Shown here piece after piece: positions 1-34,402 of a DNA stretch of 34,402 nucleotides; within the stretch, counting starts at the first letter, position 1; every line of letters begins with the position of its first letter. Source of the stretch: Desulfobacterales bacterium (lineage in GTDB: Bacteria; Desulfobacterota; Desulfobacteria; Desulfobacterales; SpSt-501); the NCBI GenBank assembly GCA_030834695.1, contig JAUQXK010000075.1:1-34402 (forward strand), given 5' to 3'. The translations under genes and the position numbers were made by a program. The notes under the pieces are model-generated. The model saw nothing but the letters and a program-made list of their open reading frames with translations, did not search any database and was not told where the DNA came from.

Positions 1-140
1 CGGTCGACATCCCCCTTCGTCCCGTAGGCCACCTGCGCAAGCTTCTCCCCCTTGGCCGGGTTCCACACGTCCCCGAATACCTTCGACTCCGACTCCACCC
101 ACTCCCCATTGATGTAGTTCTTCATCACCGGCAGTGCCAT
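1..140 (-). CDS. mmsA: CoA-acylating methylmalonate-semialdehyde dehydrogenase, N-terminus only (runs off window)
   Basis: Only the first 46 codons are present; the gene continues past base 1. The N-terminus contains a NYINGEWVES segment followed by WNPAKGEKLAQV, the usual beginning of the MmsA branch of the aldehyde dehydrogenase superfamily. The start ATG at 138-140 is preceded by an AGGAGG ribosome binding site about 7 bases upstream. In the family, the enzyme converts malonate or methylmalonate semialdehyde plus CoA to acetyl- or propionyl-CoA with NAD. Those semialdehydes arise from beta-alanine and beta-aminoisobutyrate, the end products of reductive uracil and thymine breakdown, which matches the neighbouring genes. 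The catalytic region is outside the window, so another aldehyde dehydrogenase subfamily is possible. Confidence 0.75.
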   Translation of the reverse strand, partial: MALPVMKNYINGEWVESESKVFGDVWNPAKGEKLAQVAYGTKGDVD

Positions 141-348
141 ATCGATTCCTCCTCTTTGTTGGGTTGAAAGGTTGATGAGCAATGCACGTCACTGGCCCCG
201 GAGATTAGATGAAGCAAAATTGGATGTCAAGAAATTCATGATGATCTTTTAACGAAATCGACAAATTATTTGACATATTACATCGAATTTAGTTATTTTA
301 AAGCGATAATTTTTTGATAATCAGCCAATCATAAGGATAAATATCACT
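141..348. promoter_or_regulatory. Divergent AT-rich promoter region between mmsA-like gene and Lrp-type regulator
   Basis: This 208-base spacer separates divergent genes and is strikingly AT-rich compared with its surroundings, especially 230-345. A TTGACA hexamer lies at 270-275 with AT-rich sequence 17-20 bases downstream, a plausible but unproven sigma70-type promoter for the regulator. Lrp/AsnC proteins commonly bind AT-rich DNA next to their own genes, so autoregulation and control of mmsA is a reasonable inference. No precise operator was identified. Confidence 0.4.
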
Positions 349-837
349 ATGAAGAAAAATAACGGTCGGAACCGACGCAAGAGCATCGACCCGACCGACT
401 GCCGGATGATCGAACTGCTGCAGAAGGACGGACGCATCTCCAACACCGAAATCGCCAAGACGATCGGCATCTCGGAGGCCACCGTGCGCAGCCGCCTGCA
501 GCGGCTCATCAGTGAAGAATACATCCAGATCGTTGCCGTCAGCAATCCCCTCAAGCTGGGATATGAAGTCGTCGGCACGATCCGGATTCATGTCGACATA
601 AAAAAGATGGACAAGATCATCCGTGAACTTAAGAGCATCAAAGCCTTATGGCACATTGTTCAAACCACCAGCGGCACCGGGATCGACACGGAGTTTGTGC
701 TCAAGAGTCTCGACGACTTGAACCGCTTGATTTTCGACCAGATCAACCGCATCGACGGGGTGCTTCGTACCGAGACGACGCTTTTTCTCAATTATATCAA
801 ACGCGAATACGACTGGGGCACGGCGCTGGAATCATAG
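349..837 (+). CDS. Lrp/AsnC family transcriptional regulator
   Basis: This 162-residue protein has the normal length and order for the family. A basic N-terminal tail is followed by a winged helix-turn-helix at about residues 18-65 (DCRMIELLQKDGRIS, then EIAKTIGISEATVRSRLQRL) and a C-terminal RAM-type ligand-binding and oligomerisation domain from about residue 75. The second domain has a recognisable family ending with a phosphoacceptor-like strand near TTLFLNYI. It sits divergently from the mmsA-like gene and 115 bases upstream of the pyrimidine degradation genes, so it is the likely local regulator, sensing a pyrimidine intermediate or an amino acid. The ligand cannot be told from sequence. 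Confidence 0.88.
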   Translation: MKKNNGRNRRKSIDPTDCRMIELLQKDGRISNTEIAKTIGISEATVRSRLQRLISEEYIQIVAVSNPLKLGYEVVGTIRIHVDIKKMDKIIRELKSIKALWHIVQTTSGTGIDTEFVLKSLDDLNRLIFDQINRIDGVLRTETTLFLNYIKREYDWGTALES

Positions 838-952
838 GGATGGAAATTGACTTTGGTTGCGGGAAATCGTAGGGTTGCACCTCCAGTTGTGATTCCGTCG
901 CAAGCGCTTTCCGACCCATCCGGCAACTTCCGCTCGACGAGGAGGCCAAGCC

Positions 953-2305
953 TTGAACCCTGCGAAGTATTTCAAATCGATGCGCACGGGGCTGGACCTG
1001 CCCCAGGCGATCGCCGAGGCCGACCGCTGCCTGCTGTGCCACGATGCGCCCTGCTCCAAGGGCTGCCCGGCGGATACCCGGCCGGCCGAATTCATCCGCA
1101 AGCTGCGCTTCCGCAACGTCACCGGCGCCATCCGCACTATTAAAGAGAACAACATCTTGGGCGGGGCCTGCGGCGAACTGTGCCCGACGCACCGGCTTTG
1201 TGAAAAGGCATGCAGCGCCCGATTCACCTCACTCGCGCGTCCGGAGGGCGCCGACCGCCCCGTCCCGATCGGCAGGATCCAGCGCTTCCTGGTCGAGCAT
1301 TCCTGGCAGATTGGCTTCAAGCCTCTTCAGAGAAGCATTGCGCGCAGCGAGCCGATCGCTGTAGTGGGCGCCGGCCCGGCCGGGCTGAGCTGCGCGGCCG
1401 AGCTTGCCAAGAACGGCTACCCGGTCACCGTCTTCGAGTCCCGACCCGAGCCCGGCGGTGTGCTGCGCTACGGGGTCGTCTCCTACCGTTTCAGCCTGGA
1501 TTTTCTGAGAAACGAACTCAAGGACATTGAAGATCTCGGGGTCGAGTTCAAATGCAACCATCCCATTGAGGGGCCGGCCGAGGCGGAACGCCTTCTCAAA
1601 AATGGCTTCCGCGCCGTTTTTCTGGCCCCCGGTCTCTGGGCCGCGGAGGCGCTTGCCCCCCAGGCCCCGCCGATCAATGGCGTCCACTCTTCGGTAGACT
1701 ATCTGTCAGCGCTGCGGGACGGCCGCTTCCGCGAGACGGCCGATCGGATCGCGGGCAAAACCGTAGCCGTCATCGGCGGCGGGTCGGTGGCCATGGATTG
1801 TGTGGAGTCGGCCGCAAAGCTCGGCGCCGGGGATGTCTACCTCATCTATCGGCGTTCCTATGCCCAGATGCCGGCCGAGCCGGATGAGCGCATCGAGGCT
1901 CAGGAGGCCGGCGTGCACTTTCTGCTGCTCAATCAGCCGATAGACTATGTGATCGGCCGCGGCCGGCGCCTCAAAGGACTGAAGCTCGTGCGCACCTGCC
2001 TGGGTGCGCCAGACGCCTCCGGACGCCGCAGCCCCAAACCGGTCAAGGGTTCCGAGTGGGTGTTGGCCTGCGACGTGGCGATCGAGGCCATCGGGAACCG
2101 GCCGGCGCCCGACTCGCCGAACTGGTATCCGCGCGTCAAGCTGGCCGGCAATAATCTCATTCAGGCCAACCCCAGGACCGGCCGGACGTCGGTCCGGGGT
2201 ATCTTTGCCGGCGGCGACATCGTCCGCGGACCGGCGTTGGTGGTGCAGGCGGTTGCTGACGGCAAAGCAGCCGCCCGGGCCATTCGCCGATATTTGCATG
2301 GATAG
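953..2305 (+). CDS. preT: NAD(P)-dependent dihydropyrimidine dehydrogenase, PreT (FAD/NAD) subunit
   Basis: The 450-residue protein has the architecture of the small-subunit glutamate-synthase-like oxidoreductases. N-terminal cysteines for Fe-S clusters are at about residues 26, 29, 34 and 38 (CLLCHDAPCSKGC), with further cysteines in GGACGELCP and CEKAC. An FAD-binding GAGPAG follows near 138-143, an NAD-binding GGGSVAMD near 275, and a C-terminal FAGGDIVRGP flavin motif. In the family it passes electrons from NADH to PreA for reversible reduction of uracil and thymine. The start is TTG, chosen because a GAGGAGG site lies about 8 bases upstream and no ATG fits as well. PreA follows after 11 bases, and the gene order preT-preA-dihydropyrimidinase makes the assignment firm. 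Confidence 0.9.
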   Translation: MNPAKYFKSMRTGLDLPQAIAEADRCLLCHDAPCSKGCPADTRPAEFIRKLRFRNVTGAIRTIKENNILGGACGELCPTHRLCEKACSARFTSLARPEGADRPVPIGRIQRFLVEHSWQIGFKPLQRSIARSEPIAVVGAGPAGLSCAAELAKNGYPVTVFESRPEPGGVLRYGVVSYRFSLDFLRNELKDIEDLGVEFKCNHPIEGPAEAERLLKNGFRAVFLAPGLWAAEALAPQAPPINGVHSSVDYLSALRDGRFRETADRIAGKTVAVIGGGSVAMDCVESAAKLGAGDVYLIYRRSYAQMPAEPDERIEAQEAGVHFLLLNQPIDYVIGRGRRLKGLKLVRTCLGAPDASGRRSPKPVKGSEWVLACDVAIEAIGNRPAPDSPNWYPRVKLAGNNLIQANPRTGRTSVRGIFAGGDIVRGPALVVQAVADGKAAARAIRRYLHG

Positions 2306-2316
2306 GAGGGACGCGC

Positions 2317-3627
2317 GTGGCGACGAACATCGATCTATCCGTTGATTTCTGTGGTTTGCGTTTCAATAACCCGTTTCTGTTGTCCTCCTCACCGGTTTCC
2401 AACAGCGCCGAGATGGTGGAGCGGGCCTTTCAGGCCGGCTGGAGCGGGGTGGTGTTCAAGACCTTGAACTCCGACCGGCTGCCGATCACCCATCCATCCC
2501 CGCGCATGCATTACGTGAATTACGGCGGCAGGCCGGCCATGGCCTACCAGAACGTCGAGCAGATCTCGGACCGGCCCCTGCGGCACAACCTGCTGGAGTT
2601 TCTTTACCTCAAGAAGCACTATCCGGCTTACCCGATCGTCGCCAGCATCATGGGCTTTTTCGAAGACGAGTGGGTGTATCTGGCCAAGGCCTGTGAGGAC
2701 AACGGCGTGGATATGCTGGAGCTCAATTTTTCCTGCCCCCACATGTGCATCGAGGGCTCGGGACACAAGGTCGGCCAGGCCTTCCACCTGCTCGAACGCT
2801 TCACGGCGGCGGTCAAGCGGGCGGTCTCCATCCCGGTGATGGCCAAGATGACCCCCAACATCACCGACATGACCGAGCCGGCGCTGTATGCCAAGAAGGG
2901 CGGGGCCGATGCCATTTCGGCCATCAATACCGTGCGGGGCATCTCCGAAATCGGCCGGGAGGACTGGGTGCCGAGACCCAATGTATTCGGCGTGGGCGCC
3001 ATCAGCGGCACCTCCGGTCCGGCCGTGAAGCCGATCGGCCTCAATTTCATCGCCAGCATGGCGAAGTGCCGGGAACTGGATCTGCCGCTGTCCGGAATGG
3101 GCGGAATCGAGACCTGGGTCGACGCCCTCGAATACCTGCTGGTAGGGGCGACCACGCTTCAGGTGACGTCTGGCATCATGCACTACGGCTATCGCATCGT
3201 CGAAGACCTGGTCGAGGGCCTTTCCGATTACATGGCGAGCAAGGGGATCGGCCGGGTTTCCGAGTTGATCGGCCGGGCCCTGCCGCATCTTCAGGAAACC
3301 GACCATTTCGACCTCAGCCGCCAGGGGATCGTCCAGTACAACCTGGATCGCTGCATCGGCTGCGGCCAATGCCATGTCGTCTGCTCCGACGCGGCCGGTC
3401 AGGCGGTCGAATGGGATCCCCGAAAGCGCCGGCCCCGGCTGATCGAGGACAAATGCCTGAGCTGCATGCTGTGCCAGGCCGTCTGCCCCGTGCCGGGGCT
3501 GATTGCCTACAGGGAAATGCCGTCCGGCTGGAAGCGCCGCGAAACCGCTGTCAAAGACGAAAGTCATGAACCCGAACTGAAACACGAGTCGTTTACAAAG
3601 GAGGGCCCGCATGAGTGTGTTGCTTAA
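2317..3627 (+). CDS. preA: NAD-dependent dihydropyrimidine dehydrogenase, PreA (FMN, 4Fe-4S) subunit
   Basis: The 436-residue protein is a dihydroorotate-dehydrogenase-type FMN barrel fused to a C-terminal ferredoxin domain. The barrel shows the substrate-site segment LELNFSCPHM near residue 138 and a KMTPNITDM strand. The ferredoxin part has CIGCGQCHVVC near 345 and CLSCMLCQAVCP near 379, which is eight cysteines for two 4Fe-4S clusters. The start is GTG, preceded by AGGAGG. It would catalyse 5,6-reduction of uracil or thymine together with PreT. It ends inside the next gene: the dihydropyrimidinase start lies 17 bases before the PreA stop, which suggests translational coupling. The last 35 or so residues are a charged tail and look unconserved. 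Confidence 0.92.
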   Translation: MATNIDLSVDFCGLRFNNPFLLSSSPVSNSAEMVERAFQAGWSGVVFKTLNSDRLPITHPSPRMHYVNYGGRPAMAYQNVEQISDRPLRHNLLEFLYLKKHYPAYPIVASIMGFFEDEWVYLAKACEDNGVDMLELNFSCPHMCIEGSGHKVGQAFHLLERFTAAVKRAVSIPVMAKMTPNITDMTEPALYAKKGGADAISAINTVRGISEIGREDWVPRPNVFGVGAISGTSGPAVKPIGLNFIASMAKCRELDLPLSGMGGIETWVDALEYLLVGATTLQVTSGIMHYGYRIVEDLVEGLSDYMASKGIGRVSELIGRALPHLQETDHFDLSRQGIVQYNLDRCIGCGQCHVVCSDAAGQAVEWDPRKRRPRLIEDKCLSCMLCQAVCPVPGLIAYREMPSGWKRRETAVKDESHEPELKHESFTKEGPHECVA

Positions 3628-4999
3628 GAACGGAACCGTCGTCACCACCACCGGCCGGTACACGGCCGATGTCTATATCGAAGGCGAGAAAATAAAAGCC
3701 ATCGGGACCCAACTGGACCAACGGGCGAACGAAGTTCTCAACTGCAGAGGCAAGTATATTCTGCCCGGGGTGATCGATCCCCACACCCATCTGGCCATGC
3801 CGTTCATGGGCACCTATTCCCAGGACGACTTTGAAACCGGCACCGTCGCGGCCGCCTGCGGCGGGGTGACCTGCCTGATCGACTTCGATCTGCAGATGAA
3901 GGGCGAGTCCATGGCCGAAGCCATCGAACGCCAGAAGGGGATCGCGGGCAAGGCCTGCATCGATTACGCCTTCCACCTGGCGGTGATGGATCCGCGGCCG
4001 GAGGTGATCGCCGAGGTGAAACAGGCTTGCCGGGACTACGGCACGCCGAGCTTCAAGATCTTCATGGTCTACGATTTCCGGGTGGACGACGGGACCATGA
4101 TCCGGCTGCTCGAGGAAACCAAGAAATACGGCGGCCTGGTCCAGGTGCACGCCGAGAATTTCTACATCATCCAGCACATGAACGCGGCCCTGGCCGCAGA
4201 AAAGAAACTGGCGCCCTATTACCACGCCGTCAGCCGGCCGAACATCGCCGAAGAGGAAGCCGTCTATCGCGCTTCCAAAATGGTCGAATTGACCGGATCG
4301 CGCATCTACATCGTGCACCTCTCGTCCAAGGAGGGGCTGGGGATCGTCAAGCAGGCCCGCGACCGCGGGGTCCAGGTCTATGCCGAGACCTGCCCGCAGT
4401 ACCTGGTGCTGGACGATACGCGCTACAAGGATCCCAAATGGGGTGGCGCCAAGTATGTCATGAGCCCTCCCCTGCGCACTCCGGAGAGCAACGCCGCGTT
4501 GTGGGATGGTCTGCGTTCCGGCGCTCTCCAGGTGGTGGCGACCGACCACTGCCCCTTCGACTTCAGGGGCAAGAAGGACATGTTCGGAAAGGACGACTAC
4601 AAGAAGATCCCCAACGGCGCCCCCGGAATCGAAACCCTGCTCATGGTCCTGCACTCCGAAGGGGTGGCCAAAGGCCGCATCAGCCTGGAGCGCATGGTGG
4701 ACGTGCTGTCCACCGGGACCGCGCGAATGTTCGGGCTCAAGGACAAGGGCGAGATCGCAGTCGGAAAAGACGCCGACGTCATCGTCTTTGATCCGAAGCA
4801 GAAGTTCACCATCACCCAAAAGAAGCTTCACATGAACGTGGACTACACGCCGTACGAGGGCATGACCGTGACCGGCATGCCGGCAGCGGTCTACACCCGC
4901 GGCCGCAAGACCGCGGAGTGGAAAAAAGACCGCATGCAGTTCGTCGGCGCCCTGGGGCACGGCCGCTTCGTCAAACGGGAGCCGTTTCAGGGGTTTTAA
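3611..4999 (+). CDS. hydA: Dihydropyrimidinase (D-hydantoinase)
   Basis: This 462-residue amidohydrolase shows the full metal set of the family: HxH in DPHTHLAMPF near residue 58, the carbamylated lysine in SFKIFMVYDF near 148, histidines in VHAEN near 180 and VHLSS near 235, and the aspartate in ATDHCPFD near 310. It hydrolyses 5,6-dihydrouracil or dihydrothymine to the N-carbamoyl-beta-amino acid. An AGGAGGG site precedes the ATG at 3611. It overlaps the end of preA by 17 bases and is the last gene of the preT-preA-hydA operon. Its stop overlaps by 3 bases the stop of the convergent methyltransferase-like gene, leaving no room for a terminator between them. Confidence 0.93.
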   Translation: MSVLLKNGTVVTTTGRYTADVYIEGEKIKAIGTQLDQRANEVLNCRGKYILPGVIDPHTHLAMPFMGTYSQDDFETGTVAAACGGVTCLIDFDLQMKGESMAEAIERQKGIAGKACIDYAFHLAVMDPRPEVIAEVKQACRDYGTPSFKIFMVYDFRVDDGTMIRLLEETKKYGGLVQVHAENFYIIQHMNAALAAEKKLAPYYHAVSRPNIAEEEAVYRASKMVELTGSRIYIVHLSSKEGLGIVKQARDRGVQVYAETCPQYLVLDDTRYKDPKWGGAKYVMSPPLRTPESNAALWDGLRSGALQVVATDHCPFDFRGKKDMFGKDDYKKIPNGAPGIETLLMVLHSEGVAKGRISLERMVDVLSTGTARMFGLKDKGEIAVGKDADVIVFDPKQKFTITQKKLHMNVDYTPYEGMTVTGMPAAVYTRGRKTAEWKKDRMQFVGALGHGRFVKREPFQGF

Positions 5000-5619
5000 A
5001 ACCTCGGTGCGCCTTCCTTGCGTATCTGCGTATTCAGGAAGCCATAAGGCAGCAGGAACGGCACCTGTTTTTGATACGAACGGTATTTATCACCGAACAG
5101 GGCGATCATGCGCTGTTCTTCCTGGCGAGCCATGAGGACGACATAACCGCTGAGGATCACATTGTAGAAGACGGTTAGCAGGTGTGGTTTGCTCAGGATC
5201 AGACCCCAGCTGGCGATCAACCAGGCGCAGTACATGGGGTGCCGGCAGGCGGCGAAGGCGCCGGTGAAAACGAACACTTTAGGGGAGTCCTGGAAACCGA
5301 AAAACTGGGGCAATCGCCCGGCGCTGGCCACCTGACCGAGGGCCTTCCCCGCGATCCAGAAGGCGAACAGGGCCGGCAGGATGGCAGGGATCCCCGTTGC
5401 CGGAGGAAAAAGGATCCGCGTGCTGCCGGCCCAATTTAAGAGGACCGCGACCGAGGCCAGGAGCAGGCCGAATGAGGCCACCGCGCGGAGGCCGGTGTAG
5501 GTTCGGGCGCTGATCTTCGCCCGTTCGCACCAGGCTTCCTGCACGGCCGGCCGCGCGCTTAGGCCGTGGAAGGCTCCGAAGCCCACCAGCACCAGAAAAA
5601 CCCATAGATAAGCAGCCAT
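4996..5619 (-). CDS. Membrane methyltransferase-fold protein (isoprenylcysteine carboxyl methyltransferase/PEMT-like)
   Basis: The 207-residue protein has about five hydrophobic segments. The C-terminal signature of the ICMT/PEMT/NnrU-type superfamily is present: CRHPMYCAWLIASWG around residues 123-137, and EEQRMIALFGDKYRSYQKQVP around residues 167-187. In this superfamily these motifs bind S-adenosylmethionine and lie at the membrane surface. The substrate is unknown; bacterial members act on lipids, isoprenoids or quinone-like molecules, and many are uncharacterised. It lies 123 bases downstream of the NCS1 transporter on the same strand, with a strong hairpin between them, so it may be only partly co-expressed. 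No strong ribosome binding site is visible. Confidence 0.72.
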   Translation of the reverse strand: MAAYLWVFLVLVGFGAFHGLSARPAVQEAWCERAKISARTYTGLRAVASFGLLLASVAVLLNWAGSTRILFPPATGIPAILPALFAFWIAGKALGQVASAGRLPQFFGFQDSPKVFVFTGAFAACRHPMYCAWLIASWGLILSKPHLLTVFYNVILSGYVVLMARQEEQRMIALFGDKYRSYQKQVPFLLPYGFLNTQIRKEGAPRF

Positions 5620-5667
5620 TTGAGCTGAGCCCCAGGTGCCCTGCGTTTGCGGCGGATGCCTGAAACG

Positions 5668-5709
5668 GATTTCCCGGGAATGGGAGCGTTCGCCGCTTCC
5701 CGGGAAATC
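5668..5709. repeat. 13-bp perfect inverted repeat in the NCS1-methyltransferase spacer
   Basis: GATTTCCCGGGAA (5668-5680) is repeated as its exact reverse complement at 5697-5709, with a 16-base loop that itself contains a short GCG/CGC stem around TTCG. It lies 34 bases after the transporter stop on the minus strand. There is no T-run on either side, so it is more likely an mRNA stabilising or attenuating hairpin, or a REP-like element, than a classical intrinsic terminator. Confidence 0.6.
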
Positions 5710-5742
5710 GATGATGTGGCAGCCTGACCGACGGTTGGCCGG

Positions 5743-7383
5743 TTAGTTCGGAACCGCCGGGTGATGGCTTCCGTACCAGGTGCTGTAGAGGACCTGGTAG
5801 GCGACATAGGCGATGATGGCGCCGGTAAACCAGGTCCACTGCGAGAGCGCATCGCTGACCATGGACAACACCAGTGAGCCCACCACTCCGGAGAAGAGAG
5901 CCAGCACGCCGGCGAAGTTGACGCCCTTGATTTTGCTCACATAGAAGTAGATCCCGGCCAGCAGTCCTAATACCAGCACCAGTGTCGTCAGCGTAGAGGG
6001 CCAGCCTTCGCCCAGAATGGCGTTCTTGGACCACAGGAAGATGGTGCAGGCGGCTAAAAACAGGCCGTAGGCGACCGCCAGCCAGTTCACCTTATCGGTG
6101 GTGAAGTTGTAGTAGCCTTCTCTGCGATAAATGTCATGCAGCTTGAGGGTTTGCTTGCGCACCACCCAGTAGTCGCAGATGATTACCCCGGCAATTCCTC
6201 CCGTGAAGGCGCCGTATCCGAGAAGCCAGGTCCAAATGTAGGCCTTGGGATCGGCCAGAAACTTCCAGGGCTGCATCAGGATGCCGATCAGGCCGATCAG
6301 GATGGTGGTGCGCTCCCAGTTGAGCACCTTGGGAGCCAGGTTCATGAAGTCGTTGATGGGCGATACCATGTTGGCGGTGATATTGGTGGTCAACGTCGCC
6401 AAAATAACGAAGACCAGGCCGACGAAAATAAAGAAGGGGGTGCCGGTCTTGATCATCAACTTGACCGGGTCCCAGATCGCCTCGCCGAAAATGACCACCG
6501 TCGCCGAGGTCACGGCAACGCCGATGAAGGAGTAGGCCGTCATGGTGGGCGGCAGACCTATAGACTGGCCCAGATACTGCACCTTCTGGTTCTTGGCGAA
6601 GCGGGTCAGGTCCGGGATGTTGATGGCCAGCGTCGACCAGTAGGCCACCATGGCGGTCAGAAACGCCGGCCATTTGGACCAGGGGGCGATACGCTGCTGA
6701 TCGAAGATCGGGCCCCAGCCGCCGGCCTTGGTGACCGCCCACCACAGCAGCCCGACGCCGATCGCGATCAGGATCGGCGAGGACAGGTCGTTCAGCCAGC
6801 GGATGCCCGGAGAGGCCTTGTGGGGCGGGGAGACGTAGCAGATCGCCACCGTCACCAGCCAGGACATGGCAAAGGACAGCACCGTGTGGGCCGGCAGTTC
6901 GAAGAAAGGCACGACCCCCTTTATTTCACCATAGCCGGGGAACAGCGCCACCAGGATGCCGTCGATGGCGAAGGCCATGATCATGGTTTGGATGCCGAAC
7001 CAGCCGCAGGCGATAATGCCGCGCAAAAGCGCCGGGATGTTGGCTCCGAACAAGCCGAAGCTCGATCGCAGGAAGACCGGAAATGGGATACCGTACTTGG
7101 TGCCGGCGAAGGAGTCCAGAATCATGGGGAGCAAAACGATGAGGTTGCCCAAGAAAATGGTGAAAACCGTGGTCAGCCAGTCGAAACCGGCCGAGATCAT
7201 GCTGGCGCCGAGCATCCAGGTGGGCACGCATACGCTCATCCCCACCCACATGGAGAAATACTCATAGTAACCCCAGGTGCGCTTCTCCAGCTTTACCGGG
7301 GCGAGGTCCCTATTATAGAATTGGCTACGGGGGAGTTCTTCCGTCAATTCGAACATCCCATTCACTTCACGAACAATTCCCAT
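5743..7383 (-). CDS. NCS1 family nucleobase:cation symporter
   Basis: The 546-residue protein has roughly twelve hydrophobic segments and the NCS1 hallmarks: an N-terminal region ending in YYEYFSMWVGM, then LGNLIVLLPMILDSFAGTKYGIPFPVFLRSSFG, and GIIACGWFGIQTM, which in the family contributes the conserved Trp that stacks on the substrate. Family members import uracil, cytosine, allantoin or hydantoins with H+ or Na+. The location between dihydropyrimidinase and a carbamoylase-type amidase points to uracil, dihydrouracil or hydantoin uptake. A good AAGGAG site lies 9 bases before the ATG at 7383. The C-terminus continues past the core with three or so extra hydrophobic segments, longer than Mhp1-type transporters. 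Confidence 0.9.
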   Translation of the reverse strand: MGIVREVNGMFELTEELPRSQFYNRDLAPVKLEKRTWGYYEYFSMWVGMSVCVPTWMLGASMISAGFDWLTTVFTIFLGNLIVLLPMILDSFAGTKYGIPFPVFLRSSFGLFGANIPALLRGIIACGWFGIQTMIMAFAIDGILVALFPGYGEIKGVVPFFELPAHTVLSFAMSWLVTVAICYVSPPHKASPGIRWLNDLSSPILIAIGVGLLWWAVTKAGGWGPIFDQQRIAPWSKWPAFLTAMVAYWSTLAINIPDLTRFAKNQKVQYLGQSIGLPPTMTAYSFIGVAVTSATVVIFGEAIWDPVKLMIKTGTPFFIFVGLVFVILATLTTNITANMVSPINDFMNLAPKVLNWERTTILIGLIGILMQPWKFLADPKAYIWTWLLGYGAFTGGIAGVIICDYWVVRKQTLKLHDIYRREGYYNFTTDKVNWLAVAYGLFLAACTIFLWSKNAILGEGWPSTLTTLVLVLGLLAGIYFYVSKIKGVNFAGVLALFSGVVGSLVLSMVSDALSQWTWFTGAIIAYVAYQVLYSTWYGSHHPAVPN

Positions 7384-7673
7384 TTGTTGTGCTCCTTTTC
7401 AGTGGGCAGGCCCCGCTGCCCCGTTGGATGGTCAACTGCACTCCCCCCCTGAAAACGTGCTGCGTCCGCCTTGAAAAACCCCCAAAAGATTTACGGAAAG
7501 GTTGGCGCCGAGGTCATCGTTCTGAGATGCATGACCGCTATAACAGATGGCTTGGCAGTGTTCGCCGACAAGGCGGAGAACACCGAAGGAACGGTTGAGT
7601 CGCTTATCAAAAGCCGATCCGAGTTGTCAAGAATGAAACTCCCCGCGCTTTAGCGCGGGGAGTTTCATGTACG
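7384..7673. other. Intergenic region between amidase and NCS1 transporter
   Basis: A 290-base gap between two minus-strand genes. It holds the transporter ribosome binding site near 7393-7398 and a perfect hairpin at 7633-7668 (listed separately). A TTG-initiated plus-strand open frame (7471-7653) runs through it but ends inside the hairpin, has no convincing ribosome binding site and resembles nothing I recognise, so I do not call it a gene. Confidence 0.5.
7633..7668 (-). terminator. Perfect 16-bp hairpin after the amidase gene
   Basis: ATGAAACTCCCCGCGC (7633-7648), loop TTTA, and the exact reverse complement at 7653-7668 form a very stable hairpin that begins 5 bases after the amidase stop. 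Only a weak T-rich stretch (TTTCATTCTTG) follows on the minus strand, so intrinsic termination is plausible but not ideal. Hairpins of this shape (CCCCGCGC, short loop, GCGCGGGG) are also found at the ends of IS200/IS605-type elements, so it could be a relic of one. Confidence 0.55.
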
Positions 7674-8915
7674 TCATTTCTCCAGCGCGGCTTTTAGCAG
7701 GCAGTGCAGCAGCACATTGCAGCCGGCTTCGCAGTCCTCCCAGCGGGTGTTTTCGATCTCGACATGGCTGCGGCCGCCGATGCTCGGGACGAAAATCATC
7801 GCGGTGGGGCAGACCTGGTTGGCATAGCTGGCGTCGTGGCCGGCGCCGCTCACCCAAAGCATGTTGGAGTAGCCGAGCTCATTGGCGACATCCAGCACGC
7901 GCTGGACCAGCCTTTCGTCGAAGGGAGAGTGGTTGACCCGCCAGGTCTCTTCGATCTTGATCGGGCAGCCGTGGCGGCTGGCGACCGCCTCGACGTCCTT
8001 GCGCAGCAGGTCCCAGGATTTCAGTGCCAGGTCGTCGTCCCAGGAACGGATATCCACGGTAAAGTGCACGCGGTCGGGAATGATGTTGCGGGAATTGGGG
8101 TAATTCTGAATCTCACCGACCGTGGCTACCATGTTCCCTCCCATGCGGCCAGGCAGCTCTCTAACTTTGAGAATCATCTCGGCCGCTGCCACCAGGGCAT
8201 CGTGGCGGCCATCCATCGGGGTCGGGCCGACCTGGTTGGCTTCGCCGGTGAGGTAGATGTCGTACCAGTGCAGGCAGAGAATGCCCTTGGGCGCGCCGAT
8301 GCGTTTTTTCTGCCGTTCCAGCATCGGCCCCTGCTCAATGTGGAACTCGTAGTAGCAGTGCACGGGGAACTTCTGGCAGAGCGCCTTGCCCTTATAGCCG
8401 ATCCGGATCAACTCCTCCTCGAAACGTTTGCCGGCGATGTCCCGGCGGTCGTAGACCCAGTCGCGTTGGAGGGCGCCGGCCCACACGCCCGAGCCCACCA
8501 TGGCCGGGGCAAAGCGCGAGCCCTCCTCGTTGGTCCAGTCGACGATGACCATGGGTCGTTCCGTCTGCACCTTATGGTCATGCAGGGTCCGCATCACCTC
8601 GAGCATCCCCATCACGCCTAAAATACCGTCGAAGCGGCCGCCCTTGGGCTGGGAGTCGATATGCGAGCCGCTCATCACCGGCGGCAGGGCATTGTTCTTG
8701 CCGGGCCGGCGACCGAAAATATTCCCCATTTCATCGACGCTGATTTCACAGTCGATTTCCCTGAGCCACTTGACGAAGAGGTCGCGAGCCTGCCTGTCTT
8801 CGTCGGTCAGCGTGAGCCGCTGGACGCCGCCGGCAGCGGTGCCGCCGATCCTGGCCATTTCCTCCAGGGTGGATTGCAGCCGCTGGCCGCTCACGCGCAA
8901 TTTCTTCAGGTCCAT
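7674..8915 (-). CDS. Zn-dependent M20-type amidase: beta-ureidopropionase / N-carbamoyl-amino-acid hydrolase
   Basis: The protein is 413 residues when started at ATG 8913-8915, which has a GGAGGG site 6 bases upstream; an earlier in-frame ATG lacks one. It carries the metal and catalytic motifs of the hydantoinase/carbamoylase amidase family: SGSHIDSQPKGGRFDGILG (metal His and Asp), TNEEGSRF (Glu-Glu), HIEQGPMLE, and the C-terminal SGAGHDA metal histidine. In the family it removes the carbamoyl group from N-carbamoyl-beta-alanine or N-carbamoyl-amino acids, releasing CO2 and ammonia. Beside dihydropyrimidinase, beta-ureidopropionase is the most likely activity, which completes the reductive pyrimidine pathway. 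Allantoate amidohydrolase is the main alternative. Confidence 0.87.
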   Translation of the reverse strand: MDLKKLRVSGQRLQSTLEEMARIGGTAAGGVQRLTLTDEDRQARDLFVKWLREIDCEISVDEMGNIFGRRPGKNNALPPVMSGSHIDSQPKGGRFDGILGVMGMLEVMRTLHDHKVQTERPMVIVDWTNEEGSRFAPAMVGSGVWAGALQRDWVYDRRDIAGKRFEEELIRIGYKGKALCQKFPVHCYYEFHIEQGPMLERQKKRIGAPKGILCLHWYDIYLTGEANQVGPTPMDGRHDALVAAAEMILKVRELPGRMGGNMVATVGEIQNYPNSRNIIPDRVHFTVDIRSWDDDLALKSWDLLRKDVEAVASRHGCPIKIEETWRVNHSPFDERLVQRVLDVANELGYSNMLWVSGAGHDASYANQVCPTAMIFVPSIGGRSHVEIENTRWEDCEAGCNVLLHCLLKAALEK

Positions 8916-9004
8916 TTTTCCCTCCGATCGGTTGATAGGTTGCGCAACAGATCCCGGCTTTCCGCCATGGAACCCCATACAATAAATGACCCCCGGAGCA
9001 AATT

Positions 9005-10183
9005 TTAGCCGGGCGATATCGTCCCCACCATGACGTTCACCTTAAGACCTCCATGGATGAATGGATATTCCCGAACCGGCGATCCGATTTCCGGCCGGCT
9101 CCGGCCCGCCGGAACCACCAAGATGAAATTCCAGCCGCGGTAGTGGCTCTGCAGCCGCGCAATGATGGCGTCGGCCAACTCGCGGCTCTCGGAGGCTTTG
9201 CCGATGCGGCGGCCGTACGGCGGGTTCAGCGCAACCAGGCCCGGGCGGTTGGTTACGTCACGGGGATCGAGCTCGAAAAAATCGCGGCGGGCGACGGAGA
9301 CCGCGTCAGCCAGAGAGCACCGCTGCAGGCATTCTTCCAACAGACGGCAGGCTTCCGGATCGATGTCCGATGCAAAAATGATGGGGCGGCCCAGTTCACG
9401 GATGCCTTCGGCTGGTTTGCGCCGCAGGAACTCCCAGCGCGTGGCGCGAAAACTCGGCCAGCCCATAAATGCAAAATGGCGGTACCAGCCCGGCGGTATA
9501 TTTTTCGCCATCAGTGCCGCTTCGAGAGAAAAGGTGCCGGCGCCGCACATGGGATCCAGGAACGGTCGGCCGCCGGAGAAGTCTGCGTGCATCAGAGCGG
9601 CAGCGGCCATGGTCTCCCGCAAAGGCGCCTTTCCGGAGTGGGTCTTAATCCCGCGCAGGTAGAGGTTCGGCCCGGTGCTGTCAATTGAGACGATGAAGCG
9701 GTCGTCCGTCCCGCGGACGAACACCTGCTGATCGAGCCCCGCAGGCGCCGGTGATGCCGCCGGGTTTGTTGTCTGCTGCAGCCGCTCGCGGATGAAGCCG
9801 GCCAGACGGTCCGCAATCGCGTCGGTATGATGCAGCCGGCAATGGTGGGTGGTTACGTGCAACCTGGGCGTTGTTCCTGCGGGAACGAAAAGCTCCCAGG
9901 GGAATTGGGAGACGGCTTTCTCGAACGACCGAAAGGCGGAAGCGCGGAAGGAGTGAATCCGCATCAGGATCCGGCTGGCGGTGCGCAGATTCAGATTGGC
10001 GAGATAGGCTTCATGCAGCCGGGCGCTGAACTCCACGCCGCCGAACACCGCCTGCCCGCTCAGCCCCAAAGCCGTCAGCTCCTGTGTGCAAAGCGTTTCA
10101 AAGCCCGGAGCCGTGATGGCGAAGAAATCGTGGGCCTTGCCGATAACGTGGCGTTTGATTCGTTTTTCGAGAGATTGAAGCAT
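9005..10183 (-). CDS. THUMP-domain class I SAM-dependent RNA methyltransferase (RlmL N-terminal-domain-like)
   Basis: The 392-residue protein begins with a ferredoxin-like and THUMP RNA-binding region (about residues 15-165, including FFAITAPGFETLCTQEL). A Rossmann methyltransferase domain follows, with motif I FLDPMCGAGTFSLEAALMA near residue 205 and the base-methylation motif LNPPYGRRIG near 322. The NPPY signature indicates N-methylation of a nucleobase; relatives modify 23S rRNA guanine (RlmL/YpsC type). A GGAG lies 8 bases before the ATG at 10183. It stands alone, divergent from the DUF362 gene. Confidence 0.87.
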   Translation of the reverse strand: MLQSLEKRIKRHVIGKAHDFFAITAPGFETLCTQELTALGLSGQAVFGGVEFSARLHEAYLANLNLRTASRILMRIHSFRASAFRSFEKAVSQFPWELFVPAGTTPRLHVTTHHCRLHHTDAIADRLAGFIRERLQQTTNPAASPAPAGLDQQVFVRGTDDRFIVSIDSTGPNLYLRGIKTHSGKAPLRETMAAAALMHADFSGGRPFLDPMCGAGTFSLEAALMAKNIPPGWYRHFAFMGWPSFRATRWEFLRRKPAEGIRELGRPIIFASDIDPEACRLLEECLQRCSLADAVSVARRDFFELDPRDVTNRPGLVALNPPYGRRIGKASESRELADAIIARLQSHYRGWNFILVVPAGRSRPEIGSPVREYPFIHGGLKVNVMVGTISPG

Positions 10184-10330
10184 GCGTCGGCTCCGGTTGC
10201 CTTTTCGATTGGCCCGCGCTATATGCCCCCGGCAGATCGCAGGGGGGTCTCATGAAAAGACGGCCCACCTTAAAGGAAAAGCATTCAGGGATCAAGGCAA
10301 AGACGCAGGCAGGTCGGCGGCACGGGCGGT

Positions 10331-11506
10331 ATGGACTTGAATAGGGTTATTTTTCATTCGACGGATTACCATTACCGCTCGCTGATGCCGGCGGTTTCCG
10401 GACTGCTGGATCGCCTCGGGCCGCTTCACATCGGGTCTGGGGCGAAGGTCCTCATCAAGCCTAATTTTCTGGCCCCGGCCAAACCGGATCGGGCGATGAC
10501 CACGCACCCCATGGTTCTGAGGGCGGTGGTTGAATATGTGCTCCAGCGGGGCGCTGCGCCCCTCGTGGCCGACAGCCCGGGGATGGGGACCTTCGAGCGC
10601 CTGCTGCGCGAGGGCGGCTATGCCGAGGCGCTCAGGGGTCTGGATGTCGAATTGCGTCCATTCAGGGAATCGATCCAGGTGGACATCGGCGAGCCGTTTG
10701 GAAAGATCGCCATCGCCCGGGAGGCCATGGAGGCGGATGCGGTCATCAACCTCCCCAAATTGAAGACGCATGCCATGATGATGCTGACGCTGGGAGTGAA
10801 AAACCTTTTCGGCTGCATCGTCGGTCTCGCCAAAGTGCAATGGCACATGCGCAGCGGGGTCAACCGGCACCTGTTCGCTCGACTCCTCGTCCAGATTTAT
10901 CGGGCTGTCAACCCTGCGGTCACTCTGGTGGACGGAATCCTGGGAATGGAAGGCCAAGGCCCGGGCAGAAGCGGCACCCCGCGGCGGATGGGCCTGCTGG
11001 TCGCTGGCGCCAGCGCTCCGGCCGTGGACATGGCAGTCTGCCGCCTGTTGCAGGTGCCGGCAGATGAGCTGCCGACCCACCGGGCGGCGGTGGAACTGGG
11101 CCTGGCCCCCCGCGACATCTCCATCAGCGGGAAATTCCAGCCGATCGGGGATTTCAGTCTGCCGGTTCTGGGCCCGCTGACGTTCGGACCCCGGCGGTTG
11201 GAGCCTCTCATTCGCCGGCACCTCATTCAGCGCCCGGCGGTCGAGGCCGACAAATGCCGGATGTGCGGCGAGTGCTGGCGTCACTGCCCGGCCCAGGCCA
11301 TCACGCCCCACGCAAGAGCGATCGAATTTGACTTCGATCGCTGCATCCGCTGCTATTGCTGCGCGGAGATGTGCCCTCACGGTGCGCTGGCCGCGGTCGA
11401 AACCGGTCCCGCTAAAGCGATTCGACGTCTGTCCGCCTTAAGAGACCGCGTCGTCCACCGCCTGGACCGCAAGGGTTCGAGCGGGTCGAAAGGATCGCCG
11501 CATTGA
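10331..11506 (+). CDS. DUF362 protein with C-terminal 2x[4Fe-4S] ferredoxin domain
   Basis: The 391-residue protein has the DUF362 region at about residues 35-250, including VLIKPNFLAP, a THPMVLRAVVEYV segment and the conserved INLPKLKTHAMMMLTLGVKN. It ends with a ferredoxin domain: CRMCGECWRHCP near 312 and CIRCYCCAEMCP near 337. These eight cysteines fit two 4Fe-4S clusters. The function of the family is not established; it is common in strict anaerobes and is thought to be redox-related. The upstream spacer has only a weak ribosome binding site. The extreme C-terminus is a short basic, Ser/Gly-rich tail. It precedes ssb by about 110 bases that contain nested inverted repeats. Confidence 0.85.
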   Translation: MDLNRVIFHSTDYHYRSLMPAVSGLLDRLGPLHIGSGAKVLIKPNFLAPAKPDRAMTTHPMVLRAVVEYVLQRGAAPLVADSPGMGTFERLLREGGYAEALRGLDVELRPFRESIQVDIGEPFGKIAIAREAMEADAVINLPKLKTHAMMMLTLGVKNLFGCIVGLAKVQWHMRSGVNRHLFARLLVQIYRAVNPAVTLVDGILGMEGQGPGRSGTPRRMGLLVAGASAPAVDMAVCRLLQVPADELPTHRAAVELGLAPRDISISGKFQPIGDFSLPVLGPLTFGPRRLEPLIRRHLIQRPAVEADKCRMCGECWRHCPAQAITPHARAIEFDFDRCIRCYCCAEMCPHGALAAVETGPAKAIRRLSALRDRVVHRLDRKGSSGSKGSPH

Positions 11507-11519
11507 CTTTGAGGGGTGA

Positions 11520-11593
11520 TTTGGGTATGCGGTGTTTCGGCGTTTGGGTATTTAGTTTTTTCGCCAAACACCCAAGGGCCTGAATACCCAAAC
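11520..11593. repeat. Nested inverted and direct repeats upstream of ssb
   Basis: GTTTGGGTATT (11542-11552) recurs as its exact reverse complement AATACCCAAAC at 11583-11593. Inside lies GGTGTTTCGGCG (11531-11542) against CGCCAAACACC (11563-11573), and TTTGGGTAT also occurs directly at about 11520-11527. A TTTTTT run at 11556-11561 sits in the middle. The structure can fold as alternative hairpins. It may be a low-complexity repeat family element, or it may terminate the DUF362 transcript ahead of ssb. Confidence 0.5.
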
Positions 11594-11616
11594 AACGAGC
11601 AGAATGAGGAGGAGCT

Positions 11617-12045
11617 ATGGCCGGCATCAACAAGGTCATCATCATCGGTCGCCTGGGGAACGACCCGGAAGTCCGTTATACCCCCAGCGGGGCAGCTGTT
11701 GCGAAATTCAGTGTCGCCACATCCGAGGAATGGAAAGACAAGAATACCGGGGAGAAAAAAGAGCGCACCGAATGGCATCGCATCACGGTCTGGGGCAAAC
11801 TCGGGGAAATCTGCGGCGAATATCTGGCTAAGGGCCGCCAAGTATACGTGGAGGGCCGCCTTCAGACCAGCTCCTATGATGACAAGGACGGAGTGAAGCG
11901 CTATTCCACGGAGATCGTCGCTTCGGATGTTCAATTTCTGGGATCGAAGGAATCCGGCGGCGGGCGCCCCAGCGGAGGCGCTCCTCCACGCGAATCGTCG
12001 GGAGCCCAGGGACCCCCTCCAGCTGACGACGATATCCCCTTCTGA
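11617..12045 (+). CDS. ssb: Single-stranded DNA-binding protein
   Basis: The 142-residue protein has an N-terminal OB fold at about residues 1-108 starting [25 protein letters not shown], the typical SSB opening with the [32 protein letters not shown] core. A short flexible Gly/Ser/Pro linker follows, and the acidic tip DDDIPF at the end recruits partner proteins. The length is slightly below that of E. coli SSB because the linker is short. GGAGGAG lies just upstream of the ATG. A classic intrinsic terminator follows at 12127. Confidence 0.96.
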
Positions 12046-12126
12046 CCGGACAAGTCCCTGGTTCCTAAAATTAGGATTTGCCGGAAGTCCGCTATCTGGT
12101 TGTTTCTCTTCGTCTGGTCAGCCGCC

Positions 12127-12165
12127 GAGGGTTTCCGACTGAAGGTTGGAAACCCTCTTCTTTTT
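12127..12165 (+). terminator. Intrinsic terminator after ssb
   Basis: GAGGGTTTCC (12127-12136) pairs perfectly with GGAAACCCTC (12148-12157) around an 11-base loop and is followed by TTCTTTTTC. It lies 81 bases after the ssb stop, in the right orientation. Confidence 0.88.
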
Positions 12166-12614
12166 CGGCCTTGCGAGACTACAGGAATTAAGGCGAGGCC
12201 TGCACGCCAACCTTATCTCTTCCAAGGCTTTTAATCGACCCTACGATTGCTGCTTCCTTATCCAATGCACGTTCCATGAGTGATCGAAAAATACATGATT
12301 GACCCCTTCGCCGTTTTCGAGTCATTCCGGGTACGAATAAAGCGCTCATCCCCCCTGCTCCTTAACGACCCATGCCGGGCGACCCAAAATCTAAAGAGTC
12401 AATTCTGCATAATCCCGTAGTCGGATTTCCTTTTCCAGAAGGCTGATATTCTGGCCGGCCAGGACATTTATCAGCGTTACGGCCTGATGGATCACGGCGC
12501 CGCATGGACCGACCCCCTGTTTCCAGGCCGGCTCAGGAGAATCCAGCTTTCTGCCACCTCCTCCCCCCACGCCGCCTGAACGGCGGATTTCCGGTAGGCG
12601 CCGCTAATGCAAGC
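12166..12614. other. Gene-free region with a possible gene relic
   Basis: No intact gene is visible across about 450 bases between the ssb terminator and the convergent kinase-BON gene. The segment at 12421-12579 reads like a fragment of nitric-oxide reductase and is listed separately. A GCCGCC/GGCGG inverted repeat (12571-12586) lies just after it. I see nothing recognisable in 12166-12417. Confidence 0.5.
12421..12579 (+). pseudogene. Possible remnant of quinol-dependent nitric-oxide reductase large subunit (N-terminal segment)
   Basis: In this frame the translation includes ADILAGQDIYQRYGLMDHG, which closely resembles the conserved N-terminal periplasmic segment of single-subunit quinol NO reductases (pattern: DIxAGQxxxQxxGLMDxGxxxG). 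The frame opens after a TAG at 12418 and closes at TGA 12577-12579; beyond the match the translation turns to unrelated Pro/Ser/Arg-rich sequence. No start codon, ribosome binding site or transmembrane segments are present, so if the match is right this is a decayed fragment of a gene normally over 700 codons. The recognition is by memory of the family and needs a search. Confidence 0.42.
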
Positions 12615-13433
12615 CTATACCGTCGCGGCAGGCATAACCATCACGTCTAGCTTGACATGCTCCACACCCGCAATACCTCTGACGGTATGCGCGATGCGCT
12701 CCCTGTCCTCGTGGGTGTAAACCATGCCGGAGATATGCACCACGCCTTTTTCCAGCACCTCCACCTTCACCCCTATCGACTGGAGGTCGTGTTCCGATAA
12801 GGCGGCCTCGACCCTTTTTGTCTGGGATAGGCGCTCAAGGGCATCGAGCGCGTAGACGTTGCAGGCCTTCAGCTCCGGTAAGCGAGCGATTTCAACGATG
12901 GTCTGTGCGGCTCTCTGGATGCCGACCTTGGCCGGATTGACGCACAGGTCATACAGGGATGGATCCTCCCGGTCCCTGTGGAAGGCATATTGGAAAAACC
13001 CCTTATCCTGTCGGTCGCGGGTGCGGATCACTTTTTGTGCGGCGTCCCGCGAAAACCCCCTTTCCTTCATCAGATTGGCGATGCGCCGCTCCTGGTCAGC
13101 CGTAACCAGGACATGCATGGCGCAGCTGAAATCCTGCAGCAGGACCTGGCTTCCGTGGCCGATGAAGACCCCTTCGCCTGCGCGGGCCGCCCCATAAATA
13201 ACCGACGCGATCAGATGTGCGTAAACCTCCGGCTTCTCGCCCATCAGCCGCCCGAGCCAGCTGGGGGCTTTTTCTTGAAACTCATCCAGCCTCCCAACGT
13301 CCAGGCCCATTCGGATAGCCTCCTCCCTGAGCCTGGAATCGTCATAGAGTGTCACCTTCAGATCGCCCGCGACGCTTCGAGCTACTTCCAAGCCGTCGCA
13401 GCCGATGCTTTGCGTAATGGTAATCAACGTCAT
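12615..13433 (-). CDS. Cytidylate-kinase-like protein fused to a C-terminal BON domain
   Basis: The 272-residue protein starts with a P-loop-kinase-type fold of the cytidylate-kinase-like family (residues 1-195). It shows ITITQSIGCDGLEVARSVA, YDDSRLREEA, GVFIGHGSQVLL and HVLVTADQERRIANLMKERG, where the last segment matches the lid/NMP kinase pattern. Residues about 200-268 form a BON domain (VEAALSEHDLQSIGVKVEVLEKGVVHISG), a fold that binds phospholipid or other ligands. The usual P-loop Lys is not visible: the glycine-rich turn reads SIGCDGLEVA. Catalysis is therefore uncertain, although other cytidylate-kinase-like proteins also depart from the GKS form. Ends convergently toward ssb. The ATG at 13433 has a GGAGGT site 6-8 bases upstream. 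Confidence 0.75.
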   Translation of the reverse strand: MTLITITQSIGCDGLEVARSVAGDLKVTLYDDSRLREEAIRMGLDVGRLDEFQEKAPSWLGRLMGEKPEVYAHLIASVIYGAARAGEGVFIGHGSQVLLQDFSCAMHVLVTADQERRIANLMKERGFSRDAAQKVIRTRDRQDKGFFQYAFHRDREDPSLYDLCVNPAKVGIQRAAQTIVEIARLPELKACNVYALDALERLSQTKRVEAALSEHDLQSIGVKVEVLEKGVVHISGMVYTHEDRERIAHTVRGIAGVEHVKLDVMVMPAATV

Positions 13434-13890
13434 TTCGACCTCCCCGGCACCGCCAGGAGCCTCCGTCCTTCGTGTGCATTTTCTCCTTAGGCTCGCACCG
13501 GCAGCCGCCTCATGCTCCAGAAGTTTACCCTCCTGCGCCGGCTGTCAAGGGCATCGGATACCTGTAGGCTTTTATTCTTTCTGGTCGCGGCAACACGGCT
13601 GGAATTGAACCCGGCCGCAATCGAACTCCTGAATCAAGCCAGCGCCTGATCAAAACCCGGCAAAATCCTGAACCCTGGATAGCCTGCTCGTTCAAGGCAC
13701 GCCGTCGATTTCGGCGCTCGTTTTTTTTACCGGCCGAAAGAGAAACGCTGCACGGCATCCGGGCCAATCAATGACCGCAGAATACTGTATTCACCCTATT
13801 GGTCCGGGTGAGGGGAGGAGCTATCTTTGAGTGAAAACGTCCACATGGTGAGGGGCAGTACCTTCCGCGTGTGGCATGAGGAGGTGAAAC
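13434..13890. other. Intergenic region with an isolated T-run hairpin
   Basis: A 457-base gap between the divergent kinase-BON gene and the small Cys-rich gene. It contains the kinase ribosome binding site and a short stem (CGCCG 13700-13704 with CGGCG 13712-13716) followed four bases later by eight T residues at 13721-13728. This resembles a weak plus-strand terminator with no plus-strand gene before it. Open frames in the region lack ribosome binding sites and recognisable content. Confidence 0.4.
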
Positions 13891-14070
13891 ATGAGCAGCG
13901 AATTCGCGATCAAGGCAAAGCGTTGCTGTTCGATTGAACACGATCGGCTCGTCGCAGAGATGGAAACCTGCGACAAATTGGCCAGCAGCCCATCGAAATG
14001 GCATCGATGCGCCCGCGCTACATCCCGCAAAAGCTCGGCACGCGCAAAGACGTGCATGCTGCGCAAATAA
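13891..14070 (+). CDS. Small cysteine-rich protein, 59 aa
   Basis: A complete short frame starts at ATG 13891 behind a near-perfect GAGGAGGTG site (13878-13886) and ends at TAA 14068-14070. The protein is basic, with five cysteines at residues 12, 13, 27, 40 and 55. The layout is RCC-x3-H, then an acidic stretch LVAEMETC, a WHRCARA segment and a SARAKTC ending. There is no signal peptide or membrane segment. I do not recognise a characterised family, but the even Cys spacing and strong start make it very likely real. It lies 112 bases upstream of the UGA-containing thioredoxin-like gene on the same strand, which suggests a role in thiol or metal chemistry, perhaps as a substrate. Confidence 0.72.
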   Translation: MSSEFAIKAKRCCSIEHDRLVAEMETCDKLASSPSKWHRCARATSRKSSARAKTCMLRK

Positions 14071-14182
14071 GCTCCCGTCTTTCGGGATGCAGCATACGTG
14101 ACCACCCGCAGGGAACCGTGCCGTATCCCTGAAGTATGGAAGCAGAACGGGATATGGCCGAACCGAATGAAGGAGGCCCACC

Positions 14183-14764
14183 ATGTCCGAAATCATCTGG
14201 GAAAAATCGCTTCAAAGCGCTTTGAAATCGGCCGAGAAAAGCCGCAGACCGATCTTTCAGGATTTTTGGTTCGATGGCTGACTGGGATGCAATGCGATGA
14301 ATACGGGTCCGTATTCGGAGGAAAAGGTCCGGCATTACATCGAAACCGAATTTGTTCCGGTAAAAAGTCAGTGCTTTTGGGACAAGCGCACGGATGCCAT
14401 GAAGCAGTTCGACATCGTATGGACACCTACGCTGATTGTGCACGACGCGACCGGCAAGGAGCATCACCGAGTGGTTGGTTTCGTCCCCACGGACGATTTT
14501 CTGGCGCACTTGAAACTCGGCAAGGGGAAAATGCATTTTAACCGCTTCCGCTTTGACGATGCCATCAAAGAGCTAACAGCGGTTGCGGAGCAGCACCCCG
14601 CTGCAGGGCCGGCCGCCGAGGCTGTTTTTTACCTTGGTGTTGCCAAATACTGGAAGAGCCATGACCCTAAAGGGCTGCGCTGGGCCTATGACGCGCTTGC
14701 CGCCCGCTTCCCCAACAGCGAATGGGCCCGAAGGGCTGAACCCTACAAGCAGATCTCTTCATAG
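14183..14764 (+). CDS. Selenocysteine-containing thioredoxin-like protein (UxxC), UGA at 14279-14281 read as Sec
   Basis: Reading from ATG 14183 (AGGAGG 6 bases upstream), 32 codons are followed by an in-frame TGA and then an uninterrupted frame to TAG 14762-14764: 193 residues with Sec33. The UGA falls exactly at the first catalytic position of a thioredoxin fold. PIFQDFWFDG precedes it and LGCNAM follows, giving U33-x-x-C36 where relatives have CxxC. The cis-proline is present in WTPTLIV (about Pro82). Residues about 120-190 form a TPR-like C-terminal region (FRFDDAIKELTAVAEQHP, then AVFYLGVAKY) that also occurs in Cys-containing homologues from Deltaproteobacteria. A hairpin with a GGTC loop sits 24 bases after the UGA. 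Gene callers that stop at UGA would start at 14297 and lose the active site. A plain nonsense mutation is the alternative. Confidence 0.88.
14299..14316 (+). promoter_or_regulatory. Putative bacterial SECIS element for the thioredoxin-like gene
   Basis: GAATACG (14299-14305) and CGTATTC (14310-14316) form a perfect 7-bp stem closed by the tetraloop GGTC (14306-14309). The loop begins 24 bases after the UGA, within the 16-37 base window described for bacterial SECIS elements. The loop has the G and U needed for SelB binding, like the GGUC loop of E. coli formate dehydrogenase mRNA. It lies within the coding sequence, as bacterial elements do. Confidence 0.82.
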
Positions 14765-14819
14765 GATCTCGGAAGAGGCTGTTTGTTTCAACCAGGTTAT
14801 CAAATGGTTCGATGAGTTG

Positions 14820-14832
14820 GCCGGCTCCCGGC
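14820..14832. terminator. Short GC-rich hairpin between the two convergent selenoprotein genes
   Basis: GCCGG and CCGGC form a 5-bp stem around a 3-base loop, 5 bases after the stop of the OsmC-like gene and about 55 bases after the thioredoxin-like stop. There is no T-run on either strand, so it is at best a weak or factor-assisted terminator. Confidence 0.3.
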
Positions 14833-14837
14833 TTCGA

Positions 14838-15308
14838 TCACTGAGTCATTTCTTCGATCGAAAGCTCGTCGTGGATATTGATACACCCCATCACGCTTTG
14901 AGCCGCCGGGCATTTCACCAGATAGGAGGAGAAAGCCTCCTGCGCCTCTGCGGATCTGCCCGGCGGAACCTTCAAATGATATTTCACCCGGATATCCGTT
15001 ATCTTCAAAACGCCGTTCACATCCTTGATATCCCCTTCCACATCGGCTCGATAGCGCTCCTCGGGAGTTGGGATTTTCTTTCCTGACAGCGCCGCTGCCA
15101 GCGTGCCCATCATTCAACCGGCGGTTGCAGCCACGATATGATCCAGGGTCGCCGCGTGCTCCTTCTCCGGTTCGACCTTGTAGAAGCTCTTTATCCCCCC
15201 ATGGACGCCGTAAAAGACCGGCTCGTTGAACCCTTCGATCATGGCCCGGCGGGTAGGGCCTATTTCGCGAACGATCTTGATTCGAGATGTGTGAACAAGC
15301 GCTCCCAT
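14838..15308 (-). CDS. Selenocysteine-containing OsmC-like protein, UGA at 15114-15116 read as Sec
   Basis: From ATG 15308 (AGGAGG 7 bases upstream) 64 codons run to an in-frame TGA at 15116-15114. The same frame then continues 91 codons to TGA 14840-14838, giving 156 residues with Sec65. The UGA lies in HIVAATAG-U-MMGTLAAALSGKKI, exactly where OsmC/Ohr-fold proteins have the first catalytic Cys (pattern GGCxMGTL). The second conserved Cys is present in VKCPAAQSVMG. In the family this Cys pair reduces organic hydroperoxides; Sec at the attacking position should raise reactivity. A stable hairpin with a GGC loop follows the UGA at 20 bases. Selenoprotein OsmC-like proteins have been described before, which supports the reading. 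Downstream of the dioxygenase gene by 48 bases on the same strand, so probably co-transcribed. Confidence 0.9.
15083..15101 (-). promoter_or_regulatory. Putative bacterial SECIS element for the OsmC-like gene
   Basis: On the minus strand, CTGGCAGC (15101-15094) pairs with GCTGTCAG (15090-15083), with one G-U pair, around the 3-base loop GGC. The loop begins 20 bases after the UGA. Stem length (8 bp), loop size, loop-leading G and distance fit the published bacterial SECIS consensus. Confidence 0.75.
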
Positions 15309-15356
15309 GATTTTCCTCCTTTTTCGTTTCCCGTTGTCGGTGCCGGCTTCCCAATG

Positions 15357-16319
15357 CTAAGAGGCATGCTCGAAAGCCTGGGTTTGAAGCGGTGGAAGAA
15401 CTGCTTCGATTTCTTCCCGGATACCTTCATAGTTCGCCGGAAGCATCAGCGAACTGCCGAGTCGCTCCAGCGGCTCGTCTATCGCAAAACCCGGGGAATC
15501 GGTTGCGATCTCGAAGAGAACCCCTCCGGGTTCATGGAAATAGATCGACTTGAAGTAGTTGCGGTCGCGAACCTCGGTGACGTTAACGCCTGCCTGCCGG
15601 AGGTGCGCCTGCCAGGCCATCTGCTCCCGGTCCGTCTTGGCGCGAAAGGCGATATGGTGAACAGTGCCGGTGCCGAGCCGCCCTTTTGGAGCGGAGCGGT
15701 CAACCACCACGTCGAGATATTGGCCCGCTGATGAGGCACCGTTCATCTTGAAACGATAGCGATTCTTCTCACTGGCATGCAATACCATTCCCATCGAATT
15801 GGTGAGCAGGGCTTGAGTGCCCTCAAGACGGCTCTGCAGAGCCGTCGCCGAGTGAAAACCCCTGATGCCATGCAACCGGTCGACCGGACTTTCATCCCAG
15901 TGTGAAATCGATGGCAGGTTTTCAGTGCCGATCAGTTCGACCGTAAGGCCGTGAGGGTCTTTAAACTCGAGGACCGGCTCACCGAAACGGAATGCCTTCT
16001 GAACCGGGATGCCGGTTCCGTTCAGACGCTGGACCCAATAAGACAACGCCTCGCGTGAAACGGCAAACGCTGTGGAAACCATCATCCCTGCACCCGGTCG
16101 ACCGCCGGGCATCCGGTCCCATGGAAAAAAGGTGAGAATGGTCCCCGGCGTCCCGCCCGCATCGCCGTAATAAAGATGATAGGTATAAGGGTCGTCGAAA
16201 TTGACGGTTTGCTTCACCAGCCTCAAGCCCAGCACCTGCTGGTAGAAGCCCACGTTTTCGTCAGGAAAGGACGAAATCGCGGTGATATGATGAATTCCGA
16301 TTGGTCCAACTGGTGCCAC
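15357..16319 (-). CDS. Ring-cleaving dioxygenase, glyoxalase/VOC fold (MhqO/PcpA-like)
   Basis: The protein is 320 residues if started at GTG 16319, which has GGGGAGG 5 bases upstream; an in-frame TTG at 16388 would add 23 residues rich in His and Ser that are not typical. It has two repeats of VOC modules: GIHHITAISSFPDENVGFYQQVLGLRLVKQTVNFDD at the start, and from about residue 160 IRGFHSATA, with HHIAFRA and the metal Glu in GVLFEIATDSPGF. Family members are Fe(II) extradiol dioxygenases acting on hydroquinones, linked in Bacillus to quinone and electrophile resistance. That matches the co-transcribed OsmC-like selenoprotein. The true substrate is unknown. Confidence 0.85.
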   Translation of the reverse strand: MAPVGPIGIHHITAISSFPDENVGFYQQVLGLRLVKQTVNFDDPYTYHLYYGDAGGTPGTILTFFPWDRMPGGRPGAGMMVSTAFAVSREALSYWVQRLNGTGIPVQKAFRFGEPVLEFKDPHGLTVELIGTENLPSISHWDESPVDRLHGIRGFHSATALQSRLEGTQALLTNSMGMVLHASEKNRYRFKMNGASSAGQYLDVVVDRSAPKGRLGTGTVHHIAFRAKTDREQMAWQAHLRQAGVNVTEVRDRNYFKSIYFHEPGGVLFEIATDSPGFAIDEPLERLGSSLMLPANYEGIREEIEAVLPPLQTQAFEHAS

Positions 16320-16389
16320 AGTAGCCTCCCCATAGGAATGGGAATGAGAAGCATGAGGAATTCCCTCACGCTTCTCGCTGTGATTCAAT

Positions 16390-16581
16390 CTACAACCCGT
16401 GACCGTCCCAGGCCCCCGGGGTGTCGTTGCGCCCCTGGGTCCAAGCCGGACTGGTGGGGATCGGCGTGCTGTATGGTTCTGAGGCGATGCTTCTCTGACG
16501 CTGCTTCTCGCCTTCCCTGATTCGGTTTCGGCATGCGCCTCGGCATTTACCGACGGTGTCTCTTGACGGCATCTTTTTCAT
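16390..16581 (-). CDS. Possible small basic protein, 63 aa
   Basis: An ATG at 16581 follows a GAGGAG site by 6 bases and opens a 63-codon frame ending at TAG 16390. The start MKKMPSRDTVGKCRGACRN has a CxxxC motif; the rest is Arg/Ser/Pro-rich and of low complexity, with no recognised domain. It lies between the small Cys-rich gene and the dioxygenase on the same strand. It may be real or only the long leader of the dioxygenase mRNA. Confidence 0.35.
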   Translation of the reverse strand: MKKMPSRDTVGKCRGACRNRIREGEKQRQRSIASEPYSTPIPTSPAWTQGRNDTPGAWDGHGL

Positions 16582-16598
16582 CTTCAAACTCCTCAAGC

Positions 16599-16616
16599 GG
16601 CCCTCACTGGAGGGCC
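16599..16616. repeat. Perfect 7-bp hairpin between two small minus-strand frames
   Basis: GGCCCTC (16599-16605), loop ACTG, and GAGGGCC (16610-16616) form a stable hairpin immediately after the stop of the small Cys-rich gene at 16617. There is no T-run, so it may be a partial terminator or a processing hairpin that sets the relative levels of the upstream small protein and the genes behind it. Confidence 0.5.
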
Positions 16617-16760
16617 CTATTGCGGGAGAAGGCACTTCCTCACGCATTTATTGAAATGGTTTCGGCACTGAATGGATGAGTGTCCATCGGCCTCGCATTC
16701 GTCGAACTGGTATTTACATTCGTTTGAACAATTGGATTTGGTTTTGGTTTCTCCCTTCAT
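16617..16760 (-). CDS. Small twin-CX3C cysteine-rich protein, 47 aa
   Basis: ATG at 16760 is preceded by AGGGAGGTGG, one of the best ribosome binding sites in the window, and the frame ends at TAG 16619-16617. The 47 residues contain six cysteines arranged as C11-x3-C15, C22, C32 and C39-x3-C43, with charged residues around them. Paired CX3C motifs on two short helices resemble CHCH-like or metal-binding hairpins, but no family is recognised. There is no signal peptide. It is first in the minus-strand run that leads into the dioxygenase and OsmC-like selenoprotein, so a thiol-redox or metal role is inferred. Confidence 0.7.
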   Translation of the reverse strand: MKGETKTKSNCSNECKYQFDECEADGHSSIQCRNHFNKCVRKCLLPQ

Positions 16761-17268
16761 AAAGGCCACCTCCCTTAAAGCAAAACGCACATTCTGCTAT
16801 CCTCCGTGGGGCAGGTTGCCTGAACAGCGCCTCTATTAATCGTCTCGAAATAGTACCGTCATGCCGGACGTGATCCGGCATCCAGAACGGGTTGAATTCA
16901 CTGGATTCCGTCTAAAAGCCTGTCCCGGAAATCGGTAATCCGGGGCATGCCGGAATGACGACGTAAAGACAATTACGAAACCCTTAATATGTATCGACCC
17001 GGCGCCGTAATCTGGCTTGATGAGATTTCGCCGGGGTTGTTTTCCCTCCAGAGTATCGGCACTGAGAAATGGGATGGGACCCGGGAGGGAATGGCCCATG
17101 CCACTACATGGTATAGATGTTGGTCCTTTTCTCTCTGCTGTCAAGAGTCCCAGGCTGAGTCGGCCTTCGTAATTTGGAAAGCCGCATCTGAATTCTTGCA
17201 GTGTGGGTGGATCGGCATGGAGTATCACCGCGCATTGCAATTGTGAGGGATCGCCGGTATAGAGAAGC
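16761..17268. other. Gene-poor region containing a palindromic repeat element
   Basis: The 508-base gap between the small twin-CX3C gene and the GIY-YIG gene holds a promoter/ribosome-site region for the former (16761-16800) and the repeat at 16857-16960. The remaining 16961-17268 has open frames on both strands, but none has a good ribosome binding site or recognisable content, so I see no gene there. Confidence 0.5.
16857..16960. repeat. About 104-bp element with inverted ends (CGTCATGCCGG ... CCGGAATGACG)
   Basis: The ends CGTCATGCCGG (16857-16867) and CCGGAATGACG (16950-16960) are inverted repeats matching at 10 of 11 positions, and inner parts GGATCACGT/CCGGCAT and CCGGGGCATGCCGG can also pair. 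Elements beginning CGTCATTCC with GGAATCCAG-like inner sequence are dispersed in many proteobacterial genomes as small non-coding repeats, and this has the same form. No transposase is nearby. It resembles a MITE or REP-type unit. Confidence 0.65.
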
Positions 17269-17556
17269 ATGCCGGGACAGGACGCCGAATGGTCTCTTTA
17301 TATGGTGAGATGCCGCGATGGGAAGCTGTACACGGGGATTGCCACCGACATCGAGCGCCGGATCGCCGAGCATCGAGCCGGCAAGGGCGCGAGGTATCTG
17401 CGCGGCAGGGCGCCCCTGAAGCTGGTTTTTAAAAAAAGGATCGGTTCGCGGTCGCTGGCTCTCAGGGTTGAGCAAGCGGTCAAGAAGCTGCCCAAGTCCA
17501 GGAAGGAAAAAATAATCGACGCCGGCATGGACCTAAGCCGGTGGTTTCGGAAATGA
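17269..17556 (+). CDS. GIY-YIG nuclease family protein (YhbQ-like)
   Basis: This 95-residue protein is a single GIY-YIG domain of normal length. WSLYMVRCRDGKLYTGIATDIERRIAEH gives the two halves of the signature (Y-M-V for GIY, and YTGIA for YIG) and the catalytic Arg; the metal Glu is expected in the RVEQAVKKLP helix near residue 68. Stand-alone members such as YhbQ are thought to act in DNA repair or cleavage, but the role is poorly defined. The ATG has a GAGAAG just upstream. Confidence 0.88.
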   Translation: MPGQDAEWSLYMVRCRDGKLYTGIATDIERRIAEHRAGKGARYLRGRAPLKLVFKKRIGSRSLALRVEQAVKKLPKSRKEKIIDAGMDLSRWFRK

Positions 17557-17928
17557 GCCGGCGGAAGGATTCACTTCAGGCGGCTCCATCGAGCCGCTCT
17601 CCGACCCGCGCTCGTCCTCGCGAATGCTGAACAACCACCACCTCGGGGCTTTTCGCCCCTTGCGGCGCGGGTGCCGGTCGAAATAAAGCGTCATCGTGCC
17701 ATCTGAGGCCGTGGTCACCTCATACCAATGCTTGCGGACATACATCTCTGGGCTGCCGTGACGGCACCTGCCGGTTTCTCGCCAGCTTCGAAGGACAGAC
17801 TTGACCGAGACGGTCCGGCCGCGCCACACGAATTCACTCGGCAGTCCCGGCTCTCCGATTGCCATGCGCGCGGGATCCCCGGTGCCTTCCACCGGGCTGA
17901 TGGCTTCGCTAACAAATCGCTCAGGCAT
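17533..17928 (-). CDS. DUF6504-type protein
   Basis: The 131-residue protein contains FVSEAISPVEGTGDPARMAIGEPGLPSEFVWRGRTVSVKSVLRSW followed by a YVRKHWYEVTTASDGTMTLYFDR segment. This matches my memory of DUF6504 proteins, often found beside DNA polymerase or repair genes in bacteria, function unknown. Its end overlaps the end of the convergent GIY-YIG gene by 24 bases. The ribosome binding site at the ATG (17928) is weak. The C-terminal 20 residues are Ser/Pro-rich. Confidence 0.65.
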   Translation of the reverse strand: MPERFVSEAISPVEGTGDPARMAIGEPGLPSEFVWRGRTVSVKSVLRSWRETGRCRHGSPEMYVRKHWYEVTTASDGTMTLYFDRHPRRKGRKAPRWWLFSIREDERGSESGSMEPPEVNPSAGSFPKPPA

Positions 17929-17993
17929 AAGCTCACGGGGTTCTTTTCGCGAAGTTTTTGGCAGGCGCGGATGCTTTGGCTAACTCCAGGTTC

Positions 17994-18035
17994 TGAAAAA
18001 AACAGCGCGGATATCTGAATCCGCGCTCATTTTTT
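17994..18035. terminator. Bidirectional intrinsic terminator
   Basis: AGCGCGGAT (18004-18012) and ATCCGCGCT (18019-18027) form a 9-bp stem with a 6-base loop. On the plus strand CATTTTTT follows, and on the minus strand GTTTTTTTC follows. On the minus strand it ends the tatA transcript, 53 bases after its stop. Confidence 0.88.
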
Positions 18036-18079
18036 ATGGGCCACCCAAACGACGAGTTGCGGTGCGGAACCTGCCGCGT

Positions 18080-18268
18080 TCAACTCTTTTTGTCTTCCTC
18101 TATTTTTTGCGGCCCCTTCTTATCTTTTTCTTCTTCCTCGGCAGCGCCCTTGAAGTTTTTGATGGCCTTGCCGATTCCGGATCCGATTTCCGGAAGCTTG
18201 CCGGCACCGAAAATGATGAGGATGATCACCAGGATGATAATAAGCTCGGGCATGCCGATTCCAAACAT
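18080..18268 (-). CDS. tatA: Sec-independent translocase TatA/TatE component
   Basis: The 62-residue protein has the TatA form: a short N-terminus [36 protein letters not shown] with one transmembrane helix (about 8-21), the conserved FGAGKLPE hinge with Phe-Gly, and an amphipathic helix, then a charged Glu/Lys tail. It would form the pore for folded cofactor-containing proteins in the cytoplasmic membrane. It stands 8 bases after the Cys-rich gene upstream and is not in a tatABC cluster, so it may be one of several TatA copies. An intrinsic terminator follows. Confidence 0.94.
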
Positions 18269-18276
18269 ACGGCCTC

Positions 18277-18681
18277 CTATGTTTCAGGGCTGGACTGCTT
18301 GAATTCCTGCAGCAGCCTTAAAAATTCTTTGGATTTCACATAGCGGTCGACACTGCCTTGGTAGTCGATCCATTTTCTCCAGCAGTCGAGCCAGGCGTCG
18401 TTGTGCCAATAACATTCCGCGTCGCCGCGTCCCTGGAGCCGCTCAATGTAATCCACATATTCGTCTGCACAGGCTTCGCAGAACTGGTAGGGCAGCTTCA
18501 ATCCGCCTTCGGTCGCGTCGGTTTTCGGTTCTATTTGAGTCCCGCATTTTTCGCATTTGAACGAGCAGTTCGTGCATTGAACCACCCGGCGTACCGACAC
18601 TGCTTTTTGCCTGCGGCGCAGAGATGCTTTTTTCTCCCGGGAGGTTTCCAGCTTGTCGTCCAGGGATATGATGTCGGCCAC
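18277..18681 (-). CDS. Cysteine-rich, zinc-ribbon-like protein, unknown function
   Basis: The 134-residue protein starts at GTG 18681 with AGAGGTG 5 bases before it. It has three CxxC pairs: [11 protein letters not shown] (residues about 36-46), then FCEAC (about 68-72), consistent with one or two zinc or iron sites, and a C-terminal region rich in Trp and Asp ([15 protein letters not shown]). The N-terminal 30 residues are basic. No signal peptide. I do not recognise a named family. It ends 8 bases before tatA and is likely co-transcribed, so it may help handle a Tat substrate or be a regulator. Confidence 0.72.
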
Positions 18682-18784
18682 AGAGCACCTCTTTCAAGAT
18701 GTGGGGATTTTCCGGCACCGGCAGAAGCCAATCGAAGGTCTTTATATAGCATCGGCCCGATGGGCTGTCAATTCGCGCCGGTGC

Positions 18785-18814
18785 TTCATGCGGGCCTAAT
18801 TCATGCGGGCCTAA
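18785..18814. repeat. Two tandem copies of a 15-bp unit
   Basis: TTCATGCGGGCCTAA occurs at 18785-18799 and again directly after at 18800-18814, between the divergent Cys-rich gene and upp. It may be a recent slippage duplication or a pair of operator half-sites. Confidence 0.6.
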
Positions 18815-18889
18815 GATTGACACCTTGCGGCGATTCGACTATAGCAACGCAATTGCCCGATTGAAAGACAAATGAGAAAGGAGAGCGCC

Positions 18890-19516
18890 ATGCCCGTGCA
18901 TATCGTGCGACATCCCCTGATCAGGCACAAAATCGCGCTGGCTCGGGAAAGCAATGTGGCGACCAAGGATTTCCGGGAGCTTGCCTCGGAAATCGCAACC
19001 CTCTTGACCTACGAAGCCACCAAGGACCTGGAGACCGAAAAAGAAACGATCCAGGGATGGGCCGGCCCCGTTGAGGTGGAAAAAATCAAGGGCAAGAAAA
19101 TTACGGTGGTGCCCATCCTGCGCGCCGGGCTCGGCATGATGCCGGGGGTACTGAACCTCATCCCATCGGCCAAGGTCAGCATCGTGGGGCTTTACCGCAA
19201 CGAGGAAACCCTCGCGCCGGTGCGCTATTACGTGAAGCTGGCCAAGTCCATGGAAATGCGGGTGGCTCTCATCCTCGACCCGATGCTGGCAACCGGGGGC
19301 TCAACCGTGGCGGCCATCGACCTGCTCAAAGAGTCCGGCTGCCCGCAAATCAAGGGGATCTTCATGGTAGCCGCGCCCGAGGGCATCCGACGCGTGGAAG
19401 CCGCCCACCCGGATGTCGACCTGTATGTTGCCGCGGTGGACGAGAAACTGAATGACGTCGGTTATATCCTGCCGGGTCTGGGGGATGCCGGCGACAAGAT
19501 TTTCGGAACGAAGTAG
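18890..19516 (+). CDS. upp: Uracil phosphoribosyltransferase
   Basis: The 208-residue protein, started at ATG 18890 with AAAGGAGAG 6 bases upstream, equals the E. coli Upp length; an earlier ATG at 18872 would overlap the ribosome site. The PRPP-binding loop [18 protein letters not shown] is intact near residues 130-147, with [10 protein letters not shown] (uracil side) near 76, and the C-terminal IFGTK end is typical. It makes UMP from uracil and PRPP, the salvage branch opposed to the PreTA degradation branch in this window. The next gene starts 2 bases after its stop. Confidence 0.97.
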
Positions 19517-19518
19517 CC

Positions 19519-20598
19519 ATGACGACACCGCGTTTCGAGGGAAACGGCCTGCCCTGCCTGATCGGCAGCCTGCCGCTCACCGATTATGCTCAGGCGGCCC
19601 GGCTGGTGTGGGAGCACACACCGGAGATTCCGCTCTGGGTGCAGCTGCCCAGGGTGCCCGGGGAGAGCATGACCCGTCAGTTCGCCGTGGGCCTGCCGGG
19701 TCTGGCGGAAGAGGACGGCCGCGCGTTCGTCGATACGGCAGGCCCTGATTTTGAAAAGAACCTGCTGGGCTTTTACGAGGAAGCCCTGGCGCTTCAGGAT
19801 GAGGCGGAAGGCCTCGACCGCTCGCGCTTTGCCATGGCCCCGGCCGCGGCCGGGGGCTTTTTCGAGCTGATCCACCAGGCCATGAGGCGGACCCCGCCGC
19901 CGTTGGCGGTGAAAGGGCAAATCATCGGGCCGGTGAGCTTCGGCACCAGCCTGTGCGACCGGAACGGCAAGGCCGTCTTCTACGACCCCCAGCTGCGCGA
20001 TGCCTTCGTCCGGCTGCTGGCCCTGCGGGCCCGCTGGCAGGTCCGACGGCTTTCGGCCATCGACCGGCCGGTGCTGCTGTTCATCGACGATCCGGCCATC
20101 ACCGGTTTCGGATCGTCGATGTATATCGGGCTGAACCGGGAGGACATCTGCCAGGGCCTTGGCGCCATGATCGATGCCGTCCACCGGGAAGGCGGCCTGG
20201 CCGGTGTGCACATCTGCGCCAACGCCGATTGGACCCTGGTTCTGGATTCGGCAGCCGACATTCTCAGCTTCGACGCATATGCCTTCTTTGATCAATTTGT
20301 GATTTACCGGGAGGCGATCCGGCGGTTTGTCGACCGCGGAGGCCTGATCGCCTGGGGCCTGGTGCCCACCCTCAGCCCGGAGGATCTCCAGCGCGAGACC
20401 GCCGATGCCCTGTTTGAGCAGTGGAAATCGAAATCGGCCCAGGTCGCGTCGCTCGGTATCGACCCCAAACAGCTCCTGGCGCAGTCGCTGATCACACCGG
20501 CCTGCGGGATGGGAACCCTGAGCGTCGAACTCGCCATGAAGGCACTGCAGTTGACCCGCGAGCTTTCGAACCGAATCCGCAAAGAACAAAGAGCTTAG
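19519..20598 (+). CDS. MetE/UroD-superfamily protein (cobalamin-independent methionine synthase C-terminal-like)
   Basis: The 359-residue protein has a TIM-barrel-like pattern with the zinc ligands of the MetE catalytic domain: GVHICANADWTLVL (His and Cys, about residue 232-236) and SLITPACGMGTLS (Cys near 332). An N-terminal GSLPLTDYAQAARLV segment is also typical of the family. It is half the length of full MetE, as in the short archaeal and anaerobe forms that use a corrinoid protein or unknown methyl donor. It lies 2 bases after upp. The methyl donor and acceptor are not known, so no symbol is given. Confidence 0.8.
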   Translation: MTTPRFEGNGLPCLIGSLPLTDYAQAARLVWEHTPEIPLWVQLPRVPGESMTRQFAVGLPGLAEEDGRAFVDTAGPDFEKNLLGFYEEALALQDEAEGLDRSRFAMAPAAAGGFFELIHQAMRRTPPPLAVKGQIIGPVSFGTSLCDRNGKAVFYDPQLRDAFVRLLALRARWQVRRLSAIDRPVLLFIDDPAITGFGSSMYIGLNREDICQGLGAMIDAVHREGGLAGVHICANADWTLVLDSAADILSFDAYAFFDQFVIYREAIRRFVDRGGLIAWGLVPTLSPEDLQRETADALFEQWKSKSAQVASLGIDPKQLLAQSLITPACGMGTLSVELAMKALQLTRELSNRIRKEQRA

Positions 20599-20660
20599 AG
20601 CAGAGGGCACAGGGTGAAGAAAAGAATCTTTTACCCCATGCTCTATGCCCCATGCCTTAG
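20590..20660. repeat. Purine-rich repetitive spacer upstream of the MoxR gene
   Basis: The segment contains AGAGCAGAGGGCACAGGGTG and a matching reverse-oriented CCCCATGCTCTATGCCCCATGCC. It can fold as GGGT/ACCC with AAAG/CTTT inside. Very similar words occur at 21553-21617, so this is likely one member of an intergenic repeat family. It partly overlaps the end of the preceding gene. Confidence 0.5.
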
Positions 20661-20695
20661 GCAAACGATGAATAATACAATACAATAGAGGAGCC

Positions 20696-21547
20696 ATGTC
20701 CAACCAAGAAACATCCAACCGCTTCACCGGGGCCTCGCGCTATGTGCTGGACGACGAACTGGCCAAGATCGTCAACATCTCCATGGCGCTGGAGATGCCG
20801 CTCCTGCTCAAGGGCGAGCCGGGCACCGGCAAGACGATGCTGGCGCACGCCATCGCCGAAACCCTGGGCATGCCCCTGATCGTGCTCAACGTGAAATCGA
20901 GCATGAAACTGGTGGAAGCCCTCTACCAGTACGACACCCTCACCCGGCTCAACGACAGCCGTTTCGGCGACTCCAAGCGGGATGTGAGCCGGATCGAGGA
21001 CTACATCCGCATGGGCAAGATCGGCCAGGCCTTCACCGCCGCGGCCCGCACGGTGCTTCTGATCGACGAAATCGACAAGGCCGACACCGACTTTCAGGAC
21101 GACATGCTCGACGTGCTCGATCAGATGGAGTTTGACATCATCGAGATCGACAAAACCGTCAGCGCCCGGCACCGGCCGGTGATCATCATCACGAGCAATG
21201 CCAAGAAGGATCTTTCCGACCCTTTCCTGGGCCGGTGCAATTTCCACCATATCGCCTTCCCGGACCCCGACATGATGCGGCGCATCCTGCGTGTGCACTT
21301 TCCGTCCCTCGACAAGGATTTGCTGGAAAACAGCATCGCGGCGTTCTACCGCATGCGGCAGATCGACGGCGTCGAAAAACGGCCGGCCACGCGCGAGCTG
21401 ATCAACTGGATCCGTGCGCTCAAGGCCGACCCCGACTGCAAAACTGCGCAGATCGGCAAAGGCGAGCCGCCCTACCTCGGAATTCTTTTCAAGAAAAGCC
21501 AGGACTACCAGCGCGCCAGAGAGGCTGCGGCCCGAAGGCGCCTTTGA
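20696..21547 (+). CDS. MoxR-family AAA+ ATPase
   Basis: The 283-residue protein has Walker A GEPGTGKT at residues 40-47, Walker B VLLIDEIDKAD near 118-128, a sensor-1 VIIITSNAKKDLSD segment near 161 and an Arg-finger region LSDPFLGRCNF. This is the MoxR/RavA-like group that works with von Willebrand proteins to mature or insert metals into enzymes such as CO dehydrogenase and methanol dehydrogenase. The next gene encodes exactly such a VWA protein. AGAGGAG precedes the ATG by 5 bases. It is shorter than RavA and lacks extra domains. Confidence 0.92.
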   Translation: MSNQETSNRFTGASRYVLDDELAKIVNISMALEMPLLLKGEPGTGKTMLAHAIAETLGMPLIVLNVKSSMKLVEALYQYDTLTRLNDSRFGDSKRDVSRIEDYIRMGKIGQAFTAAARTVLLIDEIDKADTDFQDDMLDVLDQMEFDIIEIDKTVSARHRPVIIITSNAKKDLSDPFLGRCNFHHIAFPDPDMMRRILRVHFPSLDKDLLENSIAAFYRMRQIDGVEKRPATRELINWIRALKADPDCKTAQIGKGEPPYLGILFKKSQDYQRAREAAARRRL

Positions 21548-21552
21548 GAAAA

Positions 21553-21617
21553 AGGCATAGGGCAAAGAGCATAGAGCATAGGGTCCAAGCCAGCCCTCTG
21601 CCCTCTGCTCTATGCCT
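21553..21617. repeat. Imperfect long inverted repeat of GCATAG-type words between moxR-like and VWA genes
   Basis: AGGCATAG (21553-21560) pairs with CTATGCCT (21610-21617), and the interior contains repeated GAGCATAG and CCCTCTG words that also pair in part. Same word family as 20590-20660. The repeat fills almost the whole spacer and must be transcribed with the operon. Confidence 0.55.
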
Positions 21618-21634
21618 GCGAACGGAGTGAGCCG

Positions 21635-22825
21635 TTGTTCATCGACTTCTTCTACAAGTTGCGCGATGTGGGCCTTCAGGTCAGCCCCACTGCTTTTTTG
21701 ACCCTGCATCGGGCGCTGTCGATGGGGCTGGTCGGCTCGCTGGAGGATTTCTACACGGCGTCGCGGTCCATCCTGGTCAAAAGCGAGCGCTACTTCGATC
21801 TCTTCGATCAGGTTTTCGCGCATCACTTTCAGGGCGCAGACATGCCCGACCCCAAAGGCATCGAGCTGGACGAGCTGGCGCGCTCGATGCTCGAATTCTG
21901 GCTGCAGAGGCCGCAGGAGTTGTCGCGGCTGTTGGGGATGGACGAGCAGGCCCTGAAGAAGCTGACGCCCGAGCAGCTGCTGGAGTACTTCAAGGAGCGG
22001 CTGAAGGAGCAGACCGAGGAGCACCACGGGGGCGGCAAGTGGATCGGCACCGGCGGCTACTCGCCGGTGGGGCACTCCGGCTACCATCCCGGCGGTATGC
22101 GGGTGGGAGGGGTATCCGGCAACAAGTCGGCAGTCAAGGTGGCCCTGGAGCGCCGCTACCGGGACTACTCCCAGGATGGTCCGCTGACCCAGGCCTTGGT
22201 GGGCGAAGCGTTGAAGCGGCTGCGGCACATGGCGCCGGCCGGGCCCAAGGACCGCCTCAACATCGAAAAAACCATCTACCAAACCACCCAGAACGCCGGG
22301 GAAATCGAGCTCGTCTTCGACCGGGATCTAAAGGACAAACTCAAGGTTATTCTCGCGATCGACAACGGCGGCTGGTCCATGGACCCCTTCATTCCGGTGG
22401 TCCAGACGGTGTTCGACTACGCCCGGGCCCAGTTCAAGGACCTCAAGATCTTTTTCTTCCACAACACCATTTACGACACCCTCTGGGGCGATCCCGCGCG
22501 CTACCGGAAAGCCCAGCGTATCGCTGGGTTTGCGCGGCTCGACCCCGAGACCCGCCTGGTCATCGTCGGCGATGCGAGCATGGCACCCTACGAGCTCATG
22601 GCGACGGACGGCTCGATCTACGCCGAGGAACGCAGCGGACGGCCGAGCATCGAATGCCTGATGTTTCTGGCCCAGACGTTCCCGCGCAACGTCTGGCTCA
22701 ATCCGAAGCCGGCCGAAACCTGGGGCTATACCCGCACGATCGCCGCCATCCGCCAGATCTTCCCCATGTTCGAGCTCACCATTGAGGGCCTGGAGCAGGC
22801 GGTGAGCCATCTCATGCAAAAATAA
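21635..22825 (+). CDS. VWA-domain (CoxE-like) protein, partner of MoxR ATPase
   Basis: The 396-residue protein starts at TTG 21635 (GGAG 7 bases upstream). The N-terminal half is helical and charged, including LARSMLEFWLQRPQELSRLL and a Gly/His-rich segment near 130-155. The C-terminal half is a VWA fold beginning at KDKLKVILAIDNGGWSMDPF near residue 242. The metal site is DNGGWS rather than the standard DxSxS, so metal binding is altered; this form appears in other CoxE-like proteins. LVIVGDASMAPYEL near 308 is the second VWA strand. Expected to work with the preceding ATPase. Confidence 0.85.
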   Translation: MFIDFFYKLRDVGLQVSPTAFLTLHRALSMGLVGSLEDFYTASRSILVKSERYFDLFDQVFAHHFQGADMPDPKGIELDELARSMLEFWLQRPQELSRLLGMDEQALKKLTPEQLLEYFKERLKEQTEEHHGGGKWIGTGGYSPVGHSGYHPGGMRVGGVSGNKSAVKVALERRYRDYSQDGPLTQALVGEALKRLRHMAPAGPKDRLNIEKTIYQTTQNAGEIELVFDRDLKDKLKVILAIDNGGWSMDPFIPVVQTVFDYARAQFKDLKIFFFHNTIYDTLWGDPARYRKAQRIAGFARLDPETRLVIVGDASMAPYELMATDGSIYAEERSGRPSIECLMFLAQTFPRNVWLNPKPAETWGYTRTIAAIRQIFPMFELTIEGLEQAVSHLMQK

Positions 22826-22826
22826 G

Positions 22827-22850
22827 CCGCCGCCGTTCAGACGGCGGCGG
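22827..22850 (+). terminator. GC-rich hairpin after the VWA gene
   Basis: CCGCCGCCGT (22827-22836) pairs perfectly with ACGGCGGCGG (22841-22850) around TCAG, one base after the stop codon. It also lies about 40 bases after the stop of the convergent phosphodiesterase. No T-run follows, so termination is likely but not of the classical form. Confidence 0.6.
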
Positions 22851-22891
22851 GATGCGGTGCGACGCCGAGATTGGTCTCGTTACGAAGCCGT

Positions 22892-23824
22892 CTAATGGGC
22901 GGCGATCCAGCGGTCCATAATGTCGCGGACGCTCTTGGGCCGGTCGGTCATGATGCCGTCCACCCCTCGATCTAAAATTTCGAAGATATCCTTCTCGGAG
23001 GGATCATGCTGGTCGAGGGCGGGGAAGAACGGTCCGAACTCGGTCAGAAAGACAAATGTTGCACCGCCCTCTTCCCGAACCCGGTCGATAATTTTTCGGG
23101 TTGTAAACAGATGGCTGTGCACGGTTTCCAATGCACGGTTCTTCATTTTCATGTTGAGCACCTGCAGAAAGAGCTGCTCCATGGTTGAAAGGCCTGTGGG
23201 GTATTTCTCGCCGTTCTGCTTCCGGAATTCAACTATAAATTCGTCGGTTGAGCTCACCACCACCTTGACCCGGTTGCCCGCGTCGGCGTTGAGAATGTTT
23301 GAAAACGCCCGGATGTTGTCTTTCAAACCTTTTCGGTCATTGCCGTTGATGTGCCGATTGAAGGATTCCTTTATCTCGATGTTGAGAGGGGAGTAGGAAA
23401 ATTTCTTCAGGAAATCCTCAAAAAGCAGGAGGCTGCGATCCTCCTCTTTTGGAACATCGGATAGATCGATCTGGTTCACATCCAGGCTTTTCACCGCAGG
23501 GTCGGCCACCCAGGCTCTGCCGTCCAGCTCAGCCCAATCGTAATCGTAGATCTTGTTGCGATCCCTCTTGGAGGGACGGTCGCCAATTCCTTCGATGCGC
23601 ACATTGTTGAGATCCGGCCCGTGCCAAACCACGAACCGGCCATCCCGGGTCAATTGGACATCCAGCTCCAAAACGTCGACGCGGGCCACCTCCAAGGCAT
23701 GGTGGAAGGCCATCACCGTGCTTTCCGGAGCTTCCAGGACCCCTCCGCGATGGCCGAAGAGAATCGGAGTTTTCAGCTTGAAAATGGGATCAATCCTTGA
23801 AGATAGCGGGTTGCCGTTGCCCAT
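22892..23824 (-). CDS. Glycerophosphodiester phosphodiesterase
   Basis: The 310-residue protein has the GDPD barrel signature: FGHRGGVLEAPESTVMAF (His25-Arg26 and the Glu), LELDVQLTRDGRFVVWHGPDL (catalytic and metal ELD with the second His), and LNIEIKE near residue 145. It ends in the family's GVDGIMTDRPKSVRDIM segment. It hydrolyses glycerophosphodiesters to glycerol-3-phosphate and an alcohol; no signal peptide, so cytoplasmic. AGGAGGT precedes the ATG at 23824 by 5 bases. It is the last gene of the minus-strand run. Confidence 0.92.
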   Translation of the reverse strand: MGNGNPLSSRIDPIFKLKTPILFGHRGGVLEAPESTVMAFHHALEVARVDVLELDVQLTRDGRFVVWHGPDLNNVRIEGIGDRPSKRDRNKIYDYDWAELDGRAWVADPAVKSLDVNQIDLSDVPKEEDRSLLLFEDFLKKFSYSPLNIEIKESFNRHINGNDRKGLKDNIRAFSNILNADAGNRVKVVVSSTDEFIVEFRKQNGEKYPTGLSTMEQLFLQVLNMKMKNRALETVHSHLFTTRKIIDRVREEGGATFVFLTEFGPFFPALDQHDPSEKDIFEILDRGVDGIMTDRPKSVRDIMDRWIAAH

Positions 23825-23833
23825 AGTGACCTC

Positions 23834-24886
23834 CTATTGGATCGAAGCGCCTGTGCTCGAACCCGATTGGTTGAACAGCATGTCCTGCATTTTTTGATAG
23901 TTGACGGCATTCTGAATGGCGATTCCGCCCTGCTCGGCCACGGCCATGGCGAAGTTGATGTCCGCGGCCGAGAAATAGCGGACTTCGGCTGTGAGCAGCC
24001 GCATCATCCCGATCGGTTCCTCCTGGACCGTGATCGGCACGGCCAGGATGCTTCCCACGCCCTCTGCCTTCGCCGCCTTGTGATAAATCGTATGAATGTC
24101 CACGGTGGCATCCGGGATCACCACCGGCTCGCCCTGCAGAATATAATGGGTGGCCAGCTCCTCGTCGAGCGCCCCCCGTTCCAGATAGGCCTGGCTCAAA
24201 CCGTACGCCGCCCTCAGCTGCAGGCGGCCTTCGGCCGATTCGATCAGGCGGATCGTGCAGGCCTTGAGTTTCATCACCTCGGGCATGCGCCGGACGATCA
24301 GGTTCAAAATGGCGTCCAGTTCATGCGTGGAATTGATCGCTTTCCCGATTTCGGCCAGGGCCTTGAAATAGCTGATCTGGCGCTCCTGCTCCTGATAGGC
24401 GCGGGCGTTTTCGATGGCGATGCCGCACTGTTCGGCCAGGGCGGCCGCGAACTCGATCTCCTGCGGTGCATAGGCCCGGGGGGTCTTGGCAAGCAATCGC
24501 AGAATGCCGGCCACCTGTCCGCGGATGACGACCGGCGCCACCAGGATGCTCTTGATCCCCTCCTCGCGGGCGGCATCGTGATAGTGGATGCGCGGGTCGC
24601 TGGCCGCGTCGAAGACTGCGATGGGAGTGCCGGCCAGGGCCTTGAGGACGCTTTCCTCCGCGTCGACCGGCCCGCGGCTCAGGTAGGCGTCGCTGAGACC
24701 GGAGGCGGCCTGCAGCACCAGACGCTTCCCGGAAGGATCCAGCAGCCGCAGGGTGGCCGCATCGACTCGTACCACCTCGGGGACCTTGTGGACGATGAGA
24801 TCGAAGACCTCATTGAGATTGAGATTCGACGTAATTGCCTTGGTCACATCGAGCAGCAGCTGGAGGTAGGATTTTTCTCGATTCAT
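23834..24886 (-). CDS. Double GAF-domain protein
   Basis: The 350-residue protein carries two GAF domains of the same layout (about 5-165 and 175-335). Each has an LxLxAAxGLSxAYLxRGxxDxEE-type segment and an ILV/LAVPIxxxxxxxGxxRLLxxxxR region. There is no kinase, cyclase or DNA-binding domain, so it is likely a sensor that signals through partners or binds a ligand. It starts at ATG 24886 and ends 9 bases before the phosphodiesterase start, which suggests an operon. Ligand unknown. Confidence 0.85.
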   Translation of the reverse strand: MNREKSYLQLLLDVTKAITSNLNLNEVFDLIVHKVPEVVRVDAATLRLLDPSGKRLVLQAASGLSDAYLSRGPVDAEESVLKALAGTPIAVFDAASDPRIHYHDAAREEGIKSILVAPVVIRGQVAGILRLLAKTPRAYAPQEIEFAAALAEQCGIAIENARAYQEQERQISYFKALAEIGKAINSTHELDAILNLIVRRMPEVMKLKACTIRLIESAEGRLQLRAAYGLSQAYLERGALDEELATHYILQGEPVVIPDATVDIHTIYHKAAKAEGVGSILAVPITVQEEPIGMMRLLTAEVRYFSAADINFAMAVAEQGGIAIQNAVNYQKMQDMLFNQSGSSTGASIQ

Positions 24887-24920
24887 GCTTCAAGTCCCTT
24901 CGAAAAATATTTTCTTGTAG

Positions 24921-25709
24921 TCATTCGGCGATCAGCTCCGCCGTCATCACCGTAACGGCTTGGCCGCGCAGGCGCACCCGGTCTCCCATGACCGTCACCC
25001 CGACCACCCCGCCGCGGGCCGAGGCCTGACAGGCCAGCATTTCGGTCTTGCCCAGGCGCTGGCTCCAGTAGGGTCCGAGGCAGCAATGCGCCGAGCCGGT
25101 CACCGGGTCTTCGTCGATGCCGACGGCCGGGCCGAAAAAGCGCGACACAAAGTCGAATCCCGGAGAGGCGGCGCGGCTGGTGACCATGATGCCGCGCACC
25201 GGCAGGGACTTCAGGCGGGTGAAATCGGGCCGCAGACCTCTTACCACGGCCTCGGATTCGAGTTCGACCAGGTGATCGAACCGGCTGCTGCGGAAGTTCA
25301 CGACGTTCGCCCCCAGGATCCCGGCCAGGCCGGCGGGGGCGTCGGCCGGTTCGTCCGGCGTGGCCGGAAAATCCAGCTCGATGGCGTCGCCGCGGCGTTC
25401 GGCCGTGAGCAGCCCGCTTAAGGTGTGGAACCGCGCCGGTTCATGCCCGTCCAGCCGGCCGATTTCCCAAAGGACGTGGGCCGAGGCGAGCGTCGCGTGG
25501 CCGCAGAGCTCGACCTCGACGGCCGGCGTGAACCAGCGCAGCCGAAAGCCGTCGGCCTGCTCAAGCAGAAAGGCCGTCTCCGAGAGGTTCATCTCGGCCG
25601 CCACGTTCTGCATCCAGGCGTCGTCTTTCGGGACGGGCAGCACGCACACCCCGGCTGGATTGCCCGTAAACGGTTTGTCCGTGAAGGCGTCGACTTGGTA
25701 GATTTTCAT
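24921..25709 (-). CDS. PhzF-family isomerase-like protein
   Basis: The 262-residue protein shows the DapF-like PhzF fold: AFTDKPFTGNPAGVCVLP at the start, catalytic Glu in MNLSETAFL near residue 45, ELCGHATLASAHVLWE near 68, and DEDPVTGSAHCCLGPYW near 198. PhzF proteins isomerise or shift protons in small acids; most bacterial members have unknown substrates. The ATG at 25709 follows AGGAGAAACC, the same leader seen before the carbamoyltransferase gene. It lies in the amino-acid catabolism run, so a role on a cleavage product there is inferred. Confidence 0.87.
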   Translation of the reverse strand: MKIYQVDAFTDKPFTGNPAGVCVLPVPKDDAWMQNVAAEMNLSETAFLLEQADGFRLRWFTPAVEVELCGHATLASAHVLWEIGRLDGHEPARFHTLSGLLTAERRGDAIELDFPATPDEPADAPAGLAGILGANVVNFRSSRFDHLVELESEAVVRGLRPDFTRLKSLPVRGIMVTSRAASPGFDFVSRFFGPAVGIDEDPVTGSAHCCLGPYWSQRLGKTEMLACQASARGGVVGVTVMGDRVRLRGQAVTVMTAELIAE

Positions 25710-25784
25710 GGTTTCTCCTGAACCCTTAACCCCGACCCTTTAATCCTTGCAACAAAAACCAATCTCAATCTCCGGCCGGGGTCA

Positions 25785-26975
25785 TTATAAACCTGTGCGC
25801 CCGATTGCCCGGCGCTTCATGGCCCGGAGCAGCTTGACAGGGTCCTCGAAGCGGCTGGCCAGCATGACGGCGGCGATGACGTAAGGCTTGAAGCCGGCCT
25901 GGATGTAAGTCGGAATGCGGTAGCGCTCGAAGACCCCGGCAGCGACCTCGCCCGCCGTGCAGGAGACCCCCGAAATGTCCGCCGGCAGGCAGTGCATATA
26001 AAGCGCTTGGCCGCCTTGGGTCCGTTGCATCTTTGCCTCGGAGCACTCCCAATCCTTGAACCGGGCGTTGTTGGCCAGGCAGTCCTTCTCGAGTTCCTTA
26101 AGACCGGCCGTGTCGTTCTTGCGCAGCAGATCGGTACGCTTTTCCATCACATGGTAGGGCGCCCAGCTTTTGGGATAGACCACGTCGGCGCCCGCAAAGG
26201 CCTCATCCATGGAGTTCACGACCTGGAAGCTGCCGCCGCTTGCCTTTGCGAACGTTCCGGCCTTTTCGACCACCTCAGGGATCAGCTGGTAGCCCTCGGG
26301 GTGCGCCAGCACCACGTTCATGCCGAAGCGCGGCATCAGCCCGATCACCCCCTGGGGCACGGACAGAGGCTTGCCGTAGCTGGGCGAATAGGCCCAGGTC
26401 ATGGCGATTTTCTTGCCCCGCAGGTTTTCCAGCGAGCCGAAATGGTTCTTAAGCTGCATCAGGTCGGCCATGCTCTGGGTGGGGTGGTCGATGTCGCTCT
26501 GCAGGTTGACGAGGTACGGCCGCTGCTCCAAGACGCCGGCCTTGAACCCGTCCTCCACCGCGGCAGCCACTTCCTGCATGTAGGCGTGGCCTGCGCCCAG
26601 GAAGATATCGTCGCGGATGCCGATGAACTCGGTGAAAAAACCGATCATGTTGGCCGTCTCGCGCACGGTCTCGCCGTGGGCGATCTGCGAACGGCCTTCG
26701 TCCAGATCCTGGACGCCCAGCCCGAGCAGATTGGCCGCCGAGAAGTACGAAAAGCGCGTGCGGGTCGACTGGTCGCGGAAAATGCTCACCGCCAGGCCCG
26801 AGTCGAAGCACCGGGTCGAGATGTTTTCCCGGCGCAGCCAGCGCAGCGCATCGGCCACGGCCACGATCTTTTTGAGTTCGTCAACGCTTTTCTCCCAGGT
26901 CAGCAGAAAGTCCCTATGGTAGAGATCGCCCGAAAGGGCGCCGATCTCCTTCAGCAGGCTTTGAAAATTGCTCAT
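25785..26975 (-). CDS. ygeW: Knotted carbamoyltransferase YgeW
   Basis: The 396-residue protein is in the aspartate/ornithine carbamoyltransferase family. The carbamoyl-phosphate motif SIFRDQSTRTRFSYFS is near residue 63-78, HPTQSMADLMQL near 163, and MHCLPAD near 324. Its length and the extended insert region match YgeW, a knotted member of unknown substrate whose genes occur with selenium-dependent molybdenum hydroxylase and YgeY genes. AGGAGAAACC precedes the ATG. YgeY lies 78 bases upstream. It could cleave a carbamoylated intermediate to carbamoyl phosphate for ATP formation. Confidence 0.9.
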   Translation of the reverse strand: MSNFQSLLKEIGALSGDLYHRDFLLTWEKSVDELKKIVAVADALRWLRRENISTRCFDSGLAVSIFRDQSTRTRFSYFSAANLLGLGVQDLDEGRSQIAHGETVRETANMIGFFTEFIGIRDDIFLGAGHAYMQEVAAAVEDGFKAGVLEQRPYLVNLQSDIDHPTQSMADLMQLKNHFGSLENLRGKKIAMTWAYSPSYGKPLSVPQGVIGLMPRFGMNVVLAHPEGYQLIPEVVEKAGTFAKASGGSFQVVNSMDEAFAGADVVYPKSWAPYHVMEKRTDLLRKNDTAGLKELEKDCLANNARFKDWECSEAKMQRTQGGQALYMHCLPADISGVSCTAGEVAAGVFERYRIPTYIQAGFKPYVIAAVMLASRFEDPVKLLRAMKRRAIGRTGL

Positions 26976-27053
26976 GGTTTCTCCTTGAAGGCATACAGGT
27001 CCGATCGTTGACCTGTTGGCCCGTTGCCCGTTGGTCTACAGCCGGTTCGGCTG

Positions 27054-28238
27054 TCAAGCGGTCCAGGCGTAAAGTGCATAAAAAGCCGCGGCGTTGACCA
27101 GGTCTTCGACCGGGGTCTTCTCGTCGGGGGCGTGGGCCATGGCTTCGGCTCCCGGCCCGAACCCGATCGCCGGAATCCCGTACACGCCGGAGATGGTGAC
27201 GGCGTTGGTTGAGAAGGTCCACTTTCCGATGCGGGGCGGCCGGCCGAAGAGCGCCTGATAGGTCCGGGCGCCGGCCTGAACGGCCGGGTGGTCCTCCGGC
27301 CACTTCCAGGTCGGATAGTATTTTTCCATGCCGTAGCGCCGGCCGGTGTAGGCCGTCTCCTCGTAGTTCAGGACGAACACCCTGGCATCCTCACCCTTGA
27401 CCAGCGCCTCGATTTCCCTGACGGCCGATTCCCTGGTTTCGCCCCAGGTCAGCCGGCGGTCCAGGTGGATGCGGGCGTAGTCCGCCACCGCGCACAGCGA
27501 CGGGCTGCCGGAAACAAACTGGCTGAGCGCGATGGAGCCTTTGCCGAGGAAGTCGTCGGATAGCAGCCGCTCGCCGAGCTGCTCGGCGGCCAGGCAGGCC
27601 CGTGAGGCCATATAGATCGCGTTCTTGCCGCGCTCCGGGGCCGATCCGTGGGAGGAAACCCCTTTGAATTCGACCTCGATCTCCATGCGGCCGCGCTGGC
27701 CGCGGTAGAGGCCGCCGTCGGTGGGCTCGGTGCTCACGACCACCTCCGGCCGGATCCCGCCTTCTTCGATGATGTACTTCCAGCACAGGCCGTCGCAGTC
27801 CTCCTCGATGACGCTGCCCACAAAGTACACGGTGACATCCCGGTCGAAGCCAAGTTCTTTGAGGATGCGGCCGGCGGTTACCATGGATGCGACGCCGCCC
27901 TTCTGGTCCGCGGCCCCGCGGCCGTGGACGAACCCGTCACGGATCTCTCCGCTGAAAGGATCGAAGCTCCAGTTGGCGGCGTTGCCGACCTCGACGGTGT
28001 CGATGTGGCCGTCGAACGCCAGGATGCGTTTGCCGTTTCCGATGCGGCCGATCACGTTGCCGAGCCCGTCGATTCTAACCTCGTCGAAGCCGGCGGACTG
28101 CATCTGCTCGGCCAGTTTTTGCGCAACCGCTTTCTCACCCAGGCTCGGCGACTTGATCTTGACGAGCTCGGACAGGTTGGAGGCGGTGTCGTCGCGGTAT
28201 TTCTGGGAAAGCTCAAGAATATGCTGGGAGTTCGGCAT
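27054..28238 (-). CDS. ygeY: YgeY family selenium-metabolism-linked M20 hydrolase
   Basis: The 394-residue protein is a zinc peptidase/deacylase of family M20. It has the metal and catalytic series FDGHIDTVEVG (His), GRGAADQKGGVAS (Asp), IEEDCDGL (Glu-Glu), STEPTDGGLYRGQRG (Glu) and AHAPDEKTP near residue 370 (last His). These sequences match YgeY, whose genes co-occur with selenium-dependent hydroxylase genes; the substrate is not known. GAGGA lies 10 bases before the ATG at 28238. It sits directly upstream of ygeW on the same strand. Confidence 0.9.
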   Translation of the reverse strand: MPNSQHILELSQKYRDDTASNLSELVKIKSPSLGEKAVAQKLAEQMQSAGFDEVRIDGLGNVIGRIGNGKRILAFDGHIDTVEVGNAANWSFDPFSGEIRDGFVHGRGAADQKGGVASMVTAGRILKELGFDRDVTVYFVGSVIEEDCDGLCWKYIIEEGGIRPEVVVSTEPTDGGLYRGQRGRMEIEVEFKGVSSHGSAPERGKNAIYMASRACLAAEQLGERLLSDDFLGKGSIALSQFVSGSPSLCAVADYARIHLDRRLTWGETRESAVREIEALVKGEDARVFVLNYEETAYTGRRYGMEKYYPTWKWPEDHPAVQAGARTYQALFGRPPRIGKWTFSTNAVTISGVYGIPAIGFGPGAEAMAHAPDEKTPVEDLVNAAAFYALYAWTA

Positions 28239-28262
28239 ATTGTGAATCCTCTGTTCCGATGG

Positions 28263-28320
28263 TTTTTGTGGGAGAGGCTTTCAGCCTCGATCATCGTGGC
28301 TGGAAAACCGCTCCCACAAA
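28263..28320. repeat. REP-like palindrome upstream of ygeY
   Basis: TTTGTGGGAG (28265-28274) is the exact reverse complement of CTCCCACAAA (28311-28320). Between them GAGGCT/AGCCTC and GGCTGG-type words pair further. The form (TGTGGGAG, Trp-like CTCCCACA) resembles short palindromic extragenic repeats known in other proteobacteria. It sits between ygeY and the PLP enzyme gene upstream of it on the minus strand. Confidence 0.6.
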
Positions 28321-28362
28321 ATAAAAAAATAATTGAGGAGGCATCGCTTTTGATAACTTCCG

Positions 28363-28394
28363 TTGAAACGGTACGGGCTAAGCCCGCGCCGTTT
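28363..28394 (-). terminator. Hairpin overlapping the stop of the PLP enzyme gene
   Basis: GAAACGG, CGGGC and their complements GCCCG and CCGTTTC nest with one internal TA/CG mismatch, and the stop codon lies in the loop (28378-28380). No T-run follows on the minus strand, so it may slow or partly end transcription before ygeY. Confidence 0.4.
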
Positions 28395-29790
28395 CAGAGC
28401 GGTATTCCTCGATCAGCCGGTCGACCCTTGCCACCTCGGCCTGCTGCGCCTCCCAATAGGCCTGGTCGCGCTGGGCATTCAGATCTTCGACGGCCTTGCC
28501 CTGCTGCTCCACCCAGGTGAAGTACTTGAGATTGTGCCATTGGTTGCGGTTGCGGCGGGTGCCCTCGTCGATCCAGTCCAGTTTCTGGCGATGGAAAATG
28601 CCGACCAGGCGCACTTCGGCGGCGGTTTGGTCCATCGGGCCGAAGCACTCGGTCAGGCCGGCCATGACCGAGTGGTAGCGGTCGATGGCATCGGTGCAGA
28701 CCGTGACGATGAGGTCGTCCTTGCCCATGCCGTAGAATTTGGCCGTCTTGATGGCCCCGAGCACGTTGCAGACGCCGGAGATGCCGAAAATCCCGGCGAG
28801 CCTTCTTGCCTTCTCCTCGGCCACGCCGTAGTTGCGGGTGAGCATCTCCCAGCCGGGTTCCTCGGTCAGCATCTGCAACCCCAGTTTGCTTTCGATGTCG
28901 TCGATGCACATGACCGCATCCATGTTCATGACGTTGTGGATCCAGGTGACATGCTTGTCGCCGATGCCCTGGATGTCGTGGCCGCCGTAGCCGTTCCAGT
29001 AGAGCGTCGGGCACTGGATCGGCTCGAGCCCGACGATCCGATGGCGGCCGGGCCATTGCTGCTTGAGCCGGTCTCCGGCCGCGATCGTGCCGGCCGAGCC
29101 CATGGCGGAAACGTACGCCGAAACAACGCCCTTGCCGATGCCCTCGGCCTCCAGCACCTTGGCCAGTTCGATGATGGTGTTGCCGGTAACATAGTAATGG
29201 AAACGGTAGTTGGCGAATGCTTCAAACTGGTTCATGATGCGGATGCGCTCGGGCGCGGCCTGCCTCAGCGCATGACACTTGTCGTAGATCTCCTTCACGT
29301 TGCTTTCGCAGCCCGGCGTCAGCTCCAGCCGGGCGCCGTAACCGCGCACGATCTCGAAGCGCTCCTGGCTCATTTCTTCGGGCAGGATCACGACCGAGTC
29401 GAACTTCATGCGGCAGCCCACCCAGGCGCCGCCGATGCCGTAATTGCCGGTGGACGGCCAGACGATGGTGTGGCGGCCCGGGTCCACGGCGCCGGTGATG
29501 GCCTTCTCGATCAGAACCGAGTAGGTGGCTCCCACCTTGTGACTGCCGGTTGGGAAATCCTTGCCGTACAGGACCACGATGGGGGTTTCGACCCCTGTCA
29601 GCGCTTGAGGCAAAACTTCGTGGTAGATCCGGCCGGAACCGTCCTTCCAGGAAATGTTGTAGAGATTGAGGGGGTCAAGCGGGTCCCTGGCTTTGACGGC
29701 CAGAGCCTTCTCGCGCAGATCCTTGCGGATCCTGGAAGGGTCCAGCATTTCGGCGAAGGTCGGGCCGGTGATGAGTCGTTTTGGTGTCAT
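28378..29790 (-). CDS. Fold-type II pyridoxal-phosphate enzyme (cysteine synthase/threonine synthase superfamily)
   Basis: The protein is 470 residues from ATG 29790, which has AAGGAT about 5 bases upstream; an earlier ATG at 29880 lacks a site and would overlap the upstream gene. The PLP lysine is in GKDFPTGSHKVGATY (Lys85). The phosphate-binding and substrate region includes VWPSTGNYGIGGAWVGCRMKFDSVVILPEEMSQ. The C-terminal quarter is an extra helical extension. The exact reaction is unclear; it could be an ammonia-lyase or beta-replacement enzyme, a role filled in E. coli by YgeX beside ygeY and ygeW. It is not a close match to the diaminopropionate lyase as I remember it, so no symbol is given. 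Confidence 0.78.
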   Translation of the reverse strand: MTPKRLITGPTFAEMLDPSRIRKDLREKALAVKARDPLDPLNLYNISWKDGSGRIYHEVLPQALTGVETPIVVLYGKDFPTGSHKVGATYSVLIEKAITGAVDPGRHTIVWPSTGNYGIGGAWVGCRMKFDSVVILPEEMSQERFEIVRGYGARLELTPGCESNVKEIYDKCHALRQAAPERIRIMNQFEAFANYRFHYYVTGNTIIELAKVLEAEGIGKGVVSAYVSAMGSAGTIAAGDRLKQQWPGRHRIVGLEPIQCPTLYWNGYGGHDIQGIGDKHVTWIHNVMNMDAVMCIDDIESKLGLQMLTEEPGWEMLTRNYGVAEEKARRLAGIFGISGVCNVLGAIKTAKFYGMGKDDLIVTVCTDAIDRYHSVMAGLTECFGPMDQTAAEVRLVGIFHRQKLDWIDEGTRRNRNQWHNLKYFTWVEQQGKAVEDLNAQRDQAYWEAQQAEVARVDRLIEEYRSETARA

Positions 29791-29857
29791 GGATGATCCT
29801 TTTTGCCCTTCAGTCTTCAGTCTAACCACCTGAACAGAAGATATAAACTTTTCATTA

Positions 29858-31330
29858 TCATTGGGTTCTGGCCCGGTCAAACCCGGTGAAAAAAAGCCCT
29901 ACCGACTCGCCGGGGGTTATGGCACCGGACGCCTGCAATTGCATCAGGCCGGCCAAACCGGAAGCGCCCGTCGGGCAGACGTGAATACCGGTGTGGAAAT
30001 GCGCTTTCTCGTAAGCATCGCGGATGGTTTCCTCGAGTAGGATTTCGGCCAGGCCGCCCGAGCGCAGCACGGCGCGCAGCAGGTGGTACCAGTCGTACGT
30101 GACGTCGTCCAGAATTCCGTGGGCCAGGCTGTGTGGCGCGGCGCCATCCCAGGGCCACATAAAATGGCTGGCGTTGTCAGCCATTTTATTCAAAACCAAT
30201 TGCACAACCTGAGTATCGAAAATACCTTTAACAAAAGCGGCCGCTTCCTGAATTTGATCGGGTCGGGTGCGCGCGAAAGCCGCTGTCTCCTGAAGCTGCG
30301 ATATAGGATCGGCGCCCTTGTCGTAGCGAAGATCGAATGATCGCCCGCTGCGGCGGGCGATTTCGGCCAAAGCCAGCAAATAGGCCCGCACGAAAGGAAA
30401 TCCGCCCTCGGGCTGACAGACATGGATGCGCGGCAATGTGCGCATGAACCCCAGCTGAAGCGCCTCTTCGAAGGCCTGTGCGACCGAGCGTGCCAAAGCG
30501 CCGCCGCCCACCTGGATCACGACGCTGTCGATCCCTTCCGATCGGTCGCCCAGCTGCATCAGCATCTCCCAGCCCAGGGTGGCGCCGCCTTCGATGTTCG
30601 ACCAGTTGTCGTTGCCGGCGCAGGCGAACGGAAGCCAGCCGTTTTGTCGCAGCGCCTCCTGAAAAGCGAGATAGCAGGGATCGCCTTCGCCGGTGCCCGC
30701 ACGCGGGATCTTTTCCACGAACGCGCCCCGTTCCGCCAGCATGGCGGCCACCGTGGGGTCGACGTCCTCCGGAACGAACGCGTGCAGTCCATAACCGCCG
30801 GCCCGGGCCACCGCAGCCGCCCCCAGGGCGGCGTTGCCGCAACTGTAGATGGCCAGGACCTTTCTGGCCGTTTCGCCCCTGAGCTCCCGCAACGCCTCCA
30901 GGTAGAGCAGCGTAGCCATCAGGTGCCGGCCCTTATGGGATCCGCTCACGTTGCCGGTTTCGTTTTTGACCCATAGGCGGCCGTTCCGGCCGAGAGCCGA
31001 TGCCAGGCGGGATTCCGCGGTCAGCGGGGTCACCTCGAAGCTCCGGCCCTCCATGCGCTGCAAGCGGTCTGTGATCGGGTCGAGGATCCGGAGATAGCGA
31101 TCGTAGCCAAGCAGGCCGCAGCCGGAAAGAAGCGGATGAAGCAGCGCGAAGGTGTGGAGCGATCCCTGTTTCCAGGAATTACGAATGCTTTCGGCTGGCC
31201 GGGCGCCTAAATCCAGTATCCTTTGAAGCGTGTGCTCTTCGCCCGGACGGCGTTCCGGACAACTGAAAATGCCCGATTGTGCCAGGTAGGTATCCCGGCA
31301 GGAGGGGCAACCAAGCAGATTGTTCGGCAC
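29858..31330 (-). CDS. Second fold-type II PLP enzyme, threonine-synthase-like
   Basis: The protein is 490 residues from GTG 31330, with AGAGGA upstream. N-terminal cysteines LGCPSC (8, 11) and FSCPER (24) resemble a damaged zinc ribbon seen in threonine-synthase relatives. The PLP lysine is in GNVSGSHKGRHLMAT (about Lys133), and IYSCGNAALGAAAVARAGGYGLHAFVPEDVD is the phosphate and substrate loop. GGGALARSV is a further family motif. The open frame continues upstream to 31828, but that part would overlap the divergent dctQ and is not accepted. It ends TGA directly followed by TAA, 68 bases before the next PLP gene. Reaction unknown. Confidence 0.75.
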   Translation of the reverse strand: MPNNLLGCPSCRDTYLAQSGIFSCPERRPGEEHTLQRILDLGARPAESIRNSWKQGSLHTFALLHPLLSGCGLLGYDRYLRILDPITDRLQRMEGRSFEVTPLTAESRLASALGRNGRLWVKNETGNVSGSHKGRHLMATLLYLEALRELRGETARKVLAIYSCGNAALGAAAVARAGGYGLHAFVPEDVDPTVAAMLAERGAFVEKIPRAGTGEGDPCYLAFQEALRQNGWLPFACAGNDNWSNIEGGATLGWEMLMQLGDRSEGIDSVVIQVGGGALARSVAQAFEEALQLGFMRTLPRIHVCQPEGGFPFVRAYLLALAEIARRSGRSFDLRYDKGADPISQLQETAAFARTRPDQIQEAAAFVKGIFDTQVVQLVLNKMADNASHFMWPWDGAAPHSLAHGILDDVTYDWYHLLRAVLRSGGLAEILLEETIRDAYEKAHFHTGIHVCPTGASGLAGLMQLQASGAITPGESVGLFFTGFDRARTQ

Positions 31331-31450
31331 CAGAGGTCCTCTTTCAGACTGAAGATTATTGACTTTTATCAGGTATTCGCGCACAAGTAACAAATTTTCG
31401 TAACGGGAATCAATCTCAAATCCGGATCTGAGAATTTCGCCGAGGTGAAG
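31331..31450. promoter_or_regulatory. Divergent promoter region between PLP enzyme and TRAP transporter genes
   Basis: This 120-base spacer is AT-richer than its surroundings and must hold promoters for the minus-strand catabolic run and the plus-strand TRAP operon. Clear -35/-10 pairs could not be fixed. The spacer would be the obvious place for a shared regulator to act. Confidence 0.4.
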
Positions 31451-31981
31451 ATGATGGGATCCGATGTCATCACTCGACTCGATGCATTCGGGCGGCGGTT
31501 GAACTGGTTGAACGAGCGCATTTGCGCGCTTTTGATGGCCGTCCTGGTCCTGACGATTTGGCTCGGAGTGGCTGACCGCTACGCCTATACCTTGGGTACC
31601 ACCTGGACCGAGGAGTTCGCGCGCTACGTCATGATCTGGTGCGCTCTGCTGGCGGTGCCCTGCGGAGCCTACCGTCGCGAGCATATCGGCCTGGAGTTCG
31701 TATTGAACTTCATGCCGAAACCCCATCGTAGGGTTCTGCAGTTGGTCCTGGATCTGATCGGGCTGGGGTTTTTCCTCTTTCTCACCTACTACAGCATCGG
31801 CATGACGACCGAGGGCAAGACCCAACATGCCAACATCTTCGGCATGACGATGCTGGTGCCGTTCGCCTCCGTGCCGGTGTCATCGGCCCTGACGGTCGTA
31901 CAACTCGTCGTGACCATGGTGCGGGATTTCCCGCTCAAGGCGCCTGAAATGGAGAAAAAGGCCGAGGAGGTAATCGCATGA
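31451..31981 (+). CDS. dctQ: TRAP transporter small permease (DctQ)
   Basis: The protein is 176 residues from ATG 31451 (GAGGTG 5 bases upstream). It has four transmembrane segments and the DctQ signature: ALLMAVLVLTIWLGVADRYAYTLGTTWTEEFARYVMIWCALLAVPCGAYRREHIGLEF, with the TEEFARY and HIGLEF elements typical of the family. It is the Q subunit of a tripartite ATP-independent periplasmic transporter. Its last four bases overlap the large permease start (ATGA). Confidence 0.92.
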   Translation: MMGSDVITRLDAFGRRLNWLNERICALLMAVLVLTIWLGVADRYAYTLGTTWTEEFARYVMIWCALLAVPCGAYRREHIGLEFVLNFMPKPHRRVLQLVLDLIGLGFFLFLTYYSIGMTTEGKTQHANIFGMTMLVPFASVPVSSALTVVQLVVTMVRDFPLKAPEMEKKAEEVIA

Positions 31982-33261
31982 CCATCGTCGGCATCCTCTT
32001 CTTCGGGCTGATGTTCGTAGGGCTGCCCATCGGCTACGTGTTGGGGCTGGCCGGGGTCGCAGGCCTGATTCAGGTCGGGGGCGAAAATTTTCTGACTATG
32101 GCTCCCAAGCGCTACTTCGAGGGTTTGGACCTTTTCACCTTCATGGCCATGCCGTTTTTTATACTGGCTGGGGAGATCATGAACCGCTCGGGCATCACCA
32201 TGCGCCTGGTGGCCTTCACCGACTCCCTGGTGGGCTACCTGCGCGGCGGCCTCGCCCACAGCAACATGGTGGCATCCGTGATCTTCGCGGGGATGACCGG
32301 AGCGGCCGTATCCGATGCGGCAGCCTTCGGCAACACCCTGGTGCCGGCGATGATATCCAAGGGCTATCCCAAGCCGTTCGCGTGCGCGGTCTGCGTCGCC
32401 GGCGCCATCATCGGGCCCACCATCCCGCCTTCCAACCTGATGGTTATCTACGGCTCTCTCATGGGGGTTTCGATCGCCGGGCTGTTCGCGGCCGGGATCC
32501 TGCCGGGCTTGCTTATCTGCCTGTTCTGCATGTGCTTCATCGCAGCCATCGGCCGGCGTATCGGCCTTCCCAAGGGCGAGGGCGGATTGAGCCTGTGGCG
32601 GATCGTCGCATCCTTCAAATCAAGCTTCCTTGCCCTGCTCATGCCGGTCATCATTCTGGGCGGCATCCTGGGCGGCATCGCCACCCCCACCGAAGCGGCG
32701 GCCATCGCCGTGTTTTATGCACTTGTCGTGGGCGTGGGGGTTTACCGGGCCATCACCTTCAAAGACATCGTCGAAATGCTGGTACGCACCAGCCTCATCA
32801 CCGGCGTGGTGTTTCTGATCATTGCATCCGCCTCGATCTTGAGCTGGTGGATGACCTTCGAGCAGATCCCGCAGATGATCGCCAAGTTATTTTTGACGAT
32901 CTCGCGCGACCCGCAGATGGTGACCCTGATGATCCTGATTCTGCTGCTGGTCATCGGCATGTTCATGGACATCAATGCGGCGTTGATCATCCTGGCACCG
33001 GTCCTGGGCCCGCTGACCCAGTCGATCGGGATGGATCCCGTGCACGCGGGCATCATGATCGTGCTGTCGCTCAACATTGGTCTGATGACCCCGCCGGTGG
33101 GGGCCTGCCTCTTCGTGATCTGCTCGATTACCGGCATACGCCTGGAGGCACTCAGCAAGGCCATCTGGCCGTTCATCCTGCTTGAAGTGGCGGTCTTGTT
33201 CCTGATTGCATTTTTCCCGCAGATGACCATGTTTATGCCGCATCTGCTGCTTGGTAAATAG
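31978..33261 (+). CDS. dctM: TRAP transporter large permease (DctM)
   Basis: The 427-residue protein has about 12 hydrophobic segments. It carries the DctM motifs AMPFFILAGEIMNRSGIT, SVIFAGMTGAAVSDAAAFG, FACAVCVAGAIIGPTIPPSNLMVIYG, GGIATPTEAAAIAVFYAL and LNIGLMTPPVGACLFVIC. It forms the Na+-driven translocation channel with DctQ and DctP. The ATG overlaps the dctQ stop, so translation is coupled. Confidence 0.94.
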   Translation: MTIVGILFFGLMFVGLPIGYVLGLAGVAGLIQVGGENFLTMAPKRYFEGLDLFTFMAMPFFILAGEIMNRSGITMRLVAFTDSLVGYLRGGLAHSNMVASVIFAGMTGAAVSDAAAFGNTLVPAMISKGYPKPFACAVCVAGAIIGPTIPPSNLMVIYGSLMGVSIAGLFAAGILPGLLICLFCMCFIAAIGRRIGLPKGEGGLSLWRIVASFKSSFLALLMPVIILGGILGGIATPTEAAAIAVFYALVVGVGVYRAITFKDIVEMLVRTSLITGVVFLIIASASILSWWMTFEQIPQMIAKLFLTISRDPQMVTLMILILLLVIGMFMDINAALIILAPVLGPLTQSIGMDPVHAGIMIVLSLNIGLMTPPVGACLFVICSITGIRLEALSKAIWPFILLEVAVLFLIAFFPQMTMFMPHLLLGK

Positions 33262-33320
33262 GATGGTTTTCAACACACTATTCAGGCGCACTGAAAACCC
33301 CAAACTCTATGGAGGACATC

Positions 33321-34364
33321 ATGAAACGCTCATTCCTGTTTTTCGTGGCGGCCTTGGTGATGCTGTCGCTTGCAGCCGTTTCCTTCGTCCCGGCCCCAGC
33401 CGAGGCCGCCAAGGTGATCAAGCTGCACAACCTCAACAAGGACGATCCTTTCGACAACCCCACGGGTGCCATGGCCACGGTATTCAAGAGCCTGGTGGAG
33501 GCCGGCACCAACGGCGAAATCACCGTGCAGACCTTCCCCAACTCGCAGCTCGGCAAGGGCAATGAAGTGGTCACGCAGGTGAAAAGCGGCGTCATTCAGA
33601 CTGGAATTTTTTCGGTAGGCGAGTTCGCCTCGATCTATCCCATGATCGGGGTTCTCGATGTTCCCTTCGCCTTCCCCAACATCAGCGCCACCTATGCCGT
33701 GTTCGACGGGCCATTCGGCATCAAGCTGGCGGAGGACATCGAGAAGAAAACCAGCCTGAAGGTGCTGGGGTTCGGCGACTCCGGAGGGTTCTTTCACTTC
33801 ACCAACTCCAAGCGGCCCATCAAGACCCCCGAGGACATGAAGGGGCTCAAGATCCGCACCATGGGCCTTGACACCCACAAGGCCATCGTGAGCGCCCTGG
33901 GCGGCCAGCCTTCGATCATCCCCTGGGCCGAGGTTTACACAGCCCTTCAAACCGGGGTGGCCGACGGCCAGATGAACCCGGTGCCGATCATCTCCTTTGC
34001 CAAGATGAACGAGGTCCAAAAATACCTGACGCTTACCGGACACTTGTTCACCCCTTACGTGTGGGCGATGAACATGGATTTCTGGAACGCAATGACCCCG
34101 GCGGAGAAAAACGTCATCGCCTATGCTGCCAAGTCAGGGGTTGTCGCGGGACGAGGAGTGGCTCGGGCGATCGAGGCCTCCGATAGGGGCTTGCTGGCGC
34201 TCAGCAAGCAAATGCAGGTCAACGCTCTCACTCCGGACCAGCAGGCCAAGTTCCGCGACCTCACCATGCCGGAGGTGAAGAAGATCATCGTCGAGAAGCA
34301 CGGCGCCGAGGGCGAGGCCATGATGAAGGCCTTCCTGGAGGCGATCGACGCAGCCTCGAAGTAG
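33321..34364 (+). CDS. dctP: TRAP transporter substrate-binding protein (DctP)
   Basis: The protein is 347 residues from ATG 33321, with GGAGG 6 bases upstream; an earlier ATG at 33309 overlaps that site. A Sec signal peptide (KRSFLFFVAALVMLSLAAVSF, cleavage likely after AEA near residue 27) precedes the mature start KVIKLHNLNKDDPFDNP. The DctP family regions include PNSQLGKGNEVVTQVKSG, LKGLKIRTMGLDTHKAIVSALGGQPSIIPWAEVYTALQTGVADGQMNPV, where the Arg in KIRTM binds the substrate carboxylate. The ligand is therefore an organic or amino acid-like anion. Divergent from the PLP/YgeY/YgeW genes, so it may import their substrate. Confidence 0.93.
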   Translation: MKRSFLFFVAALVMLSLAAVSFVPAPAEAAKVIKLHNLNKDDPFDNPTGAMATVFKSLVEAGTNGEITVQTFPNSQLGKGNEVVTQVKSGVIQTGIFSVGEFASIYPMIGVLDVPFAFPNISATYAVFDGPFGIKLAEDIEKKTSLKVLGFGDSGGFFHFTNSKRPIKTPEDMKGLKIRTMGLDTHKAIVSALGGQPSIIPWAEVYTALQTGVADGQMNPVPIISFAKMNEVQKYLTLTGHLFTPYVWAMNMDFWNAMTPAEKNVIAYAAKSGVVAGRGVARAIEASDRGLLALSKQMQVNALTPDQQAKFRDLTMPEVKKIIVEKHGAEGEAMMKAFLEAIDAASK

Positions 34365-34383
34365 CGGCTTTCAAACGCTATTC

Positions 34384-34400
34384 GGCCCCGCAGCGGGGCC
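34384..34400 (+). terminator. Hairpin after the TRAP operon
   Basis: GGCCCCG (34384-34390) and CGGGGCC (34394-34400) form a 7-bp stem around CAG, 19 bases after the dctP stop. The window ends 2 bases later, so a following T-run cannot be seen. Confidence 0.6.
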
Positions 34401-34402
34401 TC

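Follow-up and report, generated by a model that had tools for sequence, protein, structure and literature searches.

Thioredoxin-type selenoproteins with a U-x-x-C motif are already in print, and we therefore do not claim a new kind of protein for the gene described here. Two papers describe a 'Thiol:disulfide interchange protein' family of selenoproteins with the Pfam domain PF13098 and a UxxC motif (PMC13188914, PMC9312934), and a third reports such a selenoprotein in Syntrophus aciditrophicus and two Geobacter species (PMC1794560). That family, whose representative is WP_011366075.1, has the PF13098 domain and the UxxC motif in common with our gene product and is reported from delta-proteobacteria; our family may be the same one. 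Neither 'tpr' nor 'tetratricopeptide' occurs in the main text of PMC13188914, and tetratricopeptide goes unmentioned among the matches listed in the selenoprotein, thioredoxin, SECIS and SelB literature.

An in-frame UGA at the active site of a thioredoxin-fold gene

The window, by which we mean the entire 34,402-nucleotide stretch of DNA that was analysed, carries a gene with the following features.

14170–14176, plus strand: ribosome-binding site AAGGAGG, seen in the sequence; the L018 copy, from another genome of the genus, has the same AAGGAGGCCCACCATG context
14183–14764, plus strand: recoded gene of 193 residues plus TAG, supported by frame, profiles and predicted model
14279–14281, plus strand: UGA that we read as selenocysteine (Sec), residue 33, first in a U-L-G-C active site; Cys (TGC) in the relatives L107 and L108
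14288–14290, plus strand: TGC for Cys36, the predicted resolving cysteine, nearly invariant (at least 90% of 59 aligned rows)
14299–14316, plus strand: predicted SECIS apical hairpin of 7 bp with loop GGUC (14306–14309), supported by folding, a synonymous null, covariation and RNAalifold
14420–14428, plus strand: codons for W80-T81-P82, of which T81-P82 does not vary across the 59 rows and W80 hardly does, placed before strand 83–87 in the model

The frame opens at the ATG at 14183, contains a single in-frame TGA and ends at a TAG (14762–14764). That a frame starting from a strong ribosome site would be interrupted once, by a UGA at the first catalytic position with the resolving Cys three residues further on, was the core of the original prediction, and the sequence agrees with it at each of these points. 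The prediction also held that conventional annotation would report a 155-residue protein starting at 14297 without an active site; such an ORF is indeed found (14297–14764, 155 aa), and residues 1–38 are missing from it. Genes of this kind, which number 99 in the searches described below, are likely to be annotated as truncated proteins that lack the active site. Comparison of the window copy with L018 indicated purifying selection both before the UGA (dN 0.013, dS 0.199, from four differences only) and after it (dN 0.036, dS 0.254).

We regard it as very probable that the UGA is read as Sec and that the gene encodes a true selenoprotein, with selenium presumably inserted at residue 33. The whole of our preferred explanation, in which SECIS-directed Sec decoding yields a UxxC oxidoreductase with a TPR-like module, we hold at a probability of roughly 0.87.

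Fold and proposed role of the recoded protein

The recoded protein is predicted to combine a thioredoxin fold (residues 1 to about 121) with TPR-like helices (about 103 to 190). AlphaFold2, run with 59 rows, gave a model with a pLDDT of 97.5 and a pTM of 0.92, in which strand 24–29 is followed by Sec33, standing directly before helix 34–41, and then by the W-T-P turn, which we take to be the fold's cis-Pro loop, strand 83–87 and helices 103–190. Pfam assigned Thioredoxin_2 (PF13098) at 33.7 bits, over its gathering score of 27, alongside weak TPR matches; all 59 rows of the family alignment matched Thioredoxin_2 (E ≤ 0.001), and the same Pfam and NCBIfam models recurred among the 59 members with modest E-values. 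Thioredoxin proper was rejected, with both of its models below cut-off (TIGR01068, 27.0 versus 96.8 bits; PF00085, 15.4 versus 23.5 bits), as was DsbD (NF001419), which reached 42.9 versus 330 bits over residues 7–111 only. Within NCBIfam the window protein fell below the cut-off of every model; those for the bacterial selenoproteins TsoB and Trx_VPGUxxT matched weakly across the thioredoxin part but at scores far below their cut-offs (39.8 of 805 bits for TsoB, 25.6 of 275 bits for VPGUxxT type 2).

Profile comparison matched the first part of the protein to chains of DsbD-gamma and of disulphide isomerases. In a structure comparison the top ten rows were thioredoxin-like domains, DsbD and DsbH among them (Z 14.3–16.6, rmsd 2.1–3.4, 108–127 aligned). 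Among the closest solved folds was the gamma domain of DsbD, its C-terminal thioredoxin domain (2fwe; Z 14.6, rmsd 2.7, 113 aligned; profile E 1.5e-12), although the match is confined to the thioredoxin-like part. The tail matched the TPR domain of CpoB (6g5s) by profile at positions 113–184 (E 6.8e-11), but the thioredoxin part is absent from that match and the repeat is a common one. The gene had been described beforehand as encoding an unusual, thioredoxin-like protein with a TPR-like C-terminal extension. Its thioredoxin fold stands, although both profiles and structure comparisons place it nearer to Thioredoxin_2 and DsbD-gamma than to thioredoxin proper; the extension is present but is a feature of the whole family rather than a peculiarity of this gene.

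A general role as a thiol-disulfide oxidoreductase seems likely. In the mechanism that we propose, SelA, SelB, SelC and SelD of this genome would decode UGA 14279–14281 as Sec, directed by the hairpin at 14299–14316. By analogy with UxxC and CxxC oxidoreductases, the Sec33 selenolate would attack a disulfide (or similar) bond, and Cys36 would then resolve the intermediate by forming a Se-S bond, after which the active site would be reset by a cellular reductant. The helical module probably binds a partner protein. The cytosolic location, the direction of the reaction and the substrate in this scheme are those that we infer; no signal peptide was seen by eye. Because no neighbour family recurred in more than four loci, among loci of at least 2000 bases, gene order offers no operon hint on the substrate.

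Conservation of the UGA across the phylum

A search of 58 relatives found one copy, L018 (the same as L020), in another genome of the genus, a Desulfobacterales MAG; this copy is 94% identical and has one TGA. The search also found a distant copy, L021, at 27% identity and likewise with one TGA. Within the genus the gene was present in two of the seven genomes examined; the other five gave no one-TGA copy. When 389 genomes sampled for the class were searched with a profile built from the window copy, L018 and L021, there were 20 matches above 150 bits, every one with one TGA (the row for G033 also counts a TAA, which is its terminal stop); the genomes among the matches listed all came from the same order or genus, with 189 genomes that gave no match standing outside that list. 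A second profile, of 19 rows, was run on 395 genomes of the phylum with a match threshold of 110 bits and produced 91 matches, of which 80 (in 75 genomes) had one TGA and 11 had no stop. The two samples partly overlap, and the window's own copy, the sole match that they share, was counted once; pooled, they hold 110 members of the family, of which 99 have one TGA and 11 are stop-free. The TGA encoded the first residue of the U-x-x-C motif in all 76 of the one-TGA members that were individually read (the other 23 of the 99 fall outside this set), at identities to the window protein as low as 27%. A phage collection searched for the gene gave zero matches, and a plasmid search gave two Leptospira records at 24.6%, which were left outside the counts.

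The original prediction had looked for Cys at position 33 in most relatives. Cys homologues do exist, L107 and L108 among them, but they are few, and most relatives have UGA instead. Of the 11 stop-free members, nine belong to a single family (f126) and the other two are isolated cases, a scarcity to be read with the fact that the search profile was itself built from UGA forms. Nine of the 11 had TGC at the active-site position and two had no recognisable motif; C-x-x-C was kept in three of the nine TGC members (L107, L108 and L110). The codon count excludes matches below 110 bits, the duplicate loci L019, L020, L103 and L049, and L115 and L117 of f126, in which the active-site position was not recognised. 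Among individual loci, L072 has the TGA in a gene cut by a contig end and scored 81.5 bits, and L066 has a TGA in the class-sample listing yet TGC at the active site on reading.

Family f126 (L109–L117) is a UGA-free branch in which L110 has CxxC, six copies have Ser at the second position and two are motif-less; it is perhaps non-redox. Shorter UGA copies (L120 and L121, of 159 and 158 residues) stand beside full-length copies in G689 and G759; both are counted in the 99 and cover profile positions 1–145 only.

On a tree of 85 members, the Sec/Cys label required three changes. The Cys member L107 paired with L119, a UGA member from its own genus (support 100/99), and both fell inside the window's eight-row clade (support 100/100). 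The genome that holds L107 (G666, 98% complete) had no match over cut-off to SelB or SelD, whereas its sister genome (G737), which holds L119, had both over cut-off; the contrast is the pattern expected upon loss of Sec by a lineage. L107, in which five of the seven hairpin pairs form, and L119 make a natural pair in which exchange of Sec for Cys goes with the absence of SelB and SelD and with two broken hairpin pairs. L108, with four of the seven pairs, is unsurely placed because it and L146 are long branches that meet in the tree. It has Cys while its genome, G403, has SelB, and so Sec is not obligatory in the family; with so few UGA-free forms, the family is a good setting in which to ask why Sec is retained.

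A conserved hairpin behind the UGA

Published constraints for the bacterial SECIS, as given in section 5 of PMC13188914, are a distance of 16–37 nt and a loop with G first, and the window element fits them with 7 bp, a GGUC loop and 24 nt. Its letters are GAATACG-GGTC-CGTATTC. The 7-bp hairpin and its GGTC loop were as predicted, but the hairpin does not start 24 bases behind the UGA as had been stated: 24 nt is the distance from the UGA to the loop, and the stem lies at 17 nt.

Considered alone, the window hairpin gave a z-score of -1.24 for a 70-nt fold, with 28 of 200 dinucleotide shuffles as good, and all seven pairs formed in 239 of 20000 samples (about 1%) when the window peptide was synonymously recoded. 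Its energy was -7.7 kcal/mol for nt 19–40 from the UGA, while a separate evaluation of the hairpin by itself gave -7.1, and Rfam gave zero matches at gathering score on the window. Because the difference from shuffles was not significant for this one sequence, we used tests across the family.

Starting at the UGA, a gap-free comparison by codons covered 76 TGA members, 75 of them distinct. The distinct members formed a mean of 6.33 of the seven pairs; 200 synonymous-codon resamplings, which kept the same peptides and drew on codon usage pooled from the flanking codons of these genes, gave a mean of 4.39 (sd 0.11, highest 4.75). Under the same resampling the mean hairpin energy was -2.8 kcal/mol, as against the observed -8.8. 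At least six pairs formed in 72 of the 75. From first to seventh, the pairs formed in 75, 75, 71, 72, 75, 74 and 33 sequences, the innermost (27–32) being absent in 42, and loop position 28, 24 nt behind the UGA, was G in every one of the 75.

Covariation, column letters and RNAalifold were analysed on 62 of the 75 distinct sequences, in 35 of which the seventh pair was absent. Two-sided changes occurred at five of the seven pairs, in 27 cells, whereas shuffles gave 5.4 and none of 500 reached the observed number; relatedness inflates such counts, and the compensated types nonetheless differ between subfamilies. Pair 22–37 was GC in 55 sequences and AU in 7, pair 23–36 AU in 43 and GC in 13, and pair 24–35 UA in 54 and AU in 4. 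When the partner strand was slid, paired cells dropped from 90.1% to 22–68%; a slide of -2 gave a higher covariation score (0.290 versus 0.253) with 24 versus 27 two-sided cells and 68.2% versus 90.1% paired cells. RNAalifold (-7.91 kcal/mol) predicted the other six pairs and not the seventh. Conservation of the hairpin among relatives goes far beyond chance.

Selenocysteine machinery and a probable second UGA decoder

The window genome holds the Sec machinery that the original prediction presupposed. It has selA (615 bits), selB (375 bits), a canonical tRNA-Sec with the anticodon UCA, G73 and CCA (75 bits), and two copies of selD (379 and 363 bits), each over its curated cut-off.

G000:C65:4743-5663: first selD copy (L147), with one in-frame TGA
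G000:C5:32516-33436: second selD copy, with one in-frame TGA

SelB was over cut-off in 353 of the 395 phylum genomes sampled, and being so common its presence discriminates little. Of the 75 phylum genomes with a one-TGA copy, 72 had SelB above its cut-off; the other three (G429, G664 and G719), one of them 67% and two 92% complete, were scored as lacking it from its absence among the matches listed, with G429 alone shown without a match. Among the nine genomes whose copies above 110 bits are all stop-free, five had SelB (Fisher p = 0.002, uncorrected for relatedness).

A further tRNA-Sec-like gene (L003/L153) lies on contig C11 (G000:C11:4806-4897), directly upstream of a second, SelB-like gene (selB*) inside which the contig ends. 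The tRNA has the anticodon UCA, an 8-bp acceptor stem, A1:U72, U73 and an encoded CCA, and together with the second SelB it fits the selC*/selB* type, whose cassettes with A1:U72 and UCA are described in Desulfobacterales in PMC7609411. Related cassettes were found at L149 (74% SelB identity) and L150 (50%), close copies of the tRNA (90–98%) in G002, G003 and G253, and matches of 76–86% in G393, G417, G487, G612 and G654. In the window organism this system could in principle insert Cys at UGA. Since Sec and selC*-type Cys systems that both fit UGA occur together in this genome, it offers a way to test how one of two SelB proteins is chosen.

Alternative readings of the UGA and of the protein

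If the selC*-type tRNA-Cys working beside the second SelB served our UGA, residue 33 would be Cys, a reading for which the tRNA on C11, its position and the published cassettes all speak. Yet 17 of 24 UGA-form genomes gave no match to such a tRNA, in a test on 30 hand-picked genomes, several of them picked for two SelB matches, that a diverged tRNA could escape; the tRNA is thus not needed for this UGA in general. Among the genomes with no match, G451, G685, G538 and G737 share the window's hairpin letters across columns 21–38 (f98), and G005 (85% complete), with the 94% identical gene, is also without a tRNA match, while G002 and G003 have the tRNA and gave no UGA-form copy in the genus and class searches. 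We consider Cys decoding of this UGA very improbable. That the UGA is a true stop, marking a broken gene or a sequencing error from which at most a 155-residue fragment is made, can be practically dismissed: the conventional reading does yield an ORF from 14297, but one that lacks, in residues 1–38, the first strand and the active site, and purifying selection acts on either side of the UGA. The UGA is common to the second genome of the genus and to distant relatives, which also disposes of the assembly error that had been raised as a possible objection. Nor is UGA reassigned throughout, since TGA is the terminal stop of several further likely genes of the window, chosen by eye.

A chaperone-type thioredoxin (chaperedoxin) of the kind known from E. 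coli as YbbN/CnoX, whose TPR part would hold clients and whose Sec site would make mixed bonds with them, would be a special case of our preferred explanation and is compatible with Sec. A thioredoxin fold followed by TPR-like helices is common to both, and the best two Foldseek rows (prob 1.00) were 3qdn, a putative thioredoxin of Salmonella of 285 residues, and 3qou, E. coli YbbN, both presumably YbbN with TPR. However, they superpose poorly (TM 0.38 and 0.42 when scaled to the query length, with rmsd 11.5 and 11.9), the window protein has a much shorter tail and Sec at its active site, and neither entry stood among the 50 rows listed by the other structure comparison. We think this role unlikely for the protein.

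A neighbouring OsmC-like selenoprotein gene

A second gene with an in-frame UGA converges on the thioredoxin-like gene, and 73 bases separate the two stops.

14838–15308, minus strand: convergent gene for an OsmC-like selenoprotein of 156 residues, with UGA at 15116–15114 (residue 65)

Its conventional call is a 91-residue fragment (14838–15113, minus strand) that forms the end of the 156-residue frame, and an 8-bp hairpin lies behind its UGA. The two genes were adjacent only in the two genus genomes, among loci with flanks of up to about 1.5 kb (in 40 of the loci the flanks are some hundred bases). They co-occurred in 16 genomes, as against 7.0 expected (p = 0.0003, uncorrected for relatedness), and the OsmC-like protein is a possible redox partner of the thioredoxin-like protein. 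A more far-reaching picture, which we put forward as speculative and rather improbable, is that of an undescribed thioredoxin-TPR selenoprotein family, Sec-based in nearly all phylum members found, that either serves as a seleno-chaperedoxin or reduces the Sec-containing OsmC-like protein, in a genome that reads UGA both as Sec and, through selC*/SelB*, as Cys, with each SECIS choosing between two SelB proteins.

OsmC matches occurred in 37 of the 395 genomes. The 36 best matches, together with a 34% match in G413, each had one TGA, and the match in G574 is short and stops before the UGA position. A motif script placed the UGA at the same position in the window, in L018 and in nine of 11 further loci (L155–L163 of L155–L165). 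OsmC-like selenoproteins are known from PMC1088965, which gives their motif as UXXT; in the OsmC-like protein of the window it reads U-M-M-G-T.
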